Positions 1-61,365 of a stretch of DNA of 61,365 nucleotides are shown piece by piece. The notes beneath the pieces are model-generated. The model ran no database searches, had not been told where the DNA came from, and worked only from the letters and a program-made list of their open reading frames with translations. Where the stretch lies: positions 1 to 61,365 of the forward strand of contig JAAXIC010000015.1 of NCBI GenBank assembly GCA_012270555.1. Direction: 5' to 3'. A program made the position numbers and the translations under genes. Origin of the DNA: Chloroflexota bacterium. GTDB lineage: Bacteria > Chloroflexota > UBA11872 > VXOZ01. How positions within the stretch are numbered: the first letter of the stretch is position 1; every line of letters starts with the position of its first letter.

Positions 1-20
1 GGAGAGGGTTGGGGTGAGGG
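1..20. repeat. Partial copy of the CTCACCC/GGGAGAGGG palindromic repeat at the window edge
   Basis: These bases are one arm of a dispersed palindrome whose other copies are near 13357-13392, 20650-20684, 29132-29164 and 60071-60091. The arm matches the sequence that would be expected just beyond the last bases of the window (61357-61365). Confidence 0.7.
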
Positions 21-185
21 TGAATCTTCATGACATGCCGGGCAGGCGCCACGCGTTTTCTCGCGTAGAAACGCTGGGAGCCTATTACCTATTCCGCACA
101 GGGCTAAGCTGTGCGGGGTTCACGGTAGCCTGCAAACGGCCCAAGCGCGGCAATTGGAGCCGCACTGAGCGCGCAGGTTGCGGTG

Positions 186-191
186 CTATAC
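186..191 (+). promoter_or_regulatory. Possible -10 box (TATACT)
   Basis: TATACT lies 26 bases before the ATG chosen for the first lipoprotein gene. I see no convincing -35 box at a 16-18 base spacing, so this is only a candidate. Confidence 0.25.
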
Positions 192-216
192 TGTATTTAA
201 ATGGGAGGACAATTGG

Positions 217-846
217 ATGGTTCAGCTTGCTACGGAACAAAGGAGTCTTCGGATGTGCGGTCGGATAGCAATCGGTGTTGCGCTGATCGTGGGGCTGCTT
301 ATGCTTGTCGCGTGCAGCGCCGTACCGACCCAAACGCAGCCCCAGCCACCACAGCCACCGGTACCGTCGCTGCCGAGCATTGAGACGATTTCGCAAGCAG
401 CCGAGCCCGGTTTATACACCAAGGCCTTCGTGGCGGAGGCGATACGGCGCTACGACGCCGAGGGCCGTGACGCCGCGCTCGCCTACTACAACACCACTGA
501 GAGCGTGGACGGCGAGTGGTACCTCTTCGTCATCGGCGAGGATGCCCAGGTGCTGGCGCATTCCGCCATTCCAGAGAACGTCGGCCTGTTCGTCAAAGAG
601 CCGCTTGGGATTGACGCCGACGGCTTCAACTTTGGCGCCGCGATGCTGGCCGCCACCGAGCAGGGAAACTGGGTGAGCTACGTCTACGAGAATCCGGCCA
701 GAGGCGGCTTCTTGGAAACCAAGCACGCCTGGGTCGTCAAACACGACGGCCTCATCTTTGGCTCCGGTTGGTACCAGGTCATCCGCTACGATGCGCCGCC
801 TCCGCATCAGAATCCCCCGTCGGATCCGGAGAAGGTAATCGCGTAG
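217..846 (+). CDS. Lipoprotein with one Cache-like sensor domain
   Basis: A 209-residue secreted lipoprotein. The start at 217 is preceded by GGGAGG at 203-208; a later in-frame ATG at 253 is also possible. A hydrophobic stretch ends in the lipobox-like LMLVAC, followed by a Pro/Gln-rich linker and one domain of about 120 residues containing the ESVDGEWYLF and HDGLIFGSGWY motifs. The same domain occurs four times in the lipoprotein encoded at 6893-8554. Such domains resemble extracytoplasmic single Cache modules that bind small ligands. With no transmembrane or kinase segment, this protein would be a tethered ligand-binding lipoprotein. The Cache assignment is from pattern only. Confidence 0.75.
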   Translation: MVQLATEQRSLRMCGRIAIGVALIVGLLMLVACSAVPTQTQPQPPQPPVPSLPSIETISQAAEPGLYTKAFVAEAIRRYDAEGRDAALAYYNTTESVDGEWYLFVIGEDAQVLAHSAIPENVGLFVKEPLGIDADGFNFGAAMLAATEQGNWVSYVYENPARGGFLETKHAWVVKHDGLIFGSGWYQVIRYDAPPPHQNPPSDPEKVIA

Positions 847-993
847 CTTCAATATGTGCGGGGAGTGTGTAGACGCTCACGGTCGGGGTCGCCGATTGAC
901 GCAGGGCGCGGTGGCCCCAAGACAGTTCACGGAACTGACTCTTGAACTTGACAACCGGTACGACTGAGCTTAGCGAAAATCAGGGAGAACGCA

Positions 994-1464
994 ATGCCCG
1001 GCAAGACGGCTCAGAAGCCAAAGAAAGCCGCAAAGAAGCCCTTACCCAGGTCTCCTGACGGCAAGGTAGCCTTGCTTTCCGGCGGCAATCCCCAGATCGC
1101 CAAGGCCGACGGCGATGCGCCTGTGCAGAAGTACATTAAGTATATGCCGGGGTGGAAGAGCGATGTAGGCCGCCGCCTCGACGCCGTCATCGAACGCGAG
1201 GTGCCGAACGTGCAGAAGTGCGTGCGCTGGAATTCGCCCTTCTATGGCGTGGAAGGCATGGGCTGGTTCCTGAATGTCCACGTTATGACCCGCTACGTGA
1301 AGGTGACGTTCTTCAAAGGCTCGTTGATGCCGTCCGCCCCACCCGGTTCCGGCAAGGACCCGGAAGCGCGCTGGTACGACATCTACGAGGACGCATTCGA
1401 CGAGGAACAGTTCGCGGAGTGGGTGCGGCAGGCGGCGGCCATCCCCGGCTGGGACTTGCGGTGA
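994..1464 (+). CDS. DUF1801 domain protein (YdhG/CyaY-like fold)
   Basis: A 156-residue protein. The ATG at 994 follows AGGGAG at 982-987. The N-terminus is Lys-rich and probably disordered (residues 1-25). The rest carries the family pattern of DUF1801: a helical segment with a repeated K-Y-I-K-Y-M pattern, then VRWNSPFYGVEGMGWFLNVH and a following KVTFFKG strand. DUF1801 proteins are small, cytoplasmic and of poorly known function; some are linked to stress or iron handling by fold. It is not closely spaced with its neighbours, so the context does not help. Confidence 0.75.
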   Translation: MPGKTAQKPKKAAKKPLPRSPDGKVALLSGGNPQIAKADGDAPVQKYIKYMPGWKSDVGRRLDAVIEREVPNVQKCVRWNSPFYGVEGMGWFLNVHVMTRYVKVTFFKGSLMPSAPPGSGKDPEARWYDIYEDAFDEEQFAEWVRQAAAIPGWDLR

Positions 1465-1510
1465 CCTTTACTGGTATTAGCAAGTAACTGAAGATGGAGT
1501 TTCACCAGCA

Positions 1511-3049
1511 GTGAAGTCAGAAGCAGCCACGTCATTTCAACCCTTTCGCGACCAGCTTGAAGCGGCGTTTGTGCAATTCGCGCAGCGGCCGGCGCTGACG
1601 TATCAGGACAAGACCTGGACGTATGCCGAGTTGGATGCCCGCACGCGGGCGGCGGCGGCGCATTTGCAGAAACAGGGATTGCGGGCCGGCGAGCGCGTGA
1701 TTCTGTACACGGCGGATAAGCGGGCGCTGTTGCTGGCGCATTTGGGCGCGATCCGGGCGGGCGGTGTCTCGTTGCCGCTCAACTTCAAGTTCACGCCGCG
1801 TGAGATGGAGTACTACGCTCAGGATAGCGGCGCGGTGCTGGCGGTGGGGGGTGATGCCGAACTGCCGGTGCTGCAGGCGCTGGTGGATGATGAGGAGACC
1901 CCGCTGCGGGGCGTGCTGCACGCCGACGAGTTTCTGGCGCTAGAACCGCAACCCACGGCGCCGCTGCCGGACTCCAAGGCAAAGGATTGGGCGCTCTTGC
2001 TCTACTCCTCCGGCACCACCGGCCAGCCTAAGGGCGTGGTGCATACCCATGCCAATCTCGGCGCGGCGGTGCGGTCGCTGGCCGACTGCTGGGCGTTCGC
2101 GCCGGACGACGTGCTCGTGAACGTGCTGCCGTTCTTTCATATTCACGGCATTTCGTTTGCCAGCCACGTGAACTTTCTCACCGGCGCGCACATGCTCATG
2201 GCCGACCAGTTTCACCCGGTGCGCACGCTGGACCTCATAGACCGCGCCACGGTCTTCATGGCCATTCCACCCATGTACTACCAGCTTCTCGGGCGTCCAG
2301 AATTTCGCGCACACGCGAAAAAATGGTCGCATGTGCGGCTTTTTACGTGCGGTTCCGCGCCGATTCGCCCCGAAGTGTTGCCGGAGTTGGAAGGTATTTT
2401 AAAAAGTCCGCTTATCAACCGTTACGGCATGACCGAGAGTCACGTGATTGCCAGCTTGCCCATCGACAAGCCCAGCGTGCAGGGCTCGGTGGGACTGCCG
2501 CTGGACGGCATCGAGATGACCATGGTCGAGGACGGTTCCACGACCAAGGACGGCCACGCCGTGGGCGAGGTGCATGTAAGAGGCCCGGTGATCTTCGACC
2601 ATTACTTGAACCGGCCGGAAGCCACCGCCGAGGCGTTCGCCCACGAGGGCTATTTCGCCACCGGCGACCTCGGTTTTGTGGATCCACAGGGCTACCTGAC
2701 TCTCATTGGGCGCAAAGTCGACCTCATCATCACCAAGGGCTTCAACGTCTACCCGCCCATGGTCGAACGCGTGCTGAACGATTGCCCCGGCGTGAAGGAA
2801 TCCGCCGTGTTCGGCCTGCCCGACGACCTGCGCGGCGAGAAGGTGGTGGCCGTGGTGGTGAAAGACCCCGCCGCCGACACGGAAGCTACACCCCGCAACA
2901 TCCGCGACTTCTGCCGGGAACGCAGCGTGGACTACCAGGTGCCGAGCGACGTCTACTTCGTGGATGAACTCCCCCGCAACACCATGGGCAAGGTGCTGAA
3001 ACGCGAACTGCGCGATGGCTTGCTGGCGGAGGCCGGTGGGAAGAGGTAA
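1511..3049 (+). CDS. AMP-dependent acyl-CoA synthetase/ligase
   Basis: A 512-residue enzyme of the ANL superfamily that activates a carboxylic acid as acyl-AMP and transfers it to CoA. GTG start at 1511 with ATGGAG at 1494-1499. The adenylate P-loop LLYSSGTTGQPKGV is at residues 163-176. The NRYGMTES aromatic/acid motif, the TGDLGFVD hinge region and the C-terminal catalytic lysine in NTMGKVLKR all follow in order. Length is normal for the family. The relatively short active-site region resembles malonyl-CoA or medium-chain acyl-CoA synthetases, but the substrate cannot be read from sequence. It stands alone, and downstream the strand switches. Confidence 0.9.
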   Translation: MKSEAATSFQPFRDQLEAAFVQFAQRPALTYQDKTWTYAELDARTRAAAAHLQKQGLRAGERVILYTADKRALLLAHLGAIRAGGVSLPLNFKFTPREMEYYAQDSGAVLAVGGDAELPVLQALVDDEETPLRGVLHADEFLALEPQPTAPLPDSKAKDWALLLYSSGTTGQPKGVVHTHANLGAAVRSLADCWAFAPDDVLVNVLPFFHIHGISFASHVNFLTGAHMLMADQFHPVRTLDLIDRATVFMAIPPMYYQLLGRPEFRAHAKKWSHVRLFTCGSAPIRPEVLPELEGILKSPLINRYGMTESHVIASLPIDKPSVQGSVGLPLDGIEMTMVEDGSTTKDGHAVGEVHVRGPVIFDHYLNRPEATAEAFAHEGYFATGDLGFVDPQGYLTLIGRKVDLIITKGFNVYPPMVERVLNDCPGVKESAVFGLPDDLRGEKVVAVVVKDPAADTEATPRNIRDFCRERSVDYQVPSDVYFVDELPRNTMGKVLKRELRDGLLAEAGGKR

Positions 3050-3076
3050 TGCACTGTTACAGTCTGCTAGAGTTGC

Positions 3077-3985
3077 TTACGGAGCGGAATTCCCTGTCGG
3101 CGAACTGTCTCCGTTTACTTGGACATTCGACTCTAGTGAAACCCCCGCGTTAACAGCTTTTGCTTTAAGGTAATTGACAAAAGCTGAGCAGACAATCAGT
3201 GCGAACCGAGCGTCTTCTTGGGTTAGATGGGATTCTTCCAGTAAACCGTGTCGGGCTTCGTCGCTTGCCCAGCCGTATAGGCTTTGAAGCGCTTTACGCT
3301 TCGCGCCATGCAGTTTAAGTCCCAGTCTTTTCTCTACCTCTGGCAATGCTTGACCGAGGCTAGGATTCTTCACTCCAGTTATCAAGTTGGCCATCGACTC
3401 CACCGCACTAATCGACTCTTTGACCGAGTTGCGGTAATCGGGTTGCTTTCTGTTTGATAAGTGATCCAAAGCCTTTTGTAGATGGTTAGCGGAGGGGCCA
3501 GGAGAGTCTAGAGCGCTGCCAACCTCCATGACCTCTTCACTCGAGGTGATAGGAGAAATAGCAGTCCCAACGAAGCGATAGCCGGAGTGCTCTTCTTCCA
3601 ATATGACGTTAACGGCTTCAATGAAGCTGTTTTGCGTCGCGAAACGATAGTCACTACGCTCTGCATGCACACAATCCGGATAGTTCTGTGCAATGAATTC
3701 AAGCATATCGAAGGCGCGATGCCAGGAACACCGTCTGAAACTGGCCTTTACGTGATTCATCTGTTCGTCAATATCTCTTGGAAGGTCGTCCTCTGATTGC
3801 TTATAGAATCTATCCCACAGTTCATCCTCTAAGAACCTATAGCCAGTGGAATTATAGCTGTAATATGTGCCAAGTAGATAAAACTTTATGACACTCCAAA
3901 GGCGGTTTCTCAAACCCTCATCCATCGACTCTACTTGTAGTTCCCTCTTGGGGCTGTAACCAAGTCTCTCAGAAAAAAGCGCCAT
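3077..3985 (-). CDS. AbiJ-like HEPN-domain protein (candidate abortive-infection factor)
   Basis: A 302-residue protein. The first ~110 residues match the pattern I associate with the AbiJ N-terminal domain 4 (FSERLGYSPKRE, then MDEGLRNRLW). The C-terminal half (about 175-270) shows the HEPN-like signature of this family: DYRNSVKESISAVESM, LYGWASDEARHGLLEE (Arg245-His246) and a final helix SAFVNYL. HEPN domains are commonly RNases in abortive-infection and toxin systems. It is divergent from an exonuclease-BRCT gene 400 bases away. Codon use looks less GC-rich than the neighbours, which hints at transfer. The defence role is inference. Confidence 0.72.
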   Translation of the reverse strand: MALFSERLGYSPKRELQVESMDEGLRNRLWSVIKFYLLGTYYSYNSTGYRFLEDELWDRFYKQSEDDLPRDIDEQMNHVKASFRRCSWHRAFDMLEFIAQNYPDCVHAERSDYRFATQNSFIEAVNVILEEEHSGYRFVGTAISPITSSEEVMEVGSALDSPGPSANHLQKALDHLSNRKQPDYRNSVKESISAVESMANLITGVKNPSLGQALPEVEKRLGLKLHGAKRKALQSLYGWASDEARHGLLEESHLTQEDARFALIVCSAFVNYLKAKAVNAGVSLESNVQVNGDSSPTGNSAP

Positions 3986-5260
<1,275 letters not shown>

Positions 5261-5459
5261 AGTTCAGGGAGAGCCTTACTTCACTACCATCGCCGATGCA
5301 TTTGTGCTTTCTGTCTTCCCAGTTGCATCGAAGAGGTGTGCATCAAATAGGTGGGCATCGGCGTTTGACAAGCCATTTGCCATGGTTTAGATTTCCCACG
5401 ATGTGCCAAGGCCCACGTTGAGTTTTGGAATGGGTGTTCATGCCCCTAAGGAGAGCGCC

Positions 5460-6674
5460 GTGAAGGTAGACCGCGACCAGTTCATGGATCAGGGGTACCT
5501 GATCATTCGCAATCTCATTCCGCCGGACCGGCTCGAGGCCATGCGCGCGAGCTGCGAGACGATGCTGGAGCGGCAGAAGGTGAACTGGGCGCGGGAGCGC
5601 GGGCCGGATGCGCCGCCCGGCGGCGAATATGAAACGTCTCGTCAACCCCGCGTTATGATGATGCGTCCGGGTCTCATCGACGCGGCAACCGCCAATGTCG
5701 TTGAGGATTTTTGGGTCGCAGACGAGACCCTGGAAATTGCCAGCCAACTCCTGTGCAATCCCGAGCCCTGCATTACCGAAATGATGATGATGTGCAATCC
5801 AATCCGCGACTGGCCGGGCGGCACGGGCTGGCACCGGGATATTCACCCTGTCGACATGGCTCCGCTGGATGCGCTCGCGGCGGACATGGTAGAAAACGGC
5901 CCGCGCTACACGCAGTGGAACGTGCCTCTGTATGACGATAGCGTACTGTGGGCCATACCCGGCAGCCACCGCAGGCGCAGCACGGAGCAGGAGCGCGCCG
6001 AGTTGCTCGAAAACCGCGCCGGATCGGTCACCGGCGGCATGCCGGTGGAGTTAAACGCCGGCGACGGGGTCGTGTACATCAACTTTCTCAACCACACCGG
6101 CAGCAACTACACCACCAAGATGCGGCGCACATTGCACGGCGGTCACGCCATATACGGCACGTATCCGGAGCTTGGCTTCTTGGAAAGCCTTGCGCCGTGG
6201 GCACGTGAGCGCTTCGATTCCTTTGCGGCGCGCGGCGAGCGCATGAAGGATGCTACCGAAGCTGCGCTCCGCGCCGTAATCGCACAGGACGAGGCCGGTT
6301 ACCGCGCCGCTTTAGAGACTCTGCAGCCGGGCGTCGGCCCCCACGGCCGGACCACGCTCACTATCTACCTGTCGAAAGTTGCATTGCAGATGCGTTTCCT
6401 GAGAAACCCTGAACTGCGGAAGCCGGAAGATCTACACCGCTGGGTCGAATCGCAGCACCCCATTACCCTGAACTGGGGGCCGGACTTCACCGCTCGCTTT
6501 ACTGACGAAGAAGCGGCAATCCTGTGGAGCCGGTTCAAGGGCATCGATGCCGCGCTGCAGAGCGACGAGGAGATGTTCGAGCCGGCATTTCAGGGACGGC
6601 CCATGCACTACTACTTCAACGAACTGCCCGATGGCTTGGACGCCGAGTCGTTCATCGCCAGTTGGCACGGCTAG
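5460..6674 (+). CDS. Phytanoyl-CoA dioxygenase (PhyH) family protein
   Basis: An Fe(II)/2-oxoglutarate-dependent dioxygenase, 404 residues from the GTG at 5460, chosen because TAAGGAGAG lies just before it (5447-5455). The frame stays open upstream to 5403. After the family N-terminus (DQGYLIIRNLI) comes the iron-binding HxD in TGWHRDIHP, then VLWAIPGSHRRR and the segment GDGVVYINFLNHTGSN. A distal histidine probably lies in LHGGHAIYG. Such enzymes hydroxylate small molecules or lipids; the substrate is unknown. It is flanked by genes for lipid-like or polyol metabolism. Confidence 0.88.
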   Translation: MKVDRDQFMDQGYLIIRNLIPPDRLEAMRASCETMLERQKVNWARERGPDAPPGGEYETSRQPRVMMMRPGLIDAATANVVEDFWVADETLEIASQLLCNPEPCITEMMMMCNPIRDWPGGTGWHRDIHPVDMAPLDALAADMVENGPRYTQWNVPLYDDSVLWAIPGSHRRRSTEQERAELLENRAGSVTGGMPVELNAGDGVVYINFLNHTGSNYTTKMRRTLHGGHAIYGTYPELGFLESLAPWARERFDSFAARGERMKDATEAALRAVIAQDEAGYRAALETLQPGVGPHGRTTLTIYLSKVALQMRFLRNPELRKPEDLHRWVESQHPITLNWGPDFTARFTDEEAAILWSRFKGIDAALQSDEEMFEPAFQGRPMHYYFNELPDGLDAESFIASWHG

Positions 6675-6818
6675 GGCGGCTCCATTTGCACCGTTAGCTA
6701 ACGGGCGTGACGGTAAGTGCTTCTCCTGCGTACCTCTCTTATGTGCCGCTCGTGTCGCATTGTCGGAGAATCCCGTGGCAACCGTCGGCATTCAGACAAA
6801 ATTTGCTTGGTAGCTCGG

Positions 6819-6824
6819 TATAAT
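6819..6824 (+). promoter_or_regulatory. Candidate -10 box (TATAAT) for the four-repeat lipoprotein
   Basis: A perfect TATAAT lies 69 bases upstream of the GTG start at 6893. The -35 region is weak: TTGCTT is only 10 bases upstream. The intergenic stretch is locally AT-rich. Confidence 0.35.
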
Positions 6825-6892
6825 TAAGGTAGTTCATTACACGAAGAGGTGAGCATCAAGCGAAAAAAGGTATCTCAAAGAGGAGGTCTTTC

Positions 6893-8554
6893 GTGATTAG
6901 CCGGATACAACGTGGTATTGCGGTTTTTATAGCGACAGCGGCGCTCATGGTTGCTGTTGGCTGTAGCGTGCAAGTGGTCGAAACCCCTCCTGATCCCGCG
7001 ACTGCGCCCGCAGCGTACACGCAGTACGTAGTTGCGAACGCAATAGACTACTACAAAGCCAACGGGCGTGAGGCAACCGTTGAATTCTACAACTCGTCGG
7101 AGAGCGTGGACGGCGAGTGGTACGTCTTCATCATCGACGAGAACGACATCTTCATTGCCCATCCCACCATACCGGGCCGCCTGGGCACGGACATCAACGA
7201 CCGGGTGGACATTACCGGCTTCAATCACGGCGCAGCCCTGGCCGCGGCGACGGAAGCCGGCGGCTGGGTAGATTACCTGCACCGCAATCCGGCAAACGGT
7301 GAACTCCAAGCGAAGCATTCCTGGGTTGTCAGGTACGGTGGGCTGATCTTTGGCTCCGGCTGGTACGAGGTTATCACTGAGGGGCACGCCGGGCTGCCTG
7401 ACAAGTCTGACCCCGCCGCCTACACGCAGGCGTTTGTCGAACAGGCGTTGGAATTCTACCGAGCCGAGGGGCTTGACGCCACCATCGCGTACTACAACTC
7501 GGCGGCGAGCGTGGACGGCGCGTGGTACGTCTTCATCACTGACGAGAACGACGTCATGCTTGCCCATGCCGGCGTTCCCGAGAACGTGGGGCAACCCCTT
7601 GCGGACATTCTCGGTCCCGGCGGCTATCCGGCGGGAGCGCAGGTAGCAGCGGCGGCCACCGCGGAGGGCGCCTGGACGGACTATACGTACATCAACCCGG
7701 CCACGGGCGCGTTCGAGTCGAAGCACACGTGGGTGGTGCGGCACGACGGTCGGATCTTCGCCTCCGGCTGGTATGAAGAGGGCGCGTCGAAGGCGGATCC
7801 GGCGGCGTATACGCAAGCGTTCGTCGCGCAGGCGATGCGCCTGTATGACGCCATCGGGCGGGAAGCCACCTTTGCCTACTACAACACGCTGGAGAGTGTG
7901 GACGACGATTGGTACGTTTTCATCATCGATGAGAACGAGAACACTGTAGTCAATGCCAATCGTCCCGAGATCCTTGGCACCTCGCCCAAGACGCGCGTTG
8001 ACGTGCGTGGCAAGGCCTATGGCGAGGAGCTCATCGCTGCCACGGCAGACGGCGTCTGGGTAGACTACTACTTCCTGAACCCCGCTACCGGCTACGAGGA
8101 GCTAAAGCACGCGTGGGCGGTCAAGCACGACGGCCTGATCTTCGGCTCCGGTTGGTACGAGCGCGCTGAGGCCGAAGACGACGCCACGTATACTCAGTCG
8201 TTCGTGCACCGCGCCATCCAGCGCTACGACGCCCAGGGACGCGAGGTCGCTCTAGCGTTCTTCAGTTCGCCGGAAAGCGTGCAGGGACCCTGGTACGTCT
8301 TCGTGCTGGACGAAAACCAGGTCACCATCTCGCATCCCAATCCGGAGCACATCGGCCGCACACGAGAGCAGCGCATCGACAAGCGAGACTATGACTACGG
8401 CGCCGAATTCCTCACGGCGACTGAAGAGGGCAAGTGGATTTCCTACGTCTTCCTTGACTTGGATACCAACCAGGAGCGTCTGAAGCATACCTGGCTGATT
8501 AAGCACGACGGGCTGTACTTCGGTTCGGGCTGGTATGAGGATGTGAAGGAGTAA
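6893..8554 (+). CDS. Lipoprotein made of four tandem Cache-like repeats
   Basis: A 553-residue secreted lipoprotein. GTG start at 6893 with GGAGG about 10 bases upstream. Signal peptide with lipobox ending at Cys24 (VAVGC). The rest is four homologous domains at about 42-158, 177-294, 307-422 and 433-549. Each begins with a YTQ-F/Y-V helix, has a D/E-WYVF strand, an aromatic DY or SY strand and ends with LIFGSGWYE. The repeats match the single domain of the lipoprotein at 217-846. Tandem amplification of an extracellular ligand-binding module without a membrane or signalling domain is unusual. Cache identity is by pattern; the ligand is unknown. Confidence 0.82.
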   Translation: MISRIQRGIAVFIATAALMVAVGCSVQVVETPPDPATAPAAYTQYVVANAIDYYKANGREATVEFYNSSESVDGEWYVFIIDENDIFIAHPTIPGRLGTDINDRVDITGFNHGAALAAATEAGGWVDYLHRNPANGELQAKHSWVVRYGGLIFGSGWYEVITEGHAGLPDKSDPAAYTQAFVEQALEFYRAEGLDATIAYYNSAASVDGAWYVFITDENDVMLAHAGVPENVGQPLADILGPGGYPAGAQVAAAATAEGAWTDYTYINPATGAFESKHTWVVRHDGRIFASGWYEEGASKADPAAYTQAFVAQAMRLYDAIGREATFAYYNTLESVDDDWYVFIIDENENTVVNANRPEILGTSPKTRVDVRGKAYGEELIAATADGVWVDYYFLNPATGYEELKHAWAVKHDGLIFGSGWYERAEAEDDATYTQSFVHRAIQRYDAQGREVALAFFSSPESVQGPWYVFVLDENQVTISHPNPEHIGRTREQRIDKRDYDYGAEFLTATEEGKWISYVFLDLDTNQERLKHTWLIKHDGLYFGSGWYEDVKE

Positions 8555-8607
8555 CGCCGGAGACGGGTTCTCGTTCGCGCTACTAACGATCGAGAATCCA
8601 CGGGGAG

Positions 8608-8636
8608 CGCGGCAGGCGATGCAACCGCCTGCCGCG
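8608..8636 (+). terminator. Hairpin terminator after the four-repeat lipoprotein
   Basis: A perfect 11-base stem (CGCGGCAGGCG / CGCCTGCCGCG) with a 7-base loop, followed by a pyrimidine-rich but not T-rich tail. It lies 54 bases after the stop codon. It could be a weak intrinsic terminator or an mRNA 3' end stabiliser. Confidence 0.5.
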
Positions 8637-8747
8637 TCTTCCATCTCCCCACATTCAACCGAATGCGCGTAGTTATCTGCCGTTAGTTTCTTGAGCCGCG
8701 GTTACATGAAGAATCTAAGGAGAGCAGCACCCAGCAGTTGCCTTCGT

Positions 8748-8753
8748 TATAAT
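8748..8753 (+). promoter_or_regulatory. Candidate -10 box (TATAAT) for the ceramidase-like gene
   Basis: A TATAAT hexamer about 119 bases upstream of the start at 8872, within the 317-base gap 8555-8871. No good -35 box is evident. The rest of that gap holds only the hairpin at 8608-8636. Confidence 0.3.
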
Positions 8754-8871
8754 GAGCCAAGCCATCCGCTCAAAAAGCGATTGTGAATAGGGCGGCTGTA
8801 GCGAAAGTGTAGCTGCACAGTCGCCTGAGCGTTCAGTGTGCGATCGCTAACGCGGAAAGGGGAAAAGGCTC

Positions 8872-10146
8872 ATGGCTGACGTGCTGCAGGCCGGGGTCGG
8901 ACGTGCGACGATTACACCGCCGTTAGGTACCTGGTTGTGCGGATTCGGCAACCGCGAACACGGCTGCGATGCGATTCTCGACGACCTCTACGCCACGTCG
9001 CTCGTGCTTGCCACTGACGAGACCGCCATCGCAATTGTTAGTTGCGATGTCTGCGGTCTGCCGACCCAGCAAGTCGCCACGCTCCGCGCGCTCGTCACTG
9101 AGCGCACCGGCATCCCGGCGCCGAACATCCTTATCAACACGTCCCACACGCACTCAGGCCCCATCACGAGCGCTAGCGCCGACATGTCGGCGCCCGAACT
9201 CGCGTATACGACGACGCTCGTTCACGCCATGGCCGGCAGCGTAGAAATGGCACAGCAGAGCCTGGAGACGTGCCGCGTCTCTCACGGCGCCGGCAGCGTG
9301 GCCGCAAATGTCAATCGTCGGGTTCTGCGCGACGGGAAAGTCGCCACGATGGGCGAAAACCTGGGCGGCGCCATCGACCGGACCCTTCAAATGTTGCGCA
9401 TCGATACGGTGGAGGGTGAACCGCTGGCGGCGCTCGTCCACTACGCCTGCCACCCGGTCGTCCTCCATCCGCCCAGCCACGCGGTTTCCGCCGACTTTAT
9501 CGGTGTGGCGCGAGGTTTATTTGAAGCCGCCACCGGGGCCACCATGCTCTTTCTCCAGGGAGCGTGCGGCAACATTAATCCCATCGGGCAGCGGGTCGAG
9601 GTGGATATGCAGGAGCGTCTCTGGGGCATGGGCAGCGCCGTCGGCGCGGAGGCCTTGGAGGTGTATTCGCTCAATGGGCTCAACGGCGCGCTTGGTGAAA
9701 TTGAGCCTTTGCATTCTGAGCTTGGAGCAGCGCAAGAGACATTGATACTAGACCTGCACACGCCCAACGACCCGCCACCCAGGATCAGGACGCAAACGCC
9801 CGCTCTCCGTTATTGGACACCGCCGCTCGTGGGTGAAAACCAGGTGGAATTCGAGGTGCAGGCGCTCCGCATCGGCGACGTGGCCCTGGTCGGCGGCGCC
9901 GGCGAGGTCTTCATCGAGCTGGCTCAAGCGGTACAGGAACGCTCGCCCTTTGCCCATACGATGTACCTGGGCTACACCAACGGCGACGTGGGCTATATTC
10001 CTACAGTAGCCGCCTACGCCGAAGGAGGCTACGAGGTCGATAGCGCCCACTTCCACTACTATCTCCCCGCCGCCGTCGCCCCGGACAGCGCCGGGCGGGT
10101 GGTGAACGCCAGCGTGGCGCTTTTGGAAAGTCTTCATGAGAGTTAG
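8872..10146 (+). CDS. Neutral/alkaline non-lysosomal ceramidase-like hydrolase
   Basis: A 424-residue protein with the N-terminal catalytic fold of the alkaline ceramidase family (Ceramidase_alk). AAAGGGGA precedes the ATG. Visible motifs are GRATITPPLG near the N-terminus, NTSHTHSGP (zinc ligands and the catalytic-region serine), HYACHPVVL and the glycine-rich GACGNINP. The C-terminus has the YLGYTNGDVGYIPT motif. There is no signal peptide, so it is probably cytoplasmic. Many environmental relatives of this length lack the ceramidase C-terminal domain and probably act on other amides. It is followed 51 bases later by a sugar isomerase-like gene, likely in one operon. Confidence 0.82.
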   Translation: MADVLQAGVGRATITPPLGTWLCGFGNREHGCDAILDDLYATSLVLATDETAIAIVSCDVCGLPTQQVATLRALVTERTGIPAPNILINTSHTHSGPITSASADMSAPELAYTTTLVHAMAGSVEMAQQSLETCRVSHGAGSVAANVNRRVLRDGKVATMGENLGGAIDRTLQMLRIDTVEGEPLAALVHYACHPVVLHPPSHAVSADFIGVARGLFEAATGATMLFLQGACGNINPIGQRVEVDMQERLWGMGSAVGAEALEVYSLNGLNGALGEIEPLHSELGAAQETLILDLHTPNDPPPRIRTQTPALRYWTPPLVGENQVEFEVQALRIGDVALVGGAGEVFIELAQAVQERSPFAHTMYLGYTNGDVGYIPTVAAYAEGGYEVDSAHFHYYLPAAVAPDSAGRVVNASVALLESLHES

Positions 10147-10197
10147 CAGTTACGTGCAGCCAATATAGGCAAGGACAATATCATCGCGAGGAAGGCA

Positions 10198-11025
10198 ATG
10201 TTCACTCTTGGCGTTATGACCGATGAAATCTCACAGGACTTTGCGCACGCGCTTGACGTGATCGAGGAGTTTGGCGTGCGCGCTGTCGAGCTGCACGAGA
10301 TGTGGGATAAGAACATCTGCGAACTGGACAGCCACGAGCTGACCCAGGTAGTGCACATGGTGCGCCAGCGGGGATTCGCCGTGTGCGATATTGCCTCGCA
10401 ATTCCTCAGGTGCTACATCGATGATCTGGATGCCTACAACGAGCACATCAAAATCCTGGAACGCTCCATTCAAATCGCGCCGCTCTTCGATTGCCAGCTC
10501 GTGCGCTGCTTTTCCTTCTGGCGTGAGGACGATCTTGAAACCCATTGGGATACCATCCTCGAGCGCTTGGAACTGCCGGTGCGCATGGCGGAATCCGCCG
10601 GCGTTATGCTGGCCTTCGAGAACGTGCGCTCGTGCAATATCGGCACCGGCGCGGAAACCACGCGCTTGATGGAGACCATCAACTCGCCGAACCTGCGGGT
10701 GATTTGGGACCCGGGGAATGCCTACGTTTCCGGTGAAGCGCGGCCCTACCCCGACGGCTACGAGTTGGTAAAGCCGTGGATCATCCACGTGCACGTCAAG
10801 GATGCGGTACTCAGTCCAGAGGGCGAATCCGTTTGGAAGCCCATTGGCGCGGGCAAAGTGGACTATGCGGGACAGTTCAAGGCGCTAGCCGATGACGGCT
10901 ACGACGGCGTCGTATCGCTGGAGACGCACTACTTCCCGGAAGGCGGCACCCGTGAGGAGGGCAGCCGGGAGTCGTTCGCGGGATTGCAGGCAATCCTGGC
11001 CGAGCAGGGAATCGTGCCCAACTAG
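10198..11025 (+). CDS. Sugar phosphate isomerase/epimerase, TIM barrel (copy 1)
   Basis: A 275-residue protein of the AP-endonuclease-2/xylose-isomerase-like TIM-barrel superfamily. GAGGAAG precedes the ATG. Metal-ligand positions are visible as the E in LAFENV, the D in IWDPGN, the H in IIHVHVKD and the E in VSLETHY. These enzymes isomerise or epimerise keto-sugars or inositol derivatives. A second, closely similar copy lies at 11323-12153, and a relic of the preceding ceramidase-like gene sits between the copies. The cluster suggests degradation of a polyol or sugar derivative. Confidence 0.85.
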   Translation: MFTLGVMTDEISQDFAHALDVIEEFGVRAVELHEMWDKNICELDSHELTQVVHMVRQRGFAVCDIASQFLRCYIDDLDAYNEHIKILERSIQIAPLFDCQLVRCFSFWREDDLETHWDTILERLELPVRMAESAGVMLAFENVRSCNIGTGAETTRLMETINSPNLRVIWDPGNAYVSGEARPYPDGYELVKPWIIHVHVKDAVLSPEGESVWKPIGAGKVDYAGQFKALADDGYDGVVSLETHYFPEGGTREEGSRESFAGLQAILAEQGIVPN

Positions 11026-11032
11026 GGCGAGA

Positions 11033-11271
11033 GTCCCGGCGACCTCGCACAGGCCGCGCAGGAATGCTCGCCATTTTCCCACACAATGTACTTGGGCTAC
11101 ACTAACGGCGACGTGGGCTACATTCCCACGGTCGCAGCGTATACAAAAGGCGGCTACGAGGTCCAAACCACCCACTTCTACTCCAATCTTCCCGTCGCCG
11201 TCACCACGGACAGCGCCGGGCGGGTGGTGGAATTGAGTGTGGCGCTCTTGGAGTTTCTCCACGAGAGATAG
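11033..11271 (+). pseudogene. C-terminal relic of the ceramidase-like gene
   Basis: The translation from 11086 (YLGYTNGDVGYIPT, ending in VALLEFLHER) is nearly identical to the last ~60 residues of the ceramidase-like protein ending at 10146. Upstream homology is recognisable at DNA level from about 11033 but has no start or catalytic part. It is the left edge of a tandem duplication of about 1.13 kb that also created the second isomerase gene. It is unlikely to be functional. Confidence 0.8.
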
Positions 11272-11322
11272 CGGGCAGCAACTAAACAGTTTGGCTGACA
11301 CAGCCATATCGCGAGGTAGATC

Positions 11323-12153
11323 ATGTTCACACTTGGCGTTATGACGGACGAAGTCTCACAGGACTTCGCGCACGCGCTCGACGTGATCGAGGAGTTCGGC
11401 GTGCACACTATTGAGCTCGGCTTCATGTGGGACAAGAATATTTGCGATCTGGACAGCCATGAACTGACCCAAGTGCTGCGCATGGTGCGCCAGCGTGGCT
11501 TTGCCGTGTGCAATATTGCCTCGCTCTTCCTGCTGCACTGTCCCATCGATGATCCGGACGCCTACAACGAGCACATCAAGATACTGGAGCGCTCAATTCA
11601 GATAGCGCCGCTCTTCGATTGCCAGCTTGTGCGCTGTTTCTCGTTCCGGCGGGAGGACGATCTCGAAGCCCATTGGGACACCCTCCTCGAGCGTTTGGAG
11701 TTGCCGGTGCGCATGGCCGAATCCGCCGGGGTGACGCTGGCGTTTGAGAACGTGCGCATGTGCAATATTGGCACCGGTGAGGAAACGGCGCGCTTGATGG
11801 AGACGATAAACTCGCCAAATATGCGGGTGATTTGGGACCCGGGCAATGCGTATCACTCCGGTGAGGCGCGGCCCTACCCAGACGGCTATGAGTTGGTGAA
11901 GCCGTGGATCATCCACGTGCACGTAAAGGACGTGGAGCTGGACACCGCGGGCAAATTGGCGTGGAAGCCCATCGGCGGTGGCAAGGTGGACTATGCGGGA
12001 CAGTTCAAGGCGCTGGCCGACGACGGTTACGACGGCGTGGTGACGCTGGAGACCCACTACCGGCCGGAAAACGGCACCAAGGAGCAGGGCAGCCGGGAGT
12101 CCTTCGCCGGTTTGCAGGCGATTTTGGCCGAGCAGGGGATCGTGCCCGACTAG
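11323..12153 (+). CDS. Sugar phosphate isomerase/epimerase, TIM barrel (copy 2)
   Basis: A 276-residue paralogue of the protein at 10198-11025, differing at scattered positions and by one inserted residue near residue 67 (SLFLLHCPID). The metal ligands (FENV, WDPGN, HVHVKD, LETHY) are all kept, so it is probably active. CGAGGT lies before the ATG. The preceding 290 bases descend from the tail of the ceramidase-like gene, showing origin by tandem duplication. The next gene is a Gfo/Idh/MocA oxidoreductase, a common partner of such isomerases in inositol or sugar catabolism. Confidence 0.85.
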   Translation: MFTLGVMTDEVSQDFAHALDVIEEFGVHTIELGFMWDKNICDLDSHELTQVLRMVRQRGFAVCNIASLFLLHCPIDDPDAYNEHIKILERSIQIAPLFDCQLVRCFSFRREDDLEAHWDTLLERLELPVRMAESAGVTLAFENVRMCNIGTGEETARLMETINSPNMRVIWDPGNAYHSGEARPYPDGYELVKPWIIHVHVKDVELDTAGKLAWKPIGGGKVDYAGQFKALADDGYDGVVTLETHYRPENGTKEQGSRESFAGLQAILAEQGIVPD

Positions 12154-12229
12154 GCTGAGAGGCGAGAAGGGCGCATACAAGCATGACTGTCGGCTTAGTC
12201 TTCATGCAGCAGTACATAAGGGCATTGCC

Positions 12230-13291
12230 ATGGCGAAGGCGAGAATAGGCGTAATCGGCGCCGGCTGGTGGGCGACGCAGCACCACATCCCCAGCCTGAA
12301 GACGTACGAGAAGGCGGCCCTCGTTGGCGTTGCCGACGTTAAGCCGGAAAAGGCCAAGACTGCTGCCGACTTCTACGACATTCCCAACACCTACGACAGC
12401 CATCAGGAACTGCTGGCGGCAGGGGTTGACGGTGTCGTCATAGCCGTCCAGCACGCCTACCATTATGAAGCGGCCCGTGACGCGCTGGATGCCGGCGTGC
12501 ACGTGTTCGTGGAAAAGCCCATGACGCTGACCGCTCGCGACGCCTGGGACCTGGTAGCGCGCGCCAAGGCGAACAAGCTGCACCTCATGGTGGGCTATAC
12601 GTTCCATTTCACGCGCCATGCGCAAGCAGCCCGCGAGATCGTGCAATCGGGCAAGATTGGTGAACTGCAGATGGTGTCGGGCATATTTACCTCCTGGGTC
12701 GAATCTTACCTACGCGGGAATCCCCAAGACTACGCCGAGGCGTTTGGCTTTCCGGTGACGGGGCCTTCACCCGATACCTACTCGGACCCGAAGATTGCCG
12801 GCGGCGGACAGGGCCACGTGCAGGTCACGCACCCCATGGGCATGGTGCTCTGGGTCACCGGCCGGCGGGCGGTAGAGGTCTTTGCCTACATGGAAAACTA
12901 CGACCTGGCCGTGGACCTGGTGAACGCGTACAGCTTCCGGCTGGACAACGGGGCTACGGGCACCATGGCGTCCACCGGTGCCATGCGGCCGCACCAGCGG
13001 CTCGACCAGGGATTTGTGTATACCGGCAGCCAAGGCGTGCTGCGGCAGGACATCGCCGGAGGCCGTCTGGAGGCCCAGTACAATGATGGTACTGCCGCCG
13101 AGTTTACGGACTTAAGTGAAGAAGAACGCTACCCGGCACACCTGCCGGCGCGGGGGCTCGTCGACGTCATCTTGGGCGAGGGTGAGAACCACGCTCCAGG
13201 TGAAGTTGGTGCGCGGGTGGTTGAATTCCTGGATGCGGGGTACCATTCCGCGGCAACAGGCCAGGCCGTCAGGGTCGATTCATTGCGCTAA
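12230..13291 (+). CDS. Gfo/Idh/MocA family NAD(P)-dependent oxidoreductase
   Basis: A 353-residue two-domain dehydrogenase. The Rossmann motif is IGVIGAGWWATQHH at residues 5-18, and the family's EKP motif is in VEKPMTLT. The GYTFHFTRH segment starts the C-terminal sheet domain. The ribosome-binding site is weak. Members oxidise hydroxyl groups of sugars, inositols or amino-sugars. It lies directly after the two isomerase genes and before an amidohydrolase, consistent with one catabolic operon on the plus strand. Confidence 0.87.
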   Translation: MAKARIGVIGAGWWATQHHIPSLKTYEKAALVGVADVKPEKAKTAADFYDIPNTYDSHQELLAAGVDGVVIAVQHAYHYEAARDALDAGVHVFVEKPMTLTARDAWDLVARAKANKLHLMVGYTFHFTRHAQAAREIVQSGKIGELQMVSGIFTSWVESYLRGNPQDYAEAFGFPVTGPSPDTYSDPKIAGGGQGHVQVTHPMGMVLWVTGRRAVEVFAYMENYDLAVDLVNAYSFRLDNGATGTMASTGAMRPHQRLDQGFVYTGSQGVLRQDIAGGRLEAQYNDGTAAEFTDLSEEERYPAHLPARGLVDVILGEGENHAPGEVGARVVEFLDAGYHSAATGQAVRVDSLR

Positions 13292-13356
13292 TACCGTTTC
13301 CCTGCGTAGAATCGTCTCCAGATGGACTTGAGAAGTAACCAGGCTCTGCATATGAT

Positions 13357-13392
13357 TCCCTCTCCCCGAGGGAGGGGGCTAGGGTGAGGGGG
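13357..13392. repeat. CTCTCCC palindromic repeat carrying the next gene's Shine-Dalgarno
   Basis: A copy of the dispersed CCCTCTCCC...GGGAGGGGGCTAGGGTGAGGG element. Its 3' arm runs into GGGGGGAG at 13388-13395, which is placed as the ribosome-binding site for the ATG at 13405. Confidence 0.75.
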
Positions 13393-13404
13393 GAGAATTC
13401 CTTT

Positions 13405-14277
13405 ATGGGCAAGCTGGAATTCGTCGATGCGCACGTCCATTTCTACGATATGCAGCACCCGGAGCTTGTCTACGGCCACTGGCAGCCCGGCGTACCGCAT
13501 CCCGTCCTGGGGGAGCAAATTCAGCGACTTGCCGAGCGCAACTATCTCGCCGAGGACTACATCGCCGAGACCCGCAACGCCAACGTCGTCAAGGCGATCC
13601 ACGTGCAGGCCGCCATCGGCAGCCCCGACCCGGTGACCGAGACCGAGTGGCTGCAAGCAGCCGCCGACCGCACAGGCTTTCCCCATGCCATCGTTGCCCA
13701 TGCCGACCTGCGCGATCCCGGCGTGGAGGCTGTGCTAGAGCGTCACTGCCAGTTTCCCAACATGAGGGGCATACGGGACTTCTCTCATGGCGACTTCCTG
13801 GTCGCGCCGGACTTCCATCGGGGCTTTGCATTAATGGAGAAGTATAGTCTTGTGTCTAGTATCGCCGTAGGATGGCAGGACATGGGGAAGCTCCGGGACC
13901 TGGCCAACGCGTTTCCCAACATAACGATTGTGGTCGACCATACGGGACTGCCCGAAGAGCGCACGGACGCCTACTTCGCGCGATGGAAAGGCGGCATGGA
14001 GCTTGCGGCCACGTGCGACAACATCCGCTGGAAGATTTCCGGCCTCGGTATGAGCGACCAGACCTGGACGGTGGACAGCATCAGGCGCTGGGTGCTCGCG
14101 TCCATCGAAACGTTTGGCGTGGACCGCTGCATCTTCGGCACCAACTGGCCGGTGGACTGGCTTTGGAGCACTTACGACAACCAGATTGACGCCTACACGG
14201 AGATAGTCTCCGGTTTCAGCCCGGACGAGCAGGTTGCCCTGTTCTCCAGGAACGCCGAGGAGCTGTACCGCATATAA
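13405..14277 (+). CDS. Amidohydrolase family protein (amidohydrolase_2)
   Basis: A 290-residue TIM-barrel metal-dependent hydrolase. The ATG at 13405 follows a G-rich Shine-Dalgarno at 13388-13395 donated by a palindromic repeat. The metal-binding HVHFYD motif is near residue 10, with VDHTGLP in the middle and FGTNWPVDW near the C-terminus carrying the last Asp. Relatives hydrolyse lactones or decarboxylate aromatic acids; some are fuconolactonase-like. In this cluster, a lactonase step after the upstream Gfo/Idh/MocA dehydrogenase is plausible, but that is inference. Confidence 0.85.
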   Translation: MGKLEFVDAHVHFYDMQHPELVYGHWQPGVPHPVLGEQIQRLAERNYLAEDYIAETRNANVVKAIHVQAAIGSPDPVTETEWLQAAADRTGFPHAIVAHADLRDPGVEAVLERHCQFPNMRGIRDFSHGDFLVAPDFHRGFALMEKYSLVSSIAVGWQDMGKLRDLANAFPNITIVVDHTGLPEERTDAYFARWKGGMELAATCDNIRWKISGLGMSDQTWTVDSIRRWVLASIETFGVDRCIFGTNWPVDWLWSTYDNQIDAYTEIVSGFSPDEQVALFSRNAEELYRI

Positions 14278-14337
14278 GCATTGGCACTCGATTACTGTGA
14301 ACTTGCAGAACAGAGTCACGCTTTAATAACAGGCTGT

Positions 14338-14366
14338 AGCGCGGGGGCTTGTCCCCCGCCTGTTGG
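14338..14366. repeat. Short AGCGCGGGGGCTTGTCCCCCGCCT repeat
   Basis: GCGGGGG...CCCCCGC inverted repeat, the same element that forms one end of the ~200-base repeats at 33124-33352, 37033-37226 and 51993-52195. A variant is at 30436-30458. Confidence 0.6.
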
Positions 14367-14483
14367 CAAGAAGGACAAACACAATCGTATTAAGGTAACT
14401 GTAAGCGGCTACCGGTTGGTCGCGTAGATTTCATTAGCATTCCCCGATCCGAGGGAAGCCCGCAGCAGCAGAAGGAGCAGCAC

Positions 14484-15593
14484 ATGATTACGTACGATGA
14501 CATCAACGTCGGCACATTCATCAACGCCAGCGGCACGGTGACGACGCTGGGCGGCAGTCTGATGCCGGAGCCGGTGGTGGAGGCTATGGTACAGGCCTCC
14601 CGCAGCTTTGTCGGACTTGACGAGTTGCACGAGAAGGCGGGCAAGTGGCTGGCTGATGAGATCGGCGTGCCGGCCGCGTTCATCGCTTGTGGCGCCGCCA
14701 GCGGCATGCTCGTAGCGGCCGCGGCCTGTTTGACCGGCACGGACACCGACCTGATCCGCGCGCTACCGGAAGTGCCGAGCGGCAAGAACGAGTTTGTGAT
14801 TAGCTACGTGGATGAGCACACGTACGTCCACCAAGGCTTCCGGGTCGTTGGCGGCGTGCTGGTGACCGCCGGCACCAACGCGGGCGTGACATCAGAGGAG
14901 CTAGTTGGCGCTATTACCGAGCGCACGGCGGCGGTGGTGCACTTTCTCGGCAAGCAGTCCAAGCAACAATTGATCGAGGTGATCGCCGGGGCGCACGAAC
15001 GCGGCGTGCCGGTAATCGTCGACGCTGCGGCGCAATTGCCGCCCCGCTCCAATCTAGCAGAGATTGTGGGGCTAGACGCCGACCTAGTAATTTTCAGCGG
15101 CGGCAAGGGCATTCGTGGCCCGCAGGCCACAGGGCTCGTGCTGGGAAGACCCGACCTCGTGGAGGCAGCGCGCCAGAACGGCAGTCCGCAGAGCGCGGTC
15201 GGACGCGGCATGAAGGTGGGCAAGGAAGAGATCATGGGGCTGCTGAAAGCAGTAGACCTCTACCTGGCGCAAGACGAGGCAGCGGAGCTCGACGGCTGGG
15301 AAGCGCAGATGCGCACGGTAGCCGCGGCCGCGCACGGCCTCGAAGGCGTGACCGGTGAAGTGCGCCGCCAGGATGAAGGCGCCAGTTGGGATATCGTACC
15401 CCACGCGCAGATCAGATTCGGGGGCGACAGCGATACGCAGGCCGCCAACGTTGCCCGCGCCCTGCGGGAAGGCGAGCCCTCGATCGACGTGCGGCTGAAC
15501 GAGGAGGGCATCCTCATCAGCCCCATGACGCTGCAACCCGGCGAAGCGGAAGTCGTCGCCGACCGCCTCCGCGCGGCCCTGCAAAAGCGATAG
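14484..15593 (+). CDS. SelA-like PLP-dependent enzyme
   Basis: A 369-residue fold-type I PLP enzyme of the SelA/D-glucosaminate-6-phosphate ammonia-lyase-like group. AAGGAG precedes the ATG. INASGTVTTLGGS near the N-terminus and VDAAAQLPPRSN (PLP Asp) are family motifs. The PLP lysine is in FSGGKGIRGPQATG. It is about 100 residues shorter than true bacterial selenocysteine synthase and lacks its N-terminal tRNA-binding domain, so it more likely acts on an amino or hydroxy acid. It belongs to the preceding catabolic run. Its closeness to the putative selenoprotein genes is probably coincidental. Confidence 0.78.
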   Translation: MITYDDINVGTFINASGTVTTLGGSLMPEPVVEAMVQASRSFVGLDELHEKAGKWLADEIGVPAAFIACGAASGMLVAAAACLTGTDTDLIRALPEVPSGKNEFVISYVDEHTYVHQGFRVVGGVLVTAGTNAGVTSEELVGAITERTAAVVHFLGKQSKQQLIEVIAGAHERGVPVIVDAAAQLPPRSNLAEIVGLDADLVIFSGGKGIRGPQATGLVLGRPDLVEAARQNGSPQSAVGRGMKVGKEEIMGLLKAVDLYLAQDEAAELDGWEAQMRTVAAAAHGLEGVTGEVRRQDEGASWDIVPHAQIRFGGDSDTQAANVARALREGEPSIDVRLNEEGILISPMTLQPGEAEVVADRLRAALQKR

Positions 15594-15615
15594 CGGTGGG
15601 AGAGTCTGTATCAAA

Positions 15616-15643
15616 GTAGGGGCACGATATATCGTGCCCCTAC
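15616..15643. terminator. Perfect 28-base palindrome between convergent genes
   Basis: GTAGGGGCACGATA / TATCGTGCCCCTAC form 14-base perfect arms with no spacer. It lies 23 bases after the SelA-like gene and 53 bases from the end of the convergent epimerase gene. It may act as a bidirectional terminator or be another dispersed palindrome. Confidence 0.5.
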
Positions 15644-15695
15644 TACGCGTCAATCAACAACACAGACTGATTGCGTCTCATCAGTCCTGCACGGC

Positions 15696-16724
15696 TTAGA
15701 AGTTACCCGTCCGGCTCTCGTACTTCGTCGGTTTGCCCAGGGTTGAACCCTCGTGCTTCACCCACCAGGCGACCCATTCGATGATCTGTTCCGCCGGTAC
15801 GCGCGGCGCGCCGAAGGTCTCCACGTAGCGCGTCGCGTCGCCGAGCAGTGCGGTGTTTTCCGGTTCTCCGGTGAAGATTGGCGCCACGCCGAGACGCTCG
15901 CCCAAGGCTTCGGCCACCTGTTGCACGGAAAGGGTCTCGGTGCCGGTCAGGTTAATCACATCGGCGGGGCTGGCACAGAGCGGGAACGAGCGCGCCAGCA
16001 TGTCGCAGGCGTCGCCCTGCCAGATTTGGTTGGCGTAGCCCATTGACAAATCGATTGGCGTCTGCTCTTTCACCTTGGTGGCAAGGTCAAGAATGATGCC
16101 GTAGCGGAGTTCGGTAGCGTAGAAGAGGCGCACAATCAGTGTGGGCGTTTGGTTCTTCTCCGCGTAGTATTCCACCAGGCGTTCGCCGCCCAGGCGTGAT
16201 TCGGCGTACTCACCCACAGGGCCGAGCTCTCCACATTCGTCTGCGCCGCTGCCGTCCACCGGCATGAAGCGGTACACGTTGCCGGAGGAGACATAGACCA
16301 TGCGGGAGTGGGGAAAGCGCTCCATGAGCTTGGCCGGCACGAGGGTGTTCATAGCCCAATTAAGCGAGGGCGCGCCGCTGGAGCCGAACTTGAACCCCGC
16401 GAGCAAGTAGAGATACGGCGCATCCGGCAGCTTGGCGACACTTTCGTCGTCCAGCAGGTCACAGGCAACGGTCTCCACGCCCACGCTATCCAAGTACCGG
16501 CGCGATTCCGGCGAGGAGAAGCGGGACACTCCTATCACCCGTTTCGCGCCCGCGCGCACCAAGAGTTCCGCGAGCGTGGGCCCCATCTTGCCCGCCACAC
16601 CCAGCACCATGACGTCGCCGTCCAGCGCCTGCACCGCATCACACGCTGCCGGCGTGGGCGCGGTCATTTGCGCCATGAGCTCCTCTTCAGTCTGTAACGG
16701 CGACAATAACGTCTGCTTGCTCAC
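15696..16724 (-). CDS. NAD-dependent epimerase/dehydratase-like protein
   Basis: A 342-residue extended short-chain dehydrogenase. GTG start at 16724 with ACAGGAG about 7 bases upstream. The nucleotide-binding motif is VLGVAGKMGPTL (about 41-52), followed by VYVSSGNVY. At the catalytic YxxxK position the sequence reads YAESR, so the usual lysine appears replaced by arginine, which may alter or weaken activity. It is the last gene of a minus-strand run that includes the two thioredoxin-like genes 160 bases upstream. The substrate is probably a nucleotide sugar or sugar acid, without firm evidence. Confidence 0.8.
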   Translation of the reverse strand: MSKQTLLSPLQTEEELMAQMTAPTPAACDAVQALDGDVMVLGVAGKMGPTLAELLVRAGAKRVIGVSRFSSPESRRYLDSVGVETVACDLLDDESVAKLPDAPYLYLLAGFKFGSSGAPSLNWAMNTLVPAKLMERFPHSRMVYVSSGNVYRFMPVDGSGADECGELGPVGEYAESRLGGERLVEYYAEKNQTPTLIVRLFYATELRYGIILDLATKVKEQTPIDLSMGYANQIWQGDACDMLARSFPLCASPADVINLTGTETLSVQQVAEALGERLGVAPIFTGEPENTALLGDATRYVETFGAPRVPAEQIIEWVAWWVKHEGSTLGKPTKYESRTGNF

Positions 16725-16885
16725 AACATGCTCCTGTAAGGCGAGGGAAAGTTTCTCTACAGTATAGCGCGGGAAGTCCCTTGACTACAGTTAGGTGCGC
16801 CGCTTCTGCCAAGCAGAATCAGTGGTACGGCGTTCGCAATTTTACCGACCAACACGAAGCTCGGCACGTGGAGTGAGCGCTTGCC

Positions 16886-17371
16886 TTACTCCTGCTGCAG
16901 CCCGGCAGCGACTTCCTGCGGGCTGGGTACTCTGCCAGTGAACCGCAGTTGCTCCGCGCCCGTCTCGTCGTAAACGACCAGAGACGGCACTGAAGAAATG
17001 TCTAGACGCTCGGCGAAAGCGCGCCCGACGGGCGTATGCTGGCTGAGACGCACGATGTGCGCAGTCTCGCCAAACTCTCGCTCGATCCCATCGACCGTGG
17101 GGCGGGCCGCAAGGCTGCTTGCTCAGTAGTGGGAGAAGAGAACTACCAATACCGGCGAGCCCTTCCCAATTAGCCCATCCAATGCCGAGATATCGGCGAG
17201 GTTCGTTTCACGATAGCGCTGGAGGGACGCTACGGCGACAAGACCAACGCCCAGCAGCGTGACAAGCGCCAGGCCGGCAGACTTCGGCAACCAAAGGTAG
17301 GCCGCCACCGCGCTGGCAGGGAGGACAAAGACCACAAAAAGGAGGTAGGAGTACTGGTTGACGAACCGCAT
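16886..17371 (-). CDS. Membrane-anchored thioredoxin-like protein A with in-frame TGA (putative selenoprotein, UxxS)
   Basis: Read through one TGA this is a 161-residue protein. Two hydrophobic helices (about 9-28 and 30-51) are followed by a thioredoxin-like domain. The TGA at 17123-17125 is residue 83 and falls exactly where thioredoxins have the first active-site Cys (VLVVLFSHY-TGA-ASS). The frame then stays open for 78 codons to a TAA and encodes a normal C-terminal half: ARPTVDGIERE, VRLSQHTPVG, the cis-Pro motif in SSVPSLVVYDETG and a final helix. The second Cys is replaced by Ser. The start at 17371 aligns with paralogue B; an in-frame ATG at 17401 also exists. Selenocysteine insertion is the best explanation. 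Confidence 0.75.
17087..17101 (-). other. SECIS-like hairpin downstream of the TGA in thioredoxin-like gene A
   Basis: On the minus strand CCCAC / GATGGG pair with one bulged A around a GGTC loop. The loop begins about 27 bases after the TGA, with G in the first loop positions, as in bacterial SECIS elements (apical loop about 16-37 bases after UGA). The stem is short. A second small stem (GCAAG/CTTGC) follows the TGA directly. Confidence 0.4.
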
Positions 17372-17491
17372 TGCGTCTATCCGTCCGAATTGTCCATTCA
17401 ATGTAGTCTTGAGAACTATAGCACACTATGTATGCAGAGAGCTGGCCGTGACATGCATGCCGCGCGTGCCGAAAGCGGAGAAAGGGCGCAG

Positions 17492-17974
17492 TCACTCGTG
17501 GCCGAGCGCCTCCAGCACCGGCTGCTGCTTGATTACGATTCCGTCCTTGCGCAGCCGCACCTCGCCTTGCCCGTCGAACACTATGAAGGAGGGCACCAGG
17601 CGCAAGCCAAGGCGGGCCGTGATTGCGCCGCCGGCCGGCGAGTGCCGGTTCAGGCGGATGACCCGCACTGCGTCGCCAAGGTCGCGTTCAATCCCATCGA
17701 CGATGGGGCGTGCCACCAGGCACCCCGCTCAGAAGTTCGAGTACACGGCCAGCAGCACCGGCAGTCCCTTGCCGATCAGGGCATCCGGCGGAATTCCGCT
17801 GGTGTCGTCATCGCGATAGCGGGTGAGCGAGGAAATCGCAATGAATGCTGACAGCGAGAAAAGGATGGCAAGCAGGCCACCGGTCCCCGGAAACCACAGG
17901 GCGGCGGCGAGAATGCAAAGTGATACCACGAAGACCGCGATAAAAATGTACGAATACTGGTTCGCAATTTGCAT
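17492..17974 (-). CDS. Membrane-anchored thioredoxin-like protein B with in-frame TGA (putative selenoprotein, UxxC)
   Basis: Read through one TGA this is a 160-residue paralogue of the next gene (A). It shares the NQYSY start, two membrane helices (about 8-26, 28-50), the RYRDDD segment and LIGKGLPVLL before the active site. The TGA at 17729-17731 is residue 82 in VYSNF-TGA-AGC-LVARP, giving a UxxC motif in place of CxxC. The frame then runs for 78 codons, the same length as in A, through VDGIERDLGD, VRLIRLNRHS-like and VPSFIVFDGQG with the cis-Pro. Catalysis would be on the outer face of the membrane if the helices export the domain. The genes are tandem, about 120 bases apart. Confidence 0.8.
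17693..17707 (-). other. SECIS-like hairpin downstream of the TGA in thioredoxin-like gene B
   Basis: CCCATC / GATGGG form a perfect 6-base stem with a GTC loop on the minus strand. The loop lies 28-30 bases after the TGA and starts with G, matching the general bacterial SECIS layout. A stronger hairpin (GGGGTGCC / GGCACGCCCC with a 2-base bulge) lies between them. The segment also encodes conserved residues, so selection may be on protein. Confidence 0.45.
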
Positions 17975-18294
17975 CGTGTCACATCCCTGTGTTTGATGCA
18001 GCGTTCATGCTACAACGCAATTCTAACCGATAGAGTTCGCATGTGTTAGGTGAAAGCACTACGCTGCTTTTTTCTGCCCGCTTCAGCGTATGTGGAGATT
18101 GACCGCCCAACTGCCAGCCACCCATAGTATGCCATTTGAGCTTCCAGGCTTGCTTGGAACGGGGGCTCTCTAAAGCAAATTGCCTGGTAGAAGTTTGTGC
18201 CCTCACCTTGCCAGGGGCTTTACCCACCTCGGTTTCGGCTGCGGTTTGCCAATGCGCTACAATGGGTGCAAGTTATCGAAACGAAGAGGCCACC
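17975..18294. other. Divergent intergenic region between thioredoxin-like B and NIF3-like 1
   Basis: A 320-base gap that must hold the promoters of the minus-strand thioredoxin operon and the plus-strand NIF3-like gene. A TACAAT at 18258-18263 is a possible -10 for the latter. No tRNA-like cloverleaf is apparent. Confidence 0.3.
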
Positions 18295-19257
18295 ATGACT
18301 CTGCGCGACCTCTACGAAACGTCAATACAACTCGGCATGGCGCTGGACGTGCGGGGCGAGGCCGCGCTCCAGCGGCAGATGGCGCAGCGGCGGGAAGAGT
18401 ACGCTGCGTTGCCCGCTTGGCAGCAGTCATACTACGATCAGGAACGCTTCCGCAATCCCTATGGCGACGTGCGCATTGTCAACGGTCCCGCGGACGTGGA
18501 GCTTGAGACGATACTGTTGGGCATCAACATCGGTCTTGACGAACTACTGCTGGCCGACCGGCTGCGGAGCAAGGGCACCAAGATCGATGCCGTGATAGCG
18601 CACCACACCAACGACATCGGCGTTGCCATCTCGCTCGTACATGATTTCATGCCGGTGGCCATTGACTTTCTGGCCGGTGAGGGCGTGCCGCGCGCCAACG
18701 CCGCGGCTTGCATCAACCGGTTTATCGAGGAGAAAGAACAGGCCCTTGAGGATACGGCCCGCATGGGGCCGGATATGGCAAAACTGCTCGGCTTTCCGCT
18801 GGCCTGCATCCATACGCCGGCGGACTACTACATTGGCGAGGGCGTGCGGCCGGCAGTGGAAGCGGCGCAACCGCAGACGGTCGGCGACGTGGTGCGCGCA
18901 CTCATGGCGATCCCCGAGGTGCAAAGCGCCGCGCACATTGGCGCTGAGCCGCGCGTGATGAGCGGAGAGGCGAAGTGGCCGGCCGGACGCATGCTGCTGA
19001 AGTTTGGCGGCGGGTACGGTCTGCCGCCGGACGCATTCACCTTGTTGGGCAAGGCGGGCGTGAACACCGTGGTGCAGATTGGCTGCTCGCCCGCCCAAGC
19101 GCGGGCCGCTCAGGAGGCGCGCGTGGCGATCGTGCGCATCGCACACGCGGCGTGCGACAACATTGGCATCAACCTGCTGCTGGATGAGGTTGAGCGCCGC
19201 TTGGGACCGCTTAACGTTATTCCGTGCAACTACTTTGAGCGCGTCAAGCGGAATTGA
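18295..19257 (+). CDS. NIF3-like protein, paralogue 1 of 3
   Basis: A 320-residue protein. The frame is open further upstream (to 18136), but the ATG at 18295 is chosen because the paralogues start with the same MTLRDLYETSI segment and AAGAGG precedes it. Pairs of likely metal ligands are IAHHTND (about 101-102), CIHTPAD and HAACDNIG. Their spacing and the glycine-rich GAEPRVMSGE and LLKFGGGYG segments suggest the NIF3/YbgI dinuclear metal fold, a family of GTP cyclohydrolase-like or unknown function. The family call is tentative. Two further copies follow on the same strand, probably by tandem duplication. Confidence 0.6.
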   Translation: MTLRDLYETSIQLGMALDVRGEAALQRQMAQRREEYAALPAWQQSYYDQERFRNPYGDVRIVNGPADVELETILLGINIGLDELLLADRLRSKGTKIDAVIAHHTNDIGVAISLVHDFMPVAIDFLAGEGVPRANAAACINRFIEEKEQALEDTARMGPDMAKLLGFPLACIHTPADYYIGEGVRPAVEAAQPQTVGDVVRALMAIPEVQSAAHIGAEPRVMSGEAKWPAGRMLLKFGGGYGLPPDAFTLLGKAGVNTVVQIGCSPAQARAAQEARVAIVRIAHAACDNIGINLLLDEVERRLGPLNVIPCNYFERVKRN

Positions 19258-19596
19258 GTAGGTCACTGTCACGCTATTAGCTGTGAGCAATTGCATGTTA
19301 CGGGATTTTGCCACCATCGCAGGTGGCAAGTGGTAGTCATTGCCAAGGGAATAGCACAAGGGACTCCGTCATTAGTCTGAAAACAGCGTGACCAGCCGCT
19401 CGCCCTGAGCAGCGTCGAAGGGTGAACGGCGGGGAAACGGGCAACAGCTTTCGACACTCTTTTCTCCGTACATGCTTCGACAAGCTCAGCACGAACGGAG
19501 AGATGTGCGTTCACTTTACAGATAGACCCCCGCTTTCGCGGGAGTGGCGAATAGAAATGAAGCACAGCATGTAGGAGACTGTGTGGAATAAGGGAT
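19258..19596. repeat. Intergenic stretch of dispersed repeats
   Basis: A 339-base gap without a gene. It contains fragments of the TTCGACAAGCTCAGCACGAACGG repeat (about 19405-19500) and a CCCCGCTTTCGCGGG palindrome (about 19527-19543). Both families recur elsewhere in the window. Confidence 0.6.
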
Positions 19597-20568
19597 ATGA
19601 CCTTACGCGACTTGTACGAAGCCTCCATCGAAATCGGCCGAGAGGTCGATCCACGGGGTCGTGGAACGCTTGACCGCCAGCTTGAGCAGCGGCAGCAAGA
19701 GTACGCCGCCTTGCCGGACTGGCGCAAACCCTACTACGAACAGGAGCGCTTACACAATCCGTATGGCGACGTGCGCATTGTAAACGGTCCGGAAGATACC
19801 GAACTCGATACGATTATGCTGGGGATCAACATCTGGACCCAGGAGTTGTTGCTGGCAGACCAGCTACGAAGCAGCGGTACGCGGGTCGATGCGGTTGTTT
19901 CCCACCACACCAATAGCATTGGCGTACCGGCGGATACGCTGGTGTATGACTCGGTGCCTTATCTCGTTGATCTGCTGGAGGGTGCAGGGGTCTCACGCGC
20001 CGACGCCGAGCCCCATATCGACAACATGATGACCGATCGTTGGCTCAATGCCGAAGACTTCAACCGCATCGGCAAAGACACGGCAAAGCTGCTCGGTTTT
20101 CCCCTGGCCTGCATCCATACGCCGGCGGATTTCCACCACGGACGCGGTGTGCGCGGTGCTATCGAGGCCGCCAACGCGCAAACGGTAGGTGACGTGGTGG
20201 AGGCGCTGCTTGCCCTGCCGGAGTTTCAAGGCGCGGCCAAGATTGGCGCGATCCCGCGCATCATGGCTGGAGACGCGGGCCAACCCGCCGGCCGCATCTT
20301 CCATCAGGACGGTGGCGGCTGGCTCGTTCCGGCGGAGGTGATCCCTTTGCTGAAAGAGGCAGGTGTCGGCACGTTCGTCACCATCGGCTGCTCGGCTGAA
20401 CACCAGAAGAAAGCGCAAGAACTCGGCATGGGCTGGGTGCGCATGCCCCATAACGCGTGCGACAACGTAGGGCTGAACCTTCTGCTCGATAAGGTCGAGC
20501 AGCGGCTCGGGCCGTTGAATGTGATTGCGTGCAACTATTTCGAGCGGATTAGGCGGAACAGCAATTGA
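19597..20568 (+). CDS. NIF3-like protein, paralogue 2 of 3
   Basis: A 323-residue paralogue with the same layout: MTLRDLYEASIEIG start, VSHHTNSIG metal site, CIHTPADFHH, GAIPRIMAGDAGQPAGR, and HNACDNVGLNLLLDKVE near the end. AAGGGA lies upstream of the ATG. All putative ligands are kept, so each copy may be active. The final NVIACNYFERI matches the other copies. It is separated from copy 1 by 339 bases of repeats, so it is probably transcribed on its own. Function is unknown beyond the tentative NIF3-like fold. Confidence 0.6.
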   Translation: MTLRDLYEASIEIGREVDPRGRGTLDRQLEQRQQEYAALPDWRKPYYEQERLHNPYGDVRIVNGPEDTELDTIMLGINIWTQELLLADQLRSSGTRVDAVVSHHTNSIGVPADTLVYDSVPYLVDLLEGAGVSRADAEPHIDNMMTDRWLNAEDFNRIGKDTAKLLGFPLACIHTPADFHHGRGVRGAIEAANAQTVGDVVEALLALPEFQGAAKIGAIPRIMAGDAGQPAGRIFHQDGGGWLVPAEVIPLLKEAGVGTFVTIGCSAEHQKKAQELGMGWVRMPHNACDNVGLNLLLDKVEQRLGPLNVIACNYFERIRRNSN

Positions 20569-20649
20569 TGTATGCCCAATGCGGAGGCTTGTGCGCTGCA
20601 ACTTGAGGAACCGCATGCAGCCACCGCTATTGGTCTGGGGAATAGGAGT

Positions 20650-20684
20650 CCCTCACCCTAGCCCTCTCCCACCGGGAGAGGGGA
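20650..20684. repeat. CTCACCC/GGGAGAGGG palindromic repeat
   Basis: CCCTCACCCTAGCCCTCTCCC, a 3-base ACC loop, then GGGAGAGGGG. This intact copy shows the hairpin form of the repeat family also found at 13357, 29132 and 60071. Confidence 0.8.
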
Positions 20685-20748
20685 CTTCCACGCTTTGTCA
20701 CGGGCTATGTAAAGATCTCAACTGAGAGAGAATGAGCGGACTGAGAAC

Positions 20749-21768
20749 ATGGTGACTCTCCGTGAGCTGTACGAAACCTCTATTCAGATCGGGCGTGAAC
20801 TAGATCCCAGAGGCCAGGCGGCCATCGAGCGCCAACTGCAGCAGCGCCGGGAGGAATATGACGCGCTGCCGGCCTGGGAACAGGCGCTCTACGACCAAGA
20901 GCGCTTCCGCAATCCCTACGGTGACGTGCGGATTTCAAACGGCCCGGAAGATGCGCCGATCCGCACCGCGCTCGTGGGCATCAACATGCACGTCAAGGAA
21001 ATGCTGCTCGGCGTGCAGCTCGCTGCCAAAGGCACGCAGATCGACGCATTCATCTCTCACCACACGAATAGTGTCGGCATTTCCGCCTCCCTCGTCGCCG
21101 ACTTCATGGAAGTCAACGCGGACTATTTGGTCTGGGAGGGCGTGCCGGAGGATGAGGCGCGGGCGTCCATCTTCGACTACATGGCGGAGCGCCTGCAAGA
21201 GCATGAAGACATGCACCGCATTGGCCCGGATACGGCAAAGCTGCTCGGGTATCCACTGGCTTGCATTCACACGCCGGTGGACTATGCGCACCGGCAATTT
21301 ATCAACGCGCTCTTTGCCCGGGAGAAGCCGCGGACGGTGGGCGACATTGTGGAGCTCATGCTGTCGATACCGGAAATGCAGGAGGCTGCCCGCATTGGCG
21401 CGGTGCCCCGCATCATGACAGGCGACCCGGCACAGCCCGCCGGACGCATTCATGCCAAATTTGCCGGCGGCTACGCGTATCCGGCGAGCGCCTTTCCGCT
21501 GTTGGCGCAAGCGGGCGTGAATACAGTGGTGCAAGTCTCGGCTGGCGCAGGAACGGTGGCTGCCTGCCACGAGCACGGCATTGCGGTGGTGCGCTTGCCC
21601 CACTACGCCACCGACAACATCGGCGAGAATCTGCTGCTCGATGAACTCATGCGCCGCCTGGAGCCGTTCGACGTCATTCCCTGCAACTACTTCGGCCGGG
21701 TAGATCGGGCGGGACATCTTGCCGAGTTGCAAGCGGCAGGGCCTATTATCAGGTCGCTGAAGAATTAG
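20749..21768 (+). CDS. NIF3-like protein, paralogue 3 of 3
   Basis: A 339-residue paralogue with a C-terminal extension of about 15 residues (AGHLAELQAAGPI) not seen in the other two. The metal-site motifs ISHHTNSVG, CIHTPVDYAH and HYATDNIGENLL are present, the last resembling the NIF3 GHxxTE motif more than in the other copies. The ribosome-binding site is weak. It is the last of the tandem set, ending 134 bases before a convergent Na+/solute symporter gene. A link between the symporter and these proteins is possible but unproven. Confidence 0.6.
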   Translation: MVTLRELYETSIQIGRELDPRGQAAIERQLQQRREEYDALPAWEQALYDQERFRNPYGDVRISNGPEDAPIRTALVGINMHVKEMLLGVQLAAKGTQIDAFISHHTNSVGISASLVADFMEVNADYLVWEGVPEDEARASIFDYMAERLQEHEDMHRIGPDTAKLLGYPLACIHTPVDYAHRQFINALFAREKPRTVGDIVELMLSIPEMQEAARIGAVPRIMTGDPAQPAGRIHAKFAGGYAYPASAFPLLAQAGVNTVVQVSAGAGTVAACHEHGIAVVRLPHYATDNIGENLLLDELMRRLEPFDVIPCNYFGRVDRAGHLAELQAAGPIIRSLKN

Positions 21769-21902
21769 CTGCTTGCAGCGGGGTGCGGCATTCTAAGGAA
21801 CATCAACGCCCGCCGCCAGGCGGGTGACACGTCATGCCGGCAGACTTGGCCGCGATGAATTTCCTGGATTTCCTGCCCTGTCACTCTCCGCGCAGTTTCG
21901 CG

Positions 21903-23432
21903 TTAGATCTCGTGCGCAGCGGACCAGCCGGTAGCGACGTCATCGAACACTTCTGTCGTCTTTTCGGATGGTTTGGCCGTAAGCAACGTGACGACGACGG
22001 CGATGGGAATGGTAATGATGAAGCCCGGTGTGGCGGGTTGGATGTCCATGATGCCGCCGGGACCGCCGGAAAAGTAGCCCCAAATCGAGGCAACGACCGT
22101 GCCGGTGAGCATGGACGTGAGCGCACCCCAATAGTTGAAGCGGCGCCAATAGAGCGCGAGCAAGAGCAGGGGTCCGAAAGCCGCGCCCATGCCGCCCCAC
22201 GCGTACGAGACCAGGTTGAATACCGAATCGGGGTTGAAGATGGAAAGCAGAGCCGCGATGATGCCAACCACGACCAGCAGGAAGCGGCCCAGCCAGACGC
22301 GAGCAAAGGCGCCGAGCACATAGATGTACCGTTTGGCGTAGGCATAGCGCCGTATAAGCGGCAGGTCGTCGGTGGCCATGGCCGACGCCAGGAGCAATTG
22401 GGAGTCCGCCGTGCTCATAACGGCGGCGATCACTGCCGACAGCAGGACGCCCGCAATGATTGGCGGGAAGAAGACGGTCGCGGCGACGAGATAGAGGCGC
22501 TCCGGATCGGCGGTGACCTCATCAAGCCTCCCAACTTCGCCAAGGGCCGGCAGAGCGACGAGCCCCAGCAAGAGGCCGAACAAGAAGATGAGCGTCGCCC
22601 AAAGCGTGCCGATGTCGCGGCTGGGGCCTATACGCCCTTCGCTCTCCACCGCCATGAAGCGCTGTAGTATGCGCAGCGAGCCAAAGGCGCCCAAGCCCCA
22701 GCCGGCCGTCGAAAGCATGAAAGTGACCGTGACGCCCTTGCCGGACGCGTCGGTAAACGGATTCCAGAAGCCGGCGGCCGTCCCCTCCAGACCCTGAAAA
22801 GGATCGGAGGTGAGAAAAAGCAACGTAATTGGCAGGATGATAAAGCCGGCCAGCATGATAGTGGCTTGGAAGACATCAGTGCGGGAAACGGCGAGAAAGC
22901 CGCCAATGAAGGTATACGAAGCGACGGCCACGAGTGTCACCAAGACTCCCACAATGCCATCGAGGCCGAAAACGGTATTCAGCAGCTTAGAACCGGCGAT
23001 CAAACCGGAGCTAATGTAAAAGATGATGAAGAAAAGGGCTATCACGGCGGAAAGCGTGCGCAGCACGCCCCTTTTGTCCTCAAAGCGCTTCTCGAAAAAC
23101 TCAGGGAAGGTAAGGGAGTTCTCTGTCGCGATCGTGTACCGCCGCAGCCGCTTGGCAAAAATGGCCCACGTCAGCCAGAAACCCAAGACAATGCTCAATA
23201 CCGTCCAGAATTCCACGGCGCCGTTCATGAATGCCAGCGCCGGGAAGACGAGCATGGTCCATCCGCTGGTGGATGACGAGCTGGAACTCAACGCCGAAGT
23301 GATGCTGCCGACCTTGCGGCCGGCGAGCACGTAGTCCGACATCTCCTGCATCTGGCGGGTGCGAAAGACCGCAATGCCGATCAGCGCGGCAAAATATGCC
23401 AGGAAGACAATGAGTACCCACGTGGTCAACAT
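21903..23432 (-). CDS. Sodium:solute symporter (PutP-like)
   Basis: A 509-residue integral membrane protein with about 12-13 hydrophobic helices, of the SSS family that imports organic solutes with Na+. GAGGAGG precedes the ATG. The N-terminal YVLAGRKVGSITSALSSSSSSTSGW segment is characteristic of Na+/proline symporters, including the serine-rich start of helix 2. YTFIGGFLAVSRTDVFQA is the conserved helix 5-6 region. The substrate could be proline or another small acid. It is convergent with the NIF3-like gene and divergent from the next gene. Confidence 0.88.
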   Translation of the reverse strand: MLTTWVLIVFLAYFAALIGIAVFRTRQMQEMSDYVLAGRKVGSITSALSSSSSSTSGWTMLVFPALAFMNGAVEFWTVLSIVLGFWLTWAIFAKRLRRYTIATENSLTFPEFFEKRFEDKRGVLRTLSAVIALFFIIFYISSGLIAGSKLLNTVFGLDGIVGVLVTLVAVASYTFIGGFLAVSRTDVFQATIMLAGFIILPITLLFLTSDPFQGLEGTAAGFWNPFTDASGKGVTVTFMLSTAGWGLGAFGSLRILQRFMAVESEGRIGPSRDIGTLWATLIFLFGLLLGLVALPALGEVGRLDEVTADPERLYLVAATVFFPPIIAGVLLSAVIAAVMSTADSQLLLASAMATDDLPLIRRYAYAKRYIYVLGAFARVWLGRFLLVVVGIIAALLSIFNPDSVFNLVSYAWGGMGAAFGPLLLLALYWRRFNYWGALTSMLTGTVVASIWGYFSGGPGGIMDIQPATPGFIITIPIAVVVTLLTAKPSEKTTEVFDDVATGWSAAHEI

Positions 23433-23672
23433 GCGAAGCGCATCCTCCTCGATGCTCCCACTGCCGTAGCGTACAGAGTACTAGCCATAGCAGGGTGTGT
23501 CTACCCTTCAGGTGCGGCGGTCTCTACGCGCACCAGTGGCTATGAATCCCGAAGGCGAGCGCGCAGGAAAGCCGCGCCTCTCCTGCATGATTTTGTCCTT
23601 GCGCTTTTCGCCGCATGAGGTGCGGTACAGGGGAATGCTGGCCTCGTTGTCTCCGGTTGAGACGCAACAAAC

Positions 23673-23681
23673 TGGTATACT
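23673..23681 (+). promoter_or_regulatory. Extended -10 promoter element (TGGTATACT)
   Basis: TGnTATACT lies about 54 bases upstream of the start at 23735. TTGTCT and TTGAGA occur upstream at unsuitable spacings (23 and 13 bases), so an extended -10 promoter is the better reading. Confidence 0.4.
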
Positions 23682-23734
23682 CCATTAGTAATCTTTGCCA
23701 ATCGTGCTTCTTTTCACCCAGGAGGTTGTCCACT

Positions 23735-25480
23735 GTGGGCATGCTCATTCTCACCCAGCCGGGTAACCGCGCCAATACCTATGGACCCTATGCTGCTGCC
23801 GTACTGAAGGCGGAAGGCTTTGCCGACCTTGACGTGCAGCCTATCGGGCCGGAATCTCTGGGGCGACTCAATGACTACGATGTCGTGATCCTCACGCCGA
23901 GTTTGCCGCGGCGGGCCGTTGTGGAGCGCATAGTGGACTATGTCAAAGCCGGTGGACGCCTCATTGCGTTGCGGCCCTCGCGACTGCTGGCAGTGGAGCT
24001 CGGTCTGGCGCCGACCGATACGGCGGCTTTTCCCGCCTATGTGCGTCCGTTGCCGGGTAATGCCATCAGCGCGGGTGTGCCGCATGAGTCCATTCAGACT
24101 CATCTGCCCGTCGACAACTACGAACCGCTGCAACTCCCGGAAGGCACGCGCGAAATCGCACGGGTCTACCTGGATGCCGAGGTCGAAACGTCCTATCCCG
24201 CCGTCCTGCACATGCCGCTCGGTAAAGGGCAGGCAGTAGTCTTTGGCTACGATCTCTCTCAGGCCGTGGCGCTGATACGCCAGGGCAATCCGAGCCATCA
24301 GGGTTGGCGCACCCTTGGCTTTGGCAATCCCTACCGGCCCAACGATATGTACAGCGGCCACTTGGATCCGCGCCGCATGCATCTGCCGCAGGCCGACATG
24401 CACGCCATGCTGCTCGGCAACGCCATCAATGCTATCGCCAAGCATCCCCAGCCGCGCCTCTGGTACTACGACTCGCCGGAAACCAAGAGCATGGTGGTCT
24501 TAGATTCCGACGACGACTACTCGCCGCTGGAAGCGTTCGAAGCGCTCATGGACTCCGTGGAAGCGCATAACGGCCACATCTCGATCTATCTCATGCTTGG
24601 CCCATCAAAGTACACCATTGCCACGCCGGAACGGGTGGAGGGCTGGCGCGCCCGCGGCCATTCTTTCGGCATTCACCACAACGCCTTCGATCCGCAATAC
24701 GTCAATGAAGAGCAGGACGCGGTGATGGAAGAGATTGTGAGGCGCGACACCGACTACTTCCGCGAGCACTACGGCGGCGAGACGGTCATCGCCAACCGCA
24801 ATCACTGCCTCGGCTGGAAAGGCTACGTCGACCTGCCGCGCATCTACGAGGACGTGGGCGTGGTGCTGGATACGAACTTGCTCAGTATCCGCCATCAGTG
24901 GCTGCAGTACACGAATGGCTCCGGACACCCCGGCAAGTTTGTGGATACCGACGGCGAGATCATCGAGGTCTTCCAGCAACTCACCCAAGCCTACGACGAC
25001 GCCTCCGTGAAAGCCCAACTTTCGTCGAACCCCGTGGGTGAAGCCAAGGCGACGCGCCAGGTGATGCTGGAGAAGAAGGAACGCTATTTCAGTCCCCTGA
25101 CGATGCTCTCGCATCCGGTTTCGTTCTACACCTACAGCAGCGCCTACCAGAACCAGTGCTGGGACTATGCGAACGAACTGGGCTTGCCCATCTGGAGCGC
25201 GTTTGAGTGGGCGGACTTTGTGCGGGCCCGCGATCAAGCACAAGTTTCTCAAAGCGCGTGGAATAACGGCAGCTTTTCCTGCACGGTCTCCGGCAGTTCG
25301 CCGAGCGGCAGTTTTACGCTGATGGTGCCGCTGCATAACGGCGAAACGCCGCGCGCCAGCGTGGACGGAGAAACGGTGGACGTAACGCTGCAAGACGCTT
25401 ACGGCTACACTTATGCCCTGGTGCCCGTGCCCATTAGCAGCAACGGGGCGGAATCGCGGCAGGTGGTGGTGCAAACGTGA
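23735..25480 (+). CDS. Two-domain protein: amidotransferase-like N-terminus, deacetylase-like C-terminus
   Basis: A 581-residue protein from the GTG at 23735, chosen for AGGAGG at 23720-23725. The frame is open 40 codons further upstream. The first ~220 residues look like a ThuA/DUF4350-type glutamine amidotransferase-like fold (DVVILTPSLP, GGRLIALRPS, GKGQAVVFGYDLSQ). Residues 240-500 resemble a polysaccharide-deacetylase-like NodB fold: VVLDSDDDYSP at the metal-site position, GHSFGIHHNAFD and the NRNHCLGW segment. A short beta-rich tail follows. There is no signal peptide. Related architectures are seen in uncharacterised carbohydrate-cluster proteins. The exact substrate is unknown. Confidence 0.65.
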   Translation: MGMLILTQPGNRANTYGPYAAAVLKAEGFADLDVQPIGPESLGRLNDYDVVILTPSLPRRAVVERIVDYVKAGGRLIALRPSRLLAVELGLAPTDTAAFPAYVRPLPGNAISAGVPHESIQTHLPVDNYEPLQLPEGTREIARVYLDAEVETSYPAVLHMPLGKGQAVVFGYDLSQAVALIRQGNPSHQGWRTLGFGNPYRPNDMYSGHLDPRRMHLPQADMHAMLLGNAINAIAKHPQPRLWYYDSPETKSMVVLDSDDDYSPLEAFEALMDSVEAHNGHISIYLMLGPSKYTIATPERVEGWRARGHSFGIHHNAFDPQYVNEEQDAVMEEIVRRDTDYFREHYGGETVIANRNHCLGWKGYVDLPRIYEDVGVVLDTNLLSIRHQWLQYTNGSGHPGKFVDTDGEIIEVFQQLTQAYDDASVKAQLSSNPVGEAKATRQVMLEKKERYFSPLTMLSHPVSFYTYSSAYQNQCWDYANELGLPIWSAFEWADFVRARDQAQVSQSAWNNGSFSCTVSGSSPSGSFTLMVPLHNGETPRASVDGETVDVTLQDAYGYTYALVPVPISSNGAESRQVVVQT

Positions 25481-25555
25481 TAGACTCGTCAAGGCAGAAT
25501 GCCATTAAACGGCAATTGTAGTTGCTGAACAGTGCAGAGTAGTGAGGAGTTTTCA

Positions 25556-26773
25556 GTGGAATTGACAAGTGACGAACGACACCTGCTGGAGCACGGCAAG
25601 CGCCAGTTTCCGTTTCCAACTCTGGGCGGCTGGTATACCGAGGCGGAAGTAGACGCCATCAATGCCAGCTTGCGCGAGAGTATGGACTGGCGCATCGGCT
25701 TTCACGGGCCGGAGATTACGCAGTTTGAGGAAGCGTTTGCGGAGTACTGCGACGTCAAGCACGCGCTGGCCGTAAATTCCTGCGGCACCGGTCTGGATGC
25801 AGCCATACACGCCCTGCAGCTTGGCCCTGAAGATGAGGTCATCGTGCCCGGCATTACGTTCAAGGCTACGTCGCACTGCGTGATGGGCGTAGGCGCCAAG
25901 GTGGTGCTGGCGGAGATTGATCCGGCCACGTTCAATATCGATCCGAACGACGTCGAGCGCTGCATGACGCCGAATACCCGCGCGATTTTGGCCGTGCATA
26001 ACAACGGCCTTTCCGCCGACGTGGACGCGTTGGAAGACATCGCCCAACGCCACCCGCACCCCGTCCACGGTCCGCCTCCGGTGCTCTGCGACGCGGCCCG
26101 CGCCGTTGGCGCCGGGTACAAGGGCACCAAGGTCGGCAAGAAGGGCGCCATGAACATCTTCAGCTTCCAAACCAGCAAGAACATGACGACGCTGGGCGAG
26201 GGCGGCATGGTCACGACGGACGATGACGACTACGCCGCGTTCGTGAACAGCATGCGCTCGTTTGGCAGCGCGCTGGACGGCTGGGGCACCAACTTCCGCA
26301 TGACGAAGCTGCAAGCGGTGGCCGGTTCCATTCAAGTTACGCGGCTCGACGAAATGAACGACGCGCGGCGGCAGCGCGTGGCCGACTTTGTTGAGTTGAT
26401 CGAGGACATTCCCGGCCTGATCCTGCCCATCGAGCCCGAGGGCTACCACCACGTGTGGTACGGCTATACGCTCATGTTCGAGGAAGAGTGGGCCGGCGAC
26501 CCGCGCGACAAGTTTGCGGACCGCCTCATAGGACATCACGGCGTCGGTACGTGGATCATGAACGCCTCCTTGCCGGACTACGTTGGCTACATGGTGCGAA
26601 TGGGACACAGTCCGGAAGACGTGCCGGTCTCCACGGATGCCGGTCGGCGGCTCTTCTGCCCGGCGATCCATCCACTCATGACCGACGAGGACTTGCGCTA
26701 CGTGGCCGCAGCCATCAAGGAGAGCATGAACACGGTGGCGTCGGATATGCGCCTTCCGGTGGCGGTGGGATAG
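25556..26773 (+). CDS. DegT/DnrJ/EryC1/StrS family aminotransferase
   Basis: A 405-residue PLP-dependent sugar aminotransferase-like protein. The GTG at 25556 is chosen because GAGGAG lies at 25544-25549; an in-frame GTG at 25532 is also open. Motifs: VNSCGTGLDAAIHAL (phosphate-binding), VLCDAARAVGAGY (PLP Asp), and the PLP lysine in FSFQTSKNMTTLGEGG. Members aminate keto-sugars on nucleotides, or act as sugar dehydratases. It follows the amidotransferase/deacetylase-like gene after 75 bases and may be co-transcribed with it. Confidence 0.87.
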   Translation: MELTSDERHLLEHGKRQFPFPTLGGWYTEAEVDAINASLRESMDWRIGFHGPEITQFEEAFAEYCDVKHALAVNSCGTGLDAAIHALQLGPEDEVIVPGITFKATSHCVMGVGAKVVLAEIDPATFNIDPNDVERCMTPNTRAILAVHNNGLSADVDALEDIAQRHPHPVHGPPPVLCDAARAVGAGYKGTKVGKKGAMNIFSFQTSKNMTTLGEGGMVTTDDDDYAAFVNSMRSFGSALDGWGTNFRMTKLQAVAGSIQVTRLDEMNDARRQRVADFVELIEDIPGLILPIEPEGYHHVWYGYTLMFEEEWAGDPRDKFADRLIGHHGVGTWIMNASLPDYVGYMVRMGHSPEDVPVSTDAGRRLFCPAIHPLMTDEDLRYVAAAIKESMNTVASDMRLPVAVG

Positions 26774-27085
26774 AACTGCGGTCGACCCGCTGAGAAAACA
26801 TCTATTGGTTGTCGGCAGGTAGCGGTTACCCATCATCTCGGCCCATGAGAGTTGGATGAGGTTGCTTGTGCAGAGTGCTTGCCCGGGTAGCATTGCGTAG
26901 GCGCTGGAAATGCCAGGCAAATGGTCAATCGTCTGCCAGATTCGTCAATGCAGTGTATCCGCCTTGCCATAGGTAGATTTGGGTAGACGCTGCGCAGCAC
27001 TCTTAGCTGGCTCTTTGCGGTAGCCACCGGCGGTGTGAATGTGCAGCGTTCCCACGATCGTCCTCGGAGTGACGAGATCCCAGAG
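26774..27085. other. Intergenic region without a recognised feature
   Basis: A 312-base gap. I see no conserved ORF, hairpin terminator or RNA gene in it. Confidence 0.4.
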
Positions 27086-27283
27086 ATGAATCCACGGCTT
27101 GCTGAACAGAAAGACCGCTCAGACCCCAGCGACGACACGCATGCTGCTGGGGGTGAAGAAGAGAATGACTGGGACGAGTATGCAGATGAGATTGCCAGCG
27201 CCGTAGCCTTTGCTTCCTGGCAAGAAGCGTCTGCACCCCAATTTGATTGGGATAAGGATGACGCGGAGGTGGCGGCGGAGTGA
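27086..27283 (+). CDS. Small acidic hypothetical protein
   Basis: A 65-residue ORF from ATG at 27086; the frame is open from 27035. It is very acidic (clusters such as EEENDWDEY and DWDKDD), with no hydrophobic segment or known domain. It ends in TGA, but the same frame continues for a further 35 codons of equally acidic sequence to a TAG at 27391. It could be a small regulator or antitoxin-like protein, or not be expressed at all. No good ribosome-binding site is evident. Confidence 0.35.
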   Translation: MNPRLAEQKDRSDPSDDTHAAGGEEENDWDEYADEIASAVAFASWQEASAPQFDWDKDDAEVAAE

Positions 27284-27289
27284 GGGGAA

Positions 27290-27391
27290 GTGCGCGGATT
27301 TGGAGAGGATTGGGAAGATTGGGCGGCAGTTGATGAGCTAGAGGATGATGTGACGTATCATTGGAGTACGGGCATAGGCGAAGAGCACTAG
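27290..27391 (+). CDS. Possible tiny acidic ORF in frame with the preceding one
   Basis: A 33-codon ORF (GTG start) in the same frame as the acidic ORF ending at 27283, separated only by TGA and two codons. It encodes a Trp/Asp/Glu-rich peptide (GEDWEDWAAVDELEDD). It may be the C-terminal part of one interrupted gene, a translationally coupled ORF, or noise. Confidence 0.2.
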   Translation: MRGFGEDWEDWAAVDELEDDVTYHWSTGIGEEH

Positions 27392-27423
27392 AGATGTTGC
27401 GTTGGCGCAGAAGGACCTAATCC

Positions 27424-27849
27424 ATGGCGATGTTTGATACCCACCGCGCCGTGAAGAAGCTCACAGGGGCGGGATTCAGCGAGGACCAGGCGGAAGCGCT
27501 CATCGACGCGGTTCGCGACGAGCAGGAAGCCCTTGCAACCAAAGCAGATCTGCTTGCAGTGAGAGCAGACCTGCGCGAAGAAATCTCTGCCCTGCGCGCT
27601 GAGGTGAAAGAAGATATAGCCGCCCTGCGCGCCGAGTTGAAAGAAGATATGGCTGCCCTGCGCACTGAGGTGAAAGAAGACATAGCTGCCCTGCGCGCAG
27701 AATCAAAAGAAGACATAGCTGTCCTGCGCGCCGATAACAACGCCATTCGCAGTGAAATGCAAGCGTTGGAACTGCGCATGACGCTGCGGCTGGGGGGTCT
27801 AGTTGCGGCAGGCGTAGCAATTCTTGCCGTACTGGAACTCATTCCATAG
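27424..27849 (+). CDS. Coiled-coil protein with C-terminal membrane anchor (DUF1640-like)
   Basis: A 141-residue protein. An N-terminal FDTHRAVKKLTGAGFSEDQAEALIDAV segment is typical of DUF1640/CCDC90-like proteins. A long coiled coil (about 38-118) contains four near-perfect 11-residue repeats of the EVKEDIAALRA type. A single hydrophobic helix near 122-139 would anchor it in the membrane. Such proteins are common small genes of unknown function in bacteria. The 33-base DNA repeats suggest recent expansion by slippage. Confidence 0.75.
   Translation: MAMFDTHRAVKKLTGAGFSEDQAEALIDAVRDEQEALATKADLLAVRADLREEISALRAEVKEDIAALRAELKEDMAALRTEVKEDIAALRAESKEDIAVLRADNNAIRSEMQALELRMTLRLGGLVAAGVAILAVLELIP
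27595..27726 (+). repeat. 33-base tandem repeats encoding a hendecad coiled coil
   Basis: Four imperfect 33-base units (GCCCTGCGC...GAAAGAAGA type) inside the coiled-coil gene, each encoding 11 residues. Period 11 suits a right-handed coiled coil. Confidence 0.7.
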
Positions 27850-27944
27850 ATGGGCGAGCGGGGAGGTAGTGGCCCCGCACCCGCACAGCCTGAACAACCG
27901 ATACGACCCAATTACTGGAGCAAAGCTAGAGGAAGCACATTGGC

Positions 27945-29057
27945 ATGAAGAAAGCAATCGTTCATCCGCTGCGTTTCGTGGTGGGACCGGGAGTAGTCAG
28001 CGACGTGGGCGCGCATGCCGCGGCATTGGGCAGCAAAGCGCTTATTGTCGGCGGCGGCACGGCCGTAGCGGCCATCAAGGACACCGTCACCGGTGCGCTC
28101 GACGAACACGGCATTTCGTACCACGTCGAGCACGGCAAGCACGTGGACAAGAAGCGCCCGGAAGTGGATGCCCTCGTGGCGAAGGGCAAGGAGTTCGGCG
28201 CGGACGTGGTGATCGGCGCGGGCGGCGGGCGCGTGGTAGACGCCGCCAAGGCCATCGCTCACGAGATGGGCGCGTGGCTCATCAGCGTGCCGACGGTGGC
28301 CTCCACCAACGCGACGGCAACCTTCAGCGCCAGTATTGAGGGTGACGCCGACCGCAACGTCTGGTACGTGGGCCCGCATACCGTGATCGCCGATACGCGC
28401 ATCATTGCCCAGGGCGGCGGGCGCTGGCTGGCCGCCGGTATGGCTGACGCGCTGCCCACGTGGACGGGCGGCCGCATTGCCCGCGAACTCCGCCAGCGCA
28501 GCGGCACCGAGCGCATGCTCGGCTTTGATAACGTCTTCCCCACCGGCGCGGCCATCGCCATCGCGGAATGGACCTACGACACGATTCTGGGGTATGGCGA
28601 ATCGGCGTACCACGCCTGCGAGCGCGGCGTGGCGACGGAAGCAGTCGACAAGGTCGTGGAAGCGATTGTCTACGGCGGCGGCGTCGCTGGTCCGGCCTGC
28701 GGCGTGGTGGGCGGCGAGCACGGCTTGCACCCCGGTAACTCGAAGCACGCCAGCATCGAGGGCGTGCACGGTGAGCAGGTGGCATTCGGCATTCTCATAT
28801 CAGTCGCGCTCATGCAGCAGGGCGAAGCCGAGGTGCGTAAACTCATCCGCTTTAACCAGTCGGTCAATCTGCCCTCGACGTTTGCCGACTTCGGCGTGCA
28901 GGACGCGTCACGCAGCGTGGTACGTGAGATTGCGGAGGAAATCCTGGGACCGGGCGGCAAGAGCACCTTCGGCCTGTGGTACGAGGTGGACGTGGACTTG
29001 CTGACGGACGTGATGGTGGACGTCGACCGCATGGCACAGGAGGAGAAGTGCTGTTAG
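27945..29057 (+). CDS. Glycerol dehydrogenase-like iron-containing alcohol dehydrogenase
   Basis: A 370-residue group III metal-dependent alcohol dehydrogenase resembling GldA. AGAGGAAG precedes the ATG. The NAD-binding region has VIGAGGGRVVDAAKAIA (about 89-105), followed by STNATATFSAS. Metal ligands are probably the Asp in GMADALPTW and the histidines in EHGLHPGNSKHASIEGVHGEQVAFG. It would oxidise glycerol or a related polyol with NAD. Neighbours give no clear operon; the preceding gene ends 95 bases upstream. Confidence 0.87.
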   Translation: MKKAIVHPLRFVVGPGVVSDVGAHAAALGSKALIVGGGTAVAAIKDTVTGALDEHGISYHVEHGKHVDKKRPEVDALVAKGKEFGADVVIGAGGGRVVDAAKAIAHEMGAWLISVPTVASTNATATFSASIEGDADRNVWYVGPHTVIADTRIIAQGGGRWLAAGMADALPTWTGGRIARELRQRSGTERMLGFDNVFPTGAAIAIAEWTYDTILGYGESAYHACERGVATEAVDKVVEAIVYGGGVAGPACGVVGGEHGLHPGNSKHASIEGVHGEQVAFGILISVALMQQGEAEVRKLIRFNQSVNLPSTFADFGVQDASRSVVREIAEEILGPGGKSTFGLWYEVDVDLLTDVMVDVDRMAQEEKCC

Positions 29058-29470
29058 CTACTTGTCAATGGTTACGCCAATGCGGTAGCACGGGGACACA
29101 ACAATTCGAGAGTTTAGGAGTTTCCCCCTCCCCCTCACCCTAACCCTCTCCCCAAGGAGAGGGAACCGGAGGGGCAGTTCTCGGGAGGTGTAGCGCGTGG
29201 CCTTGTGCCCCGCCATTCTGAAATAGTGGGGATAAAACACGCGGCCAAACTCGTCACTCCGGCGAAAGCCGGAGTCCAGGGTTGCCGCGAAGATGGATTC
29301 CGGCTTTCGCCGGAATGACGGACACATGCACCGCTGTCTCGAAAGGGTCCAGCTGAACTGAGAATCTATCGGCGACTTTGAAAAGACATACAGGTATGTC
29401 TCCCACGCTTGGCTATAGAACGGTATCAGTCCGAGAAATTTAATGCTGAACATGCAAAGGATCGAGATTC
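29058..29470. repeat. Intergenic block of three repeat copies
   Basis: A 413-base gap. It holds a CTCACCC/GGAGAGGG palindrome (29132-29164) and two facing copies of the GTCACTCCGGCGAAAGCCGGAGTCC type (29252-29279 and 29291-29320). The latter pair forms a larger inverted structure. No gene is supported. Confidence 0.7.
29132..29164. repeat. CTCACCC/GGAGAGGG palindromic repeat
   Basis: CCCTCACCCTAACCCTCTCCCC, AA loop, GGAGAGGG; same family as 20650-20684. Confidence 0.75.
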
Positions 29471-30355
29471 ATGGCCGCTAAACCGCTCTATGTCATCTTT
29501 ACGCAAGACTGCGAACAGCTCATGGACGATTCTCTGCACGGTGGACCGGAGGAGTGGGGAATTAGCCAGCGCTCGGTCACGGGATTTGCCGACGCCTTAG
29601 AAGAAAACGGCCTAAGAGCTACCTTCTTCATCGTAGCGCAGACGGCGGCAGCGCAGCCGGCGTTGTACTGGGACTTGGAAAAGCGTGGCTTTGAACTCGG
29701 TCTGCACATTCATCCGCAAGATACCGGCCTTGGGTACACCGACTATCTCGGCGGGCATACGTTCGAAGAGCAGGTGCAGATGTTCGACACGGTAGCCGAC
29801 CAGTGGGCCGACGCCATCGGCAAACGCCCGACCAATTTCCGGGGCGGTAATTTCTCCGCCAACGACAGTACCTATCCCGCGCTGGTTGCTACCGGCTTTA
29901 CCCACGGCAGCGTCTCCTCGCCGGGCCGCCAGTATGATAAAGCCAAGGCCGTGTGGCAGGGCGCAGTCCCGTATGCCCATTACGCCCACAAGGCGAACCG
30001 CCTCTTTCCCGGCGACCTTGACTTCTACGAGATTCCGCTCACCTGCGACCAGGTGCGGCGACGGGCGCCGCACTTGCCCATGGAATTGCGCATCGAGGGC
30101 GGCGACGGCGACACCCACCGGCAGACCATTCGCCAGGCCTGGGCGGACATGGCAGAATACGACGACGATCAGCCCAGGATCATCATGCCCTTCACCCACA
30201 ACACACACTTCTACGAAGACACCGCCGGCGAGAAACGGCAGGCGTTCGACGCCATCGTGGATGAAATCAACATCATTGCCAAGGAAGAAGGCTACGAGGT
30301 TGTTGGCGGTACTATTGGCAGCGTCTACGCGGCGGTGGAAGGGGTGAGCAATTAG
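29471..30355 (+). CDS. Polysaccharide deacetylase family protein (NodB-like)
   Basis: A 294-residue protein of the carbohydrate esterase 4/NodB fold. AAAGGA precedes the ATG. FTQDCEQ at residues 10-16 sits at the first metal-Asp position, ATFFIVAQ follows, and GLHIHPQD carries the His-x-His type metal site (near residue 79). FRGGNFSAND and a C-terminal MPFTHNTHF are also typical. There is no signal peptide, so the substrate may be an intracellular sugar or amide. It differs in architecture from the two-domain protein at 23735. Confidence 0.82.
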   Translation: MAAKPLYVIFTQDCEQLMDDSLHGGPEEWGISQRSVTGFADALEENGLRATFFIVAQTAAAQPALYWDLEKRGFELGLHIHPQDTGLGYTDYLGGHTFEEQVQMFDTVADQWADAIGKRPTNFRGGNFSANDSTYPALVATGFTHGSVSSPGRQYDKAKAVWQGAVPYAHYAHKANRLFPGDLDFYEIPLTCDQVRRRAPHLPMELRIEGGDGDTHRQTIRQAWADMAEYDDDQPRIIMPFTHNTHFYEDTAGEKRQAFDAIVDEINIIAKEEGYEVVGGTIGSVYAAVEGVSN

Positions 30356-30383
30356 GCGGCATGCGCGGTCGCACCAGTGGCGC

Positions 30384-30460
30384 TTCGACAGGCTCAGCGT
30401 GAGCGGGGTAGCATAGCCTCGGTCTACGCTCCATAGCGCGGGAGTTTGTCCCCCGCATCG
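30384..30460. repeat. Fragments of two dispersed repeat families
   Basis: GCTTCGACAGGCTCAGCGTGAGCGG at 30384-30408 and a GCGCGGGAGTTTGTCCCCCGC element near 30436-30458, in the 180-base gap between two plus-strand genes. Confidence 0.55.
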
Positions 30461-30535
30461 CTCGTCAAACGTAAGCACCCTGGCGGGCAAAGTCCTTAGG
30501 CGGCAGAAGTCTGTAGCAGACGGGAGGGTAATTCC

Positions 30536-31573
30536 ATGCGGCAGATTGTCCAGACCGGTACGCCCCACGAGATGGGTCTCCAGCATGGCGCCGCGTTCGC
30601 GGACGTCATTCCCGCAGCGGTGAAGCGATTCGCGCTGGACCGCGGCTCGAGAACGCCCCACGGCAGGCGCGTCATACGGCAGGTGGAGCGCAATCTGGAG
30701 CGCGTGTTCCCGGAATCGTTGGAAGAACTCCACGCCATCGCCACTGCCGCCGACGTGAACTATGACGACCTGCTCGCCTACAACTCTTGTCAGGAAATCA
30801 GCCGCTCACGCGTCGAGTGCACGAATGTGGCGCTGGCCGATACGCCGCAGGGCACCATTCACTTCAAGTCCAATGACGTCACCGCCGACATGCAGCAGTA
30901 CCACGTCTACCAGGAGGTGCATCCCGAACGTGGACACGCCTATATTGGTGTGACGTACGCCGGCACCACCTGGCTGAACGCCGGCGTGAACGAGGCGGGG
31001 CTCACTTACGGCGGCAGCAGCATTCCCAACAATGACAGCGATTGGGACGGCATCCCCACCAATACAGCACTGCGCTATTATTTACAGTTCGCCGATTCTG
31101 TTGATGCCGTGGCAGACTTAGTCGCGCGCACGCCCATCATGAACCACGGGTGCAACCTCATGTTCACCGATCCCAGCGGTGCGGCTATCGTAGTGGAGCG
31201 TTCGCCCACGCGCACGGCCGTGCGGCGCATAGACAGCCACACCATTTGGAATACGAATCACTTTCTGACCGATGAAATGCAAGAGGTCCTGAATAACGAC
31301 GGCGGCGCGGCCGCGCAGAATAGCCGCGACCGCTTCACGGTGCTTGAGCGGCTGACGGCAGAGCAGCCCCACTCGCTGGAGCAGCTTATGCGGATCGCCC
31401 GCACGCATACGGAACCCGCTAGCATCTGCCGGCACGACGAGCTGGCCCAAAGCATCATGGGCTACATCATGATTCCCCGGGAACGCAAGCTGCTGGTGAG
31501 CTTTGGCTATCCCTGCCAGAATGAGTTTGAAGCGTTCACGTTTACCAAGACACCGGCAGCGGCAGCGTCATAA
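30536..31573 (+). CDS. C45-family acyltransferase/peptidase-like protein (isopenicillin acyltransferase-like)
   Basis: A 345-residue Ntn-hydrolase-like protein. GGGAGG precedes the ATG. EELHAIATAADVNYDDLLAYNS matches the pro-segment of the acyl-CoA:6-aminopenicillanate acyltransferase family. The likely autoprocessing site is before Cys95 in VECTNVAL, which would become the N-terminal nucleophile. Later motifs include TYAGTTWLNAGVNEAGL and HTIWNTNHF. Bacterial members hydrolyse amides or act as acyl homoserine lactone- or bile salt hydrolase-like enzymes. It may act with the deacetylase-like gene just upstream. Confidence 0.82.
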   Translation: MRQIVQTGTPHEMGLQHGAAFADVIPAAVKRFALDRGSRTPHGRRVIRQVERNLERVFPESLEELHAIATAADVNYDDLLAYNSCQEISRSRVECTNVALADTPQGTIHFKSNDVTADMQQYHVYQEVHPERGHAYIGVTYAGTTWLNAGVNEAGLTYGGSSIPNNDSDWDGIPTNTALRYYLQFADSVDAVADLVARTPIMNHGCNLMFTDPSGAAIVVERSPTRTAVRRIDSHTIWNTNHFLTDEMQEVLNNDGGAAAQNSRDRFTVLERLTAEQPHSLEQLMRIARTHTEPASICRHDELAQSIMGYIMIPRERKLLVSFGYPCQNEFEAFTFTKTPAAAAS

Positions 31574-31662
31574 GCACTGGTGTGCGGCGCGTGACTGCTA
31601 GTGAAGTCTACCCGACGCCGGCCCATGCGCGGGAATTGAACTAACCGCCGCGTAATGTTGTC

Positions 31663-31801
31663 CGTCACTCCGGCGAAAGCCGGAGTCCAGGGGGCCAGAA
31701 AAGAACTCCTACCCTGTCATTCGGTCGAGGCCCAAGGACAGTGAATAAGTGAAGATGGATTCCGCGCCCCCGCACGGGGGCGAGCTTTCGCGGGAATGAC
31801 G
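31663..31801. repeat. Pair of GTCACTCCGGCGAAAGCC-type palindromes
   Basis: CGTCACTCCGGCGAAAGCCGGAGTCC (31663-31690) and an imperfect, expanded copy in opposite orientation (31753-31801), the latter containing an extra CCCCCGCACGGGGG hairpin. The pair mirrors the arrangement at 29252-29320. Confidence 0.65.
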
Positions 31802-31824
31802 ATTTATTGACAGCGATTCAAGAC

Positions 31825-33027
31825 ATGACACTCACACTTGACGACTACCGCTACATCGGCACTGAACTTGGCCGCTACATTGCTGAGCACGTGCCCGGAC
31901 TTGATGCTGCCGTTTATTGCAAACATCACCTCGGCACGCTGACGCCCGGTTTCAGCGATCACGACTTGCGCTCAGTGGCGGATGCTCCCGATGCCGAAAC
32001 CTGGCTGGCGCTCAGCCGCGCCGGTGGCGAATCCTACTTGGAGTTGTTGGAAGAAGCGCCCCACTACGCCCGCATCCTGGAGCACCCGCCGGGCTTCATT
32101 TGCTCGCCGGACGAGGCGCAGCAACTCCTGCCGCTCATGGGTGAAGTCCGCGACTGGGAGCGCATCGGCGGCGCGGCGAACGTCTTGGATGACGTGCTGG
32201 CGGCGCAGCCGTCGCAGTTTACGCAGGCGCAGCAGCACGAAGCCTGCGGCAAGTTCAAGATCTACTTGGTTCCGCGAGAAGATCAGTTCGACCCGCCCAT
32301 CAACCTGCTGCCGGAGTACCTGCCATACTATCCCGTCTACGGCGCGCTTTCCCACTGGTTCCTACCTGCCGCCAAGCTGGCGTGCGGCCTGCTGCGCAAC
32401 GCGTGGGTTCCCACCAAACCGGCGGCGCTCAAGGTGTTGCCTGAAGTGGTAGACAACCCGGCGTTACTGAACAAGCTGAACGCCATTGTCGACGCAGAGT
32501 ACATGGTCCAAATGTCGGACGCTGAGTGTGCTGCACTCGCCGACGAGCTCTTGGCAGTGGTCTACGAGCTCCGCGACAAGATGTCGGCATATTGTCAGCA
32601 ACTTTCCCCGCAAGATCCTGCGCAGGCGGCGCGCGAGCAGCGGTTGCGGTACGCGCTGCAGGCGCTGGCCGGTATACGCGGACGCTTCGGCATCGCCGTC
32701 TTCTTCCGCCAGGCTCACCCCGACCTCTTTGACGGCGAGTGGTTACGCATGCACTTGGGTGAAGAGATCGAAGCCTTGAGTACGCAGTTCTTCACAACTC
32801 TGATAAACGACGACGGCTCAGAGGATAGACCGGTGTTGGAAAAACTGGGCACCGTTCTCAGTCCTTCCGCCGTGCGTATCGTCACCAATCTCTACGACGC
32901 GATCACGCCTCACGAGGACATGAATAATGCCCGGCTCGACGCGCTGATGGGAATCTGGCCGGAGTACGCCGCGTTGATTGAAGATGTGTACCGCACGCAG
33001 ATAGCCCCGTTGTGGCATGAGGCATGA
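31825..33027 (+). CDS. Uncharacterised protein with a possible nucleotidyltransferase-like motif
   Basis: A 400-residue protein I do not recognise. The ATG at 31825 is used, but the frame opens at a TTG six codons upstream and no good ribosome-binding site is visible. Near residue 30 it reads HLGTLTPGFSDHDLR, which loosely fits the hG[GS]...DhD pattern of nucleotidyltransferase-fold proteins. The remainder is mostly helical with an LPEYLPYYPVYGALSHWFLP segment and no signal peptide. It is a single gene flanked by repeats, so the context says little. Confidence 0.6.
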   Translation: MTLTLDDYRYIGTELGRYIAEHVPGLDAAVYCKHHLGTLTPGFSDHDLRSVADAPDAETWLALSRAGGESYLELLEEAPHYARILEHPPGFICSPDEAQQLLPLMGEVRDWERIGGAANVLDDVLAAQPSQFTQAQQHEACGKFKIYLVPREDQFDPPINLLPEYLPYYPVYGALSHWFLPAAKLACGLLRNAWVPTKPAALKVLPEVVDNPALLNKLNAIVDAEYMVQMSDAECAALADELLAVVYELRDKMSAYCQQLSPQDPAQAAREQRLRYALQALAGIRGRFGIAVFFRQAHPDLFDGEWLRMHLGEEIEALSTQFFTTLINDDGSEDRPVLEKLGTVLSPSAVRIVTNLYDAITPHEDMNNARLDALMGIWPEYAALIEDVYRTQIAPLWHEA

Positions 33028-33418
33028 ACCCAGCAGCGGATCATGCCAATAGAAGCGCTTGAGGCCTAGACCACCTGCTCCCTCCCCTTCGATATAGGAA
33101 CTGAAAGCGATAAGGTTTTTCCCCGGTAGCGCAGGTTTGCATCTCGCCGGGAGTGCGGGCGTCTCGCCCGCAGACGTCTTCTTCCCCGTAGCCCACAGGC
33201 CCTTCGACAGGCTCAGGACACGATTGCAGCCTGCGGGCGCAGCGCACGTTCAAGGACAGTGCCAGCAACCCCCTCAATCCGCTGCGGCGATGCAGTTTTG
33301 CAAGCCGCATGATGTCAAGAGGCGGGGGACAAACCCCCGCGCTACGGTTGCCAATTTGGCAGGGCAAGCGATTGGGAGCTCCGCCGATGGGTTTTGTCAA
33401 TTGCCTTTTGACTGTGCG
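33028..33418. repeat. Long dispersed repeat (copy 1) in the intergenic region
   Basis: From about 33124 to 33352 this 391-base gap contains a repeat running from GGTAGCGCAGGTTTGCATCTC to GGGGGACAAACCCCCGCGCTAC, shared with 37033-37226 (inverted) and 51993-52195. In this copy the middle is interrupted by a CCTTCGACAGGCTCAGGACACG element (33201-33222), i.e. one repeat nested in another. Confidence 0.8.
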
Positions 33419-35209
33419 CTATTCCTCTGGTGGCCAATCGAAGTCCGCCCGCCGGTTGGAAGAGAGCGAGAAGAATGGCAGCTCCGGCTCTGGCCCGTCG
33501 CGGTACCAGAGGAAGCCGTCCCACTTGTACGTGGTCCAGCCGTGCTCCACGGGCCCTGGTATGAGCGTGGAGAGATGGTTATTGCGCAGCACGAGGCCAC
33601 AGAAGCGGTAGAGACCGAGTGGCAGCATCTCTTCGATCCAGTCCGGGCCAATCTTGACCTTGTCGGCGTTCGCACCGGCGATGACCTGCAACTCATGTAA
33701 ACCCTCGTCCCGCCAGGCGTCGTGGATCTCCAACACGCTCAGCGGCACGCCGCCGCGCTCGATGTGCGAATCCGTATCGGCGTCGTGCATCACCCACTTC
33801 TTGTGCTCAGTGCTCCAAATCTCCGCCACAAAGTGCCCGTTGGTGTGCAGGGTCGGCTCGGCGGACATCACCCACAGTCGCGCCGGCCAACCCAGCGCCA
33901 AGGCGCACTGCGCCAAGACCACGGCGTAGTGGGTGCAGTAGGCATCGGGCTGCGGCTGCCCGTGACCCCGGTCGGCGCGCATCCAATCGAGAATCGTCAA
34001 GGCGTCCCACGGGCAGCAGCGGCGAAACTCGTGCGGCGCGCGGTGTACCCACTGCACCGCCACCCAGCTACGTAAAGCCAGCATCTGCTCCCACTGCGTC
34101 GCTCCTCCGGCGATGATCTCATCAAGCCGTTCCTGCTTGCGCAGCAATGCCAACTTCGACTCCGCCGGATCCTGGTGGGTGAAAGTGTATGAAGGTGTGG
34201 CTTTGCTCTCAGCAGAAGACAGCTTTCCCACGGGCCACATCTTGTCAGGACTGCCGTCTTTGGGAAGAAGGGCCATGCCCCGCAGAACCGGCGACGCGCC
34301 ACCGTCGCTAGAACGCAGTTCTGCTTGCCACTGCACACACGGGCCGACGGGTTGCGGTAACTCGGCTTGCCCGAATTCGTCATGCTCGCGCAATGTCTGT
34401 CCCGCATCGGAGTCGGGATGGGAATCCATCTCCTCATCTATACTCGCAGCGGCATTCACCACGTCGAGCCAAGCTGCATTCTCTACGTCTTGCAGTGTTC
34501 CAGTGCGATAGCGCAAGGCGACTCTCGTTCCAGCCGGCGTGACGGCGTGCCAGTGAAGCACGAGGGGAGCCGACTGAAACAGCGTTTCCACGTTGAGTAT
34601 GGAACTCGTGATCGCCCCCTGCGCCGGGTGCTCTCGCACGCGCAGGCGCACCACGTACTCGCCGCTCAACGCTCCTTCTAGTCCGAGACCAGCAGTAGTC
34701 CACGACTGCCCACCGTCCGTGCTCTTGCGGCTGTGCCCGTTGGGCACGCTGGTATCGACGGAGAGTATCCAGGCGTTAGCGGCGGGGCTTGCGCAGGCAA
34801 AGCTCACGACATTTTCGCCGGCAATCAGTGCTTCCTGGGGTATGCGCACGTGGTACCACACAAATTCGCCTGCCAGCGGCGTGCCGGATCCAATCGATTG
34901 GGCGTATCCGTTAACCGTCACCTGCAGCGGCCAGCGGTTGTCCCGCTCCTCGCGGGCGTAGAAGTAGCAGTCGGCCCACTGGGGACGGGTACTGCCCAAC
35001 GTGAAACACACCTGGGCTTGGACGTGCTGAAAGAGTTCCTCGCCGTGCTGGGTGGAAAACGCGCCGGGCTCGTGCGTGATCAGATGGCTGGTCGCCAGGC
35101 GCAGGGCGCCGTCAGCGCCTACGGCACTGCCGCCGTCCCTGGCGCAGGTGTCCCAATCCGCCGGTTCAGACCAAGTGAGCACGTATTCTTGCTCCTTTGA
35201 TTCATTCAT
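33419..35209 (-). CDS. Transglutaminase-like superfamily protein
   Basis: A 596-residue protein from the ATG at 35209 (CGGGAGTA just upstream); the frame opens 23 codons earlier. The N-terminal ~330 residues are beta-rich and may be carbohydrate-binding-like or sensory. The C-terminal part is a transglutaminase-like papain fold: Cys425 in AYCTHYAVVLAQ, His459 in NGHFVAEIW, and Asp476 in VMHDADTD. The triad is intact, so it is probably a peptidase or amidase. No signal peptide is visible. It is read toward the repeat-filled gap at 33028-33418 and is isolated. Confidence 0.8.
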   Translation of the reverse strand: MNESKEQEYVLTWSEPADWDTCARDGGSAVGADGALRLATSHLITHEPGAFSTQHGEELFQHVQAQVCFTLGSTRPQWADCYFYAREERDNRWPLQVTVNGYAQSIGSGTPLAGEFVWYHVRIPQEALIAGENVVSFACASPAANAWILSVDTSVPNGHSRKSTDGGQSWTTAGLGLEGALSGEYVVRLRVREHPAQGAITSSILNVETLFQSAPLVLHWHAVTPAGTRVALRYRTGTLQDVENAAWLDVVNAAASIDEEMDSHPDSDAGQTLREHDEFGQAELPQPVGPCVQWQAELRSSDGGASPVLRGMALLPKDGSPDKMWPVGKLSSAESKATPSYTFTHQDPAESKLALLRKQERLDEIIAGGATQWEQMLALRSWVAVQWVHRAPHEFRRCCPWDALTILDWMRADRGHGQPQPDAYCTHYAVVLAQCALALGWPARLWVMSAEPTLHTNGHFVAEIWSTEHKKWVMHDADTDSHIERGGVPLSVLEIHDAWRDEGLHELQVIAGANADKVKIGPDWIEEMLPLGLYRFCGLVLRNNHLSTLIPGPVEHGWTTYKWDGFLWYRDGPEPELPFFSLSSNRRADFDWPPEE

Positions 35210-35240
35210 TACTCCCGGTTCAATTGAAGCTCGCATTACC

Positions 35241-35312
35241 GGGTACCCGCCTTGGTGGGCACCCGCCTTGGCGCGCACCCGTCTTGGCGGGCACCCGCTT
35301 TAGCGGGCACAC
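35241..35312. repeat. 16-base tandem repeat (about 4.5 units)
   Basis: Units of the form GGGCACCCGCCTTGGC repeat at 35241, 35257, 35273, 35289 and 35305 (partial), with a few substitutions. Adjacent units can pair as GCGGGCACCCGC-type hairpins. Downstream (35440-35550) is a looser repetition of GTGACGGTTAAGC-like words. Together they fill most of the gap 35210-35661. Confidence 0.75.
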
Positions 35313-35661
35313 TCAGAGGGTACACCACGAGTGTCTATGGAATCACTATTGCCGTCCCGCCGACCTCAATGTGTGCGGTACGCTTTTAGGAAGGTTTTTA
35401 TTGAAGAGAAGATAGATTCCCGCCTCCGCGAGAATGACGGCTAAGCGACCGCCGTTGTGGAGGTTAAGCGTCCGCAGGCGTGACGGTTAGGCTTCGGTGA
35501 GCACGGCGGTCAAGTGTCCCCGCGTGACGGTCAAGCACCCGGGCCCTCGTGTCCTGGCATGTGCACTGCGACGTAACTTGGCACCAAATGGTTTCGCTTG
35601 TGCGACTAGCGGTGAAGAAGTAGAGTACAAGGACGGAGCTTAGTCGCAAGGAGGTTCATCC

Positions 35662-36984
35662 ATGGCGATTGCTTCAGTTGCCGAAATTGCAGAGGCCATC
35701 GCGGCCCAGCCAGTCATCGACACCCACGAGCACACGTTTTCCGAGGAGGACCGACGTCAGCGGTCGCTTGATCTCCTCTCTCCCGAAATGCACCATTACG
35801 TCGGCAGCGACTTGGTCTCCGCCGGTTTGACGCCGGACGAGCAGGCGCAGATGTACGACCAAGAGCGTGACCCTGCCGAACGCTGGGGCATCTTCCTGCA
35901 CTATTGGGAGTTTGCCAAGACAACCGGCTATGCCAAAGCGCTGCACATCGCCTGCCGCGACCTCTTCGGGTTCGATGAGCTTATGTCCGCGGCGCCGTCG
36001 CTGGCGGGCTACCGCAGCGTCAACGAGCAACTGACCGCCTCGCAACAGCATGAGACGTGGTACCGGCACATCCTGCAGGAACGCGGCAATATCCCGCTGG
36101 CGATCCCCGACGTGCAGTCCACGCAGGTGGACAAGACGATATTCGCGCCGGCCATGCGCTTCGATTCTTTCATAAGCGTGGGCAACCGCAGCGACGTTGC
36201 GAAACTGGAACGCCAGACCGGCCAGAACATCTATGACTTGGACGACCTCGTTTCCGCTCTGGGTGTGGCCTATGGCAAAGCCAAGGCGGAGGGCATGGTC
36301 ACCGTCAAGAGCGGGCTGGCCTACCGGCGCATCCTCAGCTACGAGAACGTGCCGCGCGCCGATGCGGAGCGGGTTTTCGCACAGGTGGTGGCAGGCACCA
36401 GGACGCAGGGCGGCGGCATGACCCAAGACGGCTTGACGTTCACGGAATGCAAGCCGCTGCAGGACTACATGATGCACCAGGTGGTGCGGCTCTGCATTGA
36501 GCACGGCATTCCCATGCAAATCCACACCGGCCTGCATGCCGGCAATGGCAACATCATTACGAACAGCAATCCCACGCACCTCGTGAACCTCTTTATCCAG
36601 TATCCGCGGGCGCGCTTCGACATCTTCCACGCGGGGTACCCTTACCAGAGCGAACTCGCCACGCTCGGCAAGAACTTCCAGAACGTCTACCTTGACCTCT
36701 GCTGGGTGCACATCATCAGCCCGTACGTGGCGCGGGCAACCTTGCACGAGTGGTTGGAGACCGTACCCCACAACAAGATCTTTGGCTTTGGCGGCGACTA
36801 CGGGCCAGTGGAACTGGCGTACGGCCACAGCGTGATGGCGCGGGAGAACGTCGCCCGCGTGCTGAGCGAGAAGGTGAAGGAAGGGCTCTATTCGGTGGAC
36901 CAAGCCCGCATCGTCGGCGCGCGGGTGCTGCACGACAATGCCAATGAATTCTTTGGCCTGGGGCAAGAAAATCTTGTCCCGTGA
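35662..36984 (+). CDS. Amidohydrolase family protein (larger TIM barrel)
   Basis: A 440-residue metal-dependent hydrolase. CAAGGAGG precedes the ATG by a good distance. The N-terminal metal motif is VIDTHEHTF (residues 18-26). Further ligands are in QIHTGLHAGNG, DIFHAGYPYQ and FGFGGDYGPVE (Asp). The size and the central insertion resemble the uronate isomerase/aminocarboxymuconate-decarboxylase side of the superfamily. The substrate is unknown. It precedes the two sulfatases but is separated from them by a copy of the long repeat. Confidence 0.82.
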   Translation: MAIASVAEIAEAIAAQPVIDTHEHTFSEEDRRQRSLDLLSPEMHHYVGSDLVSAGLTPDEQAQMYDQERDPAERWGIFLHYWEFAKTTGYAKALHIACRDLFGFDELMSAAPSLAGYRSVNEQLTASQQHETWYRHILQERGNIPLAIPDVQSTQVDKTIFAPAMRFDSFISVGNRSDVAKLERQTGQNIYDLDDLVSALGVAYGKAKAEGMVTVKSGLAYRRILSYENVPRADAERVFAQVVAGTRTQGGGMTQDGLTFTECKPLQDYMMHQVVRLCIEHGIPMQIHTGLHAGNGNIITNSNPTHLVNLFIQYPRARFDIFHAGYPYQSELATLGKNFQNVYLDLCWVHIISPYVARATLHEWLETVPHNKIFGFGGDYGPVELAYGHSVMARENVARVLSEKVKEGLYSVDQARIVGARVLHDNANEFFGLGQENLVP

Positions 36985-37381
36985 ACTGACACGGACTTGG
37001 TGGGGACGAGCCCTAATGCTGTCGCATTAAAGTAGCGCGGGGGCTTGTCCCCCGCCTCTTGGCATCATGCGGCTTGCAAAACTGCATCGCCGCAGCGGAT
37101 TGAGGGGGTTGCTGGCACTGTCCTTGAACGTGCGCTGCGTCCACAGGTGGCAAACTTGCGGAGAAGACGTCTGCGGGCGAGACGCCCGCACTCCCGGCGA
37201 GATGCAAACCTGCGCTACCGGAAATGTAAGGCAATGAGAGTGCCATGTTCCTTGCCAAGAAAGTTAATGCGACAACATTGGGGACAAGCCCCCGCGCTAC
37301 AAGGAGAAGACGCCAAGCTGGGAACCGGCACGGCTGTCACAAGAACGCACGTATTCTTCGATAAAGCGAGCGAGGCCATCA
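36985..37381. repeat. Long dispersed repeat (copy 2, inverted)
   Basis: In this 397-base gap, 37033-37226 is the inverse of the repeat at 33124-33352 and 51993-52195. A further TTGGGGACAAGCCCCCGCGCTACA fragment follows at 37278-37302. No gene is supported here. Confidence 0.8.
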
Positions 37382-38923
37382 GTGAGCGAACCAAGCGCCA
37401 ACGGCAATAGCGGCGACTCCGACCGGAAGCAGCCGAACGTGCTATTCATCATGGCCGACCAGATGCGGTGGGACGTGCTTAGTTGCGCGGGCCACCCCAC
37501 TTGCCGGACGCCGGTGCTGGACGGCATGGCGGCACGTGGTGTGCGCTTTGCCAACTTCTATACCGCGGCCCCAACGTGTACCCCCGCCCGCTACTCGATT
37601 TTCAGTGGGCGGCACGTCCACGTCCACAACGGCTGGAGCAACGGTTGGCCCACGCAGGATGGCGAGGTTTTTCTGCCTTCCATCCTGAAGCACTACGGCT
37701 ACGCAACGGCCATCGCCGGTAAGCTGCACTTCGCGCCAAAGGAAGAGGCCTTCGGGTTCGACGACTTTCGTTCGTATCGCGCCGAGGGTCCGACACCGGA
37801 ACGCGGCTACGACGCCTATATGACGGGAAAGTACGGCGCATACACGCGGAATAGGATTGAAGAAGGCACGGGGGGCAAAGGCGTGGGGCGCTTTGCCGAC
37901 CCGCCGGAAGATTACGATACGGATTGGATTACACGGCAGGCTGTGGAGGCGCTTGACGGGCTTGTGGACAGCGGCAAGCCGTGGTTTCTCTTTGCCAGCT
38001 ATCATGATCCGCACTCGCCCTTCGTCGAGCCGGAACCGTACTTCTCAATGTACGACCGGGAATCCATCCCGCTGCGTGAAATTCCGCCCGAAATACGCCG
38101 GCTGCGCCGGGACGCGCGCGGCACCCAGGAACGGGCCCACGTGATCGACGATCCTGAAGTGGTGCAAGCGGTAACGGCGATCTATTACGCATCCACGACC
38201 CACGTGGACCACGACATCGGCATCCTCCTGGCCGCACTTGCGGAACGCGGCCTGGCGGACAACACCATTGTCCTCTTCCTCTCCGACCATGGCGACATGA
38301 TGGGCGATCGCGGTCGGATGAATAAGCAGGTGATGTACGAAGGCGCGGCGCACGTGCCGCTCGTTATGCACGTCCCACCGTCCATCCACCCGTCACTGAC
38401 GACGGGCCGCGTGGTTGACGAGATCACCGGCCAGGTGGACATTCTGCCAACCGTGCTCGAACTCTGCGGCCTCCCTATCCCACAGGGCATGCAGGGCAGA
38501 AGCCTTGTGCCACTGTGGGCCGGCAATGCGGCCGGTTGGCCCAATGAAGCGTTCGCCGCGGTGCGAGCGGCGCCGTTCGTGCGGCAGGAGGCGTATATGG
38601 TCGGCAAGAAGCGCATGGTGCGGACGCCTGAGTATAAACTGATCGACTACGGCGCGGACTTCCGGATGCAGTGGGAACTCTTCAACATGGCTGAGGACAC
38701 CGCAGAAGTGCACAACCTGGCTGACGACCCGGCGCATCGTTCGGTTCTGAACGCGTTGGCGGCGCGGCTGGATGAATGGCAGGCCGAGGAACCCTCACCG
38801 GTACGCGTGCCCGGCATGCCCACACCGAGCTATGCCTACGTGCCCGCGGAGCGCCGGGCGGCAATGTACGCGGCTTGGGAGGCGAACATGCGCCGCTCGG
38901 CGGCGCGGCGCTGGCCGTCGTAG
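37382..38923 (+). CDS. Sulfatase (Cys-type), copy 1
   Basis: A 513-residue arylsulfatase-family enzyme of the alkaline-phosphatase fold. GTG start at 37382. Metal-binding Asp in FIMADQMRWD; the formylglycine motif is CTPAR at 66-70, so it needs oxidation of Cys66 by a maturase (none in the window). LFLSDHGDMMGDRGRMNKQ provides the second metal site. There is no signal peptide, which suggests cytoplasmic sulfate or phosphonate ester hydrolysis. Its closely similar neighbour at 39059 indicates duplication. Confidence 0.9.
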   Translation: MSEPSANGNSGDSDRKQPNVLFIMADQMRWDVLSCAGHPTCRTPVLDGMAARGVRFANFYTAAPTCTPARYSIFSGRHVHVHNGWSNGWPTQDGEVFLPSILKHYGYATAIAGKLHFAPKEEAFGFDDFRSYRAEGPTPERGYDAYMTGKYGAYTRNRIEEGTGGKGVGRFADPPEDYDTDWITRQAVEALDGLVDSGKPWFLFASYHDPHSPFVEPEPYFSMYDRESIPLREIPPEIRRLRRDARGTQERAHVIDDPEVVQAVTAIYYASTTHVDHDIGILLAALAERGLADNTIVLFLSDHGDMMGDRGRMNKQVMYEGAAHVPLVMHVPPSIHPSLTTGRVVDEITGQVDILPTVLELCGLPIPQGMQGRSLVPLWAGNAAGWPNEAFAAVRAAPFVRQEAYMVGKKRMVRTPEYKLIDYGADFRMQWELFNMAEDTAEVHNLADDPAHRSVLNALAARLDEWQAEEPSPVRVPGMPTPSYAYVPAERRAAMYAAWEANMRRSAARRWPS

Positions 38924-39058
38924 GTTGACAGGAAAACGAGACGCACTGATTCAGTTTGGTTTCAAGTTGTCTGCAATAAACTGCCGACTTGCAGATACCC
39001 GAAGTTTCTCGTGGGTCTTGATTGAAGATACACATAGAACCCGCGAAGGAGTCTCAAC

Positions 39059-40627
39059 GTGAATGAGCAAACCGGCAATGTGCAAGGCGAGCATGGCGCC
39101 ACCGAGCAGCAGCCAAACGTGCTCATCATCATGGTTGACCAGATGCGCTGGGACCTGCTCAGTTGCGCGGGGCATCCCGTTTGCCGGACGCCGGTGCTCG
39201 ACGGCCTGGCCGCGCGCGGCTTGCGCTTTGCGAACTTTTATAGCGCCGCCCCAATCTGCACCCCGGCGCGCTACTCGGTCTTCAACGGCCGCCACGTGCC
39301 CGTCCACGAGGGCAGTTGGAACGGCCTGCCTACGCGGGACGGCGAGGTATTCCTGCCTTCCATCATGCAGCACTACGGCTACGCGACCGCCATCGCCGGC
39401 AAACTGCACTTCGACCCCGTGGAAGAGTCTTTCGGGTTCGACGACTTTCGCACGTTTCGTGCCGAAGGCCCCACGCCTGAACGCGGCTACGAAGCGTACT
39501 TGAAAAGCAAGTACGGCGAACTGAACAGGGACAGGATTGAAGAAGGCACGTGCCCTTGGCCGAACGACCCCCATGGGCGTGGGGTGGGGCTCTTCGCCGA
39601 TCCGCCGGAAGATCTGGACACGCCGTGGATAACCCGGCAGACGCTCGAGGCCCTCGATTTGCTGGAGCAGACCGGCAAGCCGTGGTTTCTCTTTGCCAGC
39701 TACCATGACCCCCACTCGCCATTCGTCGAGCCGGAACCGTACTATTCGATGTATGACCGGGGTTCTATCTCGCTGCCCGACATTCCACCCGAAATCGGCA
39801 CGCTGCGCCGGGACGCCCGCGGCTCCCAGGAAGTGAATCACTTGATCGACGATCCGGCAATGCTGCGCGAGATTACGGCCATCTACTACGCGGCCACGAC
39901 CCACGTTGACCACGATATCGGCATCGTCTTAGCGGAACTAGACCGGCGGGGCCTGACGGACAACACGATAATCATGTTTATGTCAGACCACGGCGACATG
40001 ATGGGCGACCACGGCCGCATGTACAAGCAGGCAATGTACGAAGGCGCGGTGCACGTACCGCTAATTGTGCAGGCGCCGGAGCACGTCTACCCGGCGCTGA
40101 CACGGGGCCGCGTGGTGGACGAAATCACCGGGCACGTCGACATTGTGCCGACCGTGCTCGATCTCTGCGGGCTACCGGTGCCGGAGGGCGTGCAGGGCAA
40201 GAGTCTCGCGTCGCTGTGCGCCGGCAACAGCAAGGCGTGGCCGAATGAGGCTTTTTCGTGGATGCTCGGCGTACCGTACACGCGCCAGGAAGCCTACATG
40301 CTTGGCACGAAGCGCATGCTGCGCACGCCGGAGTACAAATTAATCGACTATGGGGCAGACTTTCAAACGCGCTGGGAACTCTTCGACATGGTGGAAGACC
40401 CCGCGGAGATGCGTAATCTGGCTGACGATCGGGCGCACGCCTCCGTGCTTCAGTCGCTGGCGTCGCGGCTCGACGCGTGGGAAGCCGAAGAGCCACCGCT
40501 GATCCAGATTCCCGGTATGGCAACACCCAGTTATGCCTATCTCTCCGAGGAACGGCGCAAGGAATTCAACGCGGCGTGGGATGCCGGCCTGCGCCGCCAG
40601 GCACGGTGGCGGTGGCCGGCGACTTAG
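39059..40627 (+). CDS. Sulfatase (Cys-type), copy 2
   Basis: A 522-residue paralogue of the preceding sulfatase. GTG start at 39059 with GAAGGAG about 8 bases upstream. It keeps IIMVDQMRWD, the CTPAR formylglycine motif (Cys67) and FMSDHGDMMGDHGRMYKQ. It has a short insertion near residue 160 (CPWPNDPHGRG) compared with copy 1. It is also without signal peptide. The two genes are 135 bases apart and may form one transcript. Similar substrates with different specificity are likely. Confidence 0.9.
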   Translation: MNEQTGNVQGEHGATEQQPNVLIIMVDQMRWDLLSCAGHPVCRTPVLDGLAARGLRFANFYSAAPICTPARYSVFNGRHVPVHEGSWNGLPTRDGEVFLPSIMQHYGYATAIAGKLHFDPVEESFGFDDFRTFRAEGPTPERGYEAYLKSKYGELNRDRIEEGTCPWPNDPHGRGVGLFADPPEDLDTPWITRQTLEALDLLEQTGKPWFLFASYHDPHSPFVEPEPYYSMYDRGSISLPDIPPEIGTLRRDARGSQEVNHLIDDPAMLREITAIYYAATTHVDHDIGIVLAELDRRGLTDNTIIMFMSDHGDMMGDHGRMYKQAMYEGAVHVPLIVQAPEHVYPALTRGRVVDEITGHVDIVPTVLDLCGLPVPEGVQGKSLASLCAGNSKAWPNEAFSWMLGVPYTRQEAYMLGTKRMLRTPEYKLIDYGADFQTRWELFDMVEDPAEMRNLADDRAHASVLQSLASRLDAWEAEEPPLIQIPGMATPSYAYLSEERRKEFNAAWDAGLRRQARWRWPAT

Positions 40628-40675
40628 TAGAATTCGCAGCAAGCAAGCAGAATAGCCCCATCAGAGCCTTGAATT

Positions 40676-40704
40676 CCGTCACTCCGGCGGAAGCCGGAGT
40701 CCAG
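40676..40704. repeat. GTCACTCCGGCGGAAGCCGGAGTCC palindrome
   Basis: A single copy of the family seen at 29252 and 31663, with the loop reading GG instead of GA. It lies in the 280-base gap before the MDR dehydrogenase gene. Confidence 0.65.
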
Positions 40705-40907
40705 GCAATCGGCGAACAAAGTGTGCCGGAGAGACTAAGCCCAAAACTGAAAGTCCAGTCTGTTCTGTACGGATTGTCCGCACGCCTCGTGACCGTTCCG
40801 CTGGCAGGCTGTGAGGAGGCGGCGGTGACCCCATTCACCCTAAACTTGAAGGTGGACCAGAATCAATTTGATGGCTCAACGTAGTTGCGAACCGAGAAGG
40901 AGACCGT

Positions 40908-41957
40908 ATGCGCGCACTGTATGCAAATAACCGGGGAGAGACCTACCTGAAAGAAGTGCCGGAACCGATACTTGGCGAGTCCGGCGTGCTCATCGAGACG
41001 ACCGTATCGGTGCTCGGAACGGGTTCAGAGGTTGGCGGTGTGGCCAAAGCGCGCCGCGCGGTGGAAGCGGGGAGCGAACCCGGTGAGGTGCGCGAACACG
41101 CCATGAGCTACCAGTCGGCGGGTCACGTCGTGGAAGTTACACCCGATTTGGAATCGCATTACGCGCCGGGAGACCGGGTGGTGGCAGTTGGCGGCGGCTT
41201 TGCGCCGCACGCCGAGAAGGCGTTTGTGATCAGGCATAATTTCGCCAAGATTCCGGACGGTTTGGACACGGCTGAGGCTGCTACGGCAAACATCGGTCTC
41301 ACGGCCCTGCACGCCCTGCGGCGCGCCCAATTCCTGCCGGGCGAGACCGCGGCGGTGATCGGCCTGGGGTTGGTGGGTCAGATGATCGTTCAGATGGTGC
41401 GGATGACGGGCGGTCAAGCCATTGGCATCGACCTCATCCCCTCTCGCTTGGATAAGGCGCGGGAGTTAGGAGCCGACTTGGCGTTGGCGGGCGGCGCGGA
41501 TGAACTGGCGGCTGCGGTGGCCGACCACACGTGTGGTTTGGGCGTCGACGCGTCATTTGTGGCAGCCGGCGGCGGACCTGAGCCTGGACGTTTGGGCGTG
41601 CGCTTGGTGCGGCCCAGCGGGCGCGTGATGATGATTGGCGGCCTTGTGCCGGACTTCACTGTCGCCCATCCCGACGCCAACCCGCACACCAAGGAGATCG
41701 ACATCCGCTGGGTGTTTGGTCGCGGGCCGGGCAGCCGCGACCAGGATTATTTAAATGCGCGAACGGACTATCCAAATCGCTTTGTGCAATGGGACCAGGA
41801 GCGCAACCTCTATGCGTTGCTGGGGATGCAGGCTTCCGGTCAGGTAAACGTGGCGCCGCTCCTCACACACCGCTTCCCATTCGCCGATGCGCCCAAGGCG
41901 GTGGACATTCTCATCGACCATCCCGATGAGGCACTGGCGGTCGTGCTGGACTATTAG
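40908..41957 (+). CDS. Medium-chain dehydrogenase/reductase lacking zinc ligands
   Basis: A 349-residue MDR-superfamily protein. AGAAGGAG precedes the ATG. The Rossmann motif AVIGLGLVGQM lies near residue 146. At the position where zinc alcohol dehydrogenases have Cys and a GHE motif it reads SVLGTGSEVGG, so the catalytic zinc site is missing. It may be a reductase or a domain like those of bi-domain oxidoreductases in sugar-derivative clusters. It is a single gene followed by a convergent DAG kinase. Confidence 0.82.
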   Translation: MRALYANNRGETYLKEVPEPILGESGVLIETTVSVLGTGSEVGGVAKARRAVEAGSEPGEVREHAMSYQSAGHVVEVTPDLESHYAPGDRVVAVGGGFAPHAEKAFVIRHNFAKIPDGLDTAEAATANIGLTALHALRRAQFLPGETAAVIGLGLVGQMIVQMVRMTGGQAIGIDLIPSRLDKARELGADLALAGGADELAAAVADHTCGLGVDASFVAAGGGPEPGRLGVRLVRPSGRVMMIGGLVPDFTVAHPDANPHTKEIDIRWVFGRGPGSRDQDYLNARTDYPNRFVQWDQERNLYALLGMQASGQVNVAPLLTHRFPFADAPKAVDILIDHPDEALAVVLDY

Positions 41958-42010
41958 CCAAGGCCAGCTACGGGTAATTTTGTCGAGATCGACAGAAGCC
42001 GCCGCTGCGC

Positions 42011-42367
42011 TCAGTCGAGCAGAATGAGCAGCCAGACAATGCCCGCGGTCACTAACGAAACCAGCACGGCGGCCGCGGCCATGTCCTTGGCCTTGCGGGA
42101 GAGCTCGTGGTGCTCGGCACCGATACGGTCGACGGTGGTCTCAATGGCGGCGTTGAGGAGCTCAGTGAGGAGTATGAGGAACAGCACGCCAATCAGCAGC
42201 GCACGTTCGACACCGTTTTCCCCCAGCCAGAGCGCGACCGGGCTCATCACCAAGATAATGAGCACTTCCTGACGGACGGCAACCTGGCTACGGAAGGCGT
42301 CGCGCAATCCGGCGAGGGCATACGTGGTCGCCCGCAGCAAGCGGAGTATGTCGAATTCGCTGGGCAT
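42011..42367 (-). CDS. dgkA: Diacylglycerol kinase family protein (DgkA-like)
   Basis: A 118-residue membrane protein with three hydrophobic helices. The family signature ELLNAAIETTVDRIG (about 69-83) and KAKDMAAAAVLV are complete. The enzyme phosphorylates diacylglycerol or undecaprenol at the inner membrane. Length is standard. It is read convergently to the MDR gene. The start at 42367 is an ATG with only a distant AGGAG. Confidence 0.88.
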   Translation of the reverse strand: MPSEFDILRLLRATTYALAGLRDAFRSQVAVRQEVLIILVMSPVALWLGENGVERALLIGVLFLILLTELLNAAIETTVDRIGAEHHELSRKAKDMAAAAVLVSLVTAGIVWLLILLD

Positions 42368-42540
42368 TACAAGGAGGACTCACTCCTGCCGCCAAGAAGA
42401 ATGTCCGGTACGCGCTGCGGGCCGCCCACGCGTCTGCAAATTCCTAAAAACTCGTGCCTTGCGCCCTTGAGAGCAGGAGAACGGTCCCAACGCAATGCCC
42501 TACCAATGCGGCCCTCTGCTCAGCCCCGTTCTCTCAATTC

Positions 42541-43476
42541 TCACTCGTTGCCGACAGCGTAGCCCCGCTCTCTGTCCGGCAGCGTGACCGGCTTGCCGAG
42601 GGCTTCCGCCATGGCGCGGATGTGGTAGGGCAGCATGCCGCAGCAGCCGCCGATGAACTCGATGCCGATGCTCGCGGCTTCCTTGGCGTACTCCGCCACG
42701 ACAAAGCGTGAGAGCACGCGCGGTTCCACCGTCGTCCAGAGGCCGGGCACCACGATCTCACGGTTGTACACCGCGCCGGGTTCTAGGTCGTAGGCGGTCG
42801 GTTGCACGCACATGGGTACATCCACCGCCTTGCGCATCATGCGGGCGAGTGGCAGGAGCGTTTGGGGCGGGCGGTGGCAATTGATGCCCACCACGTCGGC
42901 GCCGTTGTCTACGAGGCGCTGTGCGCCTTCCGCCGGTGACAGGCCGTCTCGCGTGACGTCGTGTTCCTGATACGTCAGTGTGACGACGGCAGGGATGCCG
43001 GCTTGCTTGACAAAGGGAATGGCAATACTCGCTTCTGCCACGGTGTGAAAGGTCTCGACAATGAAGAGATCCACGCCCGCGGCTGCTTGCTGGCCGACGC
43101 GCCGGTCGAAGAAGGCCGCCACCTCGCGGCGGTCTGCGGCGGAGAGTTGCGGTCGGCGTTTGCCGAAGTAGGGGCTGAGCGTGCCGGCCACGTAGCGCTC
43201 GGGCCCGGCGGCTTCACGCGCCAGCGCCACTGCCGTGCGGTGCAACTCTTCTTCCCGTTCTATAGCGCCTACGCCCCAGGTCACGGCCTGCAAGACCTCG
43301 GCGCCCGCCCGCGCGAATTCGCGGTGGAGTTCCAAGACGCCGTCGGGATGGTCGAGTACCGCCAACGTCACACCGTCCTTATAGCTGCCCAGGCAACGGC
43401 GCTCAAGCTCCAGGAAGTAGCCACCGTCGCCCAGCACCGGCCCTTGTTGCAACCGTTCCAGAAAGCCTTGTGGCAT
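42541..43476 (-). CDS. Homocysteine S-methyltransferase family protein
   Basis: A 311-residue TIM-barrel methyltransferase resembling betaine- or S-methylmethionine-homocysteine methyltransferases. GGGGAGG lies before the ATG. The zinc-binding cysteines are in VGINCHRPP and in the FIGGCCGMLP motif near the C-terminus. Homocysteine-binding residues cannot be checked. It would transfer a methyl group to homocysteine or selenohomocysteine. It stands alone with a divergent gene upstream. Confidence 0.88.
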   Translation of the reverse strand: MPQGFLERLQQGPVLGDGGYFLELERRCLGSYKDGVTLAVLDHPDGVLELHREFARAGAEVLQAVTWGVGAIEREEELHRTAVALAREAAGPERYVAGTLSPYFGKRRPQLSAADRREVAAFFDRRVGQQAAAGVDLFIVETFHTVAEASIAIPFVKQAGIPAVVTLTYQEHDVTRDGLSPAEGAQRLVDNGADVVGINCHRPPQTLLPLARMMRKAVDVPMCVQPTAYDLEPGAVYNREIVVPGLWTTVEPRVLSRFVVAEYAKEAASIGIEFIGGCCGMLPYHIRAMAEALGKPVTLPDRERGYAVGNE

Positions 43477-43867
43477 CGCAACCTCCCCGGCTCTGCGGTG
43501 TTGTCGCTTCCCCTAGCGTACTCGTGTGTGGAGAAGAACGCCAACTCGCGGCCGGTATCTCCCCGGGTTGATTGCTGCTCAGGCGCCATGAAGTCATCTT
43601 CTCAATGAAGAGGAAATTTAAGCTCTCGGCGCTTCACGGGCTGCGATTGAAGGAACAATGGTTGCGTGGTAGGCTTGATTTCAAGCCTCGCATTGAGGGC
43701 TGGCAGTTGGCTGCGCAGCGCGCAGCGAGGATGCCGCAAGGGTAGTGCGCGCTGCGGCAAAGTCCTTGCTACGCAGGAGCGGATACCGAGCTACGGTGTG
43801 ACTGCCCCCTTAGTCCGCGCGTCCTTTACGCTCGCTGAATGCTCACCAACGGTAAAGGAACATCGCG
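43477..43867. other. Divergent intergenic region
   Basis: A 391-base gap between the methyltransferase (minus) and the second ceramidase-like gene (plus). A GGCTTGATTTCAAGCC inverted repeat lies near 43673-43688. I see no clear promoter boxes or RNA gene. Confidence 0.35.
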
Positions 43868-45160
43868 ATGACCGAACCACTCGTGGCTGCCTTTGTGGAA
43901 GTAGACATAACCCCTGCCATAGAAACGACGCAAAACGGCAGGCGGAGGCGGCGCAGCTTCACCGTGCACGATCCGCTCATGGCGCGGCTCTGCGTGCTGC
44001 GGCAAGGCGCAACGACGGCGGTCTTGGCCGGAATTGACGTATTTGAACTTGGCGGCGACTTCGAGGAGCGGGTAAGCGCGCATCTGGCTGGGACGGGGAT
44101 TGGCAGCGATTCGCTGCTCTTTTCGCCGTCCCACGTGGGCATGTCGCCAATCTCGCACTACGGCGCATACATCATCGTCTTCGCGCAGGACCTGATCATC
44201 CACGACTTTGAAGCGGCGTGCGCAGAGCGCATCGCGGCCGGCATTCGCCAAGCGTTGGCAGACCTTACGCCTGTCCGTGTCTCGGCAGGCGTCGGGCATG
44301 CCCCCGGCATAACGCGCAATCGCCGCTGGATCAAACCCGATGGCGCCGTGGAGATGGTGGGTTTGAATTCGGAGATCCCCACTGCTACCGATTGGACCGA
44401 GCAAGGCGTCGACGCTGCGGTGCGCGTGATGCGCTTGGATACGGTTGCCGGAGAGCAGCTTGGCGCGCTTGTGAACTTCGGCTGCCACGCGCTTTGTTCG
44501 GATGACCGGTACGGCGACATTACCGCGGACTATCCGCAGCACGTCGCGGCGGTTTTTCGCAAGGTGGCGGGCATTCCCAGCGTCTTTACCCAGGGCAGCA
44601 TCGGCGAGCAGATACCGGTTGAAGCGGCAGGCGCCGGGTCGGCGCGCCGCATTGGACACGCGCTCGGCGCCCGGGCGCTCTACGTCTTCGAGCAGATTGC
44701 TCCCAGCGAGACACCGCGGCTCGGAGTTCACTCTGTGCAGGCCACCGTGCCGGCGCGAAAGGTAGCAGAAGAACCGCAGGCGATGCGGACTGAATTGCGC
44801 AACTCGCGCGCTCGCTATCGCCGCTACCTCTTCGAGCGCTTCCACGCCAATCCCTCCCTCACGTATCCGATCCGCGTGGTCACGCTCGGGGATGACGTTG
44901 CGCTGGTCGCGCTGCCCGGCGAAGTCTTTCACGAAACGGTTGCCGCGCTACAGGAGGCGTCACCGTATCCGCACACCATCGTGCTCAGCCGGGCCTCCCG
45001 CGAGGTGGGGTACGTGCCGGTGCCCAGCGCCTTCGCCCAGGGCGGTATGGAGCCCGCGTTGACGGCGCTTACGCCGGAATCTGAGCCAGTGATCCGCCAG
45101 AACGCAATCGAGCATCTGCGCCGCTGCAAAGAGGCGGTACCCGTTAGCGGGAGGGAATGA
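43868..45160 (+). CDS. Neutral/alkaline ceramidase-like hydrolase, second paralogue
   Basis: A 430-residue relative of the protein at 8872. AAAGGAA precedes the ATG. It begins FVEVDITPAIE, has SPSHVGMSPISH where the first copy has SHTHSGP, then NFGCHALC and SIGEQIPVEAAG in place of GACGNINP. The catalytic-region signature is therefore less conserved, so its reaction may differ or be lost. The C-terminal GYVPVPSAFAQGG aligns with the first copy. No signal peptide. Confidence 0.75.
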   Translation: MTEPLVAAFVEVDITPAIETTQNGRRRRRSFTVHDPLMARLCVLRQGATTAVLAGIDVFELGGDFEERVSAHLAGTGIGSDSLLFSPSHVGMSPISHYGAYIIVFAQDLIIHDFEAACAERIAAGIRQALADLTPVRVSAGVGHAPGITRNRRWIKPDGAVEMVGLNSEIPTATDWTEQGVDAAVRVMRLDTVAGEQLGALVNFGCHALCSDDRYGDITADYPQHVAAVFRKVAGIPSVFTQGSIGEQIPVEAAGAGSARRIGHALGARALYVFEQIAPSETPRLGVHSVQATVPARKVAEEPQAMRTELRNSRARYRRYLFERFHANPSLTYPIRVVTLGDDVALVALPGEVFHETVAALQEASPYPHTIVLSRASREVGYVPVPSAFAQGGMEPALTALTPESEPVIRQNAIEHLRRCKEAVPVSGRE

Positions 45161-45233
45161 AGGCAGGCGGCAGTAAGCGGGCAAGATCTCGATCTTGAAC
45201 GATGCGAACGCCCCCGAAAGTCACGCATAAAGT

Positions 45234-45263
45234 AAAGCTGCGGGTCAGAAGACCCACAGCTTT
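45234..45263 (-). terminator. Hairpin terminator for the RRM gene
   Basis: On the minus strand AAAGCTGTGGGTC / GACCCGCAGCTTT pair over 13 bases (one G-U) with a TTCT loop, followed by ACTTTAT. It is 110 bases past the RRM stop. On the plus strand there is one mismatch, so it could also act for the convergent ceramidase-like gene. Confidence 0.6.
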
Positions 45264-45372
45264 ATTGCCCTCGTACCCGGTTATGGACAAGGGCTGCCAT
45301 TTTTCTCTCTGTAGACACGCTGCTCGCCGGATCGAGCCATAGTGGCTCAGGCGTCACAGCGCTCCCAGCGGT

Positions 45373-45657
45373 TTACCAAGAACGCGGCCGATTGAACTCA
45401 CGCGGCCGTCGCTCGCCGCGGGGGCGCGCCTGGTTGACGTTCAGCGCGCGGCCACCGAGGTCCTTCTGGTTGAGGGCGCTAATTGCCGCTTCGGCCTCTG
45501 CCTGGGAAGGCATCTCAACAAAGCCAAAGCCGCGTGAGCGGCCGGTGTCGCGGTCCAAGATGACGGAAGCCGAAGCGACCTCGCCAAACTCTTCGAACAA
45601 CTCTCGCAATTCCTCATCCGTCGTCGAATAGGGAAGATTCCCTACGTAGATATTCAC
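45373..45657 (-). CDS. RNA-binding protein with one RRM domain
   Basis: A 94-residue protein: a single RRM with RNP2 IYVGNLP (3-9) and RNP1 RGFGFVEM (42-49), and an Arg-rich C-terminal tail ending in PREFNRPRSW. GTG start with AAAAGGA upstream. Such small RRM proteins in bacteria are often cold-induced and act as RNA chaperones. A long leader with a hairpin and T-run lies upstream (45721-45755), which may be regulatory. Confidence 0.92.
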   Translation of the reverse strand: MNIYVGNLPYSTTDEELRELFEEFGEVASASVILDRDTGRSRGFGFVEMPSQAEAEAAISALNQKDLGGRALNVNQARPRGERRPREFNRPRSW

Positions 45658-45720
45658 AGTCGAATCCTTTTCTCAGACTGCCGCCTGACGCCGCCGGCCA
45701 GCAGACCCAAACTCATAGTC

Positions 45721-45755
45721 AAAAACAAAAAACAGCGTGGTGCACGAGGTGCACC
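45721..45755 (-). promoter_or_regulatory. Hairpin followed by T-run in the leader of the RRM gene
   Basis: On the minus strand GGTGCAC / GTGCACC pair around CTC, then ACGCTG and TTTTTTGTTTTT. It resembles an intrinsic terminator or attenuator lying about 63 bases before the start codon. If functional it would allow conditional read-through into the RRM gene. Confidence 0.4.
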
Positions 45756-46512
45756 CCATATCCTGCACGGCGTTGCTGGTGCGCTACACTTTGGGGAGCA
45801 TGGCTGCCACACGTTCTCAAGCAGCTGCCAGACGCTCCCAGCGAAGCGCTAACGATCGATCTGCGGTATGAAATTCTCCTTTCCCCCACAAACACGCCTG
45901 GAAAGGTAAGCGGACACTAACCGTCATACGAATGATCGCAACCGGGCAACACGCACAGGCGGAACCCCAGACACTTCCTCTTCGCGTTCAATTGAGCACC
46001 GACGCCATACCAGGCCTACTACCACAATGTATCTACTCTACCATCTTCTCTGGGTTTTGCAAGTGCGCTGCGGTAGGTCGAGGTCTGTCAATCGTGCAGA
46101 TAGCGCGCGTCTTCGTCCGCAAGTGGAGGATTCAGATAGCACTCATGCCCCGAGCAAATGCTGTGACGTGGCAAGCATAGCGCCTTGGAGACGTGATGAC
46201 GGACCGTGAAAGGTCGAAATCCTTGTGAGAAACCCCGCTATGCAGTAGCGGGCATGTTTCGCATACCCGCGGCCGGTTGTCAAAAAGCCGCGGGTAAGCG
46301 TGCACTCTCTAGTACGAGTTGAATAGGCTTGCTCAATTGTCTTGTCGATTATCCTATTTACACGATCGGCAGTTGTTGGTGTGCGAAGACTCTGCATCGC
46401 TATAGACGAGAGAATTAGCGAGTATTCTTCGCTTCCAAAGGAGGGAAGGCTGCCATCGGAAACTATCAACTTCAGAACCAGCGCAATGTTGCCAGTCGCT
46501 GAAATCCTGCGG
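45756..46512. other. Long intergenic region with no supported gene
   Basis: About 760 bases between the RRM leader and the PIN gene. The single minus-strand ORF of 150 codons (46143-46595) overlaps the end of the PIN gene and has no recognisable domain or ribosome-binding site. The region is more AT-rich than average. No tRNA or CRISPR structure was seen. Confidence 0.4.
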
Positions 46513-46977
46513 TCAATCAAGTTCCCGAAAATCCGTGAAATTGACCGCCGTGTCCGCTCCTTTTGCCAATGCTTGCCGGAGTAGTCCCCAATCAACAGTG
46601 AGCAGTGGAGTTTCAGGCGCTACCACTTCCAGTAGAGCCGCGTCAGTCAGTCCGAGTCGCGGGAACGCGCTGTTGTTTGAAGCAACGGTACCCGCAACGA
46701 CCACTTCCTCACATTCATGGATGAGAAATCGGAGTCGCTCGAATAGCCGGGCCCGTTCAGGATTGCCGTGTTGCGCAAGAAGATTGGAGGTCTCCGCGAG
46801 CGTGTGAGGCGTGACGAGAACTTGGGGAAAAAGATCGAGTAGGTCGAGAAGAGTATCGTAATCCTCTGCCGTGTATCCCTTTAGCCGCTTGTGTTTAGGA
46901 ATTATGGCCTTGTCGGTACTGCCAACAACGAGAAGCAAAAGGAGGTTTGTGTCGATGAAGACGCCTGGTGTCGGCAT
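46513..46977 (-). CDS. PIN-domain ribonuclease, probable toxin
   Basis: A 154-residue PIN-domain protein. The first acidic residue is in GVFIDTNLLLLL (Asp9), a second in TLAETSNLL (Glu), then LTDAALLEV (Asp) and LLTVDWGLL (Asp). PIN domains are Mg-dependent RNases of type II toxin-antitoxin systems. It starts 4 bases after the stop of a small acidic gene, a coupling typical of antitoxin-toxin order. Regulation by the pair is expected but not visible. Confidence 0.85.
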   Translation of the reverse strand: MPTPGVFIDTNLLLLLVVGSTDKAIIPKHKRLKGYTAEDYDTLLDLLDLFPQVLVTPHTLAETSNLLAQHGNPERARLFERLRFLIHECEEVVVAGTVASNNSAFPRLGLTDAALLEVVAPETPLLTVDWGLLRQALAKGADTAVNFTDFRELD

Positions 46978-46981
46978 CGAA

Positions 46982-47263
46982 TTATCTTGCGGTCGCCAAG
47001 GCGCGGTCCCTAACAGATGTGACTTTACCCGTAGAGTCGTTTATGCGAACTAGCTTGTAGGAGCGCCTAAGGGGCTCGTCGCGTAGCGCAACCGAAAGGG
47101 ACTTGGGACGATCCCAAGGGCGCGAGAAGCCTAGGGTTACCTTCCACTCGTCCGACTCGTGGTCGAACTCGACTTCCTCGAGACCAACATATTCGATCTC
47201 TTCACCTTCAAAGAGATCGAATATGTACTCTTTTGCTTCTTGCACCGCTTGCTTTACGTCCAT
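46982..47263 (-). CDS. Putative antitoxin partner of the PIN protein
   Basis: A 93-residue protein directly upstream of the PIN gene with a 4-base gap. GGAGG precedes the ATG. The first half is acidic (FEGEEIEYVGLEEVEFDHESDEW), the second half basic. No known DNA-binding motif is visible, so it may be an unusual antitoxin that binds the PIN enzyme by its acidic part. The role is inferred from position. Confidence 0.6.
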   Translation of the reverse strand: MDVKQAVQEAKEYIFDLFEGEEIEYVGLEEVEFDHESDEWKVTLGFSRPWDRPKSLSVALRDEPLRRSYKLVRINDSTGKVTSVRDRALATAR

Positions 47264-47457
47264 CGTGGCCTCCAGAGTTCACTCCCTATACTGCAATTAT
47301 AGCGTCTGTTTCCAATCGCAGAAATGTCATGTCAGCCACTTGCAAGTGTCACAGCCAAACCACTTTCCGATTCATGGAGATATCGAATTCCTGCCGTTCC
47401 TCACGGTGCGACCCCCACCGCGAAGTTGGGTGAGTTGGGCGGCCGCGGAGCGACGTG

Positions 47458-48519
47458 CTACGAAGTTTCCCAGGCGGCGGGGTTCAGCCCCAACTCCCGG
47501 GCCGCATCGCAAAGCTTTGCCCAGGTGGTCTCGTCGATGGGGATGCCCGTTTGCGCACGTTCGCGCTCGGTGCGAAACTCCGGCTCGCCGGGCAGGTATA
47601 TCTCAGTCACGCCGGGGGCGGTGCGGCTCGACTTGACGTGCTTTACCATGGCCTCCACCTCGTCGTAGTAGGAGTCCAGGTCGGCAAAGTGGGCGATGTC
47701 GTAAGCGGTGAACAGCGCGCCATTGCCGGGTGAACGCATGTCGCCGGAAGACATACCGTGTCCGCTGAGCCCGCCAGCGCAGAGCTCCATCATCATGCTC
47801 AGGGCGTAGCCCTTGTGGCCGAGCGGACCGCCGAGAGGCAAGATGCCGCCGCGCGGTTCGTCCCAGTACACTTGCGGATCCGTGCTGGGATTGCCTTCTT
47901 TATCGATGATCCAGCCTGCCGGCAGCGGCTTACCGAGATTGGTGGCAACGCGTATCTTGCCATCGGCCACCGTGCAGGTCGTCATATCCACCATGATGGG
48001 CGGGCCGTCGCGGCGGGGCGCGGCGAATGCCAGCGGATTGGTGCCCAGTCGGCCGTCAATGCCGCCGAACGGCACGACCTGAAAGCCCATGCGGCCGGAA
48101 TTGACGTAGGCCACGCCGAGCATCCCGGCCTGGGCCATCACCAGGGGATACGCTCCCGCCCGACCGATATGGCTCGCGCGGCGCAGCGACACGCCGGCCA
48201 AGCCATGCTGCCGCGCCTTCTCAATCACCAGTTTGGTCGCCAAGGCCGCGCCCACGTGACCGAAGCCGTTGTGCGCGTCCACGACCGCTGTGCAGGCGTG
48301 TTCGCTCACGATTTCCGGCGTACCCAAAGGATCGAGGCGTCCTTCATGCACGGCGCGCGCATACTCATACAAACGCAAGACACCGTGGGAATCATGGCCG
48401 AAGAGGTTTGACTGAAGAAGATGATCGGCCACTAGCTGTGCGTCTGCGGTCCGACATCCCAAAGCGATCAAGAATTCCTCGCCGATGCGGCGCAAGGCGT
48501 CCACGGTGAAAGTCGGCAC
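47458..48519 (-). CDS. Ldh_2 family malate/lactate/sulfolactate dehydrogenase-like, copy 1
   Basis: A 353-residue NAD(P)-dependent 2-hydroxyacid dehydrogenase of the Ldh_2 family (with YlbC, AllD and sulfolactate dehydrogenase). GTG start with AAGGGGG upstream. Motifs: LFGHDSHGVLR near residue 37 (catalytic His), RASHIGRAG, FGGIDGRLGTNPLAFAAP and LGHKGYALSMMMELCAGGLSG. It would oxidise or reduce a 2-hydroxyacid or ureidoglycolate-like substrate. It is the last of four tandem paralogues on the minus strand. Confidence 0.88.
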   Translation of the reverse strand: MPTFTVDALRRIGEEFLIALGCRTADAQLVADHLLQSNLFGHDSHGVLRLYEYARAVHEGRLDPLGTPEIVSEHACTAVVDAHNGFGHVGAALATKLVIEKARQHGLAGVSLRRASHIGRAGAYPLVMAQAGMLGVAYVNSGRMGFQVVPFGGIDGRLGTNPLAFAAPRRDGPPIMVDMTTCTVADGKIRVATNLGKPLPAGWIIDKEGNPSTDPQVYWDEPRGGILPLGGPLGHKGYALSMMMELCAGGLSGHGMSSGDMRSPGNGALFTAYDIAHFADLDSYYDEVEAMVKHVKSSRTAPGVTEIYLPGEPEFRTERERAQTGIPIDETTWAKLCDAARELGLNPAAWETS

Positions 48520-48551
48520 AACCGGCCCCCTTTTCTAGCGCAAAAGTACTT

Positions 48552-49616
48552 CTAGGCTAACTTCCAGGTATTCGGGTCCAAACCCAGGTCGCGGGCGGCG
48601 TCGCAGAGCTTGTTCCAGGTGGTCTCGTCTATAGGGATACCCGTCTGCGCGCGCTCACGTTGCGCGCGGTACTCCGGTTCGCTTGCAACCAGCACCTCGT
48701 CCACGCCGGGAGCCGGACGGCTGGTTTTCACGTGGCTGATGAGCACATCAATCTCATCATAGAAGAACTCCGGCTCCACAAACTGGCCGATGTCGTAGGC
48801 GGTCATGTGGACGCCGTTGCTATCCACCCGCATGTCGCCTTGGGACATGCCCTGACCGCTCAGACCGCCGCCGCAAATCTCATTCAGCATGCTCAGCGCG
48901 GTGCCTTTGTGCCCCAAAGGGCCGCCCACTGGCAGCACCGCGCCGTGGGGTTCGTCCCAGTAGTCGCTGGGATTCGTGCTGGGGTTGCCTTCCGCATCGA
49001 CAATCCAGCCCTCGGGCAAGGGCTTACCTTCGTTAGCGGCTATCTTTATCTTGCCGTCGGCGACAGTGGAAGTCGTCATATCCACGAAAAAGGGCGGATC
49101 GTGGCGACGCGGCGCGGCAAAAGCCAGGGGATTCGTACCCAAGCGGCCGTCAATACCGCCAAACGGCGCGACTTGAAAGCCCAGCCGACCCGCATTGACG
49201 AAAATCAGCCCAATCATGCCGGCCTGCGCCACCATGTGCGGATATTCACCCACCCTGCCGATGTGGCTCGTATTGCGCAGTGAGACACTGGCAATCCCGT
49301 TCTTTCGTGCTTTTTCTATTAGGATTTTCGTAGCAAACACCGCGCCTACCTGGCCGAAACCGTGATGCGCGTCCACGACCGCCGTGCACGGGTTGTCGCG
49401 CACAACTTCCGGCGCCGCTTGCGGATCGACGACGCCCTCTTCCCGCACGGCGCGCCAGTATTGCTCCATGCGCACGATGCCGTGCGAATCGTGACCGTAG
49501 AGGTTGGACTGGACGAGGTGGTCTTGAATGACGCGGGCGTCATCCGGGCGGCAGCCCAGCGCTTCAAAGAACTCGTATCCAATGCGGCGCAAAGCGTCAT
49601 GCGTGACAGTAGGCAC
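48552..49616 (-). CDS. Ldh_2 family dehydrogenase-like, copy 2
   Basis: A 354-residue paralogue. GTG start preceded by AAGGAGCC. It has LYGHDSHGIVR, NTSHIGRVG, FGGIDGRLGTNPLAFAAP and LGHKGTALSMLNEICGGGLSG. The alanine-to-threonine and glycine differences around the last motif distinguish it from copy 1 and suggest different specificity. Intergenic distance to copy 1 is only 32 bases, so the two are probably co-transcribed. Confidence 0.88.
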   Translation of the reverse strand: MPTVTHDALRRIGYEFFEALGCRPDDARVIQDHLVQSNLYGHDSHGIVRMEQYWRAVREEGVVDPQAAPEVVRDNPCTAVVDAHHGFGQVGAVFATKILIEKARKNGIASVSLRNTSHIGRVGEYPHMVAQAGMIGLIFVNAGRLGFQVAPFGGIDGRLGTNPLAFAAPRRHDPPFFVDMTTSTVADGKIKIAANEGKPLPEGWIVDAEGNPSTNPSDYWDEPHGAVLPVGGPLGHKGTALSMLNEICGGGLSGQGMSQGDMRVDSNGVHMTAYDIGQFVEPEFFYDEIDVLISHVKTSRPAPGVDEVLVASEPEYRAQRERAQTGIPIDETTWNKLCDAARDLGLDPNTWKLA

Positions 49617-49717
49617 TAAGGGCTCCTTCTAACATTGTCCGGTTGAATTCTAAACTGCAATTGTGCTTTGGCTACATGCGAACCGATGGGTGTTCTTTTC
49701 AGGCCCGCGACGCCAGA

Positions 49718-50782
49718 TTAGCAGAGTTTCCATGTGGTTGGATTTAGGCCAAGGTGACGCGCTGCCGCGCAGAGTTTCTCCCAGGTGGTGTCATCAATGG
49801 GGATGCCGGTCTGCGCGCGCTCGCGTTCGGTGCGGAATTCCGGTTCACCGGGAAGCAAAATTTCGTCTATGCCGGGAGCCGTGCGGCTCGACTTGACGTG
49901 GTTGACTAGGCCTTCCACCTCGTCGTAAAAGAACTCCAAGTCGCCGAATTGTGCAATGTCGTAGGCTGTCATGAGAACGCCGTTGCTGCTAATGCGCATG
50001 TCGCCTTGGGACATGCCCTGACCGCTCATTCCTCCACCGCAAATCTCCATCATCATACTCAACGCAAACCCCTTGTGTCCCAGAGGTCCACCCAATGGGA
50101 GCACGGCCCCGCGCGGTTCTTCGAAGTACGCGTGCGGGTTGGTGCTGGGGTTGCCGTCCGCGTCGACGAACCAGCCCTCAGGCACCGGCTTGCCCTGATT
50201 GGCGGCGAGATAGATCTTGCCGTCGGCGACCGTTGAGGAACTCATGTCCACAAAGATCGGCGCGTGTGCACGGCGCGGCGCGGCGAAGGCCAGCGGATTC
50301 GTGCCCAGGCGACCGTCGATGCCGCCGAACGGCGCTACCTGAAAGCCCATCCGACCCGCGTTGACAAAGATCAGGCCGATCATGCCGGCCTGGGCCACCA
50401 TCAGGGGGTACGCGCTTGCCCTGCCTATGTGGCTCGTGTTGCGCAATGCGACACTGGCGACGCCGTTTTGCCGCGCCTTCTTGATCAAGAGCTCGGTTGC
50501 GAAGGTCGCGCCCACTTGGCCGAAGCCATGGTGCGCGTCCACTACCGCCGTGCAGGGGTGCTCACGCACGATTTCGGGCACGGCTTGCGGATCAACGCGC
50601 CGTTCATCCCACACGGCGCGACCATACCGTTCCACGTGCGTGACACCGTGGGAGTCATGGCCGAAGAGGTTGGACTGCACCAGATGATCGGTGACTGTGC
50701 GGGCGTCTGCGGGACTACACCCCAGGGTCTCGAAAAATTCGTAACCAATCTTGCGCAAGGCATCAGCGGTAACGGTAGGCAC
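49718..50782 (-). CDS. Ldh_2 family dehydrogenase-like, copy 3
   Basis: A 354-residue paralogue most similar to copy 2. GTG start with AGAGGAG upstream. LFGHDSHGVTH, NTSHIGRAS, FGGIDGRLGTNPLAFAAP and LGHKGFALSMMMEICGGGMSG are present. A gap of 101 bases separates it from copy 2, so a separate promoter is possible. All catalytic motifs are intact. Confidence 0.88.
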   Translation of the reverse strand: MPTVTADALRKIGYEFFETLGCSPADARTVTDHLVQSNLFGHDSHGVTHVERYGRAVWDERRVDPQAVPEIVREHPCTAVVDAHHGFGQVGATFATELLIKKARQNGVASVALRNTSHIGRASAYPLMVAQAGMIGLIFVNAGRMGFQVAPFGGIDGRLGTNPLAFAAPRRAHAPIFVDMSSSTVADGKIYLAANQGKPVPEGWFVDADGNPSTNPHAYFEEPRGAVLPLGGPLGHKGFALSMMMEICGGGMSGQGMSQGDMRISSNGVLMTAYDIAQFGDLEFFYDEVEGLVNHVKSSRTAPGIDEILLPGEPEFRTERERAQTGIPIDDTTWEKLCAAARHLGLNPTTWKLC

Positions 50783-50800
50783 AGACGGCTCCTCTAGGCG

Positions 50801-51862
50801 TCAGGCGAGTTTCCAGGAAGTTGGATCGAGGCCGATGTCACGCGCTGCGGCGCAGACTTTCTCCCAGGTGGTGTCGTCGATGGAGATGCCCGCCCGTTTG
50901 CGCTCACGCTCGGTGCGAAACTCCGGCTCGCCGGGTAAGAGTATCTCCGCCACGCCCGGCGCGGTGCGGCTCGACTTAACGTGGCCGACCAGGGCTTCCA
51001 CCTCCTCGTAGAAGAATTCCATGTCCGAAAAGTGCTCGATGTTGTAGGCGGTAAGCAGGAAGGCATTAGCGGGCGCTCGTGGGTCACCGGACGCCATGCC
51101 CTGACCGCTCAGGCCCCCGGCGCAGAGTTCCACCATCATAGACAGTGCGTAGCCCTTATGGCCGAGTGGACCGCCCAGCGGCAGGATTGCCCCGCGCGGT
51201 TCGGCAAAGTAGTCTTGCGGGTCAGTGCTAGGCTTGCCGTCCGCATCAAGGATCCAACCCTCCGGCAGCGGCTTGCCGAGATTGGTAGCCAAACGGATCT
51301 TGCCGTCGGCGACGGTGCTCGTCGTCATGTCCACCATGATGGGCGGAGCGTTGCGGCGGGGAGCGGCGAAAGCCAACGGGTTTGTGGCCAAGCGGCCGTC
51401 AATGCCGCCGAAGGGCGCAACCTGAATGCCCAAACGACCGTAATTGACGTAGGCTGTGCCTATGAGGCCGGCCCGGGCGATCATGGCGGGGTATTCTCCC
51501 GCCCGGCCGATGTGGCTTGCTCTGCGCAACGCGACACTCGCCAGCCCGTGCTGCCGTGCTTTTTCAATCGCCATCGTCGCGGCCAGAGTCGCGCCCACCT
51601 GCCCAAAGCCGTCGTTGGCATCGATCACCGCCGTGCACGGACTTTCGCTCACGATTTCGGGAGCATTCTGGGGACGGACGCGCCCTTCGCTCACCGCTTG
51701 CGCGTACTCATACATGCGTAGTGTGCCGTGGGAGTCATGGCCGTAGAGACTCGATTGCACCAAGTGGTCGGCCACGACCTGGGCGTCGTCGGGACGGCAA
51801 CCCAGGGCAATGAAGAATTCCTGGCCGATGCGGCGCAAGGCGTCAGCGGTAACGATCGGCAC
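50801..51862 (-). CDS. Ldh_2 family dehydrogenase-like, copy 4
   Basis: A 353-residue paralogue, first in the run. The GTG at 51862 is preferred because AAAGGAA lies 7 bases upstream and it aligns with the other copies; the frame opens two codons earlier at a TTG. LYGHDSHGTLR, RASHIGRAG, FGGIDGRLATNPLAFAAP (Ala for Gly) and LGHKGYALSMMVELCAGGLSG are seen. It groups with copy 1 by sequence, so the array looks like two duplicated pairs. The gap to copy 3 is 18 bases. Confidence 0.88.
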   Translation of the reverse strand: MPIVTADALRRIGQEFFIALGCRPDDAQVVADHLVQSSLYGHDSHGTLRMYEYAQAVSEGRVRPQNAPEIVSESPCTAVIDANDGFGQVGATLAATMAIEKARQHGLASVALRRASHIGRAGEYPAMIARAGLIGTAYVNYGRLGIQVAPFGGIDGRLATNPLAFAAPRRNAPPIMVDMTTSTVADGKIRLATNLGKPLPEGWILDADGKPSTDPQDYFAEPRGAILPLGGPLGHKGYALSMMVELCAGGLSGQGMASGDPRAPANAFLLTAYNIEHFSDMEFFYEEVEALVGHVKSSRTAPGVAEILLPGEPEFRTERERKRAGISIDDTTWEKVCAAARDIGLDPTSWKLA

Positions 51863-51949
51863 GAACAATTCCTTTCGGCATCACCCGGCATTGAGATCAG
51901 CTTGGAAGCATCTAGACCTTAGACAGTGGCAAGTCGGGCATGACATAGT

Positions 51950-52195
51950 CCGTCATTCCCGCGCACGCGGGAATCCATCTTCATCCGTGTCTTCCGGTAG
52001 CGCAGGTTTGCATCTCGCCGGGAGTGCGGGCGTCTCGCCCGCAGATGTCTTCTCTCCGGTAGCCCGCAGGTTGCAAACCTGCGGGCGCAGCGCACGTTCA
52101 AGGACAGTGCCAGCAACCCCCTTCAATCCGCTGCGGCGATGCGGTTTTGCAAGCCGCATGATGCCAAGAGGCGGGGGACAAGCCCCCGCGCTACG
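51950..52195. repeat. GTCATTCCCGC palindrome followed by long dispersed repeat (copy 3)
   Basis: 51950-51977 is a GTCATTCCCGCGCACGCGGGAATCC palindrome. 51993-52195 is the intact form of the long repeat, with an internal CCGCAGGTTGCAAACCTGCGG palindrome that is partly lost or replaced in the copies at 33124 and 37033. Confidence 0.8.
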
Positions 52196-52211
52196 CCGCA
52201 GCTTCCATTCA

Positions 52212-52502
52212 CTAGCCGGGATAGCCGGCCACCTTCTCCACCAGCGCGTCCACCTCGGCTTCTACCATGATCAACTGCGGTCCATAGGGAAAATCAGGGT
52301 GCTTCGCGATGCGCCCGCGGCGTTCGAGCGCGCACTCCCAGCCGTCGTCATTGTGTTCCGCGCGGGTTATCTGGAGGACGTAGCCATTGGCAAACGGCAC
52401 CGTGTAGCGTTCGTTGATGCGCAGGCACCAATCATTGGGCAACTCCTTGCGAAAGGCGCGCCACGACAGCTCCGGTTGCCATACTCTTTGCTTCACTGCC
52501 AT
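52212..52502 (-). CDS. Small uncharacterised protein
   Basis: A 96-residue protein with AGGGAG before its ATG. It looks like a compact beta-strand-rich domain (ERYTVPFANGYVLQITRAEH, then DDGWECALERRGR) with an acidic C-terminal helix. I do not recognise the family. It faces away from the TatB-like gene. Confidence 0.6.
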   Translation of the reverse strand: MAVKQRVWQPELSWRAFRKELPNDWCLRINERYTVPFANGYVLQITRAEHNDDGWECALERRGRIAKHPDFPYGPQLIMVEAEVDALVEKVAGYPG

Positions 52503-52684
52503 TAGTCATGCTCCCTAGAATTCTTGCTCAGCACCCATGATACTGTGTGCCGTTTGCCGCGTACAGCTTTTGCCCCTGCGCGCCGCGCGGGATAGAATAA
52601 AGCAATGAAGCGGTGCGCGGACTGCGCTAAGCAGTGTGCGCCCTGCGCAGATTCACAAGCAATTCCTGCAGAAAATGAGCAAAC

Positions 52685-53938
52685 ATGTTTGACATCGGCC
52701 TGCCGGAACTTATGGTCATCCTGGTGCTGGGCCTGGTCCTGCTGGGACCGGACCGCCTGCCCGGGGTGATTCGCCAGATCACCGGCTTCATACGCATGCT
52801 GCGTTCGAGCTATGGCGACGCGCTGGCAGTCTTCAAAGATCAACTTGGCGACGTACAGGAAGACATTGACGCCATTCGCGGCGAGATTTCCTCTATTCAA
52901 GGCGAAGTCCGCTCTACTGCGGAGGACGTGGAGAAAGACGTAAAGGAAGTGGAGAGCGAGGTAAAGACCGCCGGCGCGGACATCCAGCGCGGTCTCGATG
53001 AAACAGCGAAGGAGGCTGGTGCAACACGCCCCGATCAGGTGGGCGCGGAAGCCAATGCGCCAGCAGCGGTTGCTGCTACCGAGACACCCGCGCGGCCCAA
53101 AACGAGCGAGCGCGGCGCTGCCTGGACACCCCAGGGAGCTCAGTCTGGCGGCGGTTCTCCGCTCCAGCAAGACCTTTTTGCCGGACTGATGCGCAGCCTC
53201 AAGACGCGGCTCGGCGACGACTGGCTCGAGGAGCAGGCGGACATCTATCGCGATCTCGGCGCCCGCGCCGCCGAAAGGAACGCCGGAGAGGACCAGGATA
53301 TTGCGGCGCTGGTGCGCACGTGGGCGGACATGCACCGGAATTCGCTGCCCGACGGCAGTCTGCAAATCATCGAGACCGGCAGAGACTACCGCGTCCGCAT
53401 GCGGCAGTGTCCCTTTAGTTTCGCCGAAACCGACGATGTCGCCCTCTGCGAATCGTGCGGCGCCTATGACTTGGCGTACTTGAAGGAGCGCGCGGCTGAG
53501 GTGAAGTGGGAGTCGCACCTCACGGCCGGCGATCCCTGGTGCGAGTTGGTCTTCGCGAAGCCGCCGCCACCGCCCAAGCCGGAGCCCGTTGCAGACGAAC
53601 CTGCCATTGAAGAAAATGGAGAGGGTGCGAATGCTTCCGCAGAGGCGGTGCAATCTCCCGAATCGCAAGAGCCGGCGGTAAGCGCAGGTGAGGCTGCTTC
53701 GGAAGTCTCTGAATTCGCCTCCCTCGCGCAAGCCTACAGTGCTCAGGCAGACGAGCCGGATGCGCCGGAAACCGCTGCTGCAAAGCAGTCAAGCGCAGAG
53801 GCGAAGAGCGCGGAAGAAGCGAGCACAGAAGACGCAGTTACGCAGGCGTCTGCGGCTGAGCCGGCTACCGTCGAGGCGTCAGCAGATAGCGATGCGACCG
53901 AGAAGGCCGGTTCCGGCAAGAAAGAGTCTACCGCATGA
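52685..53938 (+). CDS. TatA/TatB-like N-terminus fused to an ATC-hydrolase-like domain
   Basis: A 417-residue protein. Residues 1-60 are TatB-like: a short membrane helix (GLPELMVILVLGLVLLGPDR) with the Glu at 8 and Pro hinge, then an amphipathic helix. A coiled-coil-like stretch (60-110) follows. Residues about 160-290 resemble the L-2-amino-thiazoline-4-carboxylate hydrolase family: MRQCPFSF, CESCGAYD and HLTAGDPWCELVF. The tail (295-417) is Ala/Glu/Ser-rich and probably disordered. The gene overlaps the next by ATGA. The export role is likely lost or altered in such a fusion; the function is unknown. Confidence 0.72.
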   Translation: MFDIGLPELMVILVLGLVLLGPDRLPGVIRQITGFIRMLRSSYGDALAVFKDQLGDVQEDIDAIRGEISSIQGEVRSTAEDVEKDVKEVESEVKTAGADIQRGLDETAKEAGATRPDQVGAEANAPAAVAATETPARPKTSERGAAWTPQGAQSGGGSPLQQDLFAGLMRSLKTRLGDDWLEEQADIYRDLGARAAERNAGEDQDIAALVRTWADMHRNSLPDGSLQIIETGRDYRVRMRQCPFSFAETDDVALCESCGAYDLAYLKERAAEVKWESHLTAGDPWCELVFAKPPPPPKPEPVADEPAIEENGEGANASAEAVQSPESQEPAVSAGEAASEVSEFASLAQAYSAQADEPDAPETAAAKQSSAEAKSAEEASTEDAVTQASAAEPATVEASADSDATEKAGSGKKESTA

Positions 53939-54531
53939 AGGTGGAGACCTTCGTGCGGGGGCCACTCCTCAATAACGTCTATCTGCTCTGGGACGAGCAG
54001 AGCAAAGACGCAGCCATCATCGATCCCGCGATGATGAGCGAAGACGTGCTGCAGACCATCCAGGACAATCAGCTCACGCTGCGCTACATTCTCAATACGC
54101 ACCGCCACTTCGATCACGTCGATTGCGTTGATTTCTTCCGCGAGCAAACCGGCGCGCCCGCCTTCCTGCACCAGGACGATGCGGAAATGCTTAAGGAGCA
54201 GTTAGGGATTGTGCCGGATGTGCTCTTGCAGGGCGGCGAGGAATTGGCGTTGGGCAGTCTCACCATCCGCACGCTGCACACGCCCGGCCATTCCGCGGGC
54301 GGCATGTGCTTCCTGGTGGAGGATCACCTTTTTGCCGGTGATACGATCTTTGCCGGGTCGGTGGGCAGGAGTGACTTCCCGGATAGCGACGGTGAACTGC
54401 TGCTAAAAGTGATTGCGGAAAAGCTCCTGCCACTGCCCGATGCAACCCACGTGCTGACCGGTCACGGCGACGCTACGACCATTGGCGCGGAACGCGCTAA
54501 CAACCCCTTCCTGCAGGGGCTGATTGGCTAG
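53935..54531 (+). CDS. Metallo-beta-lactamase-fold hydrolase (glyoxalase II-like)
   Basis: A 198-residue hydrolase. The metal motif is THRHFDHVD (His56, His58, Asp60, His61), with further ligands in HTPGHSAGG and FAGDTIFAG (Asp), and LTGHGDAT near the end. This is the typical order of hydroxyacylglutathione-hydrolase-like proteins. It is translationally coupled to the TatB-like gene by a 4-base overlap, so the two may act together. Confidence 0.9.
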   Translation: MKVETFVRGPLLNNVYLLWDEQSKDAAIIDPAMMSEDVLQTIQDNQLTLRYILNTHRHFDHVDCVDFFREQTGAPAFLHQDDAEMLKEQLGIVPDVLLQGGEELALGSLTIRTLHTPGHSAGGMCFLVEDHLFAGDTIFAGSVGRSDFPDSDGELLLKVIAEKLLPLPDATHVLTGHGDATTIGAERANNPFLQGLIG

Positions 54532-54949
54532 GTGTTTCTGCAAGCCAAGCCCAGCCGCACACAGGACGTTACACGCAATGCTCGCTACTGACTTTCAGGC
54601 AATTTTCCCGTTCGGCCTGAGCCTGTCGAAGGCTGAACGGGGGCAGGTGAAGTGACTGGCGAATGTGCAAATCTCCTCAACCGTTCATACTTCGATCTTT
54701 CGACAAGCTCAGGACAGGCAAGCTCAGTACGAACGGTTGATCTGTCCCACCCAAAGAGGGCCAAGTGCAGCCCTGAATTGGACCGACTAGTACACGCGCT
54801 TTCCGCAGAATACGCGGTACAATGAAACGTGTCAGCCGGAAGGCGTATCCTGAGTTCATGATGCACTTCCAGTTCTTGACGTTGGCGGAAGGCACAACGC
54901 TACATTCGAGAGCAAAATCTGGCTAGAAAGAGATTGGGAGGTAGACGCA
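54532..54949. repeat. Intergenic region with TTCGACAGGCTCAGG repeats
   Basis: A 418-base gap. CGTTCGGCCTGAGCCTGTCGAAGG (54610-54633) and the opposed CTTTCGACAAGCTCAGGACAGG (54697-54718, extended by ACGAACGG) belong to a repeat family also at 19405, 30384, 33201 and 59703. A TACAAT at 54818-54823 might be a -10 box for the MoaB gene. No gene is supported. Confidence 0.6.
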
Positions 54950-55720
54950 ATGACCAACGAACAGACCCACGAACACGACCACGAGCATCACCAGGGGCGC
55001 TCCATAATCGCCCGCCAACCGCACCGTCCGCCGCCGTGCGAGGCAGATGACAATGAGGCGGAAGCAGCGGCGCGCCGGCAAGAGGAGGCACACGCCCAAG
55101 CAGGAGAGCGCGGACACACCGACGACCACGGCCCTGGCGAGCATCAACATGGGGGCCAAGCAGAAGAGCACTCCCATGACGATCACGGCCACGGGGGGGC
55201 CGCCGCGACGTCTTCTCCCGACGAGCACCGCCAGGCCGGGGCGCAGCAGTTTCCCTCGATTGAGTGCGCGGTGATAACGGTCAGCGATACGCGCACAGAG
55301 CTCGACGATAAGTCCGGCGCGCTCATTCAGTCTATGCTCCAGGAGGCGGGGCACGAGATCGTCGGCTACCGCTTGGTCAAGAACGACGCCCAACAGATCA
55401 CGCAAGCGCTCACGCACATGTTGGCAAGCCGGGCGCGGTTTGTGATGCTCACCGGCGGCACGGGTCCCGGCACGCGTGACATCACGGTGGAGACCGTGCA
55501 GTCGCTGCTGGAGAAAGAGCTGACGGGCTTCGGCGAACTTTTCCGCATTCTGAGCTACGAGGAAATCGGCGCTGCCACTATTCTCAGCCGCGCCACTTCA
55601 GGTCGCATTGGCAACAAATTCGTTGTCTGCTGCCCGGGCTCGTCGGGCGCGGTACGGCTGGCGCTGAGCGAGATCCTCATCCCTGAGTTGGCCCATATTC
55701 TCCGCGAAATGAACCGGTGA
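54950..55720 (+). CDS. moaB: MoaB/Mog-like molybdopterin protein with His-rich N-terminal extension
   Basis: A 256-residue protein. GGGAGG precedes the ATG. Residues 1-95 are a hydrophilic extension with about 16 histidines (HEHDHEHH, GEHQHGG, HSHDDHGHGG). Residues 103-256 form a complete MoaB/MogA domain: AVITVSDTR, LTGGTGPGTRDITVE (167-181), and SYEEIGAATILSRATSGRIG. The domain adenylates molybdopterin or inserts metal in molybdenum cofactor biosynthesis. The His-rich tail is not normal for the family and might bind or deliver a metal ion. The next gene starts 10 bases on. Confidence 0.85.
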   Translation: MTNEQTHEHDHEHHQGRSIIARQPHRPPPCEADDNEAEAAARRQEEAHAQAGERGHTDDHGPGEHQHGGQAEEHSHDDHGHGGAAATSSPDEHRQAGAQQFPSIECAVITVSDTRTELDDKSGALIQSMLQEAGHEIVGYRLVKNDAQQITQALTHMLASRARFVMLTGGTGPGTRDITVETVQSLLEKELTGFGELFRILSYEEIGAATILSRATSGRIGNKFVVCCPGSSGAVRLALSEILIPELAHILREMNR

Positions 55721-55729
55721 GGTGAACTG

Positions 55730-56554
55730 ATGCGAGCGCTCTTTCTTGGCACAGCAGCCGCTGAAGGCTATCCGGCAATCTTCTGCGAATGCGCGCACTG
55801 TTCGGCGGCCCGCGCGCGGGGCGGACGCAATATCCGCCGCCGCTCGGCGCTGATGGTGAACGACGACCTGCTCATCGATATCGGCCCCGATCTGGTGGCG
55901 AGCATGCACGATGCCGGCGCGAACTTCGCCCGCGTTGCCACGCTGTTGATCACCCACGCCCACGGCGACCACTTCCACTTGCCCAATCTCTACATGCGTC
56001 GGAGCAACTTTTGCGCCACGACGCCTGCGCAGATGGAGGTCTTTGGTACACCGCCCACTATCGGAGCGACACAAGCGGAGGCCCAAGCGCGCGACCTCTC
56101 CGAAGAGGAGTTTCGCCTGCGCCTGAACACTATTCAGCCCGGCGATTCCTGGCAGACCGGACGGTACCGGGTCACAGCCTTCCCGGCGGCGCACGCGGAA
56201 GAGTTGATAGCCGTGTTCTTTGCAATTGAAGAGGATGGCCGCACGCTGCTCTACGCGTCCGACACCGGCCCCTTCCCCGACGAAACATGGCAGCGACTCC
56301 AGGACTTCCAATTCGACTGCGCCATCATCGAATCGACAATGGGAATCGGCCCGCCGGGCACGCACCATCTCTCCATGGAACAGTGCGCCGAGCACCACCA
56401 AAGGCTAAAGGACGAGGGTCTACTAAAGCCCGGCGCGCGGCAACTCGCCACACACTTCTCCCACAACCGCACGCCGCCCTATTTGGAATGTGTGGAATAC
56501 TTCGCGCCGCATGGGATTGAGCCTGCGTACGACGGCTTGGTGGTCCAAATGTAG
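55730..56554 (+). CDS. PhnP-like metallo-beta-lactamase-fold phosphodiesterase
   Basis: A 274-residue hydrolase. GAGGTG precedes the ATG. The C-x-C-x2-C zinc site (Cys19, Cys21, Cys24) characteristic of PhnP is present. THAHGDH (76-81) provides metal ligands, and later TDTGPF-like and HLSMEQ and ATHFSHN segments complete the site. PhnP cleaves cyclic phosphodiesters of ribose in phosphonate catabolism. No phn genes are nearby, so the substrate may be another cyclic nucleotide. Close spacing suggests one operon with moaB. Confidence 0.87.
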   Translation: MRALFLGTAAAEGYPAIFCECAHCSAARARGGRNIRRRSALMVNDDLLIDIGPDLVASMHDAGANFARVATLLITHAHGDHFHLPNLYMRRSNFCATTPAQMEVFGTPPTIGATQAEAQARDLSEEEFRLRLNTIQPGDSWQTGRYRVTAFPAAHAEELIAVFFAIEEDGRTLLYASDTGPFPDETWQRLQDFQFDCAIIESTMGIGPPGTHHLSMEQCAEHHQRLKDEGLLKPGARQLATHFSHNRTPPYLECVEYFAPHGIEPAYDGLVVQM

Positions 56555-56683
56555 CCCAGTTTTACGCTTAGGGATGGACTTTGTAGCGCCTAATTCGAAT
56601 GGGTATTTTGGACAGCACACCAATGAGCGGCCAGCGACGGTTCCGGAAAATGAGTGCTTGAATCCAGGATTGAGCAACGAAGA

Positions 56684-58054
56684 ATGCGTGTTACGCGTCG
56701 GACAATTCTCAAGACCCTAGGGGCCCTACCGACGGTGCCGCTGCTGGCAGCGTGTGGGAGCAGCTTGCCCGACTCCATTCGACCTGACGCAAACTCAAAC
56801 GTGCCGACGGTGCACGTGGTGGCGCCCAATATTACCCTGATCTCCGCCACCAATCTCATTCGTGCCATCCAGGCGTGGAACGGCGGCGACATCGACCCAG
56901 CGGGGCCGAATGAACGCTTCCGTATCTCCCTGCAGATCATCAAGGCACGGGACGACGACGGCGTGACCGCTAGCGGCAGCCCGCCGACGTGGTCGTACTT
57001 CAGGCGCGGAATCGATGCCGAGGCCGCCGCCGGTCGACCGGCGGACGTTGCCATGCTCACCGGTGGGATTCACACTCTTCCCGGCATAGCCAGCCCGTTC
57101 TTCGGACCGCTCAACGACTTTGTGCAACGCGACCGGAGCTTTCTCAACGAGTTCGTGACTCCGGCGGTGGAGGCAACGACGTTTGGCGGGCGCATCCAGG
57201 CAGTGCCGGTGGTGCTTGGCGCCGGTGTGATGGCGTGGCACCCGGACCGGTTTGACGATACCGACCTGGCGCCGCCGCCCGCTACGTGGACCTGGAACGA
57301 TCTTGCCTCGCTCGGTAAAGAGTTCATGACCGCGGCGCGCGCGCGCAACAAAGATGACTGGTGGGCGATAGGAGAAGGTTTGTACACGGCGCTCTGGGCG
57401 CACCTCATGGCGCAGTCCGGCGGCGGCGTGCTGAACCTAGAGGAGGGCCGACTGAGCCTCACGTCCGAGCAGACCCGCGCGGCGCTGCAGTGGTGGCGCG
57501 ATCTGGCCTACACGCACCGCATCATGCCGACGGGCGCCGACATGTCGTTCTTCGACATGACCCGCTTGGCGCCGCGCAAGCGCGCCGCACTGCACCACCA
57601 CATGGTCTACTCCGGCGAAAACATCGGCGGCGGCTGGAAGATACAGAACTCGCCGTCCTTTGCCGGAAACGCCAACAGCTCGCTCTACGTCATGGACGTG
57701 ATGGGCATTCACGGCAAGTCGGTGCAAACCGAGTTGGCCTACGAGGCTATCAAGGCGCTCGCGCCCTATGTGGCGCTGCGTTCGATGGTGCCGGCCTGGA
57801 TTCCCGCTCTGAAGCACGTTGAGAACCCCTCCGGCGAGCGGCCGGAACTGGCCATGGTCGAAGAGCGTGTGCCGGTTGTCATGGAGGCGCTGCGCAACGG
57901 ACGCGGCACAACGACGCTGCCGTGGACGGAAATCGGCACACTCCTGCTGAAGACGATGATTGAACCGCTCTACAATGGTGATCTCGACGTGGCCGACGCC
58001 ACGGAACGCGCGACCCGCGTCGTGGCGAACGCTCTGCCGGGGGTGCTGGTCTAG
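56684..58054 (+). CDS. ABC-type solute-binding lipoprotein with Tat signal
   Basis: A 456-residue extracellular solute-binding protein (family 1). The ATG at 56684 gives the signal MRVTRRTILKTLG with twin arginines (TRRTILK) and lipobox LLAAC at about 20-24, so a Tat-exported lipoprotein is predicted. The mature part shows PADVAMLTGG, VPVVLGAGVMAWHP and WTWNDLASLGKEF, typical of sugar-binding proteins. No permease or ATPase gene follows, so it is an orphan binding protein. A start at 56654 is possible but would spoil the signal. Confidence 0.85.
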   Translation: MRVTRRTILKTLGALPTVPLLAACGSSLPDSIRPDANSNVPTVHVVAPNITLISATNLIRAIQAWNGGDIDPAGPNERFRISLQIIKARDDDGVTASGSPPTWSYFRRGIDAEAAAGRPADVAMLTGGIHTLPGIASPFFGPLNDFVQRDRSFLNEFVTPAVEATTFGGRIQAVPVVLGAGVMAWHPDRFDDTDLAPPPATWTWNDLASLGKEFMTAARARNKDDWWAIGEGLYTALWAHLMAQSGGGVLNLEEGRLSLTSEQTRAALQWWRDLAYTHRIMPTGADMSFFDMTRLAPRKRAALHHHMVYSGENIGGGWKIQNSPSFAGNANSSLYVMDVMGIHGKSVQTELAYEAIKALAPYVALRSMVPAWIPALKHVENPSGERPELAMVEERVPVVMEALRNGRGTTTLPWTEIGTLLLKTMIEPLYNGDLDVADATERATRVVANALPGVLV

Positions 58055-58124
58055 GGCACAGACTCAGGCAAGGCGCGTTGGCGGCTGACAAGCCGTGAAC
58101 GTTTGGACGCGACGCGGCTTTGAA

Positions 58125-58505
58125 TCAGTCTACCAGCGGCTCCAGCTTCGCCAGCAAGACCTCAACGCGCCCAATTCCGTCTTGCACTAAGTCATCCGAT
58201 TGCCAGTTCTCATAGAAGTTCATGTGCAACGAGTTGGCTATTCTGAATAGGTCACGGATCTGCGAATCGCCCGTCTCGCGATAGATTCTATCGATTGCCT
58301 CGAAGAGGTAGCGGTGCCCGTCGTGCTGCCACCCGCGTTGCTGAGCCACGGCTTTCACCACGTGCGCAGCCGCGCCCCAGGCCTTCTCTGAGGCCTGTAA
58401 CCTATCTCCTTGCGCAAACTCCCTTTCAGCTTGGCGTAGGAATTGGCGGCTGATGCGCAGATGTTCTTCTACCTTGCGGTCTCTGTTATTGACCTGTCTA
58501 GCCAC
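58125..58505 (-). CDS. HEPN-type protein of the PaREP1 family
   Basis: A 126-residue protein from the GTG at 58505 (CAGGG upstream). It has the PaREP1/HEPN pattern: FLRQAEREFAQGDRLQASEKAWGAAAHVVKAVA, then HRYLFEAIDRIY and IRDLFRIANSLHMNFYEN. Such HEPN proteins often accompany nucleotidyltransferases, but no partner is adjacent. The typical catalytic RxxxxH motif is not evident, so it may be structural. Confidence 0.78.
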   Translation of the reverse strand: MARQVNNRDRKVEEHLRISRQFLRQAEREFAQGDRLQASEKAWGAAAHVVKAVAQQRGWQHDGHRYLFEAIDRIYRETGDSQIRDLFRIANSLHMNFYENWQSDDLVQDGIGRVEVLLAKLEPLVD

Positions 58506-58608
58506 GATATGCCCTGAGTTCAATCCTATCCTGATGGTTTTTGACTTAATCTATACTGTATCACGCATTAGTTAATCATCATAGAACTAATTCCGCGCTA
58601 GGCTCGCT

Positions 58609-59055
58609 CTATTTGCAGATTCGCTCGACTTCACGCTCTACCACAATAAGACAGCGCTGAAAGCGCACGTGGGGCACCGTGAGATTGTAGGCGCGAATGC
58701 GCCGGTTGAGCGCGGAGACTTGTTCGCGGAAGGCTCCCACGGCCTTCTGCCAGCGCAATTCTGCCAGCGGGCTCGGCTGTTCTCCGCCGCGACTATCGCA
58801 ATACGCCGCCCACGACCGCGCTAACTCTGCGGTAGCCTCAGCGAGCAGTGCTTCAATCCGCCGGCGCTCCTCAACCCAGGGTAAGCTCATGCCGCTGTTA
58901 CGCAGAATGTGGCGCGCCATCCACAGCGCGGGATCCGCCAGTGGGTCTTCCTCCAAGTCCAGAGGCTTGCCCTTGCCGGGCAGGTTCGCGAATTTGCCCT
59001 CAGCGAAGGCCTCCTGCAGCCGCTCCTCGACCAGCTTGCCCCACTTGTCCGTCAT
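58609..59055 (-). CDS. DUF1992 (DnaJ homologue subfamily C28-like) protein
   Basis: A 148-residue protein. The family signature is at the N-terminus: VEERLQEAFAEGKFANLPGKGKPLDLEEDP, then MARHILRNSGMSLPWVEERRR. Function is unknown. It overlaps the preceding SRPBCC gene by ATGA, so translation is coupled. Confidence 0.88.
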   Translation of the reverse strand: MTDKWGKLVEERLQEAFAEGKFANLPGKGKPLDLEEDPLADPALWMARHILRNSGMSLPWVEERRRIEALLAEATAELARSWAAYCDSRGGEQPSPLAELRWQKAVGAFREQVSALNRRIRAYNLTVPHVRFQRCLIVVEREVERICK

Positions 59056-59600
59056 CCGTTCCAGCCCTCGGGACGGGTACCATCGGCGACTGCCGCCAGC
59101 CGCTCCAAGTACCGCGCCCAGCCTTCGTCGTGTATGTCGCGTTCGAGGGGCGGCGCCTTAGCAAAACCGGTCTGTCGCAAGCGCAGCAGCGTTTCAGCGC
59201 CAGCGATTTCCAGGGTAATGAGCACGTGCAACGGCGGAAACGTCCACTGCCGGTTGTGCCACGTGAAGCCGAAGCGGGCATTGGCTTCAAAAGCCGTGAC
59301 CTCCCCGGAGAACATGCTGACCGAGCCGTTTTCATTGAAGAATACGAATTCCACCGCGCCGCCGGGGCGTGGTTCTAATCCCGATACCTGGGCAAACCAA
59401 AGGCTGATCGCATCGGGATCGGTGAGCAACGCAAAGACCTGCTCCGTCGGGGCCGCAATCCGCAGCGACACTTCCAGCATGTCAGCGTGCGTGTTGGCGG
59501 AATCGCCTTGCACGACGCTCTTTGAGTCGTCCTCAGTTGAATTTGTCAAAGCGTTCAAAGGCACGTCCTTGGGAATGGCACTGGTAGGAAGGTCCGGCAC
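59052..59600 (-). CDS. SRPBCC/AHSA1-like protein
   Basis: A 182-residue protein. Residues about 40-175 form an AHSA1-type START-like fold (LRIAAPTEQVFALLTDPDAISLW, then FTWHNRQW and LLRLRQTGF). The N-terminal 40 residues are low-complexity, and a later start is possible (Met41 in ADMLEVSLRI); no good ribosome-binding site is seen at 59600. Such domains bind lipophilic ligands or Hsp90-like partners. Coupled with the DUF1992 gene by a 4-base overlap. Confidence 0.82.
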   Translation of the reverse strand: MPDLPTSAIPKDVPLNALTNSTEDDSKSVVQGDSANTHADMLEVSLRIAAPTEQVFALLTDPDAISLWFAQVSGLEPRPGGAVEFVFFNENGSVSMFSGEVTAFEANARFGFTWHNRQWTFPPLHVLITLEIAGAETLLRLRQTGFAKAPPLERDIHDEGWARYLERLAAVADGTRPEGWNG

Positions 59601-60091
59601 GTGATTGCTTTGTGCAAAGCTTAGTGTTCATCATGAGTATACTGCGGACTGGCGGTTTTGTAGAAGCAATCTCATATTTCGGATCGACGTGCCAACTCGT
59701 GCTTCGACCCTTCGGCAAGCTCAGGGCAGGCAAGGGCTTTGCGAAGCCCACTCAGCACGAACGGATCGTTCGCATTTCCGTTCGCCCTGAGCCTGTCGAA
59801 GGGCAGGTCGCACAGAGCAATGCGTTTACGAGATGAGTTCTAGGGTGTTGTAACAGGTTCTATTGTCACGGTGTTATGCTGCGACTAGACTCGTTTGCCA
59901 GCTTACGAAGTCTCTCGTCCCGTCGTACCTGGACACCCACGCTTGGAGAGGTGACAATGGGGGCGTGCGTGGCGATAGCAACAGCGGGGAGACCGGTTTG
60001 GCGTTCTATTGGAATATCCTAGACCAGAATCTAACTGAGACTCAGCTTTCTACCAAAGCGGGGAGAGTTTCCCCTCACCCCAACCCTCCCC
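59601..60091. repeat. Intergenic region with nested repeats before the IS element
   Basis: A 491-base gap. 59703-59815 holds two opposed TTCGACCCTTCGGCAAGCTCAGG / CCTGAGCCTGTCGAAGGG copies of the repeat family. 60071-60091 is the left half of a CTCACCC palindrome, interrupted at 60092 by the insertion sequence. No gene is supported. Confidence 0.65.
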
Positions 60092-61356
60092 TGTACAGAC
60101 TGGGCTGATAGGTAACAGATATTCGGGTTGATAGGTTACACATTTTGATCTCTGAGGTCTAGGGATTTTACGCGTTGTATTGAGAAGTAGACGTCCCAGA
60201 CGCCATCGGTCTGGGTAGGTCGCAGCGCGACCTGTTTGTGGGTGAACGCCCTGCCCACACGGAGGCGTCTGCCCGCAAAGGAGATGCGGCCGGAGACATC
60301 GACGCTGCGCACTTGGTCGTCAGGGGCGTAGTGGAGGGCAGGCAAGGTTGCGGGGAAGGAGCGGGCACTGGGCGTGTATCTGCTGACGGGAGTGTCAAGG
60401 TCCAGGGCATGGTGCGGGCGTTCGAGGTTGTAAAAGTCGCGCCAGGCGTCGAAGGCACGCTGGCAGTGCTCCAAGTCGGTGAAGGTGCGGTGTTGCAGCA
60501 GTTCGCTCTTCAGCGAGCGGTGGAAGCGTTCGAGCTTGCCGAGGGTCTGGGGATGGTAGGGGCGGCTGTGGAGGACGTTGATGCCCAGGTGCATGAGCCA
60601 GACGGTGAGGGGCGTGTAGGGCTGGCCGCTGTCGTTGCCCCAAGGGGAGCCGTTGTCCATGAGCAGGGCCTGGGGCAGGCCGTAGCGGCGAAAGACCGTG
60701 GTAAGGCGGTCTTGGACCGTCTCGCCCCGCTCGTTGGCACAGGCCTGCAAGGCCAGGTTGAAGCGGGAATGATCATCCAGGAGGGTGAGCGGATGGCAGC
60801 GGTCGTGCTGCATGGCGAAATGCCCTTTGAAGTCCAACTGCCACAGCGCGTTGGGCACCGGATATTCAAAGCGCACGTGAGGCGTGTGCTTGGCGCTCTC
60901 CGCTTCAGGGATGAGCCCATGGCGTTTGAGTATGGCTTGGATCGTGCTCTTAGCCGGCACGTCGCTGACCCCCTGGTTCTCCAGCATCCGGTGCAGCACG
61001 TGCGCGCCCTTGCCCGGATGCGCCAGCCGCAGCGCGATGATGCGCTCCTCCAGCTCTCGACTGGTCCGGTGCGGACAGGTGTGCGTGCGGTGCGAACGGT
61101 CTCGCAGGCTGTCCTCGCCACCCGCCGCGTACCGCCGCAACCACTTGTAGCCGGTCTTGCGGCTGATGCCGAACCGATCACACAATTCACGCATACTCAT
61201 TACGCCACTCAAGGCCAGCGCAATAAACTCTTCCCGGGCAGACATAAGCGTCTCCACCTTCCACGGCATGGTCATCCTCCTACTGCAAGATTCTCCATGC
61301 CTCTAGGTGTAACCCATCAGCCCGAACAAGTGTTACCCATCAACCCGGTCTATACA
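60092..61356 (-). mobile_element. IS481-like insertion sequence, complete
   Basis: A 1265-base element encoding one transposase. Ends are inverted repeats: TGTACAGACTGGGCTGATAG at the left and the inverse TGTATAGACCGGGTTGATGG at the right, with a second pair of inner matches (TTCGGGYTGATRGGTTACAC). It is inserted in the loop of a CCCTCACCCCAACCC / GGGAGAGGG palindrome. No clear target-site duplication is seen. Confidence 0.88.
60136..61269 (-). CDS. IS481-family DDE transposase
   Basis: A 377-residue transposase. The ATG at 61269 is chosen because AGGAGG lies 7 bases before it; two codons upstream is another ATG too close to that site. An N-terminal helix-turn-helix (SMRELCDRFGISRKTGYKWLRR) is followed by the catalytic core with DDE residues: Asp in WQLDFKGHF, Asp in LLMDNGSPWG and Glu in LGKLERFHRSLKSE. 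The reading frame is intact, so the element may be active. Confidence 0.9.
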   Translation of the reverse strand: MPWKVETLMSAREEFIALALSGVMSMRELCDRFGISRKTGYKWLRRYAAGGEDSLRDRSHRTHTCPHRTSRELEERIIALRLAHPGKGAHVLHRMLENQGVSDVPAKSTIQAILKRHGLIPEAESAKHTPHVRFEYPVPNALWQLDFKGHFAMQHDRCHPLTLLDDHSRFNLALQACANERGETVQDRLTTVFRRYGLPQALLMDNGSPWGNDSGQPYTPLTVWLMHLGINVLHSRPYHPQTLGKLERFHRSLKSELLQHRTFTDLEHCQRAFDAWRDFYNLERPHHALDLDTPVSRYTPSARSFPATLPALHYAPDDQVRSVDVSGRISFAGRRLRVGRAFTHKQVALRPTQTDGVWDVYFSIQRVKSLDLRDQNV

Positions 61357-61365
61357 GGGAGAGGG
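61357..61365. repeat. Right half of the interrupted palindrome at the window end
   Basis: GGGAGAGGG continues the palindrome cut by the insertion sequence. The first 20 bases of the window would complete its arm. Confidence 0.7.

Follow-up and report, generated by a model that had tools for sequence, protein, structure and literature searches.

Thioredoxin-like proteins with selenocysteine (Sec) in a UxxC active site are already known as a kind (PMC13188914, PMC2398784). The 119-family selenoprotein inventory of May 2026 includes UxxC forms of thioredoxin (PF00085) and of PF13098 as well as other thioredoxin (Trx)-like groups; it holds no membrane-anchored Chloroflexota family and no separate entry for the lineage described here (PMC13188914). 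A further described type, GOS 'Trx-like 3', is cd02950-like, UxxC and mostly marine (PMC2398784). A search of the literature on selenoproteins of Chloroflexota/Anaerolineae yielded no paper on the family; the work consulted from it deals only with selenocysteine formate dehydrogenases. Membrane-tethered thioredoxin-like proteins of the TlpA/ResA/HCF164 type combine an N-terminal anchor with an extracytoplasmic Trx domain, and usually have one helix and CxxC. As for cd02950, we take it to be the membrane-associated TxlA group.

The window analysed here, a 61,365-nt stretch of Chloroflexota DNA, carries on its minus strand two paralogous genes in tandem, each interrupted by a single in-frame TGA. 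Gene A (17492..17974) is predicted to encode a membrane-anchored thioredoxin-like selenoprotein of 160 residues with Sec82 in the motif UAGC (UxxC), and gene B (16886..17371) a selenoprotein of 161 residues with Sec83 in the motif UASS (UxxS). The putative Sec codons lie at 17729..17731 (codon 82 of A) and 17123..17125 (codon 83 of B). Translation of 17974-16886 shows that the preliminary description of the locus had placed both TGA codons exactly and had counted correctly the 78 codons that follow each of them up to a true stop (TGA at 17494-17492 in gene A, TAA at 16888-16886 in gene B). Alignment likewise agrees with its proposal that both TGA codons stand at the first Cys of the thioredoxin CxxC. 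Over their full length of 160 residues the two proteins share 42% identity (E=6e-46), and the alignment runs unbroken across the TGA. In orthologues from two sister species, the terminal TGA of gene A is replaced by TAG. A detail that had passed unremarked is the difference between the active sites, UAGC in A versus UASS in B, which leaves B without the second (resolving) Cys. We consider it almost certain that A and B are tandem selenoproteins, each predicted to have a two-helix anchor and a Trx domain, with Sec in place of the nucleophilic Cys. The selenoprotein reading is strongly supported by the Sec machinery of the host, by homologues with TGA or Cys at the same codon, and by the finding that TGA is not read as Trp.

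Among the families of Pfam and NCBIfam, proteins A and B have only sub-cut-off thioredoxin matches (PF00085, 15.4 bits against a gathering score of 23.5; TIGR01068, 25.3 bits against a cut-off of 96.8; PF13098, 16.2 and 21.3 bits for the window copies against a gathering score of 27), nor do the same collections place their relatives in any closer named family. Copy B and several homologues match PF13098 better than any other Pfam family. The cyanobacterial slr1796-type model is matched by only one of 14 family members, and tblastn of the plasmid collection gave nothing beyond thioredoxin-like matches. With the catalogued Sec thioredoxin (PF00085, 'Thioredoxin' in Table 1 of PMC13188914) the family shares the Trx fold, Sec in first position, the cis-Pro and, in A, UxxC, but it differs in its N-terminal membrane helices, its sub-cut-off scores and the UxxS of B. 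The 'Thiol:disulfide interchange protein' selenoproteins (PF13098, UxxC) have Sec at the same place; they are set apart by the scores of the window copies, 16-21 bits and thus below 27. GOS 'Trx-like 3' resembles the family as a divergent Trx-like UxxC type, and on this comparison, made by description only, the two might overlap (PMC2398784). Therefore, the word 'new' in the preliminary description has to be divided: the kind, UxxC Trx-like selenoproteins, was known before (PMC13188914, PMC2398784), whereas the membrane lineage appears to be uncatalogued. In other words, it is well established that Sec can serve as the Trx nucleophile, and what appears to be new is the lineage, its breadth, the UxxS paralogue, and the switches between Sec and Cys that go along with loss of the hairpin.

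An AlphaFold2 model based on 52 sequences (mean pLDDT 89) places helices at residues 8-27 and 31-51 as a membrane hairpin, followed by a thioredoxin fold. These two predicted transmembrane helices of gene A (17822..17953, minus strand), to which family hydropathy also points, are the two N-terminal membrane helices of the preliminary description, now predicted at good confidence. Foldseek comparison of the model with the PDB returned thioredoxins, mostly with TM(target) of 0.6-0.8, and the profile matched PDB thioredoxins with an E-value of 7e-19. The features that define the Trx superfamily are found in the predicted structure, namely an active site at the N terminus of a helix and a cis-Pro before a strand. 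This cis-Pro (Pro128), in the downstream half, is invariant among 52 homologues, in line with the conserved C-terminal half described earlier. The family differs from the TlpA/ResA/HCF164 type in that it comprises a one-helix branch beside the two-helix one and has Sec in most of its members. Among 45 members with two helices, the segment richest in basic residues is the inter-helix loop, with about 2 K+R versus 0.3 at the N terminus, and in one-helix members the N terminus is basic. By the positive-inside rule, we infer that the Trx domain would lie outside in both types. For the host genus this orientation is taken from the relatives because its own inter-helix loop is almost uncharged; the basic residues there follow helix 2.

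The family extends well beyond the host genus. Among 400 Chloroflexota genomes, a profile search found 38 with TGA aligned at the active-site codon. Together with a scan of GTDB species contigs it produced 67 non-redundant TGA sequences; forms with Cys in this place are in the minority. Homologues with Cys or TGA aligned at the codon, which the preliminary description had proposed to look for, thus both occur. Nearly all matches of the species-contig scan are Chloroflexota, and one TGA-form MAG is labelled Acidobacteriota. Each of the five other species sampled in the host genus retains the TGA, as do distant homologues from other families of the phylum (31-36% identity); orthologues of gene B with UGA are found in three genomes (G001, G002 and G005). 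We built a tree from 65 TGA and 15 Cys rows (score >=60) with the active-site column masked and the root not known. Sec is widespread in both main branches of this tree, and the Sec/Cys labels require nine changes, at least four of which are forced by well-supported branches. The tree, its root not being known, is consistent with repeated change from Sec to Cys. The A/B duplication falls within the host genus. UxxS (UGAS) active sites also occur at three other loci (L061, L078 and L125), where they apparently arose apart from gene B.

The TGA forms have in common an RNA hairpin, CCC(A/G)UC-GUN-GA(U/C)GGG, at a fixed place, with the loop (GU start) 27 nt after the UGA. According to the bSECIS model, the apical loop has 3-9 nt with a G in its first two positions, the stem has 4-16 bp, the distance from the UGA is 16-37 nt, and the MFE is at most -7.5 (PMC13188914). 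The putative bSECIS hairpin of gene A, CCCAUC-GUC-GAUGGG (17693..17707, minus strand), lies within these bounds, having 6 bp, the GU-starting triloop GUC 27 nt after the UGA, and -8.3 to -9.0 kcal/mol. At least five of the six pairs are formed in 64 of 67 TGA forms versus 1 of 11 Cys family members. At one pair an A-U/G-C exchange covaries (31+33 sequences consistent, 2 not; Fisher p=2e-16), and rare variants are compensated, as in CCCUUC/GAAGGG (L139), CCUGC/GCAGG (L141) and CCGGC/GCCGG (L137). The covariation score (pair count) is 0.248 versus 0.119 for shuffled alignments, none of 500 shuffles reaching 0.248, and it drops to 0.015-0.063 in slid-partner controls. RNAalifold recovers the same helix unaided. 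When synonymous codons were redrawn with the amino acids fixed and the codon frequencies of window genes applied to every species, the hairpin turned out much more stable than expectation in TGA forms (mean z -2.1), and not so in Cys forms (+0.3). The 3' arm contains GGG in 52 of 67 TGA forms, and GGG makes up 12% of the Gly codons in neighbouring genes. Compared with dinucleotide shuffles, 34-nt folds have no extra stability (z +0.2 for A, +1.4 for B), and therefore the support for a SECIS element is comparative, not thermodynamic. When 60 nt of gene A are folded, competition from an upstream stem keeps the probability of the conserved hairpin down to 0.02, and the hairpin forms once the ribosome-covered nucleotides are omitted from the fold. 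A search of 16500-18400 against Rfam gave no match. As judged from these alignments, the hairpin of the TGA forms fits the bSECIS model, and Cys homologues have lost it.

The hairpin also bears on the best surviving alternative, which we consider unlikely, namely that only gene A works as a selenoprotein and that gene B is decaying, or has a UGA so poorly read that a short membrane fragment is its main product. The candidate bSECIS of gene B (17079..17101, minus strand) consists of two alternative hairpins, weaker than that of gene A. Of the phylum-wide hairpin, 4 bp are left (CCCA/UGGG, 17087-17101); the other one, CG-G-UCGAU-GGG-AUCGA-G-CG (17079-17097, loop GGG 33 nt after the UGA), is within the bSECIS numbers (-8.5 kcal/mol for the 34-nt stretch) yet not above shuffles, and against synonymous controls the z of the gene B hairpin is about 0. 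Because the hairpins do not beat the controls, reading gene B as a selenoprotein leans more on the TGA and on coding conservation. Decay would also be compatible with the missing resolving Cys and with a frameshift after the UGA in the second copy of G001 (L027 about 1820-1860, contig C6), which may be true decay or an assembly error. However, several species retain both the TGA of gene B and the coding sequence that follows it; dN/dS in this part is 0.20 in two informative pairs (0.35 in a third pair with two differences only), and UxxS is found independently elsewhere in the family. One comparison of gene B (16889-17371) stands out, that with G005 (C326:1082-1564), where dS is 0.50 before the UGA and 0.016 after it, as if recombination had swapped the 3' half with a breakpoint near the UGA.

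Much less room is left for programmed readthrough by near-cognate Trp or Cys tRNA, with no Sec and with the truncated membrane fragment as the main product; we regard it as very improbable. Low-level UGA readthrough does exist in bacteria, but the codon in question is that of the catalytic nucleophile, where aligned homologues carry Cys only, and UGA forms track both the Sec machinery and the SECIS-like hairpin. On these grounds simple readthrough was rejected. In the host genome (3.18 Mb, 97% complete) tRNA-Sec scores 67 bits against a cut-off of 47, with the anticodon TCA according to ARAGORN, and selB (378 bits), selA (572 bits) and selD (382 bits) are each above their curated cut-offs. The preliminary description had proposed to search for selA, selB, selC and selD; all four are encoded, and neither of the refutations that it had set out, lack of this machinery together with lack of such homologues, or reading of TGA as Trp, came true. 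The host SelD has one UGA of its own at the known UxxK site (L020:1531-1533, contig C48) and is itself predicted to be a selenoprotein. Across the phylum, selA is present in 37 of the 38 genomes carrying the TGA form, the exception being 86% complete and in about 1040 contigs. The window has a PLP-enzyme-like gene of its own (14484-15593, plus strand) with a SelA-family Pfam match of 31 bits; the true selA is on contig C15, and the product of this gene is probably a SelA-like enzyme with another function.

It is hardly credible that A and B are pseudogenes, both killed by a nonsense mutation at the active-site codon. Standard annotation would indeed give ORFs truncated at the TGA, 81 aa long in gene A and, in gene B, 82 aa long from its ATG or 92 aa from an upstream TTG. 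Nevertheless, TGA occurs at the same codon in many species across the phylum, no further in-frame stop follows, and the RNA hairpin is conserved only in TGA forms. Downstream of the UGA, dN/dS is 0.12-0.37 for gene A; purifying selection after the TGA is thus found in both genes (0.20-0.35 for B), and values upstream of the TGA are similar. The preliminary description had considered two chance nonsense mutations very unlikely, and the conservation of TGA throughout the sampled genus and in many families bears this out; it is also the ground on which we rejected the pseudogene reading. The idea that TGA has been reassigned genome-wide to Trp or another residue, which would explain why in-frame TGA is tolerated in A and B, can be given practically no weight. 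RF2 (prfB) is encoded in the host genome (483 bits), among 12 long genes in the neighbourhood three have TGA as their stop, and all 70 Trp codons in those 12 genes are TGG; therefore TGA is a normal stop elsewhere. There is, moreover, no in-frame TGA inside the host selA, selB and prfB matches, and the residue that aligned homologues have in this place is Cys rather than Trp. As independent genomes show the TGA as well, an assembly error was rejected too.

The most likely role of the proteins is that of a membrane-tethered, probably extracytoplasmic, thiol-disulfide oxidoreductase. SelB and tRNA-Sec would decode the UGA with the use of the hairpin. Copy A (UxxC) would then act as a dithiol/selenol thiol-disulfide oxidoreductase tethered to the membrane, probably on its outer face, and might be re-reduced through one of two CcdA/DsbD-type proteins; the host genome encodes these and no VKOR was found in it, which makes re-reduction via CcdA possible. 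Copy B (UxxS), with a lone selenol, would have a monothiol action, e.g. in deglutathionylation-like or peroxide reactions or with another thiol resolving it.

The gene neighbourhood across the family loci indicates no firm function. At Anaerolineae loci (L034, L076, L093, L106, L094 and others) the family gene is usually followed, with an overlap or directly, by a SAM methyltransferase gene and then by a metalloenzyme-superfamily gene, and a long divergent gene lies upstream (EF-G-like in L034, where checked). Upstream of one-helix members (L068 and others), four of 28 scanned neighbours are thioredoxin-domain proteins, and in L068 and L090 the start of the selenoprotein gene is overlapped by a small gene; these arrangements may hint at a redox relay. 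The window itself has three tandem, apparently paralogous ORFs of 373, 323 and 339 aa at 18136-21768 (plus strand), without a Pfam match at E 1e-5.

Based on these data, we lean towards the broader view that the pair belongs to an ancestral, phylum-wide and uncatalogued family of Chloroflexota membrane seleno-thioredoxins, in which Sec would be ancestral and Cys repeatedly derived with loss of the SECIS hairpin. In the host genus, duplication would have led to a membrane pair of a UxxC dithiol-type and a UxxS lone-selenol enzyme. Automatic annotation would cut such proteins at the active site, and therefore a redox family of a large environmental phylum would be invisible or filed as short membrane pieces. 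With its numerous Sec and Cys forms, in which the hairpin is gained or lost to match, the family offers a good natural test of bacterial SECIS requirements, and in the UxxC/UxxS tandem pair dithiol chemistry could be compared directly with that of a lone selenol.
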